Shown here piece after piece: positions 1 through 64,000 of a stretch of 64,000 bases of DNA (position 1 is its first letter; every line of letters begins with the position of its first letter). The notes beneath the pieces were generated by a model, which did no database searches, was not told the DNA's origin, and saw nothing but the letters and a program-made list of their open reading frames with translations. The stretch comes from Leucosporidium creatinivorum (lineage: Eukaryota; Basidiomycota; Microbotryomycetes; Leucosporidiales; Leucosporidiaceae). A program made the translations under genes and the position numbers. Location of the stretch: the NCBI GenBank assembly GCA_001600635.1, contig BCKL01000014.1, positions 572,202 through 636,201 of the forward strand, read 5' to 3'.

Positions 1-602
1 GCTTCGGATCCTCCTCCATTGCGGTACTGCTCGAGCTCGCCCTCGAGTGATTCTGCGCGACAATACTGAAGATCAGATTCAGGACGACCGAGAATCGACC
101 GCGCTAGCGGCGAAGAGGCTCACCGATCTTGGCCTCGTACTGGCGAATCTTGTCCTGCAGCTTCTCGTGGATGGGGTCGCCCCAGGTGCAGCTGTGTCCG
201 AGTCGAGCGCAACTGCCACAGCGAGGCCTTGTACCATCGCAACGCTGGAAGCATACACGCGACTTTGGTCAGCAACGCGCTTCCCCGAGAGGCGAGCGAA
301 GTGGACCAAGACTCACCAGCTTCCTCCGTCGACACACAGAGCTGTAGTTGTGTCATACGGCGATTAGCGATTGTTTCCCGTGAGCTCGTCCGGCAGCGAG
401 AGAGCGGGAGGGAGGCTTACCAGGCGCTGCCCCTAGGCAATGGAGGCTTGTCGCTCTTGATCATGGGCTTCTTCTTGCTGCTGCCTTTGGGCGTGCTTCC
501 GCTGCTGCCTTCCCTTTCCTGCTGCTCGATCTCGTGCTGTCCCAGCGCGCTCCAACTAGTGTCGTCCGCCCCAGTCCACTGGGCGTCTTGCTGCTCTTGC
601 AT
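1..602 (-). CDS. Zn(II)2Cys6 transcription factor, N-terminal part (runs off left edge)
   Basis: Fungal zinc binuclear-cluster DNA-binding protein; only the N-terminus is in the window. Four exons were joined by eye: 602-421, 341-317, 244-124 and 52-1. The joined protein has a disordered Ser/Lys-rich start of about 60 residues. It then reads CSVCRRRKLRC, DGTRPRC and GSCARLGHSC, giving a perfect C-X2-C-X6-C-X6-C-X2-C-X6-C cluster with the basic RRRK loop. A heptad-like stretch follows (LQDKIRQYEAKIESLEGEL), the usual linker and coiled-coil dimerisation region. All junctions have GT donors and AG acceptors, and the phases agree (182 bases, then 25, then 121). The middle exon is only 25 bases and carries the first two cysteines' surroundings. 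The regulatory middle domain and the target pathway cannot be seen. Confidence 0.85.
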
Positions 603-2072
603 GTCGTTCTTTGGTGTTGCAGGGAGCTGCAGGTGGGTAGGCTGCTAGGTAGAGCGTGCTGTAGATCCAAGTCCGAAGGCGGGTGAAGCTTATCCGACGA
701 AGGGAAGCTGGCTCGCTTGCTAGCGAGGTCGTTGAAGGGAGAGGCTGTCGGTCAGCCGCGGTCTTTGAAGGCCGGTAGAGGTGCCAGGAGGAGACCTACA
801 GCGCGAGAGCAGGGTAGGGTGCTGTAGCTAAATCGCGAGAGGTAGAAACCGCTGAGGGGAGGGAGGGAGAAAGAGGCGGAGAAGGAAGCTGAAGGCAAGC
901 GAGATCATCCTGTGCCTCTTCCTTCGCTTGTTGCTCCCCATCGCTTCGGTGCAGCAACATCTACATTGCATCCGCCGATTCCTGTGTCCTCACTGCCTTC
1001 CCCCCTGCTTGCTGCCCCTGGCTTGCTCGGTCTTTGCCTGCCCCGAGCTGCCGTTCCCCTCCTTCTGCACCTTTGCTTCGAGCCTGCAGCGTGAAACCTG
1101 CCCCCGCAGAAAGAGAGCGCAGCAATCGTATTTCTCATCATCCATGTGGCCCACTGCGAAGAGGATGATGCGACACCTCGGCGCTCGGCTAAGTCGCCGA
1201 GCTGGTCTGAATAGTCCGAATCTGACGCTGTATCGACCTGCACATCCTCGAGATACACCTGAGAAGCTTCCTTGAGTCTATCTTCTGCCGTCAGCGAGCA
1301 GTCAGACTGCAGCAATCCACTCTCGCAACGTACGAGCTCTGCGAAATCGGCGCTATCCACCAACGTCTCGGTGCAGGATCGAAAGAGTTTCCTGCAAGAG
1401 GTTAGGGTATGATGGCACCATCCTATTTTTGCAGTGTCCCCCATGCCTGTTGCAGCTCGCCTGTCGCCTCACCGAAGCCTCACAGCCGTTCCACAAAAGA
1501 TCGCCAAAGGCTTTCTGCAGGCGCCCCGGGCTCAGCGGAGACATCTCGGGAGGTTCTCGGGGCTCGAGAGAACCGGAATCTTCGTACAGCAGCTTGTTGT
1601 TGTCTCGAGGGATCTGCGCTCGGGTCACGATGTGCAACAGCAGGTGAGCGCGCTCGGCCTCCGATGATCAGGCCTGGTCGCTTCAACTGTTGCGCCGACG
1701 TCCGAGTGAATCAGGGTTATCCAGGTGCATGAGGTGCAGGGGATGTACGAATGTACGCCAAAGACGCTGCACAACGGTACGCAGGCTTCCAGCAAATGGA
1801 CTGACGCGCAGGGACCCTTCTTGCTGTGCTCGGCGAAGCGAGAGGCAGAGGCGCTCCCTACGAGGCAAGTCTCTCACCAACTGCCGGAGGCGCGCAAACG
1901 TACGAAGGTGAACCATGTTATCTGAGCTGTATCCGTGTGCATCGGTGGATCGCGCTACACAGCTGGCAGCCGACGAGCTCTGATACTTCGCCATGCTCGC
2001 GTTGCCCGTGCACCTCTACCAGGGGTATAAGCGAGGGCAGTTGATGGCAACATGGAACATCTCATCTATCAA
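603..2072. other. Unresolved stretch between the Zn2Cys6 gene and RAM1
   Basis: About 1.5 kb with no family I recognise. It must include the promoter of the Zn2Cys6 gene (reads left from 602) and the 3' flank of RAM1 (ends at 2073). Intron-like signals occur on both strands. An ATG-initiated minus-strand frame spans 1994-1683 (103 codons), and a plus-strand two-exon candidate is listed separately. Both could be chance in GC-rich DNA, and I cannot choose between them. Confidence 0.4.
1443..1925 (+). CDS. Possible small two-exon gene, unknown product
   Basis: A plus-strand frame opens at ATG 1443 and runs to a good donor (CAG|gtgagc at 1645). A plausible acceptor (ttatccag) ends at about 1722, and the second frame runs to TGA at 1923-1925. 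The joined product would be about 130 residues, basic, with no signal peptide, membrane segment or motif I recognise. There may be upstream exons. A 34-base intron-like segment ending tttttgcag lies just before the ATG. An overlapping minus-strand reading is equally open, so this is only a candidate. Confidence 0.25.
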
Positions 2073-3869
2073 CTACTCCTGCAGGTAAAAGTGCCTCATC
2101 ATAGCTCGGACGTGCGATTCGGTGAGGTTGAAGACGGGGTGGGTCGCCATCTGTTGCAGAGAGTGGAGGTCAGCATCCAGTGAGTGGAAGCAGGCAGAAG
2201 TGGAGGCAGATAGAACTCACCACCTCGTTCTCCTCGCCGCCGACTAGCTCCTTCGACACCTCAGTCCAGCCCAAACTCCTCGCCCAAACCTCCCTCATCC
2301 TCACCTCCGCGCTCTCCTGACTCTCACCCTCATCCAGGATCATGTCCACCTCCTTCTTATCCACCTCAACGACCCTCGAGCCACTAAAGGGCGACACAAA
2401 GTCCTCTCGGCACTTGTCGACGGCCGAGGCGGGCAGGGTGTACTTGTGCTGGGCGGCGGAGAGACCAGCAAGGTTGTAGCAAGTGTGGTAGCCGTCAGGT
2501 CCCTTCCCGGGCTTATCGCGGAGTCCTCCTCCGGGGTTTTGAGCGGCGAGGAGGACGTACTCTTGCAGAGCGCCTGCGAGGGGAACGCCGAGGGAGGGCG
2601 AGGTCAGCAAGGCGTTGCAAGCAAAGGAGCAAAGAGCTGAACACTCACGACGATCGAACACGTCTCTGAAAGCAACGTCCTCGCCCGACTGCTCTGCCAG
2701 CAGTCCGCCGAGAACGCCGAAAAGACCTCCACACCACCACGAGTAGCAGCCATCTACGAGCTTGTTGGTCCTCCCCCTGAACCCTCCACCCTCAATAGGC
2801 ATAGCCTGCACCGAGCTCGACCACCTCATTAATGACTTGAGGTTCAACTCCTTCTTCCTGCGAGTGTGAGGCGCCGAAGCCGAAGGAGGAGGGACGAACG
2901 CCGGGCTCTTCTCGTTGGCGAAAGGGCGGAGCATGGCCCATGAGGCGACGGCGCAGAAGGTATATCCTCCGTGTGCTTCTCCGAGTGGCGGAGTGAGGTT
3001 GGAGGAGGTGAAAGGGTGGGAGGAGGAGGCGAGACCGCCCTCGTAGGTCTGGCAGGAGGCGATAAAGCTGGAGGTGTTGGCGGCGAGTTGGGGCGTGAGG
3101 ATGTTGAGGAGAGTGGCGATGGTAAGGGCGCAGTAGCAGCCGCTGTGAAGCACAGGCGAGATCAGTCGAGTTCGGAGAAGGGAAACGAGCCGGGGAGCGC
3201 ACCGAACGTCCACCTCGCCGCCCTTGTGCATGATGAAAGAGCCATCGGGCTGCTTGACCGACATGAGGAAGTTGTACATTCCCTTCCTGCAACATTGAGA
3301 AGAAGTCAGCAGCTGCTTTCGCCGAGCTTCTGCTTCTAACGCCGATGAGGAAAGGGGAACGCACCTGTCGACCATATCCCATCCTTCCTCGCCCATGTAG
3401 CAGAGCGCGCTAACAGCAGCATAAGTCGGTGCCAAGTGGCTCATCTGACCTGGTCCACCGCCGAAGCCTCCCTCGGGGTTCTGGCAAGCGCGAAGAGTGT
3501 CGACCACCCTCGTCTTTCCTCCCACGTCGAGCTCTCCTTCGAACAGGGCCATCGAGTGGAGAGTCCAGTACAGCAGCCAAGGGCGGGAAGCGTCGAGCGC
3601 GGTGTAGCCGGGATGGAGAGGCTTGCGGAGGATGGCGGTGAGGAAGTTGAGGTGCTGGTGCTTCTGCAGCAGGGTAGAGTTGGACGACGACATGTGGGTC
3701 GTCAGCAGCGATGAGATGGTCTGCTCCACCTCGAGCTGGGTCGTCAAAGTCTCCGAATCGACGCCGTCCGAAGGCGAGGGCGTCCAAGGCATGGCGAGGA
3801 CTGGTGGGGGCGGCTGATCAGCTACAGCAAGAGCTCGGGAGAGCAGCAGCACACACCTGAAGTAGCCAT
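2073..3869 (-). CDS. RAM1: Protein farnesyltransferase subunit beta
   Basis: Catalytic beta subunit of farnesyltransferase, which attaches farnesyl to CaaX cysteines (Ras, Rho, mating pheromone) together with the alpha subunit in the cytosol. The start is a 13-base first exon (ATG at 3869, MATS) joined across a short intron to VLAMPWT. The last exon (2150-2073) encodes MATHPVFNLTESHVRAMMR and ends YLQE. The prenyltransferase alpha-alpha barrel repeats are clear (GGFGGGPGQ, YEGGL, EGGGFRGRTNKLVDGCYSWW, NPGGGLRDKPGK). The zinc ligands are present: Asp and Cys in VDGCYSWW, and His in DGYHTCYNLAGLS. Several introns are by chance open in frame, so an unspliced read would add spurious segments (for example after MVDR and VFDR). 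A Pro-rich, Arg/Lys-rich insertion interrupts the barrel near PPPSASAPHTRRKKE. Identification is firm. Confidence 0.93.
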
Positions 3870-4135
3870 GATGTGTTTGCTAGTTGAGAAGTGAGAAACA
3901 GAGCGAAGGAGAGCAGCGAAGACGATGCGGAAGCGAACAAAAGAGCTCGAGGCGCGTTTCGCTCGACAAAGGGAGCAGCTCGGCGGGGCTGAAACTTGCT
4001 CTCCAGGGTTCGCTGCAAGGTCGAAGCTGCTTCTCGGATCACTCTCGGCTATACCGAGGTACACCGAATGTACTGCAATCGCTCAAGATTACCCTTCGGC
4101 CCACTCAATCCATCGCCGAGCTTTCTGCCCCAAGC

Positions 4136-5754
4136 TCAGGTGTACCAAGTTGGGGTAGGAATCTCTCCTTTGACTACATAGCGCCCAACTTCCGCCTTCT
4201 TGTGAGCGACAGGGTCGTGAAGTGTGTGAGTACGAAGGTTGCGCCTGGAGATGGGGCGCCGAGCAGTCAGCGACGGTTTTGTGTACGGCTGACAGGGTCA
4301 AAGCAGCTATTGGGCGAGTTAAGCTTACCAAAAGTGGTCAAACCCTGCCTTGAAACCGATGGAGCGAGCACCGAGCACTTCGTAGATGCTGCAGGCGAGA
4401 ACGAGGCGAGCGCCGAAGGTCAGCTTGGACTTTCGGAGGCTGCCACACTGGCAAGCAAGCTCACCGGCTGGTCACCTCAAGTCCAATATCGGTCGAGTTG
4501 ATCTTGGTAGCAGCCACCTGAATGGCGACCACCCCCCTCTCCTGCTCGGTGACGGATCGACTCTTGCGCCCGACGAGCGACTGGATCTGATCGCCGACGC
4601 GGTCGACTTGCGCCTCGAGACCCCAGACCTTCGCCTGCAAGACACCATAAATCTCTTGAACGTAGAATTCGTCCGCCCCTTTGAGCTTCGGGTCCGCCGA
4701 GAACGGCCAGCCGCGAGTGTTTTTCGAGGTGTAGCTGGCAGCTTCAGCGAGAGCGCCTTGAGCGATGCCGAGGTAGAAGTTGACGAAGGCAAGCTGGATG
4801 AGGGGTAGGAGCAGGGTGTTGTAGGCGCCAAGAGGCTGGAAGGTGTGCGGCGAGGAGAAGCCGAGAGCGCGCGACCAGGCAACGGTCACGTCGGTGATGG
4901 TCACCGAGCCTATGAAGCGAGTCAGCAACGAGTCTGAGAATAAGAAGGTAGCTGGAGACATACCTGACTGAGTGCCTCGCATCCCGAGGACATCGTTCCA
5001 GTCGTCGCCGTAGACGATACCGGGCTGCTTCGACTCGGCGATGGCGAAGACGTGGGTCTCGGTTCCCTGGAGAGCAAGGGGTCAGTCCGAGCACATCTTC
5101 GGCTTCACCAAACGTATCAAGCGACTCACAGCGAACACTCCTTCGAGCACGGTGAGGTCAGAAATCTTGGAACCGGTGGAGAAGGCCTTGCGACCGTTAA
5201 AAGTGATGCTCTTGCCATCGGCGCTCTCGGTTACAGTCAAATCCGAGTCCCTGTGAAGCGAGAACGGCTCAGCAAAAATCAAGGATGGTGGCTCAAGCCG
5301 AGTAAAGTGACCTAGGGTTGACGGCGCCGCCGTAAAAGAGGCGACCCTCGGTGTAGCGCCGAGCCTCCTCCCTCACTTGCTCTTCGGTGCCGACGATCTG
5401 AGCGGTGTAGGACCACGTGTAGTGGTACGCGAGCAGTTGGCCAATAGACCCGTCGCCAGCAGACACCGCACGCTGCAACTTGTAGCCTTCCTGCAGCGAA
5501 AGACCCCCGCCGCCGAACTCGGTCGGTCCAAGAGCGGTAACGAGGTGCGAGTCCTTGAGGAGCTCCACCTCGGCATAGGGTACGACATTGTTCTTGTCTC
5601 GCTGGGAGACGTCTTGAGCGAGCAGAGAGGCGACGTCCTTGGCCCGCCGAAGGTACTCGGCGAAGCCTTGTGGCTGAGCGAAAGCGGTTGGGTACGAGAC
5701 CGCTGAGCCGTTCAGGTCGAGCGATTGAAACGAAGAGGGTGGAGCAGGCGACAT
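4136..5754 (-). CDS. Acyl-CoA dehydrogenase-fold flavin oxidoreductase (DszC/SoxC-like)
   Basis: Flavin enzyme of the acyl-CoA dehydrogenase fold. It is closer to the DszC/SoxC flavin monooxygenase-like branch than to beta-oxidation dehydrogenases. Start ATG at 5754 (MSPAPPSSFQSLDLNG). The N-terminal helical domain contains GPTEFGGGGLSLQEGYKL and GDGSIGQLLAYHY. The middle beta domain contains DSDLTVTESADGKSITFNG, followed by DWNDVLGMRGTQSGSV. The C-terminal helices end in IYEVLGARSI, FWRNLRTHTLHDPV and a final exon closing GEIPTPTWYT (TGA at 4136-4138). The FWRNLRTHTLHDP signature is typical of this branch. About five introns. The substrate is unknown; the product may need a flavin reductase partner. 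No signal peptide or PTS1 is seen. It shares a 447-base divergent promoter with the reductase at 6202. Confidence 0.85.
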
Positions 5755-6201
5755 GGCGGTGCTATAGAGACAAGAGACAAAGAGAGCGAGCGAGCTGCAG
5801 TCGAGAGAAGCAGAAGCAAGAAGGTGGGGAGATGGCGAGCTCGACAAGGCCTCGTCGAAAGTTGGCCTCCTCTCGCTCTTCTTCTGCTGGCTCAAGGTCT
5901 CTCTATTCAAGCTGGAGCTGGATCAAGCGGCAAAACAACTCTTTACATTTCTACTCGCCTACAGCAACCGAGGGGCGCCTCTTACTTGCTCATAATCCCC
6001 CGCAATTGTGTGCGATTCCGCCTTCGACGGCTCCCTGCACGCCTGCCGGGTCCACCTCTGCTGATGCAAGCGAGGGCTCGGGGGGTGCGGGAAGGCGTAC
6101 CCGTAGCACCTCTCGCTCTCCCAGCAACCTCGACGACGCTCGTCCACCAGCGACCGACCCCTTCCCTCGTCGCCGAACCTCTCCCCCGCATCTAATCCAC
6201 C
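5755..6201. promoter_or_regulatory. Divergent promoter region of two oxidoreductase genes
   Basis: 447 bases between the start of the DszC-like gene (minus) and the start of the MDR reductase gene (plus). No coding capacity is supported. Both 5' leaders must lie here, so co-regulation is possible, but I see no recognisable operator. Confidence 0.5.
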
Positions 6202-7801
6202 ATGAGCATCAGTCTCTCCGCCCCCTTCGTAGCGCCCGAAACACAGCGCGCTCTACTGCTGCACGCACCCCGAGAGGCGTACAAAATCGCCCAGATTCCG
6301 CTGCCGGCGCTGGAGAAGGAGGATGAGGTCCTGATCCGTATCGAGGCCATCGGATTGAACCCTGTGTAGGCCGATGTGCTCGGAAATGACTCGGAGATGT
6401 AGCTGACCACTTCCTGCTCGTCACACTGCCGCATTTTGCCTCCCCTGCGCCCCTTCGCCATCCTGCCCCTCCTCGCTCGCCTTCGATCATCTCCCTTCCT
6501 CATCTCTTGGCCTCATTGTTGACCACCCAGCGACTGGAAAAGTGCGGACTATGGATTCGGTGCGCTGAGAGTGCTACAGAAGCACGAAAGAGCCAAACCT
6601 GACCGCCCCGAACCATTCGCAGGCCTCCCCGTTCTCCCAGCCCTCAACGGCCGAGATCTCTCGGGCTACGTGGTTCGCGCCGGAGCTGGGGTCACTCGTT
6701 GGAAGGTCGGGGATCGTGTGTTCGGCCCATCGACCGCATACCGCGACTACCGCACCTCAGCATTCCAGCAATACGCCGTGGCTTCGGAGCATTGCCTCGG
6801 GCTTGTTCCCAAGCATTCTTCTTTCGAGCAATGCGCCGCTATCGGTGAGCTGATCGTCGGCAGGGTCTGCACTTTAGCCAGAGCTGATCTTCTTCCTCTA
6901 CAGGTGTTGCCGCCGTTGCTGCTGCCCTCGCCATTGGGTCGGCGTTGGGTATCGCCGTTCGAGGCTTCGCTCCCAGAAGCCTGGCTGTGGGTGCTGAGGG
7001 AGAGCTACCGGAGTGGACCAAGACCTCTGGATCACCATCACCGATCCACGAGCCTTCAGTCCAGTTCGGAGATTGGATCTTGATTTGGGGTGGTGAGTCT
7101 CGGCGACGGGGGAGATGGGAAGCGAGGCGAATGCTGACTATTCCTCCTCACAGGCTCTACTGTGACCGGCTTCATCGCTGCTCAACTAGCAAAGCTCGCT
7201 GGCCTTCGTGTCATCTCGGTAGCGGACGTCTCTCGTCATGAGGAAAGGCTCAAGGCAGTCGGCGTCGGTTAGTCGCGCCGCTCGGCGTTGTCGTCTCGCC
7301 CGTGCTGACGCTTCGGCACCCATTGCAGAGCACGTCGTCGACCGCAAGGATACTCAAGCCGCCATCTCCAAGATCATCAGCCTCACCGAGGGTCGGCTAC
7401 GCTACGCCATCGACGCTGTTGGCAAAGAGACGGCCACGTTCGCTCTTCAAGCTCTATCGAGGGAGGGCGAGGTGTTCCTCGTCGGTCTCAGTGGGCTGCC
7501 GAAGGAGGCTCCTCGCAATGTTCGCCTCTGCGATGTGCCCGTCAAGACCTTCCACACCAACGCCGCCGTCGGAGCAGGATTGATGAGGCTGCTGGAGGAC
7601 TTGATCGCGAGCAACGAGCTCGTGCTGCCGCCGGTCGAGGTCATCGAGGGTGGACTCGAGGCTGTCAATGTGAGCTCTGTCACATATCTTGTAGTAGAGT
7701 AGCTCGCTGATTGCCCTTCTCCATAACAGGGTGGACTCGACCGGTTGCGCGTCGGCGATTACTCGTTCGGCCGACTGGTAGTGCGCACTCCTCACGCCTA
7801 G
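6202..7801 (+). CDS. Medium-chain dehydrogenase/reductase, zinc-free enoyl/quinone reductase type
   Basis: NADPH-dependent reductase of the MDR superfamily, probably of the ToxD/trans-enoyl reductase or quinone oxidoreductase branch. Start ATG at 6202 (MSISLSAPFVAPETQRAL). The GroES-like domain has EVLIRIEAIGLNPV joined over an intron to DWKSADYGFG, the LNPxDWK signature of zinc-less members. NGRDLSGYVVRAGAGV and KVGDRVFG follow. The Rossmann domain begins near GDWILIWGG and STVTGFIAAQLAKLAG. The C-terminus is YSFGRLVVRTPHA, with TAG at 7799-7801. About six introns. Catalytic zinc cysteines of alcohol dehydrogenases are not seen. Substrate unknown; it is the divergent neighbour of a flavin oxidoreductase. 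Confidence 0.88.
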
Positions 7802-8063
7802 ACATGCACCGATCGCCAGAAAACATTGCTTCCGATGAGTGTAGAGAAGCTGCTGTGAATAGATCTTTCCCCAATGTCTGAGCTTGAGGCCGGAGCTCGG
7901 CGAACAGCTGCACGGGCGATCGGGGATGCTAGACGATTCTTGCACACTCCACCGCTACAACAGTACGACGTCAAAAGTTTTGGACCTGTGGGAAAACTGG
8001 TTAGCTGATCGTCGTCGGCTCAAGAAGGGACAACGACTCACAAAGCTCGGCTCCCTTCCCCCT

Positions 8064-9553
8064 TCAAGAGCAGCACGCCTGCTTCCACTTGCTTCGCTTC
8101 TTCGGATCCTCGAGCTTAATGACCTCTCCTCCGAACTCTCGTCTCTGCTCCTCCAGGTCGTCTTGCTCCCACTTCCACAGCACTCGGCGAGCGAGGTAGT
8201 CAAATCTAAAGCGGAGAGGCGAGTCGTCAGCGACGGTCACGAGACGAAAGTGAGCCGAATGTGCGCTCACACATCATCCACTCCTTCTCCCGTCTTGGCC
8301 GAAGTCCTAAACTCCCTGATGCCGTCGCGCGAGTAGTCGTATGTGTCCCGAGCGGCAACCTCCTCCCTCTCCTCCCCTTCAACAGCCGTCTCCTCACTTC
8401 CCTGGTCGCCATTCTCCGCCACCTTCCCCCTTTTACTTGACTGCTGTCTTCTCAGCGCCGAGGGTCCACCAAGATACCTCGTCCCCGCCTTCATCCCCAG
8501 CGTCGCAGGCGTCCTCGGCGGAGAGCTAGCCATGTAGAGGTCGATCCCGCGCGCTAGCTCCTTATCCCTCTGCGAAGCAAGGACCTGCTCGCTTGACGCT
8601 GACCATCCGAACACCTGAGCTCCCTCGTCCTCTGACGCCTCGGCGGGAGTGACGGTCTGATCGCTTCCGACCGAATCGCTCGAGCCGTTCGAGTGTTCGA
8701 GAGTGTCGGGTGCGTCGTGGTAGATAGTGGCAGTGGTGGTGTTGATGGTGTCGTAGGTGCCGATCGAGGTATCGCCTCGCTTGGCGCGGGAGAAGCGACC
8801 GATGTTCGGGTTGGAGGTGGATCGGAGGGGAGGGAGGACGTCGATGCGAGAGGACGTGGTGGGATTGGTGGAGAATGGGTGGTCTGTGCTCTCGCAATGG
8901 GGTAGTGGGGAGGAGGGTGTTGGTGGTCGGTGAGCGGAGGAGGAAGGGGCGGATGAGTCGGCGACGACGGCGTATCCTTCGACCGAGCTTGGTGATCCAG
9001 CATCCGCTGGTGGTAGGAGCTTGTCCAGCAGGTCTCTTGCTTCCCCCTTCGATACTCCATCGCCCGTCTCCTCCCACAAATCCGCCTTGTTCCCCACCGC
9101 AATCCAAGCGAACGACCTCAGCTCCTTCTCCTCGATGGGACAGCGGGTCTTGAACTCGTCGAACCAAGTTGATAGCGATGCGAGCGATTCCGGCGACGAG
9201 TAGACGAGGATGCAGGCGTCTGCTCCGCGATAGAACGAGGTCCCGAGCGACCGGAAACGATCCTGGCCTGCTGTGTCCCAGATGCTCAACGAGAGCTGCG
9301 TGTCCGCTACCGTGACCGTTTTCGAGATAAAGTCGCATCCAATTGTGGCTCTGTAGCCTTGATGGAAGGCGCCCGAGAGGTATCGCTGTCGAAGCGCCGT
9401 CTTCCCCACTCCTGCGTCGCCTACAATCACGACCTTGAAGCTATGCTTGGGCGAAGAGGGTGTAAGAGAGGTTGGTGGAAGTGGTGCAGGCGAGACGGGC
9501 TGACTGGTCGACGGCGAGGGCAGCTGCGGCTGCTCGTGGCCCACCGTCGTCAT
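8064..9553 (-). CDS. Rab7-like small GTPase with a giant insertion
   Basis: Rab-family GTPase for membrane traffic. Start ATG at 9553; two exons, joined at VDDV|FDYL. An approximately 37-residue Ser/Pro-rich leader precedes the G domain. G1 is GDAGVGKT (about residues 45-52), switch I TIGCDF, G3 DTAGQDRF, G4 NKAD (about 155-158) and G5 TSAK (about 417). Rab7 resemblance: TIGxDFxxK, IWDTAGQ, SLGxxFYRGAD. The G4-G5 interval is normally about 30 residues; here it exceeds 250, giving an insertion of more than 200 residues rich in Ser, Thr, Pro and Gly. The C-terminus is KWKQACCS, a plausible although non-standard double-cysteine prenylation site. The catalytic Gln is present, so GTP hydrolysis should work. 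Canonical YPT7 may lie elsewhere. Confidence 0.85.
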
Positions 9554-9886
9554 GAGCGAGTTGGCTTCGAAGGGGGAGCAGAGGGAGGTGAATCTGTAGT
9601 AGAGTGATGACCTGCTGTCCGGCACGAGATGCTAAGGCGAGTTGGCGAGAGAGACGAGGATATGGGAGCGGGAAGAGAGGCCTCTTGGCGGTCAGAGCCG
9701 CTCCACCTAAAGTGTCTCGCCTCGCAGAGATATTGGCCTGGGCCACTGTAGCTCATCACTAGGCGAAGGGATCGAAGAGACAAGTCCTGCTCTGGTGCGT
9801 TCCAACATCGGCTTGCGACCCCTCTCCAAGCTTCGGCGTTCGCAGTTCTCAACAAACGGGCACCGCTACTCTCGAACAACAATACA
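9554..9886. other. Intergenic, 333 bases
   Basis: Lies between the start of the Rab-like gene and the 3' end of the DUF1365 gene, both on the minus strand. It should hold the Rab promoter. No coding or structural signal is seen. Confidence 0.4.
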
Positions 9887-11691
9887 CTACACGGCCCCCT
9901 TGGGTCTCAGCACGCTACCAAACATGACCTCCCTCTGATCTATCCCTCCCTCCTCCTCCCTCTCCCTCGCCGCCCATCTCGCCCATTCTCCCCAAGGCTC
10001 GGTGCCCCTCACGAACCTCGCCCTCGTCCAGGCGAACACAACCCCTCCAAATGACCACCAGAAGTAGTGTACGACTAAAGCCCAGAGGATGGACCATGTG
10101 GTCGTCCCATCGTCCAGCGGGTGCGGAGGAACGTCGGCCTCGGCGGGGAGGAGATGCAGCGAGGGAGTGCCGGAGAGCTGGAGGCCTCGTCGCATCATCA
10201 TGAGACGGAGTTGTCGGATTGGTTTGATAGCGGGAGGAAGGTTTGGAGGCGGTTCAAGCCCAGCGAAGACGGCGAGGAAGAGCTTGTCCTTGCTGGTCCA
10301 CCAGCGGCGTTCGGTTTTGCTTCCGAGAGCGAGAGCGAGGGGGATGGTGGGCAACACAAAGAGGTCGGAGAAGAAGAGGGGTGAAAGGTAGGTGATGGTG
10401 AGGGTCATTTGAGGGCTGAGAGCGGACGACGGGGAGATGATGATGGGAGAGCGAGTTCGGTCGGCGGGCTGGAGGACGACCTTGATCCTGAGATCCTGTG
10501 CCGAGAAGTCCGCTATCCTCCCCTCGAGGAAGGCCACCGTCCGCTCTCGCGCCAGCTTCTCGAAGCTCCCCTCTTCTTGCCACTGCACGCTGCCGTCTTT
10601 TCCATTCTTCTCGACGGGGTTGCTAATGTCCCGCGCTTCGCCCGTCTCGACGAAGGGGTCCGGTCGAGGAAAGACGTCTAGTCGACGACCGTAGTGGAGT
10701 AGCATTGCTTGGTAGAGGATGCGAGGAGTGGTGAGGAGGAGGGAGAAGGGCCAGCGGAGGAGAGCGCCGAGCAAGGAGGAGGACTGGAGAGGCGAGGAGG
10801 GGCCGGAGAGGGAGGCGAAGAGCTTCTTCTCGCCTTCGTGGGTGAGGGTAATGATCTTGAGGGCGAGTTCGGGGTTGGCAGGGAGGTGTAGAGAGGTATT
10901 GTCGCTGCGAAGGGGGTCGGAGAGCGAGACTCGGTAGAAGCCTGACCGGTCGTTGAAGGGCGAGACGTGGAAGGCGCGAGGGAAGGTCCATTGATGCTCG
11001 TAGCTGTGTGTACAAGGAGTTCAGCGAAGCATCGAGAGAGCGCGAGGTAGAGCGGCACTCACCCTACAGCCACCTTCTCATCCTCGGCCTCGCCGACCTT
11101 CAAGACGTAGAGATGCTTCTCTCCAAACGTGTTGGACACCTCCAGGACCACCACCTCGAGCTTCCTCCCAATCATCTCCTTCTCCGAGTAGCAGTAATGG
11201 ACCGTCAACGGATTGATGTCCTGCAACCCAACGAGCCCCGGCATCGTGACCGTATAGACCCTCCTCGCCTGCTCCTGCTTCACTCCCCTCTGCTCCAGAT
11301 GCCTCCACAGCTTCTCCCTAACCCCCTCTGTACCCTTCCCCGGCTCCAAGTACACCCTCGACCTCACAGCCGTCAGCCTCCAACTTCGCGGATTAAAGCC
11401 AAACAGTCGTCCCAGCTCGAGCTTGCCGCCTTCCAGCGCATCGAGGTCGAAGCCGAAGAATAGTACTGGGTAGGAGAAGACGTGCTTTGCTTCGATGGGG
11501 AGGTAGCGAGCGTGCGCTGTTCGGGCGCGGTAGAGGTGCGCGTGAATCGAGCTGCATGGCAGTGGGGGAGTGTTGTAGAGCGTGTGCAGTAGGAGGGAGA
11601 GGGCGATGAGGAGTGGTGGCAGAAAAATGTCGAGCCAGGTGACGCTGAAGGGCAGCAGGGGAGCTACGACGAGCGAATCGGTCGAGTTCAT
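9887..11691 (-). CDS. DUF1365 family membrane protein
   Basis: Two-exon gene. Start ATG at 11691 (MNSTDSLVVAPLLPFS), a single intron around 10985-11062, stop TAG at 9887-9889; just over 500 residues. Residues about 15-40 form a hydrophobic signal-anchor (TWLDIFLPPLLIALSLLLH). DUF1365 hallmarks follow: SIHAHLYRARTAHARYLP, VLFFGFDLDAL, NPRSWRLTAVRSRV, VGLQDINPLTVHYCYS and, in exon 2, WTFPRAFHVSPFNDRSGFYR. Near the C-terminus is a second hydrophobic stretch, ILWALVVHYFWWSFGGVVF. Bacterial DUF1365 proteins are often encoded beside FAD-dependent amine oxidases and cyclopropane fatty-acid synthases; no such partner is present here. The biochemical function is not established. Confidence 0.85.
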
Positions 11692-11964
11692 CCTGGCAGT
11701 GAGCCTGACGTCCCGAGGCTGCTGTGAATCGAAAGTTGGCGTGGCCTGTAGCCTATACAGCGGTGGCTTGATACACTGGACGAGTCGAGGTGAGGTGACG
11801 AGGTAAGTTGTGGAAGGAGGGAGAGCGGTCTCGCAGGTCGGAGCTCCACCTTCGCTCGAAATGAAGAAGTCAGGATCGCTCGCTTGTGCTCCAAAGTCTC
11901 GCTGAGATCAGCCCATACAGCGAACAAATCCTCTCCGAGCTCGTTACACTATCAAGCAAGTCCT

Positions 11965-14009
11965 CTACTTCTCGGCTCGCCTCTCCTTCTCCTTCTTCGC
12001 CTTCCTCCTCGCCTGCCTCTCCTCCTTGGTCTCGATGATGCCCGTATTCTGCTCCCTCTCTTTCCTCCTACGCTCCTTGCGCTCGTGATTCGTCTCGAGC
12101 TTGCCGTGGTGGAGGAACGTCTTGGTCGAGGTGGTCGAGGCAGCGGACTTAGGCAAGGCGGCGATGGGGGGCGTGTGAGTGGTTCTGAGAGGAATGGGGA
12201 GGTTCTGCTGGGTAATGGGAGTTAGTTATGGATATTCTCGAGAATAGAGAAGCCTCTCGACGCACCTTGATGGGCTCAGCAGCCATCTTGGTCTCCTTCC
12301 TTGGCTTGACCTTCTCGGCGCTCGACTCGATGGCGGTCTTGACTTGCTTCTGCTCCTTCTTCTCGAGCTTCTTTGGCTTCTCCTTCTGCTTCTCCTTGCC
12401 TTCGACTGAGTGAGCTTTGGCGACCGGATCAGCGACGACGGGAGGACGTCCGAGGCCGATGCGAGCAGCGCTGGCGGCGAGCTTGGGAACGGCAGCGGGC
12501 TTCTGCTGCGACGTAGGACGTCAGCTCGGCGCCCTCATTGCTTCAAAAGTCAAAGAGCTCACCTTGACCGGCTCAGCAACCTCCATCTCTTCTCCCTTGC
12601 CCTTCATCGCCCTCCACTCCTTCTTCAACCTCCTGCTCTCGGCGCGCTCCTCCTTGGTCTCCTCGACTCCCGTGCGCTGAGCTCGCTCCTTCCTCATCCG
12701 CTCCTTCCGCTCGGCTTTCGTCTCGGTCTTACCGTGGTGGGTTTCGGTGGAGGAGGATGCAGCGGAGGGCGAGGGAACGAGAGGGGAAGCGGCGGTGACG
12801 GGTTTGGGAGGGCGAGGAGAGCCAAGCTGTCGGTGTGAGGGACTTCGGTCAAGCTATGGCGAATAAGATAGTTGGTAGAGAGACTCACCTTCTTCGTTCC
12901 CTTGCTTGCGGTTGTCAACGAGCGAGATGGCGAAGGCTGACCTTGCTCGGACATGTCATCCACCGAAGCGGCGTCCTGTACCGAGACCACGAGCGACACA
13001 AGGTCAGCGGCTCCGAGATAATAATAAGACAAATGACTCACCTGTGCCTCATCGTTGGCAACGGGTGCAGCGACTCCAGCCGCCCCGCCATTGCGCTGAG
13101 AGTCATGGCCAAAATGAGCTCTCAGATCTCAGCCTTTCCAGGCGAAGAGATGCTTACCTTTGAACCTTCCTTGATCCTCTGCTTGAGTCCGATCAGCCCA
13201 CTCTCGAGAGACAGAGATGGCTGCAGAAGCGATGAAGGGAGAGCTATTAGCTCGTCACTACTTCATCGCCGAGACTGGTGAACTCACGAAGGCCGACATG
13301 CGAGCTGCGAGCTTTTTCCCCGGCGCTTCCGTCGTTTGTACGGCACATGTATGAGCAGGATCGATCTGGGTAAAGACGTATTTGCCGTCCTCCAAACGCT
13401 GGTTGAGCCTTAAGAAGAATGGGCAGGCGGCGTGACCGTTGATGCAGGAGAAGAAGCGACCTTCTTGAGCCGCTCGTCTAGAGCCCTTGCGGAGGTAGGA
13501 GGAGACATATCGACCTTCTTGACGCGAGCTGATGCGGAGCGCAGCCTCGAACAGGTGCATCTCTTTTCCTTCGCCGATGGCGTCGCCGACCTTGACCGCG
13601 AGCGGAGCTTTTGCCAGCTGTTGTGAGGGATAGATCAGCTCACTGGATTTCCAAAGTGTACTGACACTCACCGTCAACGGTCCCGAGCTCCCCACATGCA
13701 GCGGATGCCGCGATCCCTCCAGCTGATCCTTCTCACTTCGACGATGCGCCAACCCTCCTTCGAACTGGCGGGATTTACCATCTCCATGCGAGCGAGCGTG
13801 CGCCTGCACGAAGATCGTCCGATATAGAGTCGACTAGAGATCCCGCAACGGACTCGATGGAATGCGGCGCCGCGAGTTGGATCGTTGTTGAGCTCGATGC
13901 CTGCGAAGCCGGCTTTGAGCGCTGCGAGCTAGCAAGCGAGCAAGATGTCCTCCTTGGTTCTGTACACCGTTCCGACTTGCGGCCAGAGCTTGTCGATAGG
14001 CGCCGCCAT
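11965..14009 (-). pseudogene. Broken paralog of the WRKY/GCM1-like zinc-finger gene at 17132
   Basis: The frame from ATG 14009 (MAAPIDKLWPQVGTVYRTK) parallels the gene at 17132 (MAITDDQGWPQ...PSKED). The motif ILLAC-stop-LAALKAGF matches LLLTCELASARAGF, with TAG at 13929-13931 where the paralog has a Glu codon. Near 13740-13755 the homologous reading also shifts frame, unless a longer intron starts at an earlier GTGAGA. Downstream the reading is clean: a C-X6-C-X23-H-X-C finger (FFSCINGHAACPFF ... AHTC). Several short exons follow, ending in a Lys/Arg/Glu-rich tail that contains one module twice (HHGKTETKAERKER and HHGKLETNHERKER). The stop codon is TAG at 11965-11967. Because the 3' exons stay open, the gene may instead start at an internal Met, or the lesion may be a sequence error. 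Ambiguous bases lie about 100-170 bases upstream. Confidence 0.55.
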
Positions 14010-14962
14010 CGAGTCGAGCGTCGAAAACGAGAAGCGAGGGAGAGGAAGCCCTTAAGGCAAGAGAGGAGAGGCTCGAAAAAGTTGGAAGGAGGCTCAAGGA
14101 CGGACGACCTANGAGTGGGCAGTCGGAGATCTGGGGATGTAGGAGAGTAGGATCAGAGTCAGANGGTGCTCTACGAAGCGTTNGAGTGTCGATAGAGCCC
14201 TTTGAGAGCGGCAACCGAGCTCGACAGATCATCGCCGAGCTTCGAGAAGGGCGAGACGACTCTACAGAGCGAGCCGTGAGGCTCTGCATGAGCTCATAGC
14301 TCACTCGCCGCATTGTGCACATCCTTCGAAGCTTTCGATTGAGCCTCTTCGCGACTAGACGGCGCCGAGAAGCTTGACCACCTTGCTCCTCGCCGAAGCC
14401 ACTCGATCTCTCGCTTCTCACTTCACTCTCTGAACTCGCGCCAAACGGGTGGTAATAGTCGATTCCCGCCTAGCCACTAGCTAACAGGTACTGTTGGGCG
14501 ACTCGGAACCGAGACCGGGCGCCTGCTCCGTCGTCGAAGCGCGAGTTCGACCTCTCCAGCTCCCGAATAATCTCTTCACTTGTTGGCGTCCTCGAAGCTA
14601 CGTAGAGCAGATTGATGCCTGCTCACTTCCTAGCGCTAGGCGGAACGAAGCTCAGGCTCCGCCAGAGCAAGATCCGCCGAAAGGTTCCCATCGCCGAGCT
14701 GGCTTACTTCGGCGATCATGAACCCCAAAGCGAATGACAAGCAGCCGAACGATCGGAATCCTCGCTCTCCTCACTTCGACGCCCGAGTAGATCCTGATGC
14801 AAACAACCCCGCAGCGTTTCAACCCCCAACCCTTCACCTCCGCTACTAGAAACCTGTCCAATGCCAAGGGTGGTTGGGTATGGACGAAGGGACAAGTCCC
14901 GTGAAAGAAGAGGAGGGAGAGTCGAGAGGCCGTCGAGCGGCGAGATGGGGTGGTCGAGACGC
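14010..14962. other. Intergenic with ambiguous bases
   Basis: 953 bases between the broken zinc-finger gene and the end of RPS8. Three N bases (14112, 14164, 14183) show that the assembly or consensus is uncertain here. An open minus-strand frame across the Ns has no family resemblance and is not called. No tRNA or repeat was recognised. Confidence 0.4.
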
Positions 14963-15937
14963 TTAGGCGGCGTGCTTGGCCTTTCCGGCGCGGAGCCTAG
15001 TGGGGGTTGAAGTCGAGGGTCAGCAACGCCAATCTAGCACACTTCTCCCATACAGAGCAGCTCCTGCTCCCTCTAATAGCCGACTGCTCCCTGCTCCCGA
15101 GATGAGTAAGGCAAGCTCACCTGCGAAGGTAGAACTCGAGCTCCTTGCCCTCAAGAACGTAACCATCGGCGCGTCCACTCTGTCCCGGCCTGGAAGAGAT
15201 GGAAGCGTAGAGACGACCAGCCTGGAACTGGGACTCGAGGAGAGGGTCGATCTTGGCCTCCCTCTGACGCTCGGCGATGGTGCGCTTGACGTGGGCGGAC
15301 TGGGTCTTCTCGGCCTCCTCGGTAACCTCCTTGGCCTGTTCGTGGTGTAGGGGCATAGGTCAGCTCTCCCGTGCTATCAATCGGCCCAAAGACTCCATCT
15401 CGACTGCTCGCCGAACGCATAGCTCGGCGCTCCCCAACTCGGCCGCCGAACCCCAGAGGAAGCTGCAACTCACGCGGACACCCTTCTTGGTTACGGGCTG
15501 AGCGTAGTGGGCCTCGTACCACTGACGGAAGGGGGCAGCGTCGATCTGGACGATGCACGACTTGACAATGGTGTTGGTGCGGACGAGCTCGTTGTTGGAG
15601 GCGTTGTAAACGACACCGATGATGCGGGTCTTGCGGGTGGTGTGCTCGGATCCCCAGGCGAAGTTGCCAGACTCGAGACGGAGGGCGCGGTGCTTGAGGT
15701 TTCCTCCACGAGTACGAACGGGGTGGATACGCTTAGCTCCAAGCTTGGTCATAGCGGGCTGACGACCGAGCTCGAACTTTCTCTTCTTGCGGTACTGAGC
15801 ACGTTGAGCTCCCTGTTGATAACATGGGGTCAGCCCTCAGCCCTCTGCGAGATTGCGGGCAGAGGTTCCCCCTCCCGGCTTGATTCCCAACTCACAGTCT
15901 CCGAGCGCTTGTGGCGCGAATCCCTAGTGATTCCCAT
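14963..15937 (-). CDS. RPS8: 40S ribosomal protein S8 (eS8)
   Basis: Structural protein of the small ribosomal subunit. Start ATG at 15937 ([13 protein letters not shown]). The gene runs through a first intron into [17 protein letters not shown] and [17 protein letters not shown], then [18 protein letters not shown] and [20 protein letters not shown]. The next exon has [12 protein letters not shown] and the [19 protein letters not shown] motif. A small last exon ends RAGKAKHAA, with TAA at 14963-14965. Three or four introns, as is common for ribosomal genes in intron-rich basidiomycetes. Length (about 200 residues) and sequence match the family throughout. Its upstream flank (16046 onward) is duplicated in inverted orientation at 20161-20800. 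Confidence 0.96.
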
Positions 15938-16045
15938 GGTGCTGTTTCGTGGGTGAAGTGTAGCGAGGTGTGGGAGGAGGCAGAGAGGCGGGAGGAGGGA
16001 GCAATTCAAGGTCGAGGCGAAAAGTTCGTTACGACGGCGTTTCAG

Positions 16046-16738
16046 AGGACGGCGAGTTGTAGGGAGGTGTTGGGGTGGGTTGAAGGGATGGTAAACAGTC
16101 AGTACACGGTCTCCAAGCAGGCAGATTACGGCGAGACGGGCTGACAAGAGCGAACGCGGAAAGCAAGAGGTTGGCTCAGCGAGCAAGACCAAGTCCTCGC
16201 TCCCGCCCTCGCAAAAGAGAGGGGCCTACTTGGTCGATTCGAGGGCAGAAGTGCAGTCAGTTCGGTTTCCGAGTACTCGATTCGGATTCGCAACGGGAGG
16301 CAAGTCAGGACCCGCTACTCTGCACCTTGATAGCTCTCGGGCTGGCGGAGCTCGGCGCAAGCAGCTGGCGGCGCAGGAAGGAGCTGTAGTGCAGTAGGCG
16401 CCTCATAGGAGCGACTGGAGGTCTAGTCTACACGCTGGAGCATCTCGGTGCATCCCCTGCCATTCAAGCGCCCGACGAGACTCGCTAGAAGCAGGCCCTC
16501 CACTGGCAGCTACTCGGCGCAGGGAGCTGAGTAGCTCAGAGTCCTGAGAGAGTTCTACAGATGGATCCCGGGGGGGGGGGGGGGTTGACCATCTCAAAGT
16601 CACGCTAGAGCCTACACACTTACACTCGACCGCATTGAGAGCGCAGGAAGAGTGAGGGAGAAGGCGAAACGACTCGGTCGGCGACGATGAGCTGCTAAAG
16701 CGCTTCTGTAGCAGACCACAGCAAGCGAGATGAAGCTT
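16046..16738 (+). repeat. Inverted repeat, left arm
   Basis: This segment reappears reverse-complemented at 20161-20800. The outer boundary is sharp: similarity begins at gaggacggcg (16046). The first 380 or so bases look identical by eye, including a shared 72-codon open frame (16171-16389) that I regard as non-coding. Similarity then declines, with substitutions and two insertions in this arm (around 16491-16520 and 16640-16675), and fades near 16738. The arm covers the upstream flank of RPS8. It may therefore contain duplicated promoter sequence. Confidence 0.9.
16570..16584 (+). repeat. 15-base poly-G tract
   Basis: A run of 15 G bases within the left inverted-repeat arm. The matching place in the right arm has only a short G run, so the tract has expanded here or is a sequencing length error. 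Confidence 0.85.
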
Positions 16739-17131
16739 GAGCACTTTTGCTTTCCACTCAATGACACTGTTCACTCTTGACAGCCCTACTCTTGCGCCCA
16801 GAAAGGCGCGCGATCAGCTCCAGCCTCGCTTGCCTTTCTGCCACTCGCTGCTCCTCGCCTGTTGCGTCTCGTCGCGCTTCCTTGACTCGCGCTCTCGCAG
16901 AACAGCATCTGCACTACTCTCTCGATATACAGCGCCTCTTCCTCTGTACCAGGTAAGCTCGTCGAGTCGCTGCCGCTGTCCGAGGAGATGGAGGGCGCGT
17001 GCGAGCTGAGCGGTGCAGTCGAAGAGGCTGTTGATGGATGGGAGGCGAGAGCAGGAGCAGTGTAGAAGCAGCTACATCTTCGCCAGAATCCTACAGAGCT
17101 GACCCTTCCTCGCCCCTCTCACCAGCTCACG

Positions 17132-18510
17132 ATGGCCATCACCGACGATCAAGGCTGGCCTCAGCTCCACTCCCGCTTCCCCAGCAAGGAGGACCTCCTC
17201 CTCACTTGCGAGCTCGCCTCCGCTCGCGCTGGCTTCTCCAACCTCAACGTCGCCTCCACCGCGAGAGCAGGCAATATCAGGTGCTCCGTAACGAGTCCAG
17301 CGCAAGCGCCGGGAGGGAAGAAGGTCAGCTGCAACCACATCTTGGTGGGGTTCAAGGTAGCCGATGGAGGGAAGGAAGTGGAGGTTAGTGAGGTGCAGAG
17401 CGACATGTTCAAGGCTTCGGCGCATGGGCCGGCGCACAAGGATCTCTCGGTGCAGCTCGTGAGTTCTCCCTTGTCGGTCGGAGCTGGAAGCGAGGGCTGC
17501 ATCATGCTTCACTACAGTCTCTCGACTCGCCCGACTTCACCGTCAAGCAAGGCATGCGCGTCGCCGGCTTCATGAGCGTCCATCTCCTCGAAGGGTGCCT
17601 CCGAGCGGCCGCTCGCAAGGAAAACCACTACCTCAAGCGCAACATGACCAACACCAAGGATTCCACCATGACCATCTCGTTCAACTGCGCGAAGGGGACG
17701 GCCAAGTGCAAGTTCGCCGTCAAGCTCTGCAGTGAGCCGAAGGGGGCGCCAGCCAACGACGAGGACGAGGAGGAAGAGGTCAACTTCAGGATTCTCGGCA
17801 TCGTCGCCAAGCACACCTGTCCGGCCGATGCGGAGCCCATGAGCACGAAGCTCAACAAGATTCTCGACGCCTGGGTGAGTTTCGGTGTTCGGCGATGAGT
17901 CTTGGACGCCCGCTGACTCTGTACGCTACGAGCCTAACAGCCCAAGATCACGCTCGGACCTCAAACCGGCGCTCCCAAGCCTCTCAAGCGTCCCGGACCT
18001 TCCAGTGTCGCCTACGTCGAGTCGTCGAGCGATGAGGATGAGGCGAGCTTTTCATCCACGGTGCCGGATCCTTCATCGGCTAACTTTGCTTCCCCTCCTC
18101 GCCCCACAAAAGAATGGCGACCTTCAGATCGACCCTGCTTTGCGCGACGAGGTCGAGGAAGACCAGCTCGAGGAGGATGATGGAGGCAAGGTGCGCCGAG
18201 CTTTCTCGAAGCCTCAACGCCGCCGACGCTGACGCTCACTGCTGTTCCTCCCGAATTGCTGCGCCCAATGCTACAGAACGACCCAAACTCCCACACCGTC
18301 CAAGGCGACATTCTCGTGCACTCGGACGAAGCTCCCATCGGCGACGAGCAGGCCGACTCCGGACCCGCGAGGAAGAAGGCCAAGTGGAGCCCTTCGGTCG
18401 AGGTCGAGGTCAAGAGCGAGGGCGAGACTGAGGATCAGAAGAAGCGCAGGGAGAAGAACGAGAAAAAGGCGGCCAAGAAAGCGGCGAAGATGGCTGAGCA
18501 GGCCGCTTGA
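17132..18510 (+). CDS. WRKY/GCM1-like (FAR1-type) zinc-finger protein, uncharacterised
   Basis: Five exons, joined in phase at VQL|SLDS, DAW|PKIT, SST|IDPA and GGK|NDPN; about 360 residues. Two similar domains occur in tandem, each opening with a helix (PSKEDLLLTCELASARAGF and MSVHLLEGCLRAAARKENHY). The second contains CAKGTAKC and, 34 residues later, HTC: a C-X6-C-X34-H-X-C zinc-binding pattern like the WRKY-GCM1/FLYWCH/FAR1 fold of MULE transposases and their domesticated relatives. An acidic segment and a Lys-rich C-terminus (KKRREKNEKKAAKKAAKMA) follow, probably a nuclear signal. DNA binding in the nucleus is inferred. A diverged, apparently broken copy lies at 11965-14009. The 393 bases upstream (16739-17131) hold its promoter and nothing else I can see. 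Confidence 0.75.
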
Positions 18511-18814
18511 GTTGCGCCGAAGCTGGGAGGAAAGATGGAGGATGAGTCGATAGCTTGTTTGCCTGCGTAGTACCTTGTTCTTGTACATCTTCGCCGCTTT
18601 GCCATACTCCGTCCTCAGTTCGCTGCGAGCTGTCCTGGCTGCTTGCTCGCTCGTCTCGGCTCGTCTGCTCTGGTTCGCGGGACGCTGGACGCATGGAATT
18701 TGGGTAAAGCTCCTCCAGCTGAATTACTCGCCAAAAAGGTGTATTCTACCCTATTGACAGAGCTCGACGACCGATGGGTAGTGTGGTGACAAAACGAAGG
18801 GGAACGACGCGTCT
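18511..18814. other. Convergent 3' intergenic spacer
   Basis: 304 bases between the 3' ends of the zinc-finger gene and RPS29. They must contain both polyadenylation regions. No other signal is seen. Confidence 0.4.
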
Positions 18815-19487
18815 TTAACGGTTCTGTGAGGAGCGAGATGGGTCAGCTAATTGCTCCATTCGACTAGGGGTGCGCAACGTACCTTGGTGAATCCAACGGC
18901 GTCGGACTGAGCGAGAGATGAGAAGGGGAGGAGGGCGATAGGTCAGCTCCCGCACGCGCAGAGATCGCCGAACGAGGCGACTCACCCTCTCGCGGAAGCA
19001 CTGACGGCACATGTTGATGCCGTACTTGCGGATGAGACCGGCGGGGTGGGTGCACACGCGGCTGTTGAGGAGTAGGGAGGGAGGGAGGAGAGTGGTAAGG
19101 TTAGCGCGAATTCGGAGGGAGTGGGGCTGGTGCGCAGGGTCGTAGCTCCGCCAAGCTGGTGTAACTGATGCCGTACAGCTGAGCCAGGCATCTGCTGCTC
19201 CGTTGCATCGAGATGCGAGCCGCGCAGCGCACTCCGCGCTGGCCTGGTCCCGTTCCGCCGAAGGACAGCGGTTCCCCCTGCAGCAGAGTCGAGCGGCTTG
19301 TCCGAACCATTCCCTCGTTCCCTGAGCAGCATAATGCACCCGTTCCGCATGCTCTCCTGCCCGTACGCGACCATAATCTCCGCATCTTCGTCGGGCGCGC
19401 TCGAGTCGAAGGCGAGTCGACTCACCAGCCACGCGAGCCCTTTCCGTACTTTCGGGGGCGGGAGAACCAGATAGCCTCGTGGGTCAT
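18815..19487 (-). CDS. RPS29: 40S ribosomal protein S29 (uS14)
   Basis: Small zinc-binding ribosomal protein of about 56 residues. Start ATG at 19487 ([20 protein letters not shown]). A first intron splits the first zinc cysteine codon (TG|C). The next exon gives [19 protein letters not shown] and RQCFRER, so the four ligands of C-X2-C...C-X2-C are complete. A 24-base exon encodes SDAVGFTK, and the final coding exon is only 9 bases (Asn-Arg-stop, 18823-18815). Four exons in all. It is enclosed, together with the neighbouring zinc-finger gene, by the inverted repeat. Confidence 0.95.
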
Positions 19488-20160
19488 TTTGCTGGAAGGA
19501 GTGGTGGACTGAGAGAGGTGAGAAGGGGAGGAGCGGGCGGATTCGAGAGCGGGCGAAGTTGGGAAGGGGAGCGGACGTCGAACCAAGGTGCAGAGGGGAG
19601 GAGAGAAAATTCGGTCAGCATTTCGCCCTCCTGTAGCACAGTTTCCTGCTCCCTGCACCCCTTCCAACGCCTGTAATACGCCCGCCCAATCGCTCCTCGA
19701 GCAAACTCTGCTCCTCTGGCGCTCAGGCTCAGCGGGCGAGACTGGTGTTGGTGTACAGGGTGTTGGTGCGGGTGTCGGGGAGGTGTAGGGTGCTGTATGT
19801 AGGCGCAAGGAGTTACCTTGGTGGGGCACGAAGTAGACGGATCTCAAGCCTTGGTCGGCACTTCGACCTGCCTCTGAGCGGGCAGCGAAATCTCCCTAAG
19901 TCCGCAGCATTAGTCGATTACTAGTCGAACAAAAGCCGCTGGAGTTGAGTCGTGTTAGGCTTGTGGTGGGGTACAGACCTCGGATTGGCATTAGATGAAC
20001 GATGTTCTGCATTACCCGCCGAGCACACCATCACAATCAACTTAACGCCGACACCTCGGGCCCTTCGGCGATGGCTCGAACTGGGCGAAGCACAGCGATG
20101 AGAGACCAGGCGATTTGTAGAGAGTGCGAGAGCTCGTCGAGTCGTAGGATCAGACGTGGC
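19488..20160. promoter_or_regulatory. RPS29 upstream region
   Basis: 673 bases from the RPS29 start codon to the right inverted-repeat arm. It should hold the RPS29 promoter and 5' leader. A leader intron is possible (donor/acceptor-like pairs occur around 19620-19860), but I cannot fix one. No coding feature is supported. Confidence 0.4.
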
Positions 20161-20800
20161 AAGCTTCGTCCGGGTTGATCCAGTCTGCTACAGAAGCACT
20201 CTAGCAGCTCACCGTCGCGCTGAGCCGTCTCAGCGCGGTGGAGTGTAGGTGTGTAGGCTCTAGAGTGACTTTAAGATGGTCGACACTCCCCCCTAGATCC
20301 ATCTGTAGAGCTCTCTCAGAACTGTAAGCTACTCATTTCCCTGCGCCGAGCAGCTTCTAGCGAGTCTCGTCGGGCGCTTGAATGGCAGGGGATGCACCGA
20401 GATGCTCCAGCGTGTATACTAGACCTCCAGTCGCTCCTATGAGGCGCCTACTGCACTACAGCTCCTTCCTGCGCCGCCAGCTGCTTGCGCCGAGCTCCGC
20501 CAGCCCGAGAGCTATCAAGGTGCAGAGTAGCGGGTCCTGACTTGCCTCCCGTTGCGAATCCGAATCGAGTACTCGGAAACCGAACTGACTGCACTTCTGC
20601 CCTCGAATCGACCAAGTAGGCCCCTCTCTTTTGCGAGGGCGGGAGCGAGGACTTGGTCTTGCTCGCTGAGCCAACCTCTTGCTTTCCGCGTTCGCTCTTG
20701 TCAGCCCGTCTCGCCGTAATCTGCCTGCTTGGAGACCGTGTACTGACTGTTTACCATCCCTTCAACCCACCCCAACACCTCCCTACAACTCGCCGTCCTC
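20161..20800 (-). repeat. Inverted repeat, right arm
   Basis: Reverse-complement copy of 16046-16738. The outer end is sharp at 20800 (cgccgtcctc). The outer 380 or so bases match the left arm apparently exactly. The inner part, toward 20161, carries substitutions and lacks two short segments found in the left arm. The 336 bases after it (20801-21136) separate it from the 3' end of the permease gene and hold nothing I recognise. Confidence 0.9.
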
Positions 20801-21136
20801 GAAGGCTCGAGCTGATCTCCCCTCATCTCGATGCGCTCTCTTGTGGGCGAGTAGGCTATGAAGTCACTCGTAGATATCAGTATTTCGAACTAGTGAGAGC
20901 GACCAGTATTGCTCTCAGAGGATTCCGAGCCAGCAGGTTCCTGCGCCGAGCAAGTAAGAAGCGCCGAGCTCGTTCCTTCGCCCGCCTCGCAGCCAGTGGA
21001 TCTAGTGTAAGATGTGAGAATACAGATCATCTGAACTATGTAACTAAGGAGGCCCCAACAAATTCCCCATTCTACAAACGCCGCCTCGAGCCTGATAGCC
21101 CCCCAGACGAGACCGAGCTTTGAAGAGCTCGGATTT

Positions 21137-23327
21137 TTAACGACCGATAAACCTGCGCTCGGCGTAACGGAGAGGAGGGTAGGTGCTGTGGAGGGAGAGT
21201 ACGAGAGTCAGCTCGAGATCTGTGGATGAGGGCAGCGAGACGAGAGGACGTACATCGCAGTGAAAGCGGCGGCGAGCTCGAATCCGATGTCTCCGCCGAA
21301 CATTGGGTTGCCGATGAGGCGGCCCAAGATGCCTACGTAAAGGACCTGAGCCATACCGAAGACGGCGCCCATGGCACCGAAGCAAAGGGCGACCATCGCA
21401 GCGAAACCGTAGGGGAGAGCGCTGAGGGTGTTGTAGGCGTCAAGGTCATAGCCGGACTTGAAGGAGCCCCTCCTGAAGATGTAGTGCTCCTCGATCAGGA
21501 TGGTGGAGTAAATGGCGAGCCAGTAACTGAGGATGACGCTAGAGGAGAGGAGGGGAGAAGGTCAGCGAGAGCTCGGCGCCGACGAAGCTGGGACCGAGCG
21601 AGTCCGAAGAAAGCTCACAGCATGTTGTCGAGAATGGACTCGAAGGACGAAGCACCGACGATGGCGAGGGCGATGTAGATAGCGGTTCCGATGATGACGA
21701 GGAAGATGCGAGGGATGGACTGGGCGTACTTGCCGAACGCCTGAAAGGTGAGGGCGAACGAGTACATGTTGGGGATGTTGTTGGCGACCTGGACGAGAGA
21801 GAGTGAGGGGTTAGCTCGACCGCAGAAGGAAGATAAGAGGAAAGCCGCTGAGCAGCTCGACCGAACTCACGATCGAAAGGGCGAGGATGACGAGGAGGAA
21901 GCGTCCAAAGCCTCCCATGGGACCGATGAGAGGAGCACCGAGGAGTCCTCCGAGCTCATGCGACTCGTAGGCAGCCTCCCAGGTGGATTTGGCGGCGAAA
22001 GTGGACATCATGGCGGCGCCGAGGCACTCGACGAAGATGAGGGGAAGGTTGAGTCCAATGTAGGTGTAGGTGAAGACCTTGACCTTGGAGCTGTCGGAGG
22101 GGAAGTTGACCGTGTAGTCGGCGGCGAGCGAGGTCCATCCGAGGGCGAATCCAGCAATGGTTCCGCCGAACGAGAGGCAGCTGGCGGCGGTGGCAATGCC
22201 GGGAGGGCCCATGGAAGCCGACATGTCTACGCAGGGAAGTGTGTCAGATCTGCTGAGCTCTGGCGGCGAGCGCGAAAGGCCACGTACAAGGAGCGGCCTG
22301 GCCGAGCATGATCAAGAAGATGATGAAGACGGGGATGGAGGCGTAGCGCTCGAAGGCGTGCACATACTTGTAGCCGAAGAGGGCGACAAAGAGGGTGATG
22401 ACAGCGATGATGACGATTCCCACCGCGATAGGTAGCTCGTGCGAAGTGGAGACGGCGCGGAGAGCTTGGGCTCCGACGATGGTGTTGATGGTCGACCATC
22501 CGATGCAGGCCTGTAGGAAAGCACCGAGTAAGTATGCTGTTGCCAATCGAGTGTACCGAATCCCAGAGCGCATCACGGCTGCTCGGCCTCGCAAATCAGA
22601 GGAAGCCAAGGCAACCTCGACAGCCGGCGCCGAAGTCGAGGGGAGGCAAGGCAGGAGTCGACTCACGATGCAGTTGAGGAGGATGGGCATGTAGATGCCG
22701 ATGATTCCGAACGAGTAGCGACCAAGCATCATCTGACGAAGGCCAGTCTGGGCTCCCCATGTCGAGAACAAGGCGACGGGGATGGTGCAGAGCAAGTTGA
22801 AGAAGACGATGACCAGGCAGGCGTCGGTGAGGCCCATGCCAAAGATGGAGTTTCCTAGTGTACCAAGCGAGAAGGTGGAGCTGTACAGGCGGCGAGGTCA
22901 GCGATTTGAATGGGGGAGCAACGACCTCGGCGAAGACGGACATGGTCAAATTGGCTGAGCACCACAGGAAGCCGGAGTCCATGATGGTCAAGTGCTGGCG
23001 GTCGTCCTCAGGGATACGCTCGACACCTCTGCAAGTCGTGTGACCAGCGTTAGCATTGTGGAGAGGGCGCGCGACGCGAGATAAGAAGGCGTACCCAACT
23101 TCCACTCCAAACTTGTCGGCCCATTTCACACAGTCCCAGAGCTGTAGAGTATGGGTGGGTTAGCCAGACTCCTCGCGCGTTACGCCCGGCTCACGCACCT
23201 TGCCTAGGATGCCCCCTTCGCGTCGAACTCCATCGTTGGCCTCGACGACGGCGCTAGCTCCCCTCCTCTGTTGAGGAATGGGTCCCTTCTCCTCATCCTT
23301 GGCAATAGAACCTTCAGTAGACGACAT
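21137..23327 (-). CDS. FCY2: Purine-cytosine permease, NCS1 family (Fcy2-like)
   Basis: Plasma-membrane proton symporter for cytosine and purines. Start ATG at 23327 (MSSTEGSIAKDEEKGPIPQ). The hydrophilic N-terminus has the family motif GVERIPEDDRQHLTIMDSG, followed by FLWCSANLTMSVFAE. Membrane segments with NCS1 signatures follow: STFSLGTLGNSIFGMGLTD, STWGAQTGLRQMMLGRYSFG, NTIVGAQALRAVS, SFGGTIAGFALGWTSLAADY, PMGGFGRFLLVILALSIVANNIPNMYSFALTFQ and SVILSYWLAIYSTILIEEHY. The C-terminus is YPPLRYAERRFIGR with TAA at 21137-21139, the usual end of Fcy2 relatives. About 500 residues, roughly eight introns. It is divergent from the cytosine deaminase gene, so uptake and deamination of cytosine are encoded side by side. 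Confidence 0.92.
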
Positions 23328-23935
23328 GGCTGCTGAGGAGTGAGCGATAGAGGTGATTGAGAGGAAGGAAAGAGAGATTGCAGGGCGAGGAGGAATTTCC
23401 TTCGTCGCGAAGCATGCGGTCCCCGGCCTCGCCTGGGCCTATCTGGCTTCCTCGCAATGCCGTCCGAGGTTTCCGTGCACCTTTACAGCAGGAGAAAGGT
23501 TGATACGCGCCGTACCCCGCCAGATTTACACGACCCGTCTTGAACCGCTCCGAACGAGCTCCTACCCCTCGTTACCCCTTTCACCTCGGCGCTGGCTCTG
23601 GGGCAGATTGGCGCTGGCCGCTTCCTCCGCGCTAGCTCGCAATCAGGCTACCGGTATCTTTTGGAACTACAGACTCCCTCAGCCGTGTCTGCGAGGCTAT
23701 TCTGTAGGCGAACGACGTGCGGAAAGTTCACGTTCGAAGGACCGGCGGCTCGGAGGGCGTAAGATATGGGCTTGCACGGCTCGGGAGTGCTCGTGAGGCT
23801 CCAGGAGCTCAAGGAAAGCTATCATACACGTCTAGAAACTCTCTGTACTTCAACAGCGCGTCGCGACATCACCCTTTGTAATGTCAAAAGCTCAGCGTGC
23901 TTCTTACTCTCCGCCTTCTACCTGCTCGTTCAATT
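23328..23935. promoter_or_regulatory. Divergent FCY2-FCY1 promoter region
   Basis: 608 bases separating the permease start (minus) and the deaminase start (plus). Open frames across it are without family support. Shared regulation by nitrogen or pyrimidine supply is plausible for such a pair, but no specific binding site was identified. Confidence 0.5.
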
Positions 23936-24738
23936 ATGCTCGCTCCCGCTACACAAGTCAAGACGCCCAAGACGGAGACTCCTCTGGAGAAGGATCTGCA
24001 AAACATCAAGAGCGCTGTGCTGCAGGGCCAGCTTGGATTGAGCGAGGGAGGAGTGCCCATTGGAGCAGCTTTGTTCAAGAGCGACGGTACATGCCTCGGC
24101 GTTGGGCGCAACAGGAGGGTGCAGCAGGGTAGCGCGATTCGTCATGGAGAGGTGAGCCTTTGTCTCGAGCTACAGGGGCCGCGAGAGCTCAAGTTGACCT
24201 CCTTCTCGCTCGCTAGACTGACTGCCTGGAGCTCATTGGAGTACGCGAGATGTCGTAACAGGTGCAGAACCACTCTAACCTACCCTCCGTGCTCTAGCGA
24301 CTCCCTGCTTCCGTCTACAAGGACTGCACGTGAGCTTGATCTCTCGCGCCCGAACTTCTCTGCTCGCCCGCTCACTGGCTTCCTCTGCAGCATGTACACC
24401 ACTCTCTCGCCCTGCACCATGTGCTCAGGAGCCATGATTCGTGCGCCGAGCTCATGACTCGCTATTCGGCGCCGAGCTGACCCCCTTCTTCGCTCGCTCA
24501 GTCTACGGCATCAAGCGCTGCGTGATGGGTGAGAACGAGACCTTCGTCGGTGGCGAGGGCATCCTCCAGGCGCACGGTGTCGAAGTTGTGAACCTCGATC
24601 TTGACTCGTGCAAGGAGTTGATGAAAGCCTTCATCAAGCAGTCGCCCGAGATCTGGAACGAGGTGCGCCGAAGCTGCTTCCTTGCGCCGAACTCGAGCTA
24701 ATCCCACTCTCACCGGCCAGGACATTGGAGAGGAGTAG
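23936..24738 (+). CDS. FCY1: Cytosine deaminase
   Basis: Zinc hydrolase converting cytosine to uracil and ammonia in pyrimidine salvage; also the activator of 5-fluorocytosine. Start ATG at 23936 (MLAPATQVKTPKTE); about 170 residues. Exons join as HGE|TDCLELIG|RLPASVYKDCT|MYTTLSPCTMCSGAMI|LYGIKRCVMGENETF and end WNE|DIGEE with TAG at 24736-24738. The zinc site is complete: HGE (His and catalytic Glu) and PCTMC (two Cys). GGVPIGAALFKSDGT, the GENETF segment and the DIGE end match the yeast enzyme closely. Five introns. It sits head to head with the permease FCY2. Confidence 0.95.
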
Positions 24739-26036
24739 AGCAATACTGCAGTGAACTTGAGGTGACCTGAGCGCATCTCGAGGGCTGACGAGCTGCCAGT
24801 CGACTGCCTTATTGCTGCTCGGCGCCTCTTCGCCCAGCGCGACTCAGCGCGTCTCCCTGCGACGCCAACCAGGTCCTCGACACCCCATCGCCGCTGTCTC
24901 CGCTCCCCACCTCCCCTGCGATACCACGTCACGCTCCCTTCCCCGCCGCATCGTTTCCCGTTGGCCGAAGATTCCGTTGATGGGCATCCCTCCGCCATCT
25001 CCTCGTCCGCTCTCTCCGCGAGATCAACGCCAAATCGTCAACTGATCGTCAGAGCTTGGTATCCCCCGTCTTTTCCGTCCCAGCATGTCGAGACGCTTGA
25101 CCGTCTCTTTCCGCCCGAGGTTCTCGCGGGAGAGGCGGGGGGAAGGGGGAACAGCTCTTCGATAGCAGAAGATCGCCTGCAGAGCTAACCAAGGCTCCCC
25201 AAGTCGTACTCCTTCGCCTCCTAGCTACAGCACTTCCGCTCCCGAAGCGCCAGCATCCCCAAATCTGACCCGCGCTGAGACGCCGAGCTCTCGCTCAGGA
25301 GGGAAGCGCTTCTTGACACAACGGAGGCCGGGGGAGGCCAAGGGTAGCTTCCTGACAGCAGAGGAACTCATCTTGAAGGCTCCTGGTACACCTTCCTCCG
25401 CCCTTTAGCTCGTCTTCAATGGCTCAAGCTCCCGTCGACTCGGCGAGGCCTCGGCAACAGGAAACTGGCTGGGGAGGGGCGAATAGACGTCCAGGGGGAC
25501 GGCTGTAGGACACGTCGGGCTCTGAAGGTGTAATGCAGTCACATCTAATAGCCTCGAGTGCAGTCAAGGGGTGATCTCAGGCAAGACAAAGTTTCGGCGG
25601 GGGCAGCAGCGAGCACTGGAGGCTGGCAAGGAGGAGGAGGCTTGCGCTGTGATGGAAGGCAGCTTCGGAGGCTGAAGTAGTACACCGAGAAGAAGTCCAC
25701 TGTTCGACCATCTTTCTACCCCTCTGCAGCATTGCAGAGGCTTGCAAAGCCGGAGAAAGGGTCAACGAGGCTCACCTTCCCCCTCCGGAGGCCTGAGGTC
25801 GAAGTCTCACCTCTCGGCGCCTTCATCACTCTTGTTCGCTTGGCTGCGTGTTTTGGTATTGTGGAGAGTAGTGTGACCTCTCTCTTCTTCCTACCACTAC
25901 CTCCCTGCCGTGCTCGCCTGCTCCGCCAAACGCCCTGCGCCGAGCTTCCGACCCGCCAGCCGCCGCTTCTTCTACCAATTCCAAACGAGCAAGTCGTGTG
26001 CTCCGGCGACGACGAGAACAACAAAGGAAGCCTAGG
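24739..26036. other. Long intergenic stretch, 1.3 kb
   Basis: Between FCY1 and the hypothetical gene at 26037. Several short open frames exist, but none has a credible motif or consistent splice signals. Some C/T-rich segments may belong to the 5' leader of the downstream gene. No repeat or RNA gene was recognised. Confidence 0.4.
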
Positions 26037-27155
26037 ATGAGCAACTCGCCTCCAGCAACACCTTCCCTCAGAGGCCATCAGCGCAAACGGTCTCTGAAGG
26101 AAACCCTCGCCGCCCCTTTCCTTCGGCGCTCGAAGTCGGGCGCCTCGCTCCTCCCACTGCCGGAACCAGCTCAACGCTCGTCAACACCGCCACCCCTACC
26201 GCAAAAGGAGCTCTTCGAAGATGATGATAATGATGAGGCGATCCTGCACATTGTCAGTCGACCCAGGGAGGTGCAAGCGCCATCGCATCCATCGCCGAGC
26301 TCCTCCTGCCGAGCAGCTCGCCTTCCCGGATCTCTCACGGCCCCACCAGGTTCCCGAAACGCCAGCAGTACATCTTTCCATCCTTCATCTCAACCCCCTC
26401 GGACCCCCTCGCCTTCCCGCCCTCTTCCCCTTCACCGAGCGCCGAGTTTATCGCCTTCAAGGCCTCCTCGCCGTCGGCCTTCCCATTCGCAAACTTCGCC
26501 TTCCCTCGGCAGCTCTCCGCCCTCGAGCTACATCGATCTCTACTCGGACGACTCCGAGTCCGATGCCTCCTCAGACGACGAGGACGAGGAAGAGGACGAC
26601 ATCGTGGCCCATCCTTTCCGAGTCGCCTCGGCGCTCCTCCTGTTCCCTCTTCCTCCGCCTCGCTCTCCTCCAGTAACCCCAGCGAAGTCCAGAGGGACCA
26701 TTCGACACCTTCTACCGCCCATTGCCCTCAGTGAAGGATTGGGACTAGGGCCGGCGTTCGAGTTGCTCTCGAGGGCGAGGAGGTTTGAGGAGGAAGGATG
26801 GGCGAGGGAGGAGAATTTGGAAGAGCAGAACGACGCGGACCTGAGGACACCACCACTCTCGCCCACCCTCACCAATCACCTCGCCGACTTCCGCCTCTCT
26901 TCTTGCTCCTCCTGTGCCTCTTCATCACCGAGCACTCCCACCGCTTCGCCCTTCCTCAACATCGACAGCCCAGAGCTCGTCTCAGCATCAGAGAACGACA
27001 GGGAGGACGACTTCAATCGACGACTACGGGCGCTCGAGTGCAGAAAGAGGGAGCGGAGGGATAGCTGCACGGCGTCGAAGCTCACGCCCGAGCAGAGGCT
27101 GGCGAGGCGGAGGAGCGTCGATGCGCTGTTCTGGAGGTGTAGTCTCGACGAGTAG
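26037..27155 (+). CDS. Hypothetical Ser/Pro-rich disordered protein
   Basis: Single-exon gene, unusual in this window. ATG 26037 (MSNSPPATPSLRGHQRKRS), stop TAG at 27153-27155, 372 codons. The protein is rich in Ser and Pro with many SP/TP sites, candidate targets of proline-directed kinases. A strongly acidic block (SDDEDEEEDD) lies near the middle. It is followed by a more ordered segment (VAHPFRVASALLLFPLPPPR ... LSRARRFEEEGWAREE) and a basic C-terminal helix (NRRLRALECRKRERRDS, LTPEQRLARRRSVDALF). No membrane segment or signal peptide. Not recognised; the long in-frame ATG-led frame with C/G-ending codons supports that it is real. Confidence 0.7.
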   Translation: MSNSPPATPSLRGHQRKRSLKETLAAPFLRRSKSGASLLPLPEPAQRSSTPPPLPQKELFEDDDNDEAILHIVSRPREVQAPSHPSPSSSCRAARLPGSLTAPPGSRNASSTSFHPSSQPPRTPSPSRPLPLHRAPSLSPSRPPRRRPSHSQTSPSLGSSPPSSYIDLYSDDSESDASSDDEDEEEDDIVAHPFRVASALLLFPLPPPRSPPVTPAKSRGTIRHLLPPIALSEGLGLGPAFELLSRARRFEEEGWAREENLEEQNDADLRTPPLSPTLTNHLADFRLSSCSSCASSSPSTPTASPFLNIDSPELVSASENDREDDFNRRLRALECRKRERRDSCTASKLTPEQRLARRRSVDALFWRCSLDE

Positions 27156-27675
27156 ATATATGTTGTATTCCTGTTGTCGAAGTAGAGGTGTTCCGTACCC
27201 TTTGGCGAGCGACGAGGCGAATCCCACCTCGGCTCGTTTCCGCTCGCTCTCTACTCGGCCTCGGTTGTCGAAAATTGCGAACAGAGAAGTGTGAAAAATG
27301 CAATCTACAGAGAGAGACGGGGAAGAGTAGTACTCCAGCGATCTGAAGCTGTCTGTGTGGTGTGGGAAAACGGCGCGTGCGAGTGGATGCGAAGGGGGTG
27401 TAGAAGGAAGGAGTCGAGACAAGAGCGTAGAGCGCCGACGAAGCGGCTGGCTGGGTGATAAGACGAATAGAGGCGATAGCGAGAGAGAAGGGGAGGTGTA
27501 TACAGAGGCCGATCGTCCTTCTTGGGACGAGGCGGGTTTTGGATGGAGGGTTAACGAGTTGGCTGTGGAGGGAAAGAGGTCAGTTTCGGGCGACGAGAAG
27601 AAGGCGCGAGAGCTGACGCACGAACTGAGAGTAACGAAGAGCAGGAGGAGAGGAGTGAAAAGGGTCCGTGATAGG
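27156..27675. other. Convergent 3' intergenic spacer
   Basis: 520 bases between the stop codons of two converging genes. No coding feature is supported; it contains their 3' untranslated regions. Confidence 0.4.
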
Positions 27676-30600
27676 TCAAACGACTGTTGAGGGGGAACAA
27701 GGGTCAGCGACAGGTTCGGCGAAGAGCTGAGCTTGACTGAGACGAACAGAAGTGTGTGAGTTGGCGCGACGAAGGATGGACATCCATCTCTTCCATCTTG
27801 AACGAGTTGAGCTCCTCCTTGATTTGCTGTGTAGTCGAACGAGGTGAGGTCAGCTCCTCGCCCTTACGTCGCTTATCTCGAGGACCTTTCACACTCACCT
27901 GCGCCAAAGTCGGCGTCAACCGATTGCACGTCGCGGGCTCAGCCCTACGATCATACACGTTTGCCGGCCAAGTCGTATGGACCGACAAGTTCTGCGCGAA
28001 AGCGATCCTCCTGCCCGACCCGCCGGGAGCCGAGGCGGAGCGAATAGGATGCTGCTTGCTGCCGAACAGGCTGAGTGTCGGTGCGGAGACGTTCATCTGA
28101 GGTTGCGAGTAGGGGCTGGAGGAAGAGGAGGGGTTGCTGGAAGATGGAGGAGGGACGCGGTGGGAAGGGTTGGAGTTGGTTGAAGGAAGTTGGGTGTCGG
28201 AGCGAGGAGAGGTGGCGGAAGGGACGAGGCCGTCGACTTGCGCTTCAGAGGGGATCACGTTGACGAGGGCGGCGTTGTGGGGTGAGCCGGGTCGGCCTTG
28301 CTGCTGGGGAGCGTCGAAGGAGGCGGCGCGGGTGCGAGGGAAGGCAGGCTTGGGGAGGGCGTAGTCCTCCTGGCGGTAGGATCCGGCGCCTGCAAGGGAG
28401 AAGGCCAGAGGTCAGCCATCGCCGCAGGAGGGACCGAGAACGATGAACGCCGACTCACCCTTAAGGATACCTCGAACGCCCCTGTAGTCCTTGCGATGGT
28501 TGTTCTCCAACACGCTCGGCTCGTACTCCTCCTCGCCAGCCACACCAGCCGCTGGTTCTCCCTCCTGGTAGCTCGCTCCGTAAGCAGCGTAAGCCGGCTG
28601 CGCGAGGACCTCGACGCCGGGAGCAAGTCCATCGTCCTCGTGGTAACCAGCGGCGCTGTTCGACCTCGAGTATCCTCCCGCCTCGCGAATAGACGACCCA
28701 TCGGCGATAGAGCTGGCATCATCCCCAGCCGCTCCTCCCTCCTTCTTCGATCCTCCGAATCCCCACTTCCTTCCCTTCCCTTTACTCTTCTTCTCCTCCT
28801 TCTTCCCATCGAGCATCTTGCCACTCCTGATCGAAGCGGCATCCGACTCGCCCCTTGCATGCACGGTGAAGCTCCGCTCATTCCGCTGCCTCTCCGCTTC
28901 GGCGGCGGCAGCGGCAGCCTCCTGCTCGGCATATTGCTGCTGGTGCTTCTTGGCGAGGGCAGCGGCGGGGGACATGCCGTTGACGCGAGAGGGGGATTCG
29001 ACCTCGGCGGTAGCGTGCGAGACAGCTGTGGCAGCCAGAATCCCCTTCCTCTTGTCCTTCTTGAGTTGCTTGAGCTCCTCCTTGGTCGGCGTGGAAGGAT
29101 CCTCCTCCTTGTCCTTGCTCTTGAACGCCCTGCTGAGCGACATCATCGAGTTGCGACGAGCGATCTTGCCCATGTTGCCAAGCTTGCGGATCATGACTGA
29201 GGCGGAGGAGACGGTCGAGGAGATGGAGAGGTTGTCGCTCGAGCCATTGAACTTGCCGTTGAACATGCCGAGGCGGCGTCCCGAGGTCGAAGGAGGGGGG
29301 CGAGTCGAGCCCGAAGTCGAGGCGGCGGAGGAGGTGGGACCCATGACCGATGCTGACGAGCTGGCGAGGCGAGGGTGACCGTTGGGTGCTCCGCTGTCGG
29401 TCGAGCTCGCGCTGTCGACCCTCCTCCTCTCCGCCGCCTTGGGTCCTCGTCCGTCCAACTCTCCCTCCGACAGCGCAGGCGTCGACGACCCTCCGAACGC
29501 CTTCTTAAACCTGCTCTTCATCCCCTTCTTATCCTTCTCTTTCCCCTGCACTCCTCCCTGCAGCACACCAGCCGAGTTCGGCGCAATAGTCGCTCCCGCC
29601 GTATCGTCCGAATCCTCGTCCTCCTCTTCCCTTCCCGCTCGAAGCGTCCCCGGCGTACCAGGCCTCTCGAGCTCGCTACTCGGCCTCGACGAGCCGTGCG
29701 AGACGACGCTAGCGGCCTGCTGGTACTGCCTGCTCAGAGGGCTCGGCTTCTTGCCGTTGAGGCCTTGGACCGGGGTCGCCGACCGAGCAGAGTCGAACGA
29801 CTCTCCTCGACGAGAGGAGGAACCGCTGGAGGAGGAGTATTGACGAGAGTGGGGTTCGCGGGATGAGGAGGAGGAGGAAGTCGATTGTTGGCTTTCGGTG
29901 CGGGTGCGGGAGGTGGGAGGGAGAGGGACGGTAGCTGGAGGAGGAGGGGTCGAGCGAGCGGAAGGAGGTGTACGTCCGCCGGTGCCGGTCGAGGAGCCGA
30001 CGCTGGTGGTGGAGGAGTTGCCGTGCTTGGTCGAAGAGGCGCCGGTGAAGGCCGAGGAGGAGGAAGAGCTCGAAGCGACAGGCGAGGGGGAGGGCTGCTT
30101 GCCGGGGAGCGGAGGGAAGTTGTGCGCCGCGAGAGCGGAGGAGGCCGACTCGTTGCGTTGGTGTTGGGAAGAGGAGGACGAGCCCGAAGGGTTGTGGGTC
30201 ATCGCCGAAGAGGTCGGCGCACGAGGGTGCGAAGCGGAACGTCCGCTCGCGTCGTGGTCGCCCTTCGCTCCGCCTCGTCGGTACGGGTGGTAGCCCTCGC
30301 GACTGTTCTCCCTGCCCTCGACGCTGCCCGGTGGTGTAGGATAGCCGTGGCCGAATTGGGGCAGCATGGCGCCGGGAGGAAGAGCGGGACCTCCGCCGAC
30401 GTTGGGAAGGTACTTGGTGTGGAGGGTGGGCGAGGGCGATGGAGGGTACGGAAGAGGCGAGGTGTAGTAGGTAGGCGAGTGAGAAGGTGGGGCGGGACCG
30501 GAAGTTGCGCGTCGGCGAGCTTGACCTGCGAAGGGAGGGGAGAGGCGTTAGCGTGTTCTACTCGTCCTCTGCTCCGAGGTCCGGCCTCGTCGTCCTCCCG

Positions 30601-31583
30601 CATCGTTATCTTGCTGCACCTCGCCAGCACCGAGCACTTTCTCCACCTCGCCGCTATTCCAGACTCTCGAGAGACGCAAACAGCTCTGCGACCGAAAGCG
30701 AGGACTCACCCTGCTGCTGCTGCTGCCAATCAAACGCATGCCCCTGCTGCTGTTGCTGCTGCTGCTGATTCCTCATCATCTCCATCTGCCACTGCTGCTG
30801 CTGCAAATGCGCCTGCTGCACCAACCTCGCCTGATGTTGACTCTCGGCGCTGACTGCTGATGTCCCCGCCTGAGCTCCAGGTGCGCTGAAGCCTGGCGAG
30901 TAAGGACCGGGCTGGTAGCCCAGGGCTGCTCCTGGTCCTCCAGCAGCGGCGTGAGGATGAGGCGAAGGGATGAAAGGGTATTGAGGGTGAGGGAAGGCGT
31001 GAGGGGCGGCTGAGAACGCTGGATGATGGCCGACGAAGGAGGGGTGTTGGGGGTGATGGGATTGGTGGTGTTGAGGGTATTGCTGCACTCCTACAAGGCC
31101 GTTCGGGACGGGAGGAGCCGACTTGGGTCCTTGAACGAGGTGTACGGGAGGGAGACGGGGCAGGGACCCTGCCGAGGAGGAGGCGGACGACGAGGCCGAG
31201 AGGGTGTGTTGGTGCTGCTGCTGGTAAGGCGAAGGGGAGGGGGTCGAGCTGGAGCGTGATGGTGCAGTCGACCGATTGCCCACAGCTGGCGGTAAAGGCG
31301 AGACGGAGCGCGATGTAGCTAGCTCAACAAACGGCGGCGCGCTCGGGCTCCTTCCTCCAGCCATGGTCTGGGGCAATGAACGCGCCTGCTGAGCTGCAGG
31401 ACTGGTCCCTCCCGATCCTCCGAGCGACTGTTGCGACCCTTGCCGCCGTGCTGCTCCTGTAGGGAGCGTAGGCAGCGCGCGAATCTGTGCGGGGGTTGCT
31501 GGGTCTGACGACGAGGAGCGCGAGAAGCCTGGCGGTGCGGCGCCGTAGCTGGTGGGCGATAGACTGGGCGAAACGAGTGCCAT
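27676..31583 (-). CDS. BNI4-like protein phosphatase 1 scaffold
   Basis: Very large, mostly disordered protein (about 1,150 residues). Start ATG at 31583 (MALVSPSLSPTSYGAAPPG), which could extend upstream. Its N-terminal third is rich in Ser, Pro, Gln and His with polyQ. The middle has many Ser-rich blocks and a basic RKLGNMGKIARRNSMMSLS segment. The C-terminus carries the conserved fungal module: an RIAF motif (RVxF-type PP1 docking), then TTWPANVYDRRAEPATCNRL and TPTLAQ|QIKEELNSFKMEEMDVH, ending SRQLTHFFV (TGA at 27676-27678). This resembles the C-terminal PP1-binding region of Bni4/Afr1-type proteins. Those proteins target PP1 and chitin synthase to the bud neck. About four introns. The N-terminal two thirds cannot be aligned by eye. 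Confidence 0.65.
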
Positions 31584-33126
31584 CGTCTTGCTGTAGCTTG
31601 ATCGCGCGCGAGTCGAACCGAGAGCGGGCGGAAGAGAAGGTGCTAGCGAGAGAGCGAGAGGGTCAGCACGCGGAAACTGCGACCGAGGCAAGATGCAGAA
31701 CTACTTCGGAGAGCAAGGGGACGTACCTAGTAGTAGTAGCTACTTATCGCGAAGCAGTTGGGCTGCAGAGCGAGGTGGAAAAAGCGCTTCCTTTTGGAGC
31801 GAGCGAGAGGCCTTGCTGCGAGCGAGCGTGTTCGACCTTCGAGCGGGCTCTTTGGGCGTAGGAGGAGGATTACAGCTGCTGTGAGGTAGCTGTAGGGGTG
31901 TATGATCAAGTCAGTGCGCTGTTCTGCTTGATTGGCAGACGTTGGCGGAGGCGAAGAGACGGGTGGATTGGGCTAAGAGCTTGGGCGGGTTGCGTCTGAG
32001 GGCAGGCAGGGAGAGGTGCAGGCGAGGATCGTATCGGGCTACAGAAGGGCGTAGAACTCACTGTGGAATATAGCGGATCTAGTTGGAACGAGGCAGAGAG
32101 GCGAGAGAGAAGAGAGAGGCCGAGGAGAGAGGGAGAGAGGCGGTAGGGTCGATGGCTGAGGGGATAGGCCTGTACCGCGAGGGAGGGCGATGTCCTACAG
32201 CTGCTCTAAGGGGGCGAGAGCAGTGAGGTACAGAAGAACGAAAGGGCGGAGGAAGAGGAGCGGAAGGAGAGGGAGAGGAGGAAGGAGCAGGCGTAAAGGG
32301 GAGACACAAGCAAGCAGAGGCTCGACCGACTCGCAGTTTCGGTCTTCTGTAGTTCATTAACCTTGACTTTTTCTTCGCTCTATCCATTTCTAACCTCTTG
32401 TTCTACACCCTACACTCTTTGCTCTCTCTGCAAATCACTCACAATCAACCCCCTTGCTCCCCAGCCGAGCCCCCTCAGCTCGGCGCTAGGCGCTAGCCCA
32501 GAGAGGAAGTTGGACCCCAGGCTCTTGCTTATCCCCGCCTCTGGGCGCGCTCTTCATTTCTCGCGTCGTCTGGGTACAGCAGCGTGGCATCTCCTTCCTC
32601 GTTCACTTTCGCCGAGCAGTCGAGAGAGTGACGAGCCGAAGACGAAGGGGCCCGAGCAGGACCGCCGAGGCTACGAGGACGACGGACATTGCTGGTGAGC
32701 GGGTCTGCAATGTACCAGCTACTACCGCTCAGCTGTAACATCCCACCTACCAGCCCTCCTCTTCGTCTGTCCCTCGCCAAGCCATCGCCGAGCAGTCACC
32801 TTCGCCGTCGCCACACCTCGCCAACTGCTGCTGTAGTTAATGGCTTACAAGAGAATGAGGCTAGCGGGGGGTAAGCAAGAAATGCACGTTATATGGGAGG
32901 GGCTAAAACGAGGTCCTTGACTGGCGGGACCATGAGATGCGAGGAGGGGGGAACGAGGTAGGAGGAGTGGAGTCGTAGAACGAGAAGAGGACGGGATGGC
33001 GAACTAGGTGCAAGAACGAGAAGCGAAAGGAAGATAATGAAACGAAGGTGGGTAGATGAATGAGTGGTAATGCTTGATCGTATGTGTACAGCGCGGCGAG
33101 TCGTCGTCCTGCTCGGCGTCGGCGAA
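31584..33126. promoter_or_regulatory. Upstream region of the BNI4-like gene, 1.5 kb
   Basis: Long stretch between the BNI4-like start and the 3' end of the phosphatase gene, both on the minus strand. The part nearest 31600-32100 is purine-rich on the plus strand, as in a long C/T-rich fungal 5' leader. Possible leader introns are seen around 31640-31730. No protein or RNA gene is supported. Confidence 0.4.
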
Positions 33127-35482
33127 TCAGATGAGCTCTGAGGCTCGCACGATGGTCGCGTGCTCTTGTAGGTAGGCGACGTAGGAGAGGAGGAAAGCGA
33201 CTTGGACGGGCGTTTCGATGGATTTGACGCTGTTTGAGGTGAGCCGAGTGGAGGAGAAAGGGGGGAGGGAACGCCGAGATCAGCTCAAAGTCGAGCGAGA
33301 GGCAAAAGAGGAAGAACAGCAACTCACCTCCTCCTCTTCCTGATCACTTCAATAACCCTCTCCACAACCCTCATCGTTTTGCCCTCCCTCTCTGCCTCTG
33401 CTTCCCCCTCTGCCTCCTCTCCCGCACCAACGAAAGCCATCTTAATCAACCAACAACAAGCGACCAACCCCGCCCTCCCAATCCCTCCACGACAATGCGC
33501 CAACACCGACCTCCCTTGCAGCGTATATTGTCGGATCACTCGATCGAGCTGAGCGTCCAGCGAGGAGGGAGAGGAAGGCGCGAAGCCTTCTACCATGGGG
33601 ATGCGGATTATGGCGAGGGAGTGGGAGGAAGCTGCTGAGGAGTATTCGGTCCAGGGGGCGCCGAGGAAAGAGAGCTCTGTTATGCGTCGGGGCGTTGGTC
33701 AACGACCACTCTCGGGCTGCTCGGCGGTGGCGCTGGAGAGGTGAAAGACGGAAGCCAGACTCACCCGAATCATCCAGACAACAAATCACCAACCCCACGC
33801 CCTCCTCCCTTGCCCTCCCCAGATCCATCCCCACATCCCTACAAATCGCGCTCCTCCCGCCCTTGGGCTGCACTGCGTTCATTCGGACTTTCTTGCCGGG
33901 ACAGGAGGAGAGCATAAGATTGCCTAGCTTTCTCTCCGCTGCATGCTCGGTAAAGAGGGAGGGGGAGAGAGGAGGAGGAGTGGAAAGAGAGGTGGAGAGC
34001 AGGTCGTAAAGATCGCCTGAGGGGGGTCGGGGGAGGAGGAAGGGAGAGGGCGTGGAAGAGGTGTTGGAGACGAGGGAGGTGGAGTCCATTAGAGGGGATT
34101 TGGGAATAGGTATCGCTGACGAGGTGGAGGAGGAGAAGATGGCTTGAGCGAAGCGAGCGAGATACTCCGGAGGGACGAGGGCCGAGATACTTCGGCGAGG
34201 AAACGTCGGGGTCAGCTCTGTACTCGAGTCGACGAGCGGGATAAGAGGAGCTCACTTCATGGGATGCGAAACACTCGTCTTGACCGCCACGCCATTGATA
34301 ATCTTCATCCCTGGGAGCAGCCCATTCGGCGCGACCACGACCGATGTCGCCGAGGGGGGCTGCGCGATGAACACGGGAGGAGCAGGCGCAGGGGGAGGGG
34401 TAGGCTCCTTCTCCTCCGGGACCTCGCCCGTACGATCCAGATTCGTCCTCAACGCATCCTGTAACGCTGCTGCGATATCTTTGCTCGGCGAGGATCCATC
34501 CACAGGCGTCTGCGCCTCCGAGTCGAACGCCATGTTCGCTAGCGTGGGAGTGAGGGACGTTCCGGCTACGCCGGAGACGGGAGGCGTGCTCGATCTCGAC
34601 CGGTCGGGGGTGGAGACGACCGAGTTGGCCAGAGAGAGGACGGGGCGGAAGATGGAGGGCCAGTTTGTGGTGGCTCGGAGGATGGGGGGTCTGGTTGCTG
34701 GTGCTGGGATTAGACCGACGGGTATGCATCCGGGGAGGGGCGGGCGGGGGGCGGCGAAGGAGGTAGAGAGTGTGGAATAGGAGGGAGCGCCGATGGGAGG
34801 GGAGGATTGCGAGCGTTGGAGAGGGACTGCGCGGATGGGAGGGGGATAGGGAGGTTGCTGCTGTTGCTGCTGCAGTTGCTGTTGCTGTTGGAGGTGAAGC
34901 TGCATCGCCGTCCGCTGCTTGAGCTGGTTGTACTCGCTCATGCTGTTCGGTCCGGTTCGGCGGTGGTCAGCTCTTAGCTCGGCGGGGCGGGAGATAGCTG
35001 CAAAACCGAAGCTGAGCTCACTGATGCTGACTCGACAGTTTAGCCAACGCCTGATGCAGCTCAACCGGCATCTCATGCAACTGACGCTGTTGCGCCTGGG
35101 CCGCGCTCGTCTGCGTCGCTCCTTCCTCCGTCGACTGCTCCAATACAGCTGCGCCATCGTTCTGCAGCTCATGCTGCTGCTCCTGAGGTAATCCTACTCC
35201 CAATCCAATCAACTCTCCTTGTCCTCCTTGCCCAAGAGCCCCTCCGCTCATCCTCTGCGAAGAGCCCATCAACTCGCGCTCCTGCTCCCCCTGCTCTCCA
35301 GCAGTAGAGGACAGCTTAGTCCTCAGCACCCTCGGACTCTCCTGCCCTTGCCCGCCATTACATCCCAACGGCGGACTAGAATTCGGACTCGAGAGAGCGC
35401 GCTTCGAAGGCGAAGGACGGGGTTGCTGTTGCTGGTTTGAAGGGGTGAGAGGAGCTGTGGGACGAGTGGTGGTGCTGGCCAT
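33127..35482 (-). CDS. Dual-specificity phosphatase with long Q-rich N-terminal region
   Basis: Start ATG at 35482 (MASTTTRPTAPLTPSNQQQ), about 700 residues. The first 400 or so residues are low complexity: polyQ tracts, Pro-rich stretches and SP/TP sites. The catalytic domain begins near ISALVPPEYLARFAQAIF. It has the fungal DSP hallmarks LSSCPGKKVRMN, GRSAICRDVGMDLGRAREEG and VICCLDDSGEL, then the P-loop HCRGGIGRAG (Cys and Arg of HC-X5-R). A last exon reads SVKSIETPVQVAFLLSYVAY and ends ASELI (TGA at 33127-33129). Family resemblance is to CDKN3/KAP-like phosphatases, whose known substrate is a phosphorylated CDK; the actual substrate here is unknown. Five exons, all joins in phase. The acceptor of exon 3 (gccgaag) is weak. 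Confidence 0.82.
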
Positions 35483-35918
35483 CCTTGTGAGGTCCCTCCT
35501 GCCTACTTGTAGGCAAGCGAATCGAGGCCCGCGACGTGGAGCGAAGTTGGAGGTGCGTGCTGAGACGCTAGCGAGTTGGATGAGATGGGAGAGAGAGGTT
35601 GCGAGGTACTGGTGTGATACAGAGCCTGGTCGAGATGTAACAAGATGTAGAGACGACCCAACGCGCCGAGTTGAAGAGGAGGAAGGAGCGAGGAAGAGAG
35701 CTCAGCTCGTGGAGCGAGAGGTCGAGCCCCTTCGCATGTATTGAGAGCAGAGTGAAGTGCTGGAGCTGGCTGTTGTATCGCCTGAGAGCGTACAGCACTA
35801 TTTCTCGAAGTCTGAGAACCTGCAGCAAACTCTCTCCCGCCTTCGCCTCTGAGCCCCTCGGCGAACCAACGCCGAGAAATCGCTGAAGTCGACGAAATTA
35901 CAGCTATATACCTCATAA
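35483..35918. promoter_or_regulatory. Upstream region of the phosphatase gene
   Basis: 436 bases between the phosphatase start codon and the MFAP1 stop codon, both minus strand. No coding feature is supported. Confidence 0.4.
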
Positions 35919-38052
35919 TCAGTCCACCCTCCTCCTCTTCTCCTCCCTATCCCTATCATCCCTCGGGTCCTGTCTGTGCCTCGGCGGACTCCTACTCCTA
36001 CTCCTACTCCTCCCACTCCTTCTCCTCTCGCCTCCATCCCTTCCGTCCCTGCCATACCCTCCTCCTCCTCGTCGATCATCCCTCCCGTACCCTCGCTCAT
36101 CCCTCCTATCCCTCTCACCGCCATACCGATCCCTCTCATCCCTCCGTCCACCATAATCCAACCTCTCCCGATCGTCTCTCTCCCTCGGCGGCGGTGGTCG
36201 GGCATACCGATCCCCACCATCCCTCTCCCTCTCCTCCTCGCGTCGTGGCGGAGGCCTCGCTCCCCATCCTCCATCACGCTCCCTGGATGGTCCTCCCTCC
36301 CCTGGGGGTCCCATCGCGCCGTTCGAGCCGGAGGGACCTCCGAGACCAGCGGCGAGTTGAGGGCAGTCGCGTTTGAGCTGTTCAGCGTACCCGCATCAGC
36401 TCTCCCGCACGTAAGCGAAGGAAGGGAGAGAGAAAGAAAACGTACATGCGGCCCACCACAAGCAAAGCACCCCTCCCCTCCTCCCGCTCCTCCGCCTCCT
36501 CCCCCTCCCCCGAACCCAGGCTTCTTCGCCCCTCCCCACCCACTCGCACCACCACTCGTATCCTCCGCGGCCAAATGTGTATACTTGCTCTGACTGGCCT
36601 TTCCGAAATTCCGGACCTGCATGGCTTTGGGCAGGGAAGCCATGTCGCGCACGGTGGAGGCGGTGGGGGCGGTGTAGTCGTGCTTTTTGAGGACTTCGGA
36701 GTCCTGTTCGATGAGGATGAGGAGATTAGTAGGGAAACATGGGAGGAGGATGAGAAGGACGAACGGTGTAGAAAGCGCCTTTGTGGTGGTACTTCTGCAT
36801 GAAGACTGCGCCGAGCAAGAGGGAAGGTCAGCGAGGGCTCGGCGGGAGGGAGAAGGCGAAGAAAGGAGAGAACGTACCCTGGTTACCCTTCTGTTTTTCC
36901 TCCCTGCTCTTCTTCGCCCGCTCAGTATCCTCCTTCAACCTCAACTGCTCAGGCAAAGCTCGGCGCGCTTCCACTTCCTCGCGCTCCTTCTCTCGACTGT
37001 TGTATCACCACCGGGTCAGCAGGGGCTCCCGGGAAGAGATAGAAGAGGGAAAGACTAACGCATAGAGAGCCTCCTTATCCCTCTTGATCCTCATCAATTC
37101 GCGCAATTTCCATTCCTCAAACTCGGCGGTCGGATCCAGGCCATCGGTATCGTCGACATCGGGGAAGGCTTCCTCGGCGTCCTCTGCTCACATCCACAAA
37201 CACATCAGCGATCTTTTCGGTAGTCAGAAGGAGAGGGAAACGCACTGCCAGCCAGCTCCCGCAAGATTGAATCGGCGACGAGGTCGTGCGATTGCTTCTT
37301 CCGTTCCTCCTGCTCGGCTAAGCGGCGGGCTTCGAGGACTTCGGGGTCGAGGGCGGCATCTCGTTCGGCGATGGTGTCGCGGTTGCGTCTGATGTGTAGC
37401 GGTGGGTTAGCAGCGAGTCGAGGAGGAGAGGCAGGGGACAGGACGAACTTGGAGACGAAGACGGGCTTGTAGATGGGTGCGGGGGCTTCTTCTTCCGAGT
37501 CGGTCTCGTACTCGCTTGAGCCCTGTTCGATGCGAAGGTAGGAGAGCATTAGCGAAAGGTAGGCAGCAAGTCACGAGCTCCACCGACTGGACGGAACGTA
37601 CCTCCTCGTCCGATTCGGCTTTGGGCATCTTGGGCTTGTACACGGGTTTGATCGCGGGTTTCTCATCCTCGCTGTCGGTTTCTGGAGGTGTTGCACGCTG
37701 TCAGCTCACCCTACACAGCTGAGAGAGAGCGAGAGAGAGCTCAGGACTGACCATACTCGCTACTACCCTCCTCCTCTCGTACCGTCCTGCCTACTTCTTC
37801 CTTCCCCCCTACTTTGACCTGCCCCGTACTATCGACCTCTACCTGCTTCAACGCGACGTTGATCTTGCCTGCTCCCCTGCTGCTGCTGCTGATGTTGGGC
37901 TTTTGGTCCTCCTCACTGTCCTCTGCTTTAATGTCCCCCTGCTGCTCTTGCTCGTCATCGGAATCAGAGTCTGATGCGACGGCGTGTGCTGGAGCTTGGC
38001 CTTTGCGGTAGCGAGCGACGGGGCGGAGGGGGTTGGTGAGCTTGGGTGCCAT
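35919..38052 (-). CDS. MFAP1: MFAP1-like spliceosome protein with zinc knuckle and RS-type tail
   Basis: Spliceosomal B-complex-associated protein of the microfibrillar-associated protein 1 family. Start ATG at 38052 (MAPKLTNPLRPVARYRKGQ). Acidic repeats with YETDSEEEAPAPIYKPVFV lead to a charged coiled coil (RRNRDTIAERDAALDPEV, EDAEEAFPDVDDTDGLDP, EFEEWKLRELMRIKRDKEA). The MFAP1 core follows: VFMQKYHHKGAFYTDS, LKKHDYTAPTAS, LPKAMQVRNFGKASQSKY, THLAAEDTS. Human MFAP1 ends soon after the equivalent of this point. Here a poly-Gly linker leads to a CCHC-like knuckle (CFACGGPH|LKRDC, C-X2-C-X3-H-X4-C) and a 130-residue Arg/Asp/Gly/Ser tail containing RSGRSRSRSRSPPR, ending RRRVD. About eight introns. 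The tail suggests RNA or SR-protein contacts. Confidence 0.85.
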
Positions 38053-38276
38053 CGCTGATGGGCTGTAGGGCGGTAGGAGGTTAGTAAGGGGCTGATGACG
38101 AGTAAATGAAAGCTACAAGCCTACAGGAATGAGCCTCTGTAAGCTGTAGGCGATGTTTCGCCTGCTGAGCTGCTCGTTGGCGGGAGGGAGACCTTGGAAT
38201 CTCGCCCTTTGCTCTCTCTTGTCCTCCTACGCTCACCTCACCTTTCTCATTTCTATCGTCCTACAGCCCTACATAA

Positions 38277-38576
38277 ATGCAGCGCATCCCACCCAATTCC
38301 ACACCCGGCATCTCCTCCTTAACAGCAACGCTAGGCCAAACGTACCGCGTCTCCATCCCCTCTGGCCGCACCTTTGTCGGCCAATTCCTCTGTATCGATC
38401 CTCAGGGCAACTTGATCTTGGATCAGACTACAGAGTACGAAGGAGAAGGAGAGGGAAGGGAGGTCGGCATGGTCCTGGTTAACAAGAAGTGGTGGGGATG
38501 CGTTGAGAGGGAGGTGCCGGCGGAGACTGAGCCGCAGGAGAGCGAGGAGGAGCAGAAGGGATGTCAGCAGTCTTGA
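38277..38576 (+). CDS. NAA38: Sm-like protein, NAA38/LSMD1 type
   Basis: Single-exon gene, ATG 38277 (MQRIPPNSTPGISSL) to TGA 38574-38576, 99 residues. One Sm fold: Sm1 reads TYRVSIPSGRTFVGQFLCID and PQGNLILDQTTEY; Sm2 is short (VGMVLVNKKWWGCVERE). A Glu-rich C-terminal tail follows. The sequence fits the NAA38/Mak31 family, an auxiliary subunit of the NatC N-terminal acetyltransferase, better than canonical LSM1-8, whose Sm2 motif is different. The start is supported by a C/T-rich leader and the position of Sm1. It is divergent from MFAP1, with 224 bases between starts. Confidence 0.7.
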   Translation: MQRIPPNSTPGISSLTATLGQTYRVSIPSGRTFVGQFLCIDPQGNLILDQTTEYEGEGEGREVGMVLVNKKWWGCVEREVPAETEPQESEEEQKGCQQS

Positions 38577-38579
38577 GCG

Positions 38580-38975
38580 ATGATGGTGAGTAGACTCGCC
38601 TTGAGAGCTACATGCCGAGCTGAGCTGACCCTTGCCGAAGCAGACGACCGCCGAACCTGCCTTATTCGCCTGTGAGGACCCTCAGCAGACAGCCAAACCT
38701 CCCACCGTGCTCGACTACAATGTAAGGTCTTCCCGTTTACCCTCCTGCCCGTCCTGGTGGCCTCCCAGCTCGCGTCCTCCGCTCACTGACGCCCACCTCT
38801 CTCCCTTCACAGCCTCCCCTTCAACACGACCAGGATCGCTCAAGCTTCGCAGAAGGCCACCGACAACTATCGGAGCCGCTCCCTCCGAGATCGTCCGGAC
38901 ACCCCGCTCTGGTCTACGTCTACGTCGGAGGAGGAGGAAGCTCGGCGGCCGTTCGGAGAAGCAGCAGGGCGGTAA
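38580..38975 (+). CDS. Possible small spliced gene, unknown
   Basis: Four bases after the NAA38 stop codon, ATGATG is followed by a good donor (gtgagtag at 38586). An acceptor (ccgaagcag) and a protein-like exon (TTAEPALFACEDPQQTAK) follow. A further intron (gtaaggt ... ccttcacag) leads to a third exon. All three frames of the third exon are open for some distance. The most protein-like (RIAQASQKATDNYRSRSLRD, TAA at 38973-38975) is not in the phase predicted by the visible donor. The exon structure is therefore unresolved. The remaining 364 bases to the Argonaute start contain nothing recognised. Confidence 0.25.
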
Positions 38976-39339
38976 TCAAGCTGTGGGAACGGCGGCTGTT
39001 GGTCAGTAGCAGCGATGACATAGCAACAGCACTTCCCGTCGATCGTCCGATCTCAGTGACTAGCTGAGAGCGATCGCAGGCCAGCTGCAGGCTGCGTCGA
39101 ATGGGCTCGGCGCCCAGCATTCGCTCCGATGAGCTGGAACGAGATGGTCTGGCGAGCTGAGCTAACCGACATCAGAATAACGACCTGTAGCTGAGCCGAC
39201 TGAGCCTCTGAGCTGCACGACCCGCTGCACCCCTCCAGCCCACGCCGTGTCGCCGTTCGAAACCGGCCGCTCATCTCTCCTCCTCCCACAACCCCTCTCA
39301 CCCCTTCTTCTCGCCTACACAGCTCCAACAAGCACCACA

Positions 39340-42300
39340 ATGGCCTCTAGAGACCCTTACAACACCCCCGGCATGTCCCTCGTCACTGCTGGTGAGCCTT
39401 CTCGCTCGCCTCTCCCGCCTCGCTCGCTTGCTCGAGAGGAAGCTGACCGCCTCGCGGTGGGACAGGAATGGCGACGCTCTCGACTGACGAGGAGTGCATC
39501 CAGCGTCCTGGGTTCGGATCGTAAGTCCCCCCAGCTGCTTCCCGAGCGCTCGCGAGCGGAGGGGGGGGGTACGACGAGAGCTCGCTCACTGATACATCTC
39601 GAATCTGCACATCTCAACAGCCGAGGACGTCCCTTCCCCGTCGAGTGCAATGCCTTCGAAGTGACGCCTCCCGAGCTCATCGTACGTACTCTCGTTTGTG
39701 AGATCGCCGAGCGGGAGCCAGTCGGCGTCGCGGAGTGGTGGAGACAAGGAGCTGACGCCTTGTATCGATGTGCAGTGCTACCACTACGATGTGAAAATTC
39801 TTCCCGACAAGCCTGTTGTACGTTCTCTGTAGTATGGCGGCGTACAGAGGGCAAGAGCTGACCCCCTTCTCGGCTTCGGCGTTGAGCAGACCCCTCCTCG
39901 CCTCAACCGCCAGATCTGGGAGTTCCTCGACAAGCAGATGGTAGGTAGAGATGCTACTAGTCATACTGCACTCGATCGCCTGCCACAAGAGACGACTCCC
40001 AGCCGAAACTCGGCGCGAATCGAGCTCGGCGATAGTCAAACTCGGTGCTGACCATCTCTGCACTCAATCAGGGCGTTTTCGGTGGAACCGCGATCTGTTA
40101 TGACGGAAGGTTCGTTGGGCTTTATTCTAGACTACTAGGCATCTCTAACGCATGTATTTTTGCAGAGCTATGGCGTATTCACCGAAAGCGCTTCCCGCCG
40201 AGGAAGGCAAGTGGGAGATCAACCTCCCTGAGGACGACGGCACGACGAGCGCCAAGGGTCGTCACTTCACCGTCATCATCAAGCTCACTCGTACCATCGA
40301 CATTGGTGAGTCGACTCGCTGACTTGCTCGCCGACTTCGCTCGGCGCTCTTCTCTTTCGGCGCGATGAGCTGACTCTCATGCCCCGCTCGTGCAGGCCGC
40401 CTCGTCGTCTTCGTTCGTGGTGAGGGAGCTGGTGGAGGCAACTTCCCCGACGCCTCGGAGGTCCAGAGCGCGACTCAGGCTCGTGAGTCCGCTACGGCTC
40501 GGTGATGTCGGAGTGCTCCCTCACCGCTTCTATCGCTCTCCCTCATCCTCGCAGTCAACGTCCTCGTGTCTCATGGACCCAGCAGTCAGTATCTCGACTT
40601 CTGGACCTCTCTGAGCGACCCACTGACGCCAGCTTCGAACAGTGCTCTACCCCAACCGCGCCGCTTCCTTCTTCCTCCCTCCCGAGAACCGTCAGGCGGC
40701 GAGTTTGCTCAAGGGTCTCGAGGTAAGTCAACTGATCTACTCTCGAAGCTGTACTGTACCATAGGGCAGGAGTGCAGTTGCCGACCTGCAGAGCCGAAAG
40801 CTGACCTCGACCTGCTCGGCGCTCCTCCCCTCATCGCAGATGTGGCGCGGCTTCTACACCTCGCTCCGCCCCGGTCCCAACAAGATCTTCGTCAACGTCG
40901 ACATTGCCTCTCAGCCCATGTACCAGTCGGGCAACCTCGCCGACGTCGTCCTCGACTTCCTCCGCGCTGCGACTCGCGGCATCACTCTCACCGATTTGGC
41001 GGCGACCAAGATCCCCCCTCGTGGCTACATCGAGCTCGACCGCTTCCTCAAGGGAGTGAAGGTTCGGTTGAAGGCGAAGGATAAGGATGGGAACGAGCCG
41101 GTGCGCAAGATCAAGCAGTTGGACAGGGCGAGCGCGGCCGACCACACGTTCACCATTGAAGATGGGTCGACGCATAGCGTCGAGGTGAGTTGAGAGGTGT
41201 GGCGAGGTGATGAGAGGTGGACAACTCACCCTCTCCTACAGTCTTACTTCAGGCTTCAATATGGCGTCACGCTCAAGAGGCCCGACTTCGCACGCTAGCT
41301 CATCGCCGAGCGGCTCGTTCGAGTCGAAGCTGACCTGCGTTCGCATCCACAGCCTTGCGTTAAGGTCTCGAAGACTGCCCTCTGGCCTCTCGTAAGCTCT
41401 CGAACTCGTTGAAACCCCGTTCTGCCTACACACCGCTGAATGGGTCTCGCCGTCCTCGCCTGCAGGAGCTCTGCGAGGTCGAGGCTGGCCAGAAGTACTC
41501 CAAGAAGCTCGACCCCGATCAGACTGCTTCTGGTGAGTATTGCTCGCAGAATCTCGCCCTCGTCTCGGCTGAAGCTGACCTTTCCCCTCACTCGCCTCGC
41601 CCTCCTTCGCCGATTTCAGCCATCAAGCTCACGACCGTCGGCCCTAGGGACCGCGTCCCGATGCTCAAGCACGGCCTCACTCGCATCCAGCCTAGCGAAG
41701 GTCCCAACAGCGCCCTCGCCCAGTGGGGAGTCACCGTCAAGCAAGAGCCGATCCTCATCCAAGCGCGCGAGCTTCAACCTCCCGTGGTCACCTACAAGCG
41801 GTGCGCTGGAGCTCGGATCTTGATCTCAGTAGTCTGTTGTACTGATCCTCAACTTCGGCCAACAGTCCCGTGCAGCCGCGCGAGGGCGTTTGGGACATGA
41901 GGGGAGGGCACCGGTTCTACCTCCCCGCCAAGATCGACCGCTGGCTCATTCTGGTCGTGAGTAGCCTTTCCCTACTCATCTCGTGCTGGACCGAGCTGAC
42001 TGTCGCGTTCGAACGCCCTACAGTTCGACAGCGACCGCTTCTTCCGTCTCGAGGAAGCTCAAGGCTCCATCATGGGACTCGTCTCGGCCTGCTCTCAGGT
42101 CGGGCTGCAGATTAAGGACCAGCGTCCTCCTATTCACTACGTACCTCGTGGCTCCGACGTCAACTCGTACATCCTCAGCAAGGGAGCCGAGCTCGTTAGG
42201 ACCGCCGGTGGACCTCCACAGATGCTCATCTGCTTCCTTCCTCGCAAGGTGAGTGGGGTCACGAGGCTGGTAACTGGTAATCGAGAGAAACAGCCTCACT

Positions 42301-43834
42301 CTATCTCGTAGCCCTGCGACGAGTACGCCGTGATCAAGGTGAGCCTTTCGCAGTCGTCTCGGCGATCCCCTGGCTGATCTTTCTCGCTCTCAGCGCTTCG
42401 GAGACGTCGACAAGGGAGTCGCTACCCAGTGCCTGTTCATCAACAAGGCCAAGAGGGGCAACCCTCAGTACTACGGCAACCGTGAGCTTCCCTTTCATCT
42501 ATGTGCAGCCTCGCGCCCCCGCTTCCGAGCTGAGCTCGCTTTAGCGCTAACCCACTCACCAACTGACCCTTCCCTCTCCCTCCATCATCTTTCCATCCCA
42601 ACAGTCGCCCTCAAGATGAACGTCAAGATGCGCGGGATCAACAGCATCCTCGATCCTACGAGCCTCGGACCCATCGCCGAGAAGCCCACGATGCTCTTCG
42701 GCGTCGATGTCTCGCACCCTTCCCCTGGCTCGCTCGCTCCCTCCGTCGCTGCTCTCGTCGGGTCTATGGACTCCAAGGCTACCCTCTACGGCACCTCGGT
42801 TCGCATCCAGTCTTCTCGTCTCGCCATCGTCAAGCACATGGACGACATGACGGCGACCCTCATCAAGCAGTTTGAGGACAAGTTGAGGATCAAGCCTCAG
42901 CGTCTGATTTTCTTCCGGTGCACTTGAGCTCACTGCACTGTCTAACGAGAAGCGGCTGACCGCTGCTGCTCGGCTTCGAATCGCAGCGATGGAATCTCGG
43001 AGGGGCAGTTCGCCGAGGTGCTCTCCACCGAGGTCGCCTCCATCCGCACCGCTTGCAAGAAGCTCGGAGCCGACTACTCGCCGTGAGTTGATGTTCGAGG
43101 TCGTCCAGGAGGCAGCAGAAACGCTGAGCCGAACTTCTTTCTTCATCTCCCTTCTCGCAGCGACCTCACCTACATCGTCTGCGGCAAGAGGCACCACATG
43201 TCGTTCTTCCCCAAGTGTGTCATCTCTACACACCTCCTCGCTAGAGCTGACTCGACCCCCCCCCTCGCAGGAACCCCATCGACGCCGACCGTCGCAACTA
43301 CAACTGCAAGGCGGGGACGACGATCGACACCGACATCACTTCCACTTACAGCTTCGACTGGTACACCCAGTCGCATGCTTCGCTCCTCGGAACCGGTCGC
43401 TCGGCGCACTACACCGTCCTCGTCGACGACTCCAAGTTCTCGGCCGATACGCTCCAGCAGCTCGTCTTCAACCTCTGCTTCACCTACGCTCGCTGCACGA
43501 GGTCTGTCAGCTACGCCACTCCCGCTTACTGTAAGCTCAACCCTCTCTCACCCTTGCTCGACTCGAGCTGACCTTCGTCTCTCACAAAAGACGCCGATCG
43601 CGGTACGCCCTCTGCTGCTGCTCGGCGCCGAGTTGCTCTGCTGACTCTTCCTGCCGTACAGTCTGCACCCGCTCGCAGCTCCTCCTCAAGCGCGACTTTG
43701 ACGACTCTTCCACCGTCATCTCCTCGCACAGCGGGGCTTCGGAGGAGAAGATTCGGGGCCAACAATTGGCTGAGTACACCTCGCGCTTGAAGGAGATCCA
43801 CGAGAACCACAAAGAGAGCCTTTTCTTCTTGTGA
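39340..43834 (+). CDS. AGO1: Argonaute
   Basis: Guide-RNA-binding effector of RNA silencing. Start ATG at 39340 ([18 protein letters not shown]); roughly two dozen short introns, about 900 residues. In order: N domain ([26 protein letters not shown]), L1/DUF1785 ([19 protein letters not shown]), PAZ ([16 protein letters not shown]), MID with the 5'-phosphate pocket residues (EYAVIK and ATQC correspond to human AGO2 YAEVK and TQC), then PIWI ([27 protein letters not shown]-like [20 protein letters not shown]). The C-terminus is NHKESLFFL, with TGA at 43832-43834. Catalytic positions: Asp at 42706-42708 and Asp at 42988-42990 are present. The glutamate-finger position is Ala (GCC, 42823-42825), and the last ligand is Asp (43596-43598). 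Slicing may therefore be lost. No Dicer or RdRP is in this window. Confidence 0.95.
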
Positions 43835-44398
43835 TAGCCTCTGTTGAATCTGATAGTTTGATTCATAGCTTGATAGCCTCTGAAAACCTGGATACGTCGC
43901 CTCGCCATCGCCGAGCTGGGGCAGGACCGAGAAAGTTTGACCGAGAGACTGGTTCCGCACGACCAGCGAGCCGACACCCGCTCTGAAGTAGTACAGCGAG
44001 TCTCTCTCACTCGCACCAGTAATCGCCAACGGCGGTCTCCCGCAAAGCAGAGCTCTTGGACGAGTCCTTCGCCTCTCGGCTCCCTCGCCTTCGTCGAGCT
44101 CGATAGGCTAGAGAACGAGGCCGAGTTACACCATACCGAGAGAGCGTCGAGCAAAGAGACAAAGAAGGGCCGAGATGGGTGCTGGGGGTAACAGGAGGAA
44201 GAAAGACAAAACCGAGAAGAAGCATGTCGAGCGAGCTCGACGACGAAGGGACAAGGGGCGGCGAACGTGATTCGATGAGGATGAAAATGTGAGATGCGAC
44301 CGATGAGGATGCAGTCTCTACTGAGGTCTGTTGAAGGAGAGCGAAAGAGATCAGCGGAGTCTCGAGTGGGCAAGGCAGCGCAACATACGGCTCAGCCT
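43835..44398. other. Convergent 3' intergenic spacer
   Basis: 564 bases between the Argonaute stop codon and that of the next, opposing gene. No coding feature is supported. Confidence 0.4.
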
Positions 44399-46546
44399 CT
44401 AGTCCGAATCGCCCTCGGCTGAGTCGTCGGCCTTCGCCTTACCCTTGCCGCTTCCCTTGCGCTTGTTGGGCTTCTGTTGACTCGCAAGAAGACGTGATGG
44501 TCAGCTTCTGTTTCTGCGAAGCGAAAGTGAAACGCAAGCGCACCTTCACTCCTTCGCCCTTCGCCAAAGCCTTGACGTTCTCGAGGTTCATCTTGTCGAG
44601 GATCTTCTTGCTGAAGACGTCCTCGAGGTCGACATCACGCTGTGGAGGGCAGAAGAGATCAGCGACAGCAGGCCGAATGAAGCCCTGAAAGCCGAACTCA
44701 CCTTGACGAGTTCACCGGCAATCTTCTCGCGGTGGCGGTTGCAGAAGTTCTTAACATCCATGTACTCCCTCTTGGCGGGGCTGACCTTGGCCTTAGCGAG
44801 ATCCTCGACCATTCCCGAGAGCGAGTAGTTGGAGAGCTTCTTCTGGTGGTGACTGCGAGGAGAGCAGGCGCAGGTCAGCTCATCGAGTCTCGCGTTCGAC
44901 CTGGCAAGCTGGGGATGTGGCACTCACTCGACGATGACGTTGAGCTCATCGTCAACCCAAACATCATACTTCTGCCTCTTCTTCTTGGGCTCCTCGACCT
45001 CCTCGCCCCTCGCCTCGGCCTCCTCCTCGCGCTCGAGCTCCTCGTCAATCTCCTTCTCGCGCCTCGTGATCATGTCGTGAAGAGCGAGATAGAAGACGGG
45101 CTTGGTTCCGGTGTAGCCGTCAATAGCGACGAGAGCGTCTGCGAATGGTGGGAGCGCCGAGGTCAGCCTTCGCCGAGGCGTCGAGCCCAGGGAAAGCGAA
45201 CTCACAGACGTAGTTCCAGAACAAGCGGTACCAATCGGGAGCGGTCTTGAAGGGGAGAACGACCATGTACTTGATTAGTTGCTCCTTGCTGATACCGAAC
45301 TTCTGCGCGGATGGGGAGGAGCAGGTCAGCGAGGGTCGAACGGCGGGCCAAAACAACACGCACAATGCAGGCCTTGTCCAACGCCGGGTCGAAGTACTTG
45401 TCACCGACGCGGATGAGGATCTTGTTCTGTTGGTAATGTCCCTTGGCGGCGTTGCCGATGGGATCGCAGAGGGTGGCGAGCGACTTGGAAGCAAGGATGG
45501 CGGCCTTGAACGTAGAGAACGCCTTGTCGCGGTAAGTCCAGTAGGCTGCATAATGGGGAGTGAGCGCGACAGTCTAAGCGTGATGCTGAGCCACGGAGAA
45601 CTCACCGATGACACAGATGAAGACGGCTACGGCAGCTTCCTCGATGTCGATGGCGACGTCGGCGTTGATGAGCTCGACCTTGATAGTCTCGAGGTCGAGG
45701 CCGAGTCCCTGTACAAAGCGGAGTGTAAGTGGCCTCCCCTGCTGAAGAGCAGGCGCAGGATGTACATTGGCCAGGTTCTCGGCAATCGCCTGGATGACAA
45801 TGACCTCAGAATCGCTAAACTTGGTGCTCTTGCCTATTGGGATACAGCAAGAAGGTCAGTTGAGATGTAGAAAAGCGAGTAGGTTAAGCTGACCGAGAGT
45901 TCCACGGCTGTTGAAGAGCAGCGGCTGTCAGCGAGCGAGCGGAGAGAGGTAAAGAGATGAAGCGCTCACTTTTCGACAGCCGTGCTGGGCGCGAAGTCAA
46001 GGGTGCGCACCGAGTGGACGTACTTCCAACTGATCTGATTCGCGTCGCCCTTGCCTGAAGGCTTGAAGAGGCACTTGGCCTTGTAGACGATATCGTGAAG
46101 ACCTGCGAACGAAGGAGAGCGCGACGCGTCAGCTCAGCTCATCGCCGAGTCGAACGAGGCTCTCTACCGTCCTGGTCATCGAGTCACAGAAGCGAAGGAG
46201 GTAGCTCACCGCAAACCTCCTTAAAGCGATCGATTCCTCCCTTGTTCGAAGGCGTGCCGAGCGCGTGAGCGACGAGCGAGGAAGGGAAGACGTCGTCGTT
46301 CGAGATGTCGGCGCCCGTCTTGCAGTCGAAGACGACCACCTTCCCTCCGCCTACGACTCCGCATTTGTGCTTGACCAGCAAGGCCTCGGTACCCACGTCC
46401 TTGACGGCGTTGATGAGAGCCTGAGTAAGGTTGGCTGCGAGACGAGCAGGGAGGAGTGTGGCGGTCAGCGCTCGAGTGAGGGGAGATTCTGTAGTGCAGT
46501 AGCTAGCGAGGCTCTTGAGTCTGTCTAGCTTACGGTGCTCTTTCAT
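44399..46546 (-). CDS. Uncharacterised protein C with basic/acidic tail
   Basis: Not recognised. Start ATG at 46546 with a 13-base first exon (MKEH), joined to PNLTQALINAVKDVGTEALL. The protein continues KHKCGVVGGGKVVVFDCKTG, IDRFKEVCG|LHDIVYKAKCLF, DANQISWKYVHSVRTLDFAP, TKFSDSEVIVIQAIAENLA, AYWTYRDKAFSTFKAAILAS, KFGISKEQLIKYMVVLPFK and DWYRLFWNYV. A charged coiled coil (REKEIDEELEREEEAEARGE) and LSNYSLSGMVEDLAKAKVSP follow. It ends in a Lys-rich then acidic tail (KRKGSGKGKAKADDSAEGDSD), with TAG at 44399-44401. About nine introns. The mixed alpha/beta middle looks globular and hydrophobic-cored, the tail nuclear. It shares a 164-base divergent promoter with the gene at 46711 and lies beside Argonaute. 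Confidence 0.75.
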
Positions 46547-46710
46547 AGTGCTGTAGTGAAGTCGAAGAGAAGTGAGGAGTGAGTGGTAGGAAGTCAAGAG
46601 CTACAGGAGCTGCTCGCTCGATTTCGACTCGCTCGCTTTCGACTTCTGCTCTCTCGTTCGCTTCCTTCTCGCTTCTCGCTAGTTGAACTACAGCCCACTC
46701 AGTGGCTACC
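46547..46710. promoter_or_regulatory. Compact bidirectional promoter
   Basis: Only 164 bases separate the start codons of two divergent uncharacterised genes. Both promoters and leaders must fit here, which favours co-expression of the pair. No TATA box or specific operator was recognised. Confidence 0.55.
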
Positions 46711-48771
46711 ATGGCGCCGACTGCCTCCTCTAAGCTTCAAAAGAGCGCGAAGCAAGACGACAAGGCGAGCAGTAAGGCGACCAAGACGGCTGGAGCAGCT
46801 TCTGCGCCTCGCAACTCTGGTAAGACGGCTATTCAACGCGTCTAGCGCCTTGTACTGACTCCCTAACTCCCATCAAGCTGGCGAGACCTTCCTCGAAGTA
46901 GCCAAGAAGGCTCTAATCGAGCTTGACAAGTACGAGCTCGACGATGAGCTCGTCAGCGATCCTAATTCGGCAGAGGGGGAGGTCGAGGGAGAAGCCAAGA
47001 AGCGTAAGAAGATCAGGCGCGTATGCGAGCAGAGTGTACAGAGCGAGAAAAATGCGAGCAAAGTGGTGAGTCCATCGCCGAGCGGGAAGGCAGAGCCGAG
47101 CGGACCGAGCTGACGCGTCTCTGACAGGTGGAGTGCTACCAGCTGTCCGCCGTCATGATGTACGCCATCTCTGAGGAGGTCCCCGCGTTCAGGTGAGCTG
47201 AGAACAGGCCGGGATAGGAGGAGAGGTGAGGAGAGCTAACCCGCCTCGCAGCGTCGGCGATGAGGGTCTACAACACGATTACGCGGCTTCACCTTCGTGC
47301 GAGCCCGTCATGATGGAGAAGATTGAGATCTCCCTTTCCAACGCCAAGCCCAACTCGCCCGTCTACGACGTCGACGAGCAAACCAAGACCGCCGCCGCCG
47401 CTGGCGAGCTCGACAGTTCGACCGACTACGGACATTTCAAGGGACCTCTTCTCGCTCATGTCTTTGTTCACGCCCTTCTTCGCGCTCCCCACCTGTACAA
47501 GGCCTTTCGCCAGAAGTATGTCCAATTGTGCGCCTGCGCTGAGTGCGCCGAGCTAACCGAGCTATTCTTGCCCCAGGCTCAAGCTCAGCGCCGTCGCCGA
47601 TGCGACCTTCGAGCTCAGATGGGAGGAGGTCACCATCGAGGCTCTCGTCATGGCTGTGACTCTACTTTGTGGCATCTACGGACTCTCGCCTGTACGTTTT
47701 CCATGATTCGCTCGCCGAGGCTCTTGGAGCTGACCGAGCGCAACAGAACGGCATCGATCTCTACATTGGCCAAACGCTTCAGTACTTCAAGAATCGTCAC
47801 AGTGGTCATGGATTTGAGTCGGTCAACTGGAAGGTCGCTTTCCAGAAGGAGGGTGAGTCCTGTTGCGCCGAGCCTCCGCGCTTCTCTCGCTGAGACGGCT
47901 GTCTCTCGCGCAGTCATCCCCTGGAAGGAGTGGAAGAACCTCGTCGTTTTTGTCGCCAACCACGGCGAGAACAGGAGCATGATCATGGCCATCGAGTTTA
48001 TCATGAACGTCGCTACCAAGGCTACCAAGGGCACCAACCTCAACTGCCGGCAGCTCGACCTCGCTTCGGGCTACGAGGCCTACATCGACAAGGCGGGAGT
48101 CGTCAAGGTGTGGCGTTTGATGAGGGACTACGTGACCTACATTGACGAGAACGGCGACCGCGTCCCTGTGAGCTCAGACTAGCCTTCGCCGAAGTCGGCG
48201 CACCTTCGCTCACACGCTGGTCTACTGGCGCGCAGACCGGCAAGAAGCTTCCTCCCCGCGACGACAAGGAGTTCTGGTCTCAACCCGCCCTCAAGGAAAC
48301 CGCGCCTAAGCTCTCGTCTACCTCTTTCCATATGATCATCACCTCGGCCGAGTGGCGCTGGTTCACAAAGGATTTCGACTTTCAGTTCGAGGGATGCCAC
48401 TTCGAAACGGGACATCAGCCCATCAACGCCGTCACCAAGAGGGAAGCCGATCAGCGCATGGTGCGGGCTCACCCAACCTTCAACCTCCCCTCGGCGCGTC
48501 AGCTCGGCATCCGCGAGACGATCAAAGCGCTCAAGGACAGTCAGCCTGAGTTGAGGCAGCTTACCGAGGAGGAGGAGAAGGGTGGTGCTGCTCGTGGAGA
48601 GATGGTGAGGGATGTGATGAAGGAGGAGTGAGCCCGCTCCCATTTCGGCGCTCGGCGTTCGCTCGCTGATTCACATCTCGTCGCAGGCGCAAGAGGAAGA
48701 GGCAAGCGGAGAAGGCTGCTGCGGCTGAGAAGGAGAAGGAGGAGAAGAGCTCGAAGAAGGCTAAGAAGTAG
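46711..48771 (+). CDS. Uncharacterised protein D with Lys-rich tail
   Basis: Not recognised. ATG 46711 (MAPTASSKLQKSAKQDDKAS) opens a Lys/Ser/Ala-rich N-terminus. The globular part follows: AGETFLEVAKKALIELDKYE, a basic AKKRKKIRR patch, VECYQLSAVMMYAISEEVPA, HVFVHALLRAPHLYKAFRQK, VADATFELRWEEVTIEALV, NGIDLYIGQTLQYFKNRHSG, VIPWKEWKNLVVFVANHGEN, MIMAIEFIMNVATKATKGTN and AYIDKAGVVKVWRLMRDYVT. Near the C-terminus is ITSAEWRWFTKDFDFQFEG. The last exons end RKRKRQAEKAAAAEKEKEEK and KKAKK, with TAG at 48769-48771. About nine introns, roughly 480 residues. No membrane segment. The basic ends suggest a nuclear location. Its size, tail type and head-to-head pairing with gene C suggest a functional pair. 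Confidence 0.75.
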
Positions 48772-49144
48772 AGCGACCTGAGCTGCAACAGCTTGCTATC
48801 GACTGAGCTTCTCGCGCCGACATCTTTCTTCGCTGAGAGAGCGAGTGGAGAGTATCGGAGAGCGAGTCTGGTGAGACTAGAAAGTAGCGGTGGGATTGTG
48901 CTGCTGCAGCTGGGAGGCATGAGCAGGCGGGAGCGGCGAGAACGAGCGAAGTGCAAGTGCCGAGCGGGGTCCGCTGAGGTGCTCGGCTTAGACGGCAGCG
49001 AGGCGCGAAAGCTGCAGGCCTTCTCGGTAGGTTCGAGTCGAAAATTAGATGTTGATACGATGATTTTCTAGCTCCAAACTACATCATTAACCCGCCCGCC
49101 AGCGAGCGCGTCTCGGCGTTTCCTTTCCGCTCCAGCTCGTGCGA
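48772..49144. other. Convergent 3' intergenic spacer
   Basis: 373 bases between the ends of gene D and the cupin gene. Nothing else recognised. Confidence 0.4.
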
Positions 49145-49972
49145 TTAGATGACGCCCCATGCCTTGGCGCCAACAAAAAAGCCGACTCCTACATTGGGGG
49201 AAGAAAACGTGATGGTGTCTCCCTTCTCTGTGTAGTAGCGAAGCGAGAAGGAAGAGAAGAGAATAGGCTCGGTCAGCGCCTGTCGGTTTGGAGAAGCAGT
49301 CCAGCTCCTGTGCATGCTGCAAAAAAGTGACCACACTAGTGCGAACTGCTGCAGTGCTCTACTCCTCACGAATGGCACGCCGGAGCTCGAGTGGGAGAGC
49401 AAGGCCGAAGCTCGGCGAAGGGACTCACGGAAGTAGAATACGTCTCCAGGAAGGCCGACGTAGCTGTTGGTTCCGTCGGAGATGTGGAACTCTCCCTCAA
49501 CGATGATCTTCATCTCGTGGTAGCTGTAGGTGTAGGTGAGGGTGTCTCCCTTCTCCTGGCGGTAGAAGCCGGCGGTGATGGGGTGCTCCTTGTCAATGTC
49601 GCCGCTGCAAAGGTGAGAGGAGTGCCGATAAGGTTAGCTACACGTCCGAATGGACCCTAAGATCTCCCACAAAAGCGCCAGACGCCGAAACCAGCCAGCT
49701 CGGCTTCGGCGCCTTATCTTAACGACTATAGGACTCACGAGGTGACGAGATCGGAAAGGAACGAGTTGTTGGCCTCGGGGGTGGTGATGAGGGTCACTAA
49801 TGGTAGCAAGAACAGTGTCAGCGAGCGTTCTCGGCGCTATCGGACGATAAGAAGGGCGACTCACTGTTCTTGGCAAAGGTGGACTGAGCCTTCTCGTGGT
49901 AGACTGTGAGATGGGAGTGCTGTTAGTAGAGATAGTGAAGGCAGCCACGAGCCAAGACTTACCAATGGGCAT
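49145..49972 (-). CDS. Small cupin protein (EutQ-like)
   Basis: Single-domain cupin of about 115 residues. Start ATG at 49972 (MPIVYHEKAQSTFAKN). Exons continue MTLITTPEANNSFLSDLVT, SGDIDKEHPITAGFYRQEKG, DTLTYTYSYHEMKIIVEGEF, HISDGTNSYVGLPGDVFYF and KGDTITFSSPNVGVGFFVG, ending KAWGVI with TAA at 49145-49147. The beta-barrel pattern is clear: YHEMKIIVEGEF (cupin motif 1 with His and Glu) and PGDVFYF...GDTITF (motif 2). It resembles EutQ-type small cupins found as stand-alone genes in fungi. Metal and substrate are unknown. About four introns. Confidence 0.75.
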
Positions 49973-50495
49973 GATGGGCGAGGTTCTGAAGTGTGAGGCT
50001 GAAGTTGAGGGGAACGGTGAAGGCTGGGCTAGAGAGCAAGAGCAGGTGAAGCAGGCGAGGTAGAGACGAAGACGAGGAAGTGAGAAGTAGGAAAGAGAGC
50101 AGGGAAGAGAGGTTGGACGCGCTCTTAACGAGGATTACCCCGCGACTTCCCAGCCGCCAGATAGCGACCTTCGATCAGCCCTCGCTGATAGCGGCTCCCT
50201 ATTACCCGCTTACCCTCATCGGAGACGAGAAATTGCACTCCAGCGTTGTCGACCCCAGCGAGAGTGCAGTGGCCGCGGTAGGAAGCTCGGCGGCAGAGAA
50301 AAGGAGCGTCGCCGAAAGTGCACGTGACTTGAGGGGGAGCAGCGGCTGCAAAGGGCGAAGTTGATACGAAGCAAGGGAGCGCGAAAGAGCCGAGACCAAT
50401 TATGTAGAGGATCAGCGAAACGTAGTCGAGGGAACACAGTCGAAGTGAAAGTGTCCTCCACCGTCCCAGCGTCTCTTTTCCTTTGACCACTCGCT
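49973..50495. promoter_or_regulatory. Divergent promoter region, cupin and SWIM genes
   Basis: 523 bases between two divergent start codons. No coding feature or recognised site. Confidence 0.4.
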
Positions 50496-51873
50496 ATGAA
50501 CCAGCTTCGACCTTACCCGTTGATCACCAAGCGACCAGCGGAGGTCACCGAACGTCTACAACGTCGTCCATGCGGTCGGAGTAACATGTTAGAGCGTACA
50601 CAGACGGAGAAAGGCGAGCGATTCGAGGTCAGCGGCCAGGGAGAGGTGGGTTGCGCCTCGTGTACTCTTTTAGACGTCAGCTGACAGCTCAAGACCTACA
50701 GAACTACATCTTCGACATCTGCGCCTCGCCCAGCTGCTCTTGTCCCGACGCGATAGTCCCCTGCAAGGTGCGCTGAGCTCGTCGCGTCTCGCTTCTCGCG
50801 ACTAAAGCTGATCCTCGACGTGTTCTACAGCACATGGTGAGCAGTGGAGCATTACTGATGATCGTGAGATCATAGCTGACTCCCTCCCGATGCAGCTCTT
50901 CGTCTACATCGACATTCTCGGCCTCAACGAGTCAGACGCGCTCACCTGGCAAACCAGGCTGATGCCTGCCGACCTCGCCCGCATGGGCATTCGACCAGCC
51001 GGTGCTCAGGCATCTGCTGGAATCCTCCAGCCTGCCACACCAGCCAAACGCATCATCATCGACCTCACCTCGTCCGAATCGCCTTCGCCGAGGAAACGGT
51101 CTCGCGCCACAATACACGTAGAGCTCACTACGGAAGGCTTGGACGATGCCGCTGTTCGCAACGTCCTACTCTCCGCCCTCAACAAGCACCCCACGACTCG
51201 TCAGCTCATCGACAAGCTTAGACCGACGGCGCTAGACGGTATTTCGGCGATGGCGTCGAGGACGGTTCTGCTCGAGATTGCTGGGAAGCACGACGATGTA
51301 CTACAAGAGATCGGAGCCATCCGGGCGCAGGATAACGCAGAGGTCCAGACGTTCAGCCATGTCTATTACAAGATCCAGAGCAAGCTCAACTCTCTGGAAA
51401 ACGTCAGCAAGTACGCCGTGCGGAGCAGCGTGGACGATGTGGGTCTTGACAGCTTCACCTGTTCTTCTTGAACTGACCCGTTACTCGCCTACCAGGTCCT
51501 TGGTCCCGTCGAGGAGGAGATCCAAGGAATCGCCGACGAGCTCACCCGCTACAGCCACCCGACCTCTATGCACAACGCCCTCGCCGCCCTCTCGGACATC
51601 GCGCATATCAGCTGCTCGTACTACGTCGAGCAGGCAATGGAGGAGAATGGTGGCTGGCTGGGCGCGGTCGAGATGAGCGCACTCTCGGTGCTTCAGCTGA
51701 TGGGAGGGGAGGAGAAGGCGAAAGCCGTTGAGGGGATGGAGAGCCTCAGGAGTGCTTTGCGGGACTCAAATGTCGGGGAGTTGGAGAGTTACATCCATGA
51801 CTGGGAGACGAATCCGACGAGCGACGAGTCGGATCCGGAGGGGGGAGATTCGGGGGAGGGCGAGGAGTTGTAA
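50496..51873 (+). CDS. SWIM zinc-finger protein with SUMO-interacting-like motif
   Basis: Start ATG at 50496 (MNQLRPYPLITKRPAEVTE). Exons: 50496-50648 ending SGQGE, a second with NYIFDICASPSCSCPDAIVP ending CK, a 6-base exon (50831-50836, His-Met), then LFVYIDILGLNESDALTW onward. Joined, the zinc site is CSC...PCKH (C-X-C-Xn-C-X-H), the SWIM signature. It is embedded in the usual context: ERTQTEKGERFEV before it and LPxDLARM-like MPADLARMGIRP after it, as in ZSWIM2/MEX-type proteins, but no RING is visible. Further on is IIIDLTSSESPSP, a good SUMO-interacting motif with acidic/phospho flank, followed by basic RKRSR. The C-terminal half is helical (LLSALNKHPTTRQLIDKLRP; LGPVEEEIQGIADELTRY). 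The protein ends in an acidic tail, GDSGEGEEL. Likely nuclear. Confidence 0.75.
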
Positions 51874-52217
51874 GGCTGTTGTGTAGTCGCGGTTGGCTCG
51901 TGTACACTCTTACTGTTGTTGCGCCCAGAGCTTCCGAGCGGCCCGGCCTCAGGATCGCAAAGCGAAAGGCGGCCGAGCAGCCTTCGCCGAATCGCCGAGC
52001 TCGAGCTTCTAGCTTTGCAACTCATGTGCGCCGCGCTGTGATGCTTCAGCTCAGCCGATACTTCTGATCTGCTCTCTCGCTCGACGTAATCAAGTGCAGC
52101 GAGCCTCCTCTTCCGCACTGACCCCCCCTCCGCTTGGACCGACGAGGCCTGACCTCCTGCGCCGTCGCTCTGCTCTCGTTTGCCTCTCGCCACTCATTCG
52201 CTTCTCGCTGCAGCATT
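51874..52217. other. Intergenic, 344 bases
   Basis: Between the SWIM gene and the next plus-strand gene; should hold that gene's promoter. Nothing else recognised. Confidence 0.4.
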
Positions 52218-53863
52218 ATGGAGCAGCAACACGAAGCTGCACCAATGCAGCTACCTCCTTCACCCCAACTCGGCTCCCCCTTCCCCTTCGCCTCTCCTCC
52301 TCGCGCTTCGTCCCCTTCTGAACAACATCCGGATCTCCTCGCCCAACAACGACCAGGGATGCTCGGACACACTCGACGAAGCAGGAGCGAGTCGGCCATT
52401 ATGCTCGGCGCGCGGAGGGAAGCAGGAAGAGCGAGAGCTGGGACGGAGGCGGCTGCTGAGCGTCAGGCCGCGTCCTTCGCTAGAGGGTGCGAGCGGGAGG
52501 CGGAGGAGAATGAGTTGCAGCAGAGTAGGAAGAGAAGGCCGTCGGATGTAGATGAGGAGGGCAAGAATGAGAGGGAGCAGGAGGCGGCGAGGATCTTGGC
52601 GACGGGGTTGAGTCCGAGGTCGGTGAGGCCTACCTCTGCGGTGCGTGGGGATAGTGGTGGATCGAGCGAGGAAGATGTCAAGCCGAGGGTGTTGGAGGTG
52701 GATCACTCCCCCGAAGACGAGGCGAGGAGCTTGATGAGGAGGTATACCGTCGCTTCGCCGAGTCCGCTGAGGAAGAGGGCCAAGGTCGATGACGATGGAG
52801 CGATGGGAGTGAGCATGTTATCGAGCCCGTTGAGGTATGGTGGTGGTGACGAAGCTCGCTCTGTGGTCCCAAGCGTGAGCTGACGTGTCTTTCGGTTCTC
52901 GGCGTTCGCTTGCGCTGATCTTGACGTTTCTTCTCGACACGATAGCACGCAGCACAGCCACCGCCTACAATTATCAATCCCACCACATCTCCTCGACCTC
53001 TCTTCTTCTCGCCTACCTCCCATGCAGCGCGCCTCTCCGGCTCCTCCCGTCTCGGCTCGGCGGCGCGCTCGAGCAGGGACTCTCCTCCAGTCCCCGCCTC
53101 CTCCACTACCGCACTCGCTCCTCCTATTTTACTACATGACGATACCTCCACCTTTACTCCCCGTCCGCTCCAATTCGACCCTCTCCCGCCTATGCGAACC
53201 TCCCGCCGCCTAACTCCTCAACCAGCCTACGTCGCCGCTCCCATCCCCATTTCTTCTACCTCAAGCAAGACGCAGCCTACACCTCAGGTTATCCGCCGAC
53301 CGACCCTCCCGCCCGGTCATCCCCACCCACTCCACTCCCCTCCCTCGGCGTCTCTCCTACCGAATCTCAAAACCCTCCTCGCTTCCTACCACCTCCTTCC
53401 CGCGGGATCGCTCTCACTCCTGGAGGAACTGGTCGAAGAAGGGATGCAGCAGCTCAGCGGAGCGAGGAGGGGGGAGAGCGCTATTGCTGAAGCGGTGAGG
53501 ATGGGGAGGGAGAGGAAGCAGGTTGGGGTGGATGTAGTGGAGAGGATGAAGGAGGAGAAGAAGGTGAGGAGGAGGGCTACCGCTGCGAAGGCTAGGGCGG
53601 AGGGGAAAGCAGGGGTGGTGGTGAAGGGGAGTGCGGAGGCTGGGGGAGCGCCGAGCGCAGCGAAGGAGGCGAGACCGCCGCCGATTGCGCTGGAGGATTA
53701 TAATCGGCCGATGTCGATGGAGGAAGCTGTGGAGCAGACGAGGAGGGAAATGGATGTACCGGAGACGAAGAGGAGGACGGTGAAGGAGGAGTTTGAGACG
53801 AGCGATGTGAGGGCGGTGAAGAAGGGGAAGGGGAAGACGACGGCGAGGAGGGGTGGAGCATAG
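52218..53863 (+). CDS. Hypothetical Ser/Pro-rich protein
   Basis: Two exons. ATG 52218 (MEQQHEAAPMQLPPSPQLG), donor at 52874 (CCAAGC|gtgagc), acceptor cacgatag at about 52948, stop TAG at 53861-53863; about 520 residues. The N-terminal exon is disordered, with several SP sites and two bipartite basic patches (SRKRRPSDVDEEGKNERE, SPLRKRAKVDDD) typical of nuclear signals. The second exon is Pro/Ser-rich and then becomes helical (LPNLKTLLASYHLLPAGSLS, LLEELVEEGMQQL) with a long Arg/Lys/Ala coiled stretch. The tail is basic (KKGKGKTTARRGGA). The SP sites and basic patches suggest a nuclear kinase substrate, but no family was recognised. Confidence 0.65.
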
Positions 53864-54051
53864 ATGTGTAGATTTAGAGAGGTACATGAAGCGCTTATAA
53901 GATATGTTGCGAGCACGGACTGGAGCCAATTCTTCTCGCTGCGATCGCCGAAAATGTGCGCCGAGCCGCTCGCTACTCTCTGCCTCCCGCCCTTCACCGT
54001 CTCCAGCAAGTCGTTATCACGCCAACATTACATCCTCTTTTCTCCTACTCC

Positions 54052-55702
54052 CTAGTAATACCCTCCCTGCCCCTGGAACCCTTGCTGCTGCCCTCCGTAC
54101 CCTCCTCCCTGAGGCTGCTGACCTGGCCATCCCGTCTGCTGAGGCTGCATCATCCCCTGCTGTCCCTGTCCCATCCCATACCCCGTCTGCTGCGGTGCGA
54201 ACCCCTGCTGCTGTCCAAACCCTCCCGCTCCTCCATATCCCGTCGGCTGGCTCTGCAGCCCTGCTCCTCCTGCTCCGCCATAGCCCGTCTGTTGCGGTTG
54301 CTGATACCCGCTCATAATCCCTCCTTTCCGCTGCTCCTCCCACGCTCTTTGGTGATACGCTCCGCCGAGTTGTTCGGGGGAGAGGGAGGGAGGGTATTCC
54401 GGAAGGGAGGAGAGACCGGCGTTGAGGGCTTCGCGCACGCGGGCTTTGCTGTGTGGCGGTTATAGAGTGGTGCGCAATAAGCGATGGGCGGTGAGTGGTT
54501 TAAGGGAGGATGGGAGGAGAAGAGCGAGAGGACGAGTCAGCTCGGCGCTCGGTCGGGAGGCTGATAGAGCGAAGGGAGACGAAGGAGAGGAAACGTACGA
54601 TGCGGGATCGGTACTGTGTCGCCAGCCGTCCTTGACCTCGGCGAGCTGCATCTTGGCAGCGTGGATTGAGTCTGATCAGGAGCGAGGCAGATGGGAGGGA
54701 CCGCGGAGGTGAGACGAGACGAGGCGAGACGAGTGCGACGAGAGGATGGGAGAGGTCGTGATGCATGGAAAAAAGGGTGGAGGTGGTGTAGCGGGTAGGT
54801 CAGCCTCGACTTCGGCGATCGGAAGAGCAGCCGCTGGCGAAGGATCACCAGCTCCGAACTCACCGATGTAGTTGTCCGCCTCTTTCCTCAATGCTTCGAC
54901 GCTTGTTGGATCTGCTCCTTGGTTTCCAACAGACTGGACCGCCGATTTGCGAGACTCCCACGCTTCTCGGAGCGCCTGTCGCGAGCAGCGAGGTCAGCGA
55001 GCGCTCTTGCCGGCCGCGGGTGCAGATCAGCGAGCAGCACTCACATCCACTCGACCGAGCAATTGCTTCCACTGTAGCGGAACATCGTCAGCTCTTGCAT
55101 TGGACCCTCCGCGTGAGCTGGCGCCAAGCGCTCCCATTCTCCGGCGAACTCACACAGTACTCGTCCCAGCCCATCAACTGCTGCTTATTATCCATGACAA
55201 ACTGCCTCGGGTGGGTCTGCGTCTGCTGCGTCCCCGCCAGAGCAGCAGGCAGCGGCCGTCCAGCCGAGCCCGAAGCGCCTCCTCCTCCGCCGGCCTGCTG
55301 TTGCTGGTGGAGCGAGCCGAGGTTGGCGTATGGGTCTAGATCGGATACAGAGAAGAACTGCTGTTGTTGCTGTTGTTGCTGAGGGTACTGCTGCTGTTGC
55401 TGGTAAGGTGCAGGCGAGTAGGATTGCTGTTGAGGCTGAGGAGCGAATGACGACGACGAGGGCCCGCCGTAGCCGGTTTGCTGAGGCTGTTGGTAGGGAG
55501 GTTGGTAGCCTGTCTGCTGAGGTTGTTGGTATGTAGGCTGTTGGTACTGCTGCTGTTGAGGTGCAGCGTATTGCTGCTGTTGAGGCTGCTGCTGGTTCTG
55601 AGCGAGAGCAGGGTCGCCCGAGAGGTCGGGGTACTTGGAAGCTGTAGCTTGTAGTGAAGACTGCGGTGAAGGGGCGAAGGGGTTGTTGGTTCTGCTGGTC
55701 AT
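54052..55702 (-). CDS. Glutamine-rich protein with QQTGYG repeats
   Basis: Start ATG at 55702 (MTSRTNNPFAPSPQSSLQA), stop TAG at 54052-54054; about 430 residues. The first exon is Q-rich with repeated PQQTGY units. A compact helical core follows: HPRQFVMDNKQQLMGWDEYC, WKQLLGRVD, ALREAWESRKSAVQSVGNQ, PTSVEALRKEADNYIG, IHAAKMQLAEVKDGWRHSTD and KARVREALNAGLSSLPEYPP. The last exon returns to QQTGYG repeats and ends GQGGYY. Such repeats occur in fungal endocytic and actin-patch proteins (Scd5, Pan1 and epsin types). That is a compositional hint only. The helical core was not recognised. Five introns. It shares a 176-base divergent promoter (55703-55878) with TOP2. Confidence 0.7.
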
Positions 55703-55878
55703 CGTATGAGCGAGTTGTAGGACGATAGGACGAGGTAGAAGGCAACCCTGATTCTCTCCCACTTCTCTCCCTTTCTCGACCTTGCCGTTTCTAAGTCCTC
55801 CCCCTCTCTCTCCTTCGTTCAACTCGTCTCTTCTCTCGCCAACTCGTTTCTGCAGGGAATCAGCTCGTCTCACCCAGG

Positions 55879-58800
55879 ATGAGCTCAGACGAATCTGAAG
55901 GCTTTGTACGTCTCATCCTACTCCCTTACAGCTCTCGTTCAAACCCCGCTCACTCGTTTGTTTCGTCTGGCTCTCGCTGCCTCGTCAAACAGTACGACAA
56001 CGACTCGGGATCAGACGTCTACGACGCGGCTCCCAAAGCAAAGAAGGTACGCTTGCTCTCCTCTCCCTCGACTGTCGTACAACAGCAGCGCAGGCTCAGT
56101 CAACTCGGGGTCGCATCGCTCAACTTGGAGGTTCGCGCTCGCTTTCTGACGAGAAGGAGAGGCGTTGGCAGGTCGAGGGCTGCATAGCAGCACTCTCTAT
56201 CACTCTACAGACCTGCACACGCGCTCCGAGCTCTCAAAAGCGCGTCGCCTTGTTCGCGCGTCGTGTTTTCGCCTCTCTCGGGCCTCTTTCTCGCCTCGCA
56301 GCTCTTCTGCTACCTCTTGCAGCCGGCTCACCCACTCTCCTACTACCCAACAGGCCCCCGCTAAGCCCAAAGCCGCGCCCAAGCCCAAAGCAGCGGCCAA
56401 ACCCAAAGCTCCAGCCAAGGAGAAGGCGGTTGCGAAGCCCAAGGCGGCTCCTAAGAAGAAGGCCCCACTGGCAGATCATCAGTCGAATGGGACGAGGAGT
56501 GGCAGTGAGATGGATGTTGATCAGGAGGAGGTGAGTCGCGTTCAAGAGAGGTGGGAATGGGGAGCTCGTGCGGAGGTGCTCGGTTATGGAAGGTGAAATG
56601 AGGGATACGAGGGCTGTAGCTAACTCAGATCACTCTCTTGCCCCTTTCCCTCGTCTCGTGGCTCCCCTCGCCCGCCCCCTCGCTCACAGGACGACGACGA
56701 AGTAGGAGACCTGCCCGCTCCCGTCGCAAAGAAGGCCACCAAGGCCAAGACTGCCTCCGAGACCTACGTCAAGGTGAGTAGTCTGCTTTGTTCCCGGGCC
56801 CAGTCCCCCCGCCTGGACGCCCAATCCTCACCCGCTTCCCGTCGACCCGCCCCGAGCTCCCAACTGACTCTCCCTCCTCTCCCCTCCCCACAACAGCTCT
56901 CCCAACTCGACCACGTCCTCAAGCGTCCCGATACCTACATCGGATCCGTCGAGGCCATCACGCAGCCCATGTGGGTCTTCGACGGCGTCGACCTCTCCGC
57001 CGAGAATGGGCCGGTGATGACTTATCGGTGAGTGGGATCTGCTCAGTTCTCGTCTGCCTCTTCTCCCTGCGCGTTTCCCTCTGGCGCTCGCTTGCCGCTG
57101 GCAGGCGGGCGCAAAGGTGTTGTTGCGGAAGGAAGAAGACGGCCTCGAGAACGCAAGCTGACTCTCCTCGCTCCACCTTTCGCAGCTCAACTACCTTCGT
57201 TCCCGGACTCTTCAAGATCTTCGACGAGATCCTCGTCAATGCCGCCGACAACAAGGTGCGTTAGGCACTCGGCGCCGTCGAGCGACCGAAGTCGCCGAGC
57301 CGAGCTTAGCTAACCCTCTCGCTCTCCTCCGCACAGGTCCGCGACAAGAACATGTCTTCGCTCAAGGTCACCATCGACCGCGAGGCCAAGACGATCGAAG
57401 TGATGAACGACGGTCAAGGAATCCCCGTCGAGATGCACGACACCGAGGGCGTCTGGATCCCTCAACTCATCTTCGGCACGCTCCTCACTTCGTCCAACTA
57501 CGACGACGACGAGGCCAAAGTCACAGGAGGACGTAACGGATACGGAGCTAAGCTGGCCAACATCTACTCGACCAAGTTCGTCGTCGAGACGGTGTGCTCT
57601 AAGAATGGGAAGAAGTACAAGCAGACGTTCTCGGACAACATGGGCAAGAAGGGCAAGCCTAGTATCGTCGACAATTCGGGCAAGGACTACACCAAGGTGC
57701 CTTTCCGATGTCTCGAGCGAGCGGAGAGGGGATGATCGCCGAGCTGACCTCCGGCCCCCTCGCTTTGATAGATCACCTTCACCCCCGACCTCGCTCGCTT
57801 CAACATGACCGAGTTCGACGATGACACGGTCGCCCTCATCTCCAAGCGCGTCTATGACATGGCCGGCATTACCAAGGGCGTCAAGGTGCACCTCAACGGC
57901 AAGCTCATCAAGATCAAGGACTTCAAGGCCTACGTCCAGATGTACACCAACGGCAACAACCACGTGTCGGGAACAGGCAAGAGCGGAGGAGCCAAGAACG
58001 ATCTCGTCGGCGTCGACCCAGCAGCAGCGGCCGCCGAGAAGAAGACGATCATCTACGAGAAGTTCTCGGAGCGCTGGGAGGTCGCTTTCGCCGTCTCGGA
58101 GGGACAGTTCACTCAGGTCTCCTTCTGTAACGCCATCGCCACGACCAAGGGAGGTACGCACGTCGAGTACATCGCCAAGCAGATTGTGGACGGCATCGCC
58201 GAGCTCGTCAACAAGAAGAACGCCAAGGGCGCGCAGGTCAAGCCGTTCCAGATCAAGAACCACATGAGCATCTTCGTCAATTGTCTCATCGCCAACCCGG
58301 CTTTCGACTCGCAGACGAAGGAGAACATGACGCTTGGAGTGAGCAAGTTTGGAAGCACTTGCAAGCTCGCTAGCTCGGAGGATTTCCTCAAGAAGGGTGA
58401 GTTTGGATCTCTCAATCTCGCTGTCGCTGTCTCGCCTTCTAACTCGCACACCATCACCCACAGTCCTCAAGTCTGGCGTCATCGACTCGGTTCTCTCGTG
58501 GGCCAAGTTCAAGCAGGATCAGCTCCTCAAGAAGACGGATGGACACAAGAGGAGTCGGTGAGTAGCGAGGGTCGACCGAGACGTGCCGAAGAGCAACACC
58601 GCTGACTTCTTCCCTCCCTGCCCGCGCCTTCTCCTCGGCTTTTCCACTCGCTCGCCCTCCTCTCCCCTTCTCATCCCTCGCCTCCACTCTCATTGCCCAC
58701 CTTCTACACCTCATCTCATCCACATCAACAGCATCACCGGCCTCGTCAAGCTCGAGGACGCCAACAACGCCGGCACCAAATCCGGCTCCAAGTGCACTCT

Positions 58801-61800
58801 CATCCTCACGGAAGGAGACTCGGCCAAAGCTCTCGCCGTCTCGGGACTCTCGGTCGTCGGTCGCGATAACTTTGGAGTCTTCCCCCTCCGAGGAAAGCTC
58901 CTCAACGTCCGCGAGGCTAGCGGCAAGAGCTTGTTGGAGAATGCAGAGATTCAGGCGATCAAGCAGATTATGGGGTTCCAGCAGGGGAAGGTGTATCAGA
59001 ATACGGATTCGCTGAGGTATGGCAGTTTGATGATCATGGCCGATCAGGTGAGTTCTGACGCTGTTCGAGGAGGGGATGAGCGCCGAGCTGACCCCTTCTC
59101 GGCCTTCGCGCAGGATCACGATGGATCGCATATCAAGGGTCTCATCATCAACTTCCTCGACTACTGGTTCCCCTCGCTCCTCAAGCTCCCCAACTTCCTC
59201 GTCGAGTTCATCACTCCGATCGTCAAGGTTCGTCCTCTCGCTCTGGTTCGGCTCGCTTGACCAGAACGGTTCGCTTACGGTCTTCATCTCGCTCGCAGGT
59301 TACGAAAGGCAAGAAGGAGATCTCCTTCTTCACGATCCCCGAGTACGAGACGTGGAAGGAGGAGACGCACGACGGCCGAGGATGGAAGATCAAATACTTC
59401 AAGGTGGGGTCTCTCGCTTCTCGCACTGCTCAATCGTTCGCTCACATTTGCTCCACACACTACAGGGACTGGGAACCTCCGACGCCGCCGACGCCAAGAA
59501 GTACTTTGGCGACATGCGCCGTCATCGTCTTCCCTTCAAGACCTCGACCGACGCCGACCGTGAGCTGATCGACATGGCGTTCAACAAGAAGAAGGCCGAT
59601 AACCGTAAAGAGTGGCTTCGCGGCTTCGTTGTACGTCCTCTTCTGCTTCCTACCTCCTTCAGCGAGCGCCGAGAGCTGACCCGCCTTTCGTCCGCTCGCA
59701 GCCCGGCACCTTCATGGATCACAACGTCGCCCAGGTGCCCATCTGCGACTTCATCAACAAGGAGCTCATCCTCTTCTCGATGGCCGACAATATTCGTTCC
59801 ATCCCCTCGGTCGTCGATGGGTTCAAGCCCGGACAGCGCAAGGTTCTCTTCGCTTGCTTCAAGAGGAAGCTCAAGGCTGAGATCAAGGTGCGTTTGGGCC
59901 GTCTAAGGAGCATGAGAGGAAGAAGCTGATCGCGTGCGTTGAGAACAGGTCGGACAACTCTCGGGTTACGTTTCCGAGCACTCGGCGTACCACCACGGAG
60001 ACGCCTCGCTGCAGGGCACCATCATCGGTCTCGCTCAGCAGTTCGTCGGTAGCAACAACTTGAACGTCCTCGACCCCAACGGACAGTTCGGAACGCGTTT
60101 GCAGGTGCGTTTGAACTCCCTCCCGCCGAAGGAGCGAGAGAGCTGATCAACTCCGAACACAGGGAGGAAAAGACGCAGCCTCGGCTCGTTACATCTTCAC
60201 CAACGTCGCTCAGATCACTCGTACCGTCTTCCAGGCCGCCGACGACAACGTCCTTGACTACCTCAATGACGACGGACAGAGCATCGAGCCGAGCTGGTGA
60301 GTCCGAGCCGAGCTTTTCGCGACGAGAATGACAGCTGATCGCCTCGCACCGATACAGGTACATCCCCATCCTCCCCATGGCCCTCGTCAACGGTTCGGAT
60401 GGTATCGGAACGGGTGAGTGGTCTCGTCTGAGCTATCGAGCGCTGAGCTGACACTCCTCTCTCGCACGCAGGATGGTCCTCCTCGGTCCCCAACTACAAC
60501 CCTTCCGACATTGTCGCAAACCTCAAGCGCAAGATGGCCGGCGAGGAGTTGGAGCCGATGCACCCCTGGTACCGAGGCTTCCGCGTGAGTTCGATCGTGA
60601 CTTTCGCTGCCGAGCTGCTGCTAACGGTCTTCGACTATAGGGCACCATCGAGAAGGCTGACAAGGACGGCTACAAGGTCGGCGGATTGATTGAGCGCATC
60701 GACGACAGCACGATCGAGATCACCGAATTGCCCGTGAGGACTTGGACGCAGAGCTACAAGGAGCAGCTCGAGGGATGGGTCGTCGGAACCGAGAAGGCGC
60801 CTGCTCTCGTCAAGGTGCGTTTCCGGTTCGAGAGAGAGAGCTTGCGGGGAGGGGAGAGGGAAGGCTGAGGACGGCGAGCTGACCCCCTTTGCGCCATTAA
60901 CAGGACTACAAGGAGTACCACACCGACACGACCGTTCACTTCATCATCACCCTCACCGAGAAGGGCAAGGACGCAATCAAGAAGGAGGGACTCGAGAAGG
61001 CCTTCAAGATGACGGGCAAGCTCAACACGTCCAACATGGTCATGTTCGACCCTCAGGGCAAGATCAAGAAGTACACGACTCCCGAGGAGGTTATCGAGGA
61101 CTTCTACGACGTCAGGCTCGAGTACTACCACAAGCGCAAGGTAAGCCTTTTCCGTCTCCAACTCCCGCCGAGCATGCAGCTGACCTCTCCGCTCGCAACA
61201 GGCCTACGTCGTCAACGAACTCACCAACGTTCACGACAAGCTCTCCAACCAAGCTCGCTTCATCCAGATGATCATCACCAAGGAGCTCGTCCTCTCGAAC
61301 CGCAAGCGCTCCGTCATCGTCGCCGACCTGCGCTCCAAGGACTTCCGCCCCTTCCCCAAGGTCGCCAAAGCCATCGTCGCTGGTGCGGTCGACGAGGAGG
61401 AGGAAGAGGAGGACGTCGAGGCCGAGAGTGGACTCGACAGCGATTACGACTACCTCCTGGGCATGAGCCTCTCGAGTTTGACCGCCGAGAAGGTGCGTGC
61501 TGCTCTCCTCGCTGATTCAGAGATGGAAAACTGACGCTTCTCCCCACAATGCACAGGTCGCCAAGTTGATCGCTGAGCGCGATCTCAAGGAGGACGAGCT
61601 CACTGCTCTCCTCGCGCTTTCGGCTCAGGATCTCTGGGTTCGCGATCTCGCCCAGTTCGACGAGGAGTGGTCGGTGAGTCAGAATCGCCTCTTCTTCACC
61701 ATGAGCCCCCGCTAACCCATCCCTCGCATCGGCAGGCCCTCCTCGAGGCCGACACGGTCAACCAGCAGAAGTCACTCAAGGCTGCAAAGGGCAAGGGCAA

Positions 61801-62847
61801 GGCTGCGAAGCCCAAGAAGAAGTCCTACGACTCGGACGAGGAGGATTCCGAGGATGACTTCCAAGCCAAACCGGCCAAGAAGGCGCCCGTCGTCAAGAAG
61901 CCTGTCGTCAAGAAGGTGGGTCTGATTCCAGCCGAAGATGAGAGGTGAGCTGATTCTTCTTCCCGAATTCCCGAACAGGCCTCCGTCCCTCTTCCCAGCG
62001 ACGACGACGAGCCCGCTCCTGCTCCTGCCCCCGTCAAGAAGGCCGCAGTCAAGAAAGCTCCCGTCGCGCTGCCCACCTCCGACGCCGACGAGGAGCTCGC
62101 TGCTCCCGTCAAGGCCGCTGCAAAGCCCAAGGCCGCGCCCAAGAAGCGTCCTACTCCCTCTGTCGACTCTGCTTCCGAAGATGAGGACGTCATGAGCTCC
62201 CCCAAGAAGGTCAAGAAGGCCGCCGCCGTGAGCCCTTACATTTGCCGTCTCGACGCCGAGCGAGTCGCTTACTTCTCTCATCATGGAGCAGAAGAAGCCC
62301 GTGGTCCTCGACGACAGCGACGACGATATGGACGACATCTACTCTCGTCCTGCGAAGGGTCCTCCTCCCGCTCACTCGCCCGCCAAGGTCGCGAAGAAGG
62401 CTCCTGCTGTACGTCGCTTCTCACTCGTGCTGCTCGAGCTTCGCTGACCTTTCTCTTCACCAACAGAAGAAGGCCGCCGCCAAGAAGGTCGTTGACAGTG
62501 ACGACGAATCTGAGGAGGAGGTCAAGGCCGTCAAGAAGGCGCCCGCGAAGGCTGCTGCGAAGCCCAAGGCGGCTCCCAAGCCCAAGGTCGCTGTGCGTTG
62601 GTCTCACTCGGCTCTGGTGCTCGCCCTCACTGACCTTCTACCCTCCCACTAGGCCAAGCCCAAGGCAAAGAAGGCCGAGAGCGACTTTGACGAGGACGAC
62701 GATCTGGTCATGGGCGAGCCCGCCTCGTCTTCCGCTCCCAAGGCTCGTACCGCTCGCGCTGCCAGCAAGAAGCCTACCTACACCATTGAGCTCGACTCGG
62801 ACGAGGAGGAGGAGGCGAGTGAGTTTGAGGAAGACGAGTCGGATTAG
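55879..62847 (+). CDS. TOP2: DNA topoisomerase II
   Basis: Type IIA topoisomerase that passes one duplex through a transient double-strand break; nuclear homodimer. Start ATG at 55879 (MSSDESEGF); about 26 introns, roughly 1,500 residues, stop TAG at 62845-62847. An unusual Lys/Ala/Pro-rich N-terminal extension precedes the ATPase domain (LDHVLKRPDTYIGSVE, LFKIFDEILVNAADNK, GRNGYGAKLANIYSTKF). The TOPRIM domain has LTEGDSAKALAVSGL and DQDHDGSHIKGLIINF. The winged-helix catalytic Arg-Tyr is in DAASARYIFTN. The cleavage-core segment SWYIPILPMALVNGSDGIGT is present. The C-terminal domain is Lys/Asp-rich with acidic clusters (DSDEEDSEDDF) and repeated AKPKAAPK units. All signature motifs are intact. 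Confidence 0.97.
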
Positions 62848-63241
62848 ACGGAGGGAGGGAGTTCAGTCGAGCGGGCGCCAGTTAGGAGCGACCAACATTA
62901 TACCCTTCGAGCTTTCAGTGTGCATCAGTGTTCTCTCTTTTTTCCCCTAGCGGTTCTTCTTGTCATGCTATTCGAGCCTGGTGTCATGCTATTCGAGCCT
63001 GGTTTCTCGTGCAGCTCAAGTCTCGGCGCTGGCGAGTGACCGAGAGCGCGAATGCAGGCTGAACAGAGGTGCAGCACGTTCTCGCTTGCTAACTTGAACA
63101 CCCCAGAAACCTTGTTTCTTCTGCTTGCCCAGCTTTTCACCACTTTTCATCACGAGACCACTTTCCCTCGCCAAATCGCTCCCTTGAGAGCGAGCGCCGG
63201 GCGACAAGCTTGGCTCTGGCCAAATCTTACCTCGTTTCGCG
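62848..63241. other. TOP2 - transporter spacer
   Basis: 394 bases containing the TOP2 3' region and the promoter of the next gene. The only structure seen is a 21-base tandem duplication (62961-63002). Confidence 0.5.
62961..63002 (+). repeat. 21-base perfect tandem duplication
   Basis: The unit tgtcatgctattcgagcctg plus g occurs twice in direct succession (62961-62981 and 62982-63002). It lies in the TOP2 3' flank. No function is apparent. Confidence 0.95.
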
Positions 63242-64000
63242 ATGGCCGACCCGTCTCGCGCCGCGCATCTAGTAGAGGAGGATGCCTACTCATCACGCGG
63301 CATCGGCTACAACGAACTACCAGCAGCAGCTGAGGAGCGGCTGCTCTTCGACGCCGAACGCGCTTCGTCGAGCGAACAGGATCGAGCAGCGCCGCCGTAC
63401 TGGGCCAAGGGCAAAGGGCGGTCCGAGGATGGCGAGGATGATGAGATGGCATGGGAACCACCACCAACAGCCGAGCAGGCGCGTCGGAGGTCGCAGAGCG
63501 GAGAGGCTCAATACCAGCCTCCCTCGTCGAGGCAGCACGGCTCCCCTTCGAGCCATCATCATCGTGCGGGTGCAGAAGCAGCGCCGACTAGCTCGCTGGA
63601 GAAGCGACGGCTACGGCTACTGTGGTGGAAGGCAGCAGGCATTAATGTCCTGTTTATCTGCGCGTGGTACACGTTCTCGACCTGCATCTCGGTCTACAGT
63701 GAGTTCTGTAGGATTCTGGTGGTTCAGGGAGCTCCGTATTGACCTTCTCTTCCATCCTAGACAAGTGGATGTTCTCGGCCGAGCACTACGACTTCCCTTA
63801 TCCCCTCTTCGTCACGAGCTGTCATATGCTCGTCCAGTGGTCCCTAGCAGGCTTGACCTTGCTCATGTTCCCTAAATTACAATCGCCAAATCGACCGACA
63901 CCACGCGACTATGGGTGAGTGGAGCGCGTCGAGCTGTAATAGCGAACCGACCGGCTGACCTTTCGGCTCGCTCCTCCCTTCGCGCCAACAGAACCAAGGT
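63242..64000 (+). CDS. SLC35C2/YMD8-type nucleotide-sugar transporter, N-terminal part (runs off right edge)
   Basis: Start ATG at 63242 (MADPSRAAHLVEEDAYSSR). About 120 hydrophilic residues precede the first membrane segment, WWKAAGINVLFICAWYTFST. An intron follows, then NKWMFSAEHYDFPYPLFVTS and CHMLVQWSLAGLTLLMFPKL, then another intron and the window end. The NKWMF and FPYPLFVTSCHM motifs are characteristic of the triose-phosphate/nucleotide-sugar translocator family, and most like SLC35C2 and yeast Ymd8. Predicted to be a Golgi or early secretory membrane protein; the substrate is not established. Partial at the window edge. Confidence 0.88.

Follow-up and report, generated by a model that had tools for sequence, protein, structure and literature searches.

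The locus raises the question of what an Argonaute can still do when the glutamate finger is the one catalytic residue that it has lost. The gene lies in a 64,000-nucleotide stretch of the Leucosporidium creatinivorum genome (C14:572202-636201, hereafter the window), and its relatives were sought across an assembly of 27.7 Mb in 63 contigs. By spliced alignment it occupies positions 39340..43834 of the window on the + strand, as do all of its features described below, and has 25 exons encoding 884 amino acids plus a stop codon. The coding part without the stop codon is 39340-43831, and the frame across its 24 introns is free of stops. Twenty-three of these introns are GT-AG and one, within the PAZ coding region (41290..41352), is GC-AG, whereas its equivalent in the nearest paralogue, L012, is GT-AG. 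A first model was built manually by homology and realigned afterwards, so that the final splice sites depend on that draft and not on an independent prediction. Pfam recognises five of six domains above the cut-off (ArgoN, ArgoL1, PAZ, ArgoMid and Piwi), with ArgoL2 under it at 27.2 bits versus 33.3. Among PDB sequences the top relatives are human AGO1 to AGO4 (AGO1, E 7.6e-135), and the best PIWI protein is Siwi (2e-33). By these E-values the protein is nearer to AGO than to PIWI proteins, and belongs to the AGO clade; it is probably a fungal Argonaute.

When run with phmmer against PDB sequences, the PIWI part aligned to human AGO2 (4ola) with an E-value of 2.7e-71. The catalytic residues of AGO2 are named as Asp597, Glu637, Asp669 and His807 in the excerpts of PMC7015924 used here. 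In this alignment the first Asp corresponds to D617, in DVSHP (GAT, 42706..42708), and the second to D688 (GAT, 42988..42990), the codon of which lies just 3' of the intron at 42918-42986. The position of His807 is taken by D826, in YYAD (GAT, 43596..43598), which the alignment and the spliced model place in a 12-base exon (43591-43602). At the position of Glu637, however, stands Ala656, in RLAIV (GCC, 42823..42825), and the site reads D-A-D-D rather than the D-E-D-D/H of slicers. Thus Asp, Asp and Asp/His of the slicer DEDX motif are present at positions 1, 3 and 4, but Glu is missing from position 2. The initial annotation had proposed these assignments from an alignment by eye, and its residues and coordinates were all correct, including the alanine, which falls opposite Glu637 in an ungapped alignment. 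The finger codon lies inside a contiguous exon, exon 20 (42605..42917 in the spliced alignment), with no intron at the site; the same exon encodes Lys586, Lys590, the first catalytic Asp, the finger loop and the stretch to the second Asp. From the finger column to the second Asp there are 32 residues, without a gap, in AGO2, the window protein and the two paralogues L010 and L012. The finger of AGO2 is described as held by His600, Ser610, Arg668 and Glu683 (PMC7015924, in excerpt), and the alignment shows equivalents of all four to be kept in the window protein. An AlphaFold model of the finger exon alone (103 amino acids, predicted without an alignment) had a pLDDT of 54, too low for the finger site to be judged from it.

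The pocket that receives the guide 5'-phosphate appears to be complete. Tyr549 and Lys553 of the MID domain (YAVIK, 42324..42338) align with YAEVK of human AGO1, and Gln565 (42427..42429) lies in a TQC motif aligned with that of AGO1. These are joined by Lys586 and Lys590 and by Arg831 (43670..43672), which the alignment and the spliced model equate with AGO2 Arg812. All six residues are therefore retained as column matches against AGO2 and, for the first three, AGO1, in agreement with the earlier suggestion that the YxxxK and TQC residues were intact. We take their AGO2 counterparts to be Tyr529, Lys533, Gln545, Lys566, Lys570 and Arg812.

The initial annotation had called for a search of the genome for further Argonautes, Dicer and RdRP, and all three gave matches. 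Searches with a Piwi profile and with the full-length protein gave the same eight loci, that is, the window gene and at least seven other Argonaute loci (locus counts are lower bounds): L009, L010 and L012 on C14, L013 and L014 on C4, and L015 and L016 on C25. Every one of the seven has Glu at the finger column. These are not seven independent observations, since the loci fall into four groups by similarity (L012; L009/L010; L013/L014; L015/L016). The models differ in quality. Human-guided models of the window gene, L009 and L010 lack the short last exons, and for these the fourth residue (YYAD) was read from other spliced models. The human-guided model of L015 is mis-spliced around the position of AGO2 Glu683, giving Gln, whereas an alternative model has Glu. 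Models on C4 and C25 are rough outside PIWI, and those of L013, L015 and L016 contain one or two in-frame stops that vary with the guide protein. L010 reads openly for 866 residues without a stop and has a D-E-D-D site. L012 (C14:684650-688695; L012:1151-5196) has the Glu finger but has lost its PIWI end, the reading ending after APIRHAIARG; it also has an intron adjoining the finger codon that is without counterpart in the window gene or L010. A search downstream of L012 did not find the PIWI end: the best values on the two strands were 35 and 44, compared with 33-55 in ten shuffled controls and 535 for the positive control.

The window gene, L009, L010 and L012 lie together within about 77 kb (C14:611541-688695), and inverted pairs occur in three of the four Argonaute groups. 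L009 and L010 share 2767 bp in inverted orientation, 99.9% identical (C14:651528-654294 and 658839-661605); the second half of the intact L010 lies in one arm, and in the other is a copy lacking the N-terminal part. L013 and L014 form an inverted pair at 93-94% identity (C4:859505-865453 and 880740-886500; the arms touch the edge of the examined stretches), as do L015 and L016 at 88% (C25:30434-34964 and 77107-81662).

Other parts of a silencing pathway are present in the genome as matches rather than as gene models, namely RdRP matches on four contigs (C2, C3, C4 and C9) and Dicer-dimer matches on two (C2 and C7), each of the latter with RNase III matches about 2 kb away. Within the window, Rfam at its gathering thresholds and ARAGORN gave no match. 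Ten of the window's open frames of at least 200 amino acids were compared with Pfam; five had families (Prenyltrans; Ras, Roc and Arf; DUF1365; purine permease; topoisomerase) and five had none. The topoisomerase-type coding exon (Pfam DNA_topoisoIV) lies at 60901-61512 on the + strand. When viral contigs were scanned with the PIWI part as the sole query protein, which can detect no more than close relatives, there were eight pattern matches, none of them confirmed. Elsewhere in the genome, an ammonia-lyase exon on C34 had 1t6j and 1y2m as its best PDB matches (E 3.5e-46; next 3.6e-22; one gene, with few comparators), which we take to be from Rhodotorula toruloides; this is compatible with a basidiomycete yeast origin but falls short of proof.

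The duplication that separates the window gene from L012 is old, with a dS between them of 0.83 for the N-terminal part and 0.67 for the region from the finger onward. Identity between the introns of the two genes is very uneven: among the 19 compared, introns 8 and 9 are 96-97% identical, 15 to 18 are 97-100% and 5 is 92%, with the other twelve at 60-80%. Near-identical patches that include introns point to gene conversion, and such patches depress the divergence underlying the dN/dS values: for 709 codons the ratio is 0.24, and for the 57 that run from the finger onward it is 0.33. With L010 as the third sequence for polarising the differences, the window copy has 25 of its own and L012 has 12, and 52 are unpolarised. 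Together with the ratio of 0.33, this imbalance could reflect relaxed constraint rather than specialisation. Nevertheless, simulated unconstrained mutation at 0.1-0.3 substitutions per site introduced 7-19 stops on average (300 runs at each level), compared with none in the window frame. At 0.05 substitutions per site the mean was 4 and the count was sometimes 0, so that constraint may have been lost recently. The intact frame, the dN/dS values and the simulations therefore indicate that for much of its history the gene has been maintained as protein-coding, though the constraint may have relaxed somewhat.

These data bear on four alternatives to a guide-loading Argonaute with impaired slicing. 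It is quite unlikely, in our judgement, that the gene is a decaying duplicate that lost an active-site residue because the copy was no longer needed. The excess of copy-specific changes over L012, the higher dN/dS from the finger onward and the truncated or partial Argonaute copies in the same cluster would all fit such a history, but 884 codons without a stop, 24 of 24 introns with GT-AG or GC-AG ends, and the retention of the six 5'-phosphate and four finger-support residues would not. An error of sequence, assembly or splice model seems far less probable still, even though duplicated Argonautes cluster around the gene and such a region is prone to misassembly. The finger codon is GCC in the window gene compared with GAA in L012 and GAG in L010, a difference of two bases, and the codons adjoining it on either side also differ; a single-base read error is thus inadequate to account for it, and the exon is contiguous and intron-free at this site. 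Chance or a single read error as the origin of GCC was set aside on these same codon differences.

The initial annotation had also raised the possibility that another acid nearby serves as the finger. The candidates would be Asp662 and Asp663 of KHMDDM, at +6 and +7 from Ala656 and the nearest acids on its C-terminal side, but the ten residues preceding Ala656 contain no acid, and the ungapped spacing to Asp688 is that of AGO2. Moreover, L012 has Asp at +6, and L010 Glu at +4 and +7, each in addition to its finger Glu. Since paralogues with a Glu finger have acids there too, those at +4 to +7 look like background rather than a replacement, and we consider this suggestion highly improbable. A protein that still slices, albeit more slowly, is less easily dismissed, though on balance it seems to us unlikely. 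Here the three Asp would bind both metals, with water or a mobile side chain in place of the finger. Consistent with this, the D-D-D triad and the finger-support residues are intact, and excerpts of PMC7015924 report that slicing by the Siwi finger mutant E708V was reduced, with some activity kept. Against it, no other acid is close by in the sequence, and the human glutamate finger is described as critical for target cleavage, although dispensable for RISC assembly (PMC10772731, in excerpt).

Taken together, the results favour a functional, guide-loading Argonaute of the AGO clade in which slicing is weak or absent, acting beside paralogues of the slicing type; we put the probability of this reading at about 0.6. 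The protein would load a 5'-phosphorylated small RNA and find its targets by pairing. Cleavage of these targets would be weak or absent because alanine occupies the place of the glutamate with which the active site would be complete. Silencing might then proceed by holding the target or by recruiting partners, and cutting would be left to the paralogues with a full D-E-D-D site. We infer all four elements of this scheme, namely expression, guide loading, loss of slicing and division of labour, and the third is worded conditionally because the Siwi mutant was impaired rather than inactive. For the same reason, the earlier proposal of guide binding without slicing survives in part: impaired slicing best fits a kept pocket and a lost finger, but complete loss goes further than the Siwi result allows. 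More tentatively, the window protein may be a dedicated non-cleaving Argonaute that silences by holding on to targets, nascent or cytoplasmic, beside slicing paralogues, in function the fungal equivalent of Drosophila Piwi. The genome has at least four Argonaute groups, and the window paralogue is one in which, among the guide-binding and active-site residues checked, the finger alone has changed.

Loss of the finger glutamate is already known in nature from the descriptions of Drosophila Piwi and Hyaloperonospora arabidopsidis AGO2. Drosophila Piwi (D-V-D-K), according to excerpts of PMC7015924, does not slice efficiently in its natural form, and resembles the window protein in having a non-acidic finger residue while being guide-loaded. 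It differs in belonging to the PIWI clade and in having a changed fourth residue and changes at two of the finger-support positions, whereas the window protein keeps all three. In H. arabidopsidis AGO2 (D-G-D-H), the sole catalytic change reported in the excerpts of PMC6284064 is likewise at the finger and to a small non-acidic residue. However, it is an oomycete AGO of the AGO II clade, in which Asp is usual at the finger and the majority are D-D-D-H (PMC6284064). Among fungi, VvAgo1 of the basidiomycete Volvariella volvacea (D-E-D-D) shares Asp at the fourth position with the window protein, but the Glu finger is described as conserved in its subfamily (PMC7522536, in excerpt). Amplified fungal AGO copies with catalytic losses are mentioned in the portion of PMC12210899 consulted, which cites AGO-like copies of Gigaspora margarita without the PIWI catalytic residues. 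These too are fungal duplicates that have lost catalytic residues, whereas the window gene is a single intact copy in which the finger alone is changed among the four catalytic positions. At the other three positions the window protein conforms to the DD[DEK] pattern that a survey gives for most fungal Argonautes (PMC4290597, in excerpt).

As for gene number, excerpts of the same survey list two Argonautes in each of two rust fungi (PMC4290597), two are given for Microbotryum lychnidis-dioicae (PMC4469406, in excerpt), and far higher counts of AGO1-like genes are given for rusts and their relatives (PMC12210899, in excerpt). A search of the open-access literature returned no paper treating the glutamate finger together with a fungal Argonaute, and none on an Argonaute in Leucosporidium.

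What is less usual in the window protein, as far as the alignments tell, is that the finger alone is lost and the residues that support it are retained. Human AGO1 and AGO4, also of the AGO clade, are called catalytically inactive and yet keep the finger Glu (excerpts of PMC9262622), whereas the window protein has lost the finger only. Because even these inactive proteins keep the glutamate, a natural loss of the finger by itself would test what the finger is worth on its own, and the paralogues with a full site would serve as internal controls within the same genome.
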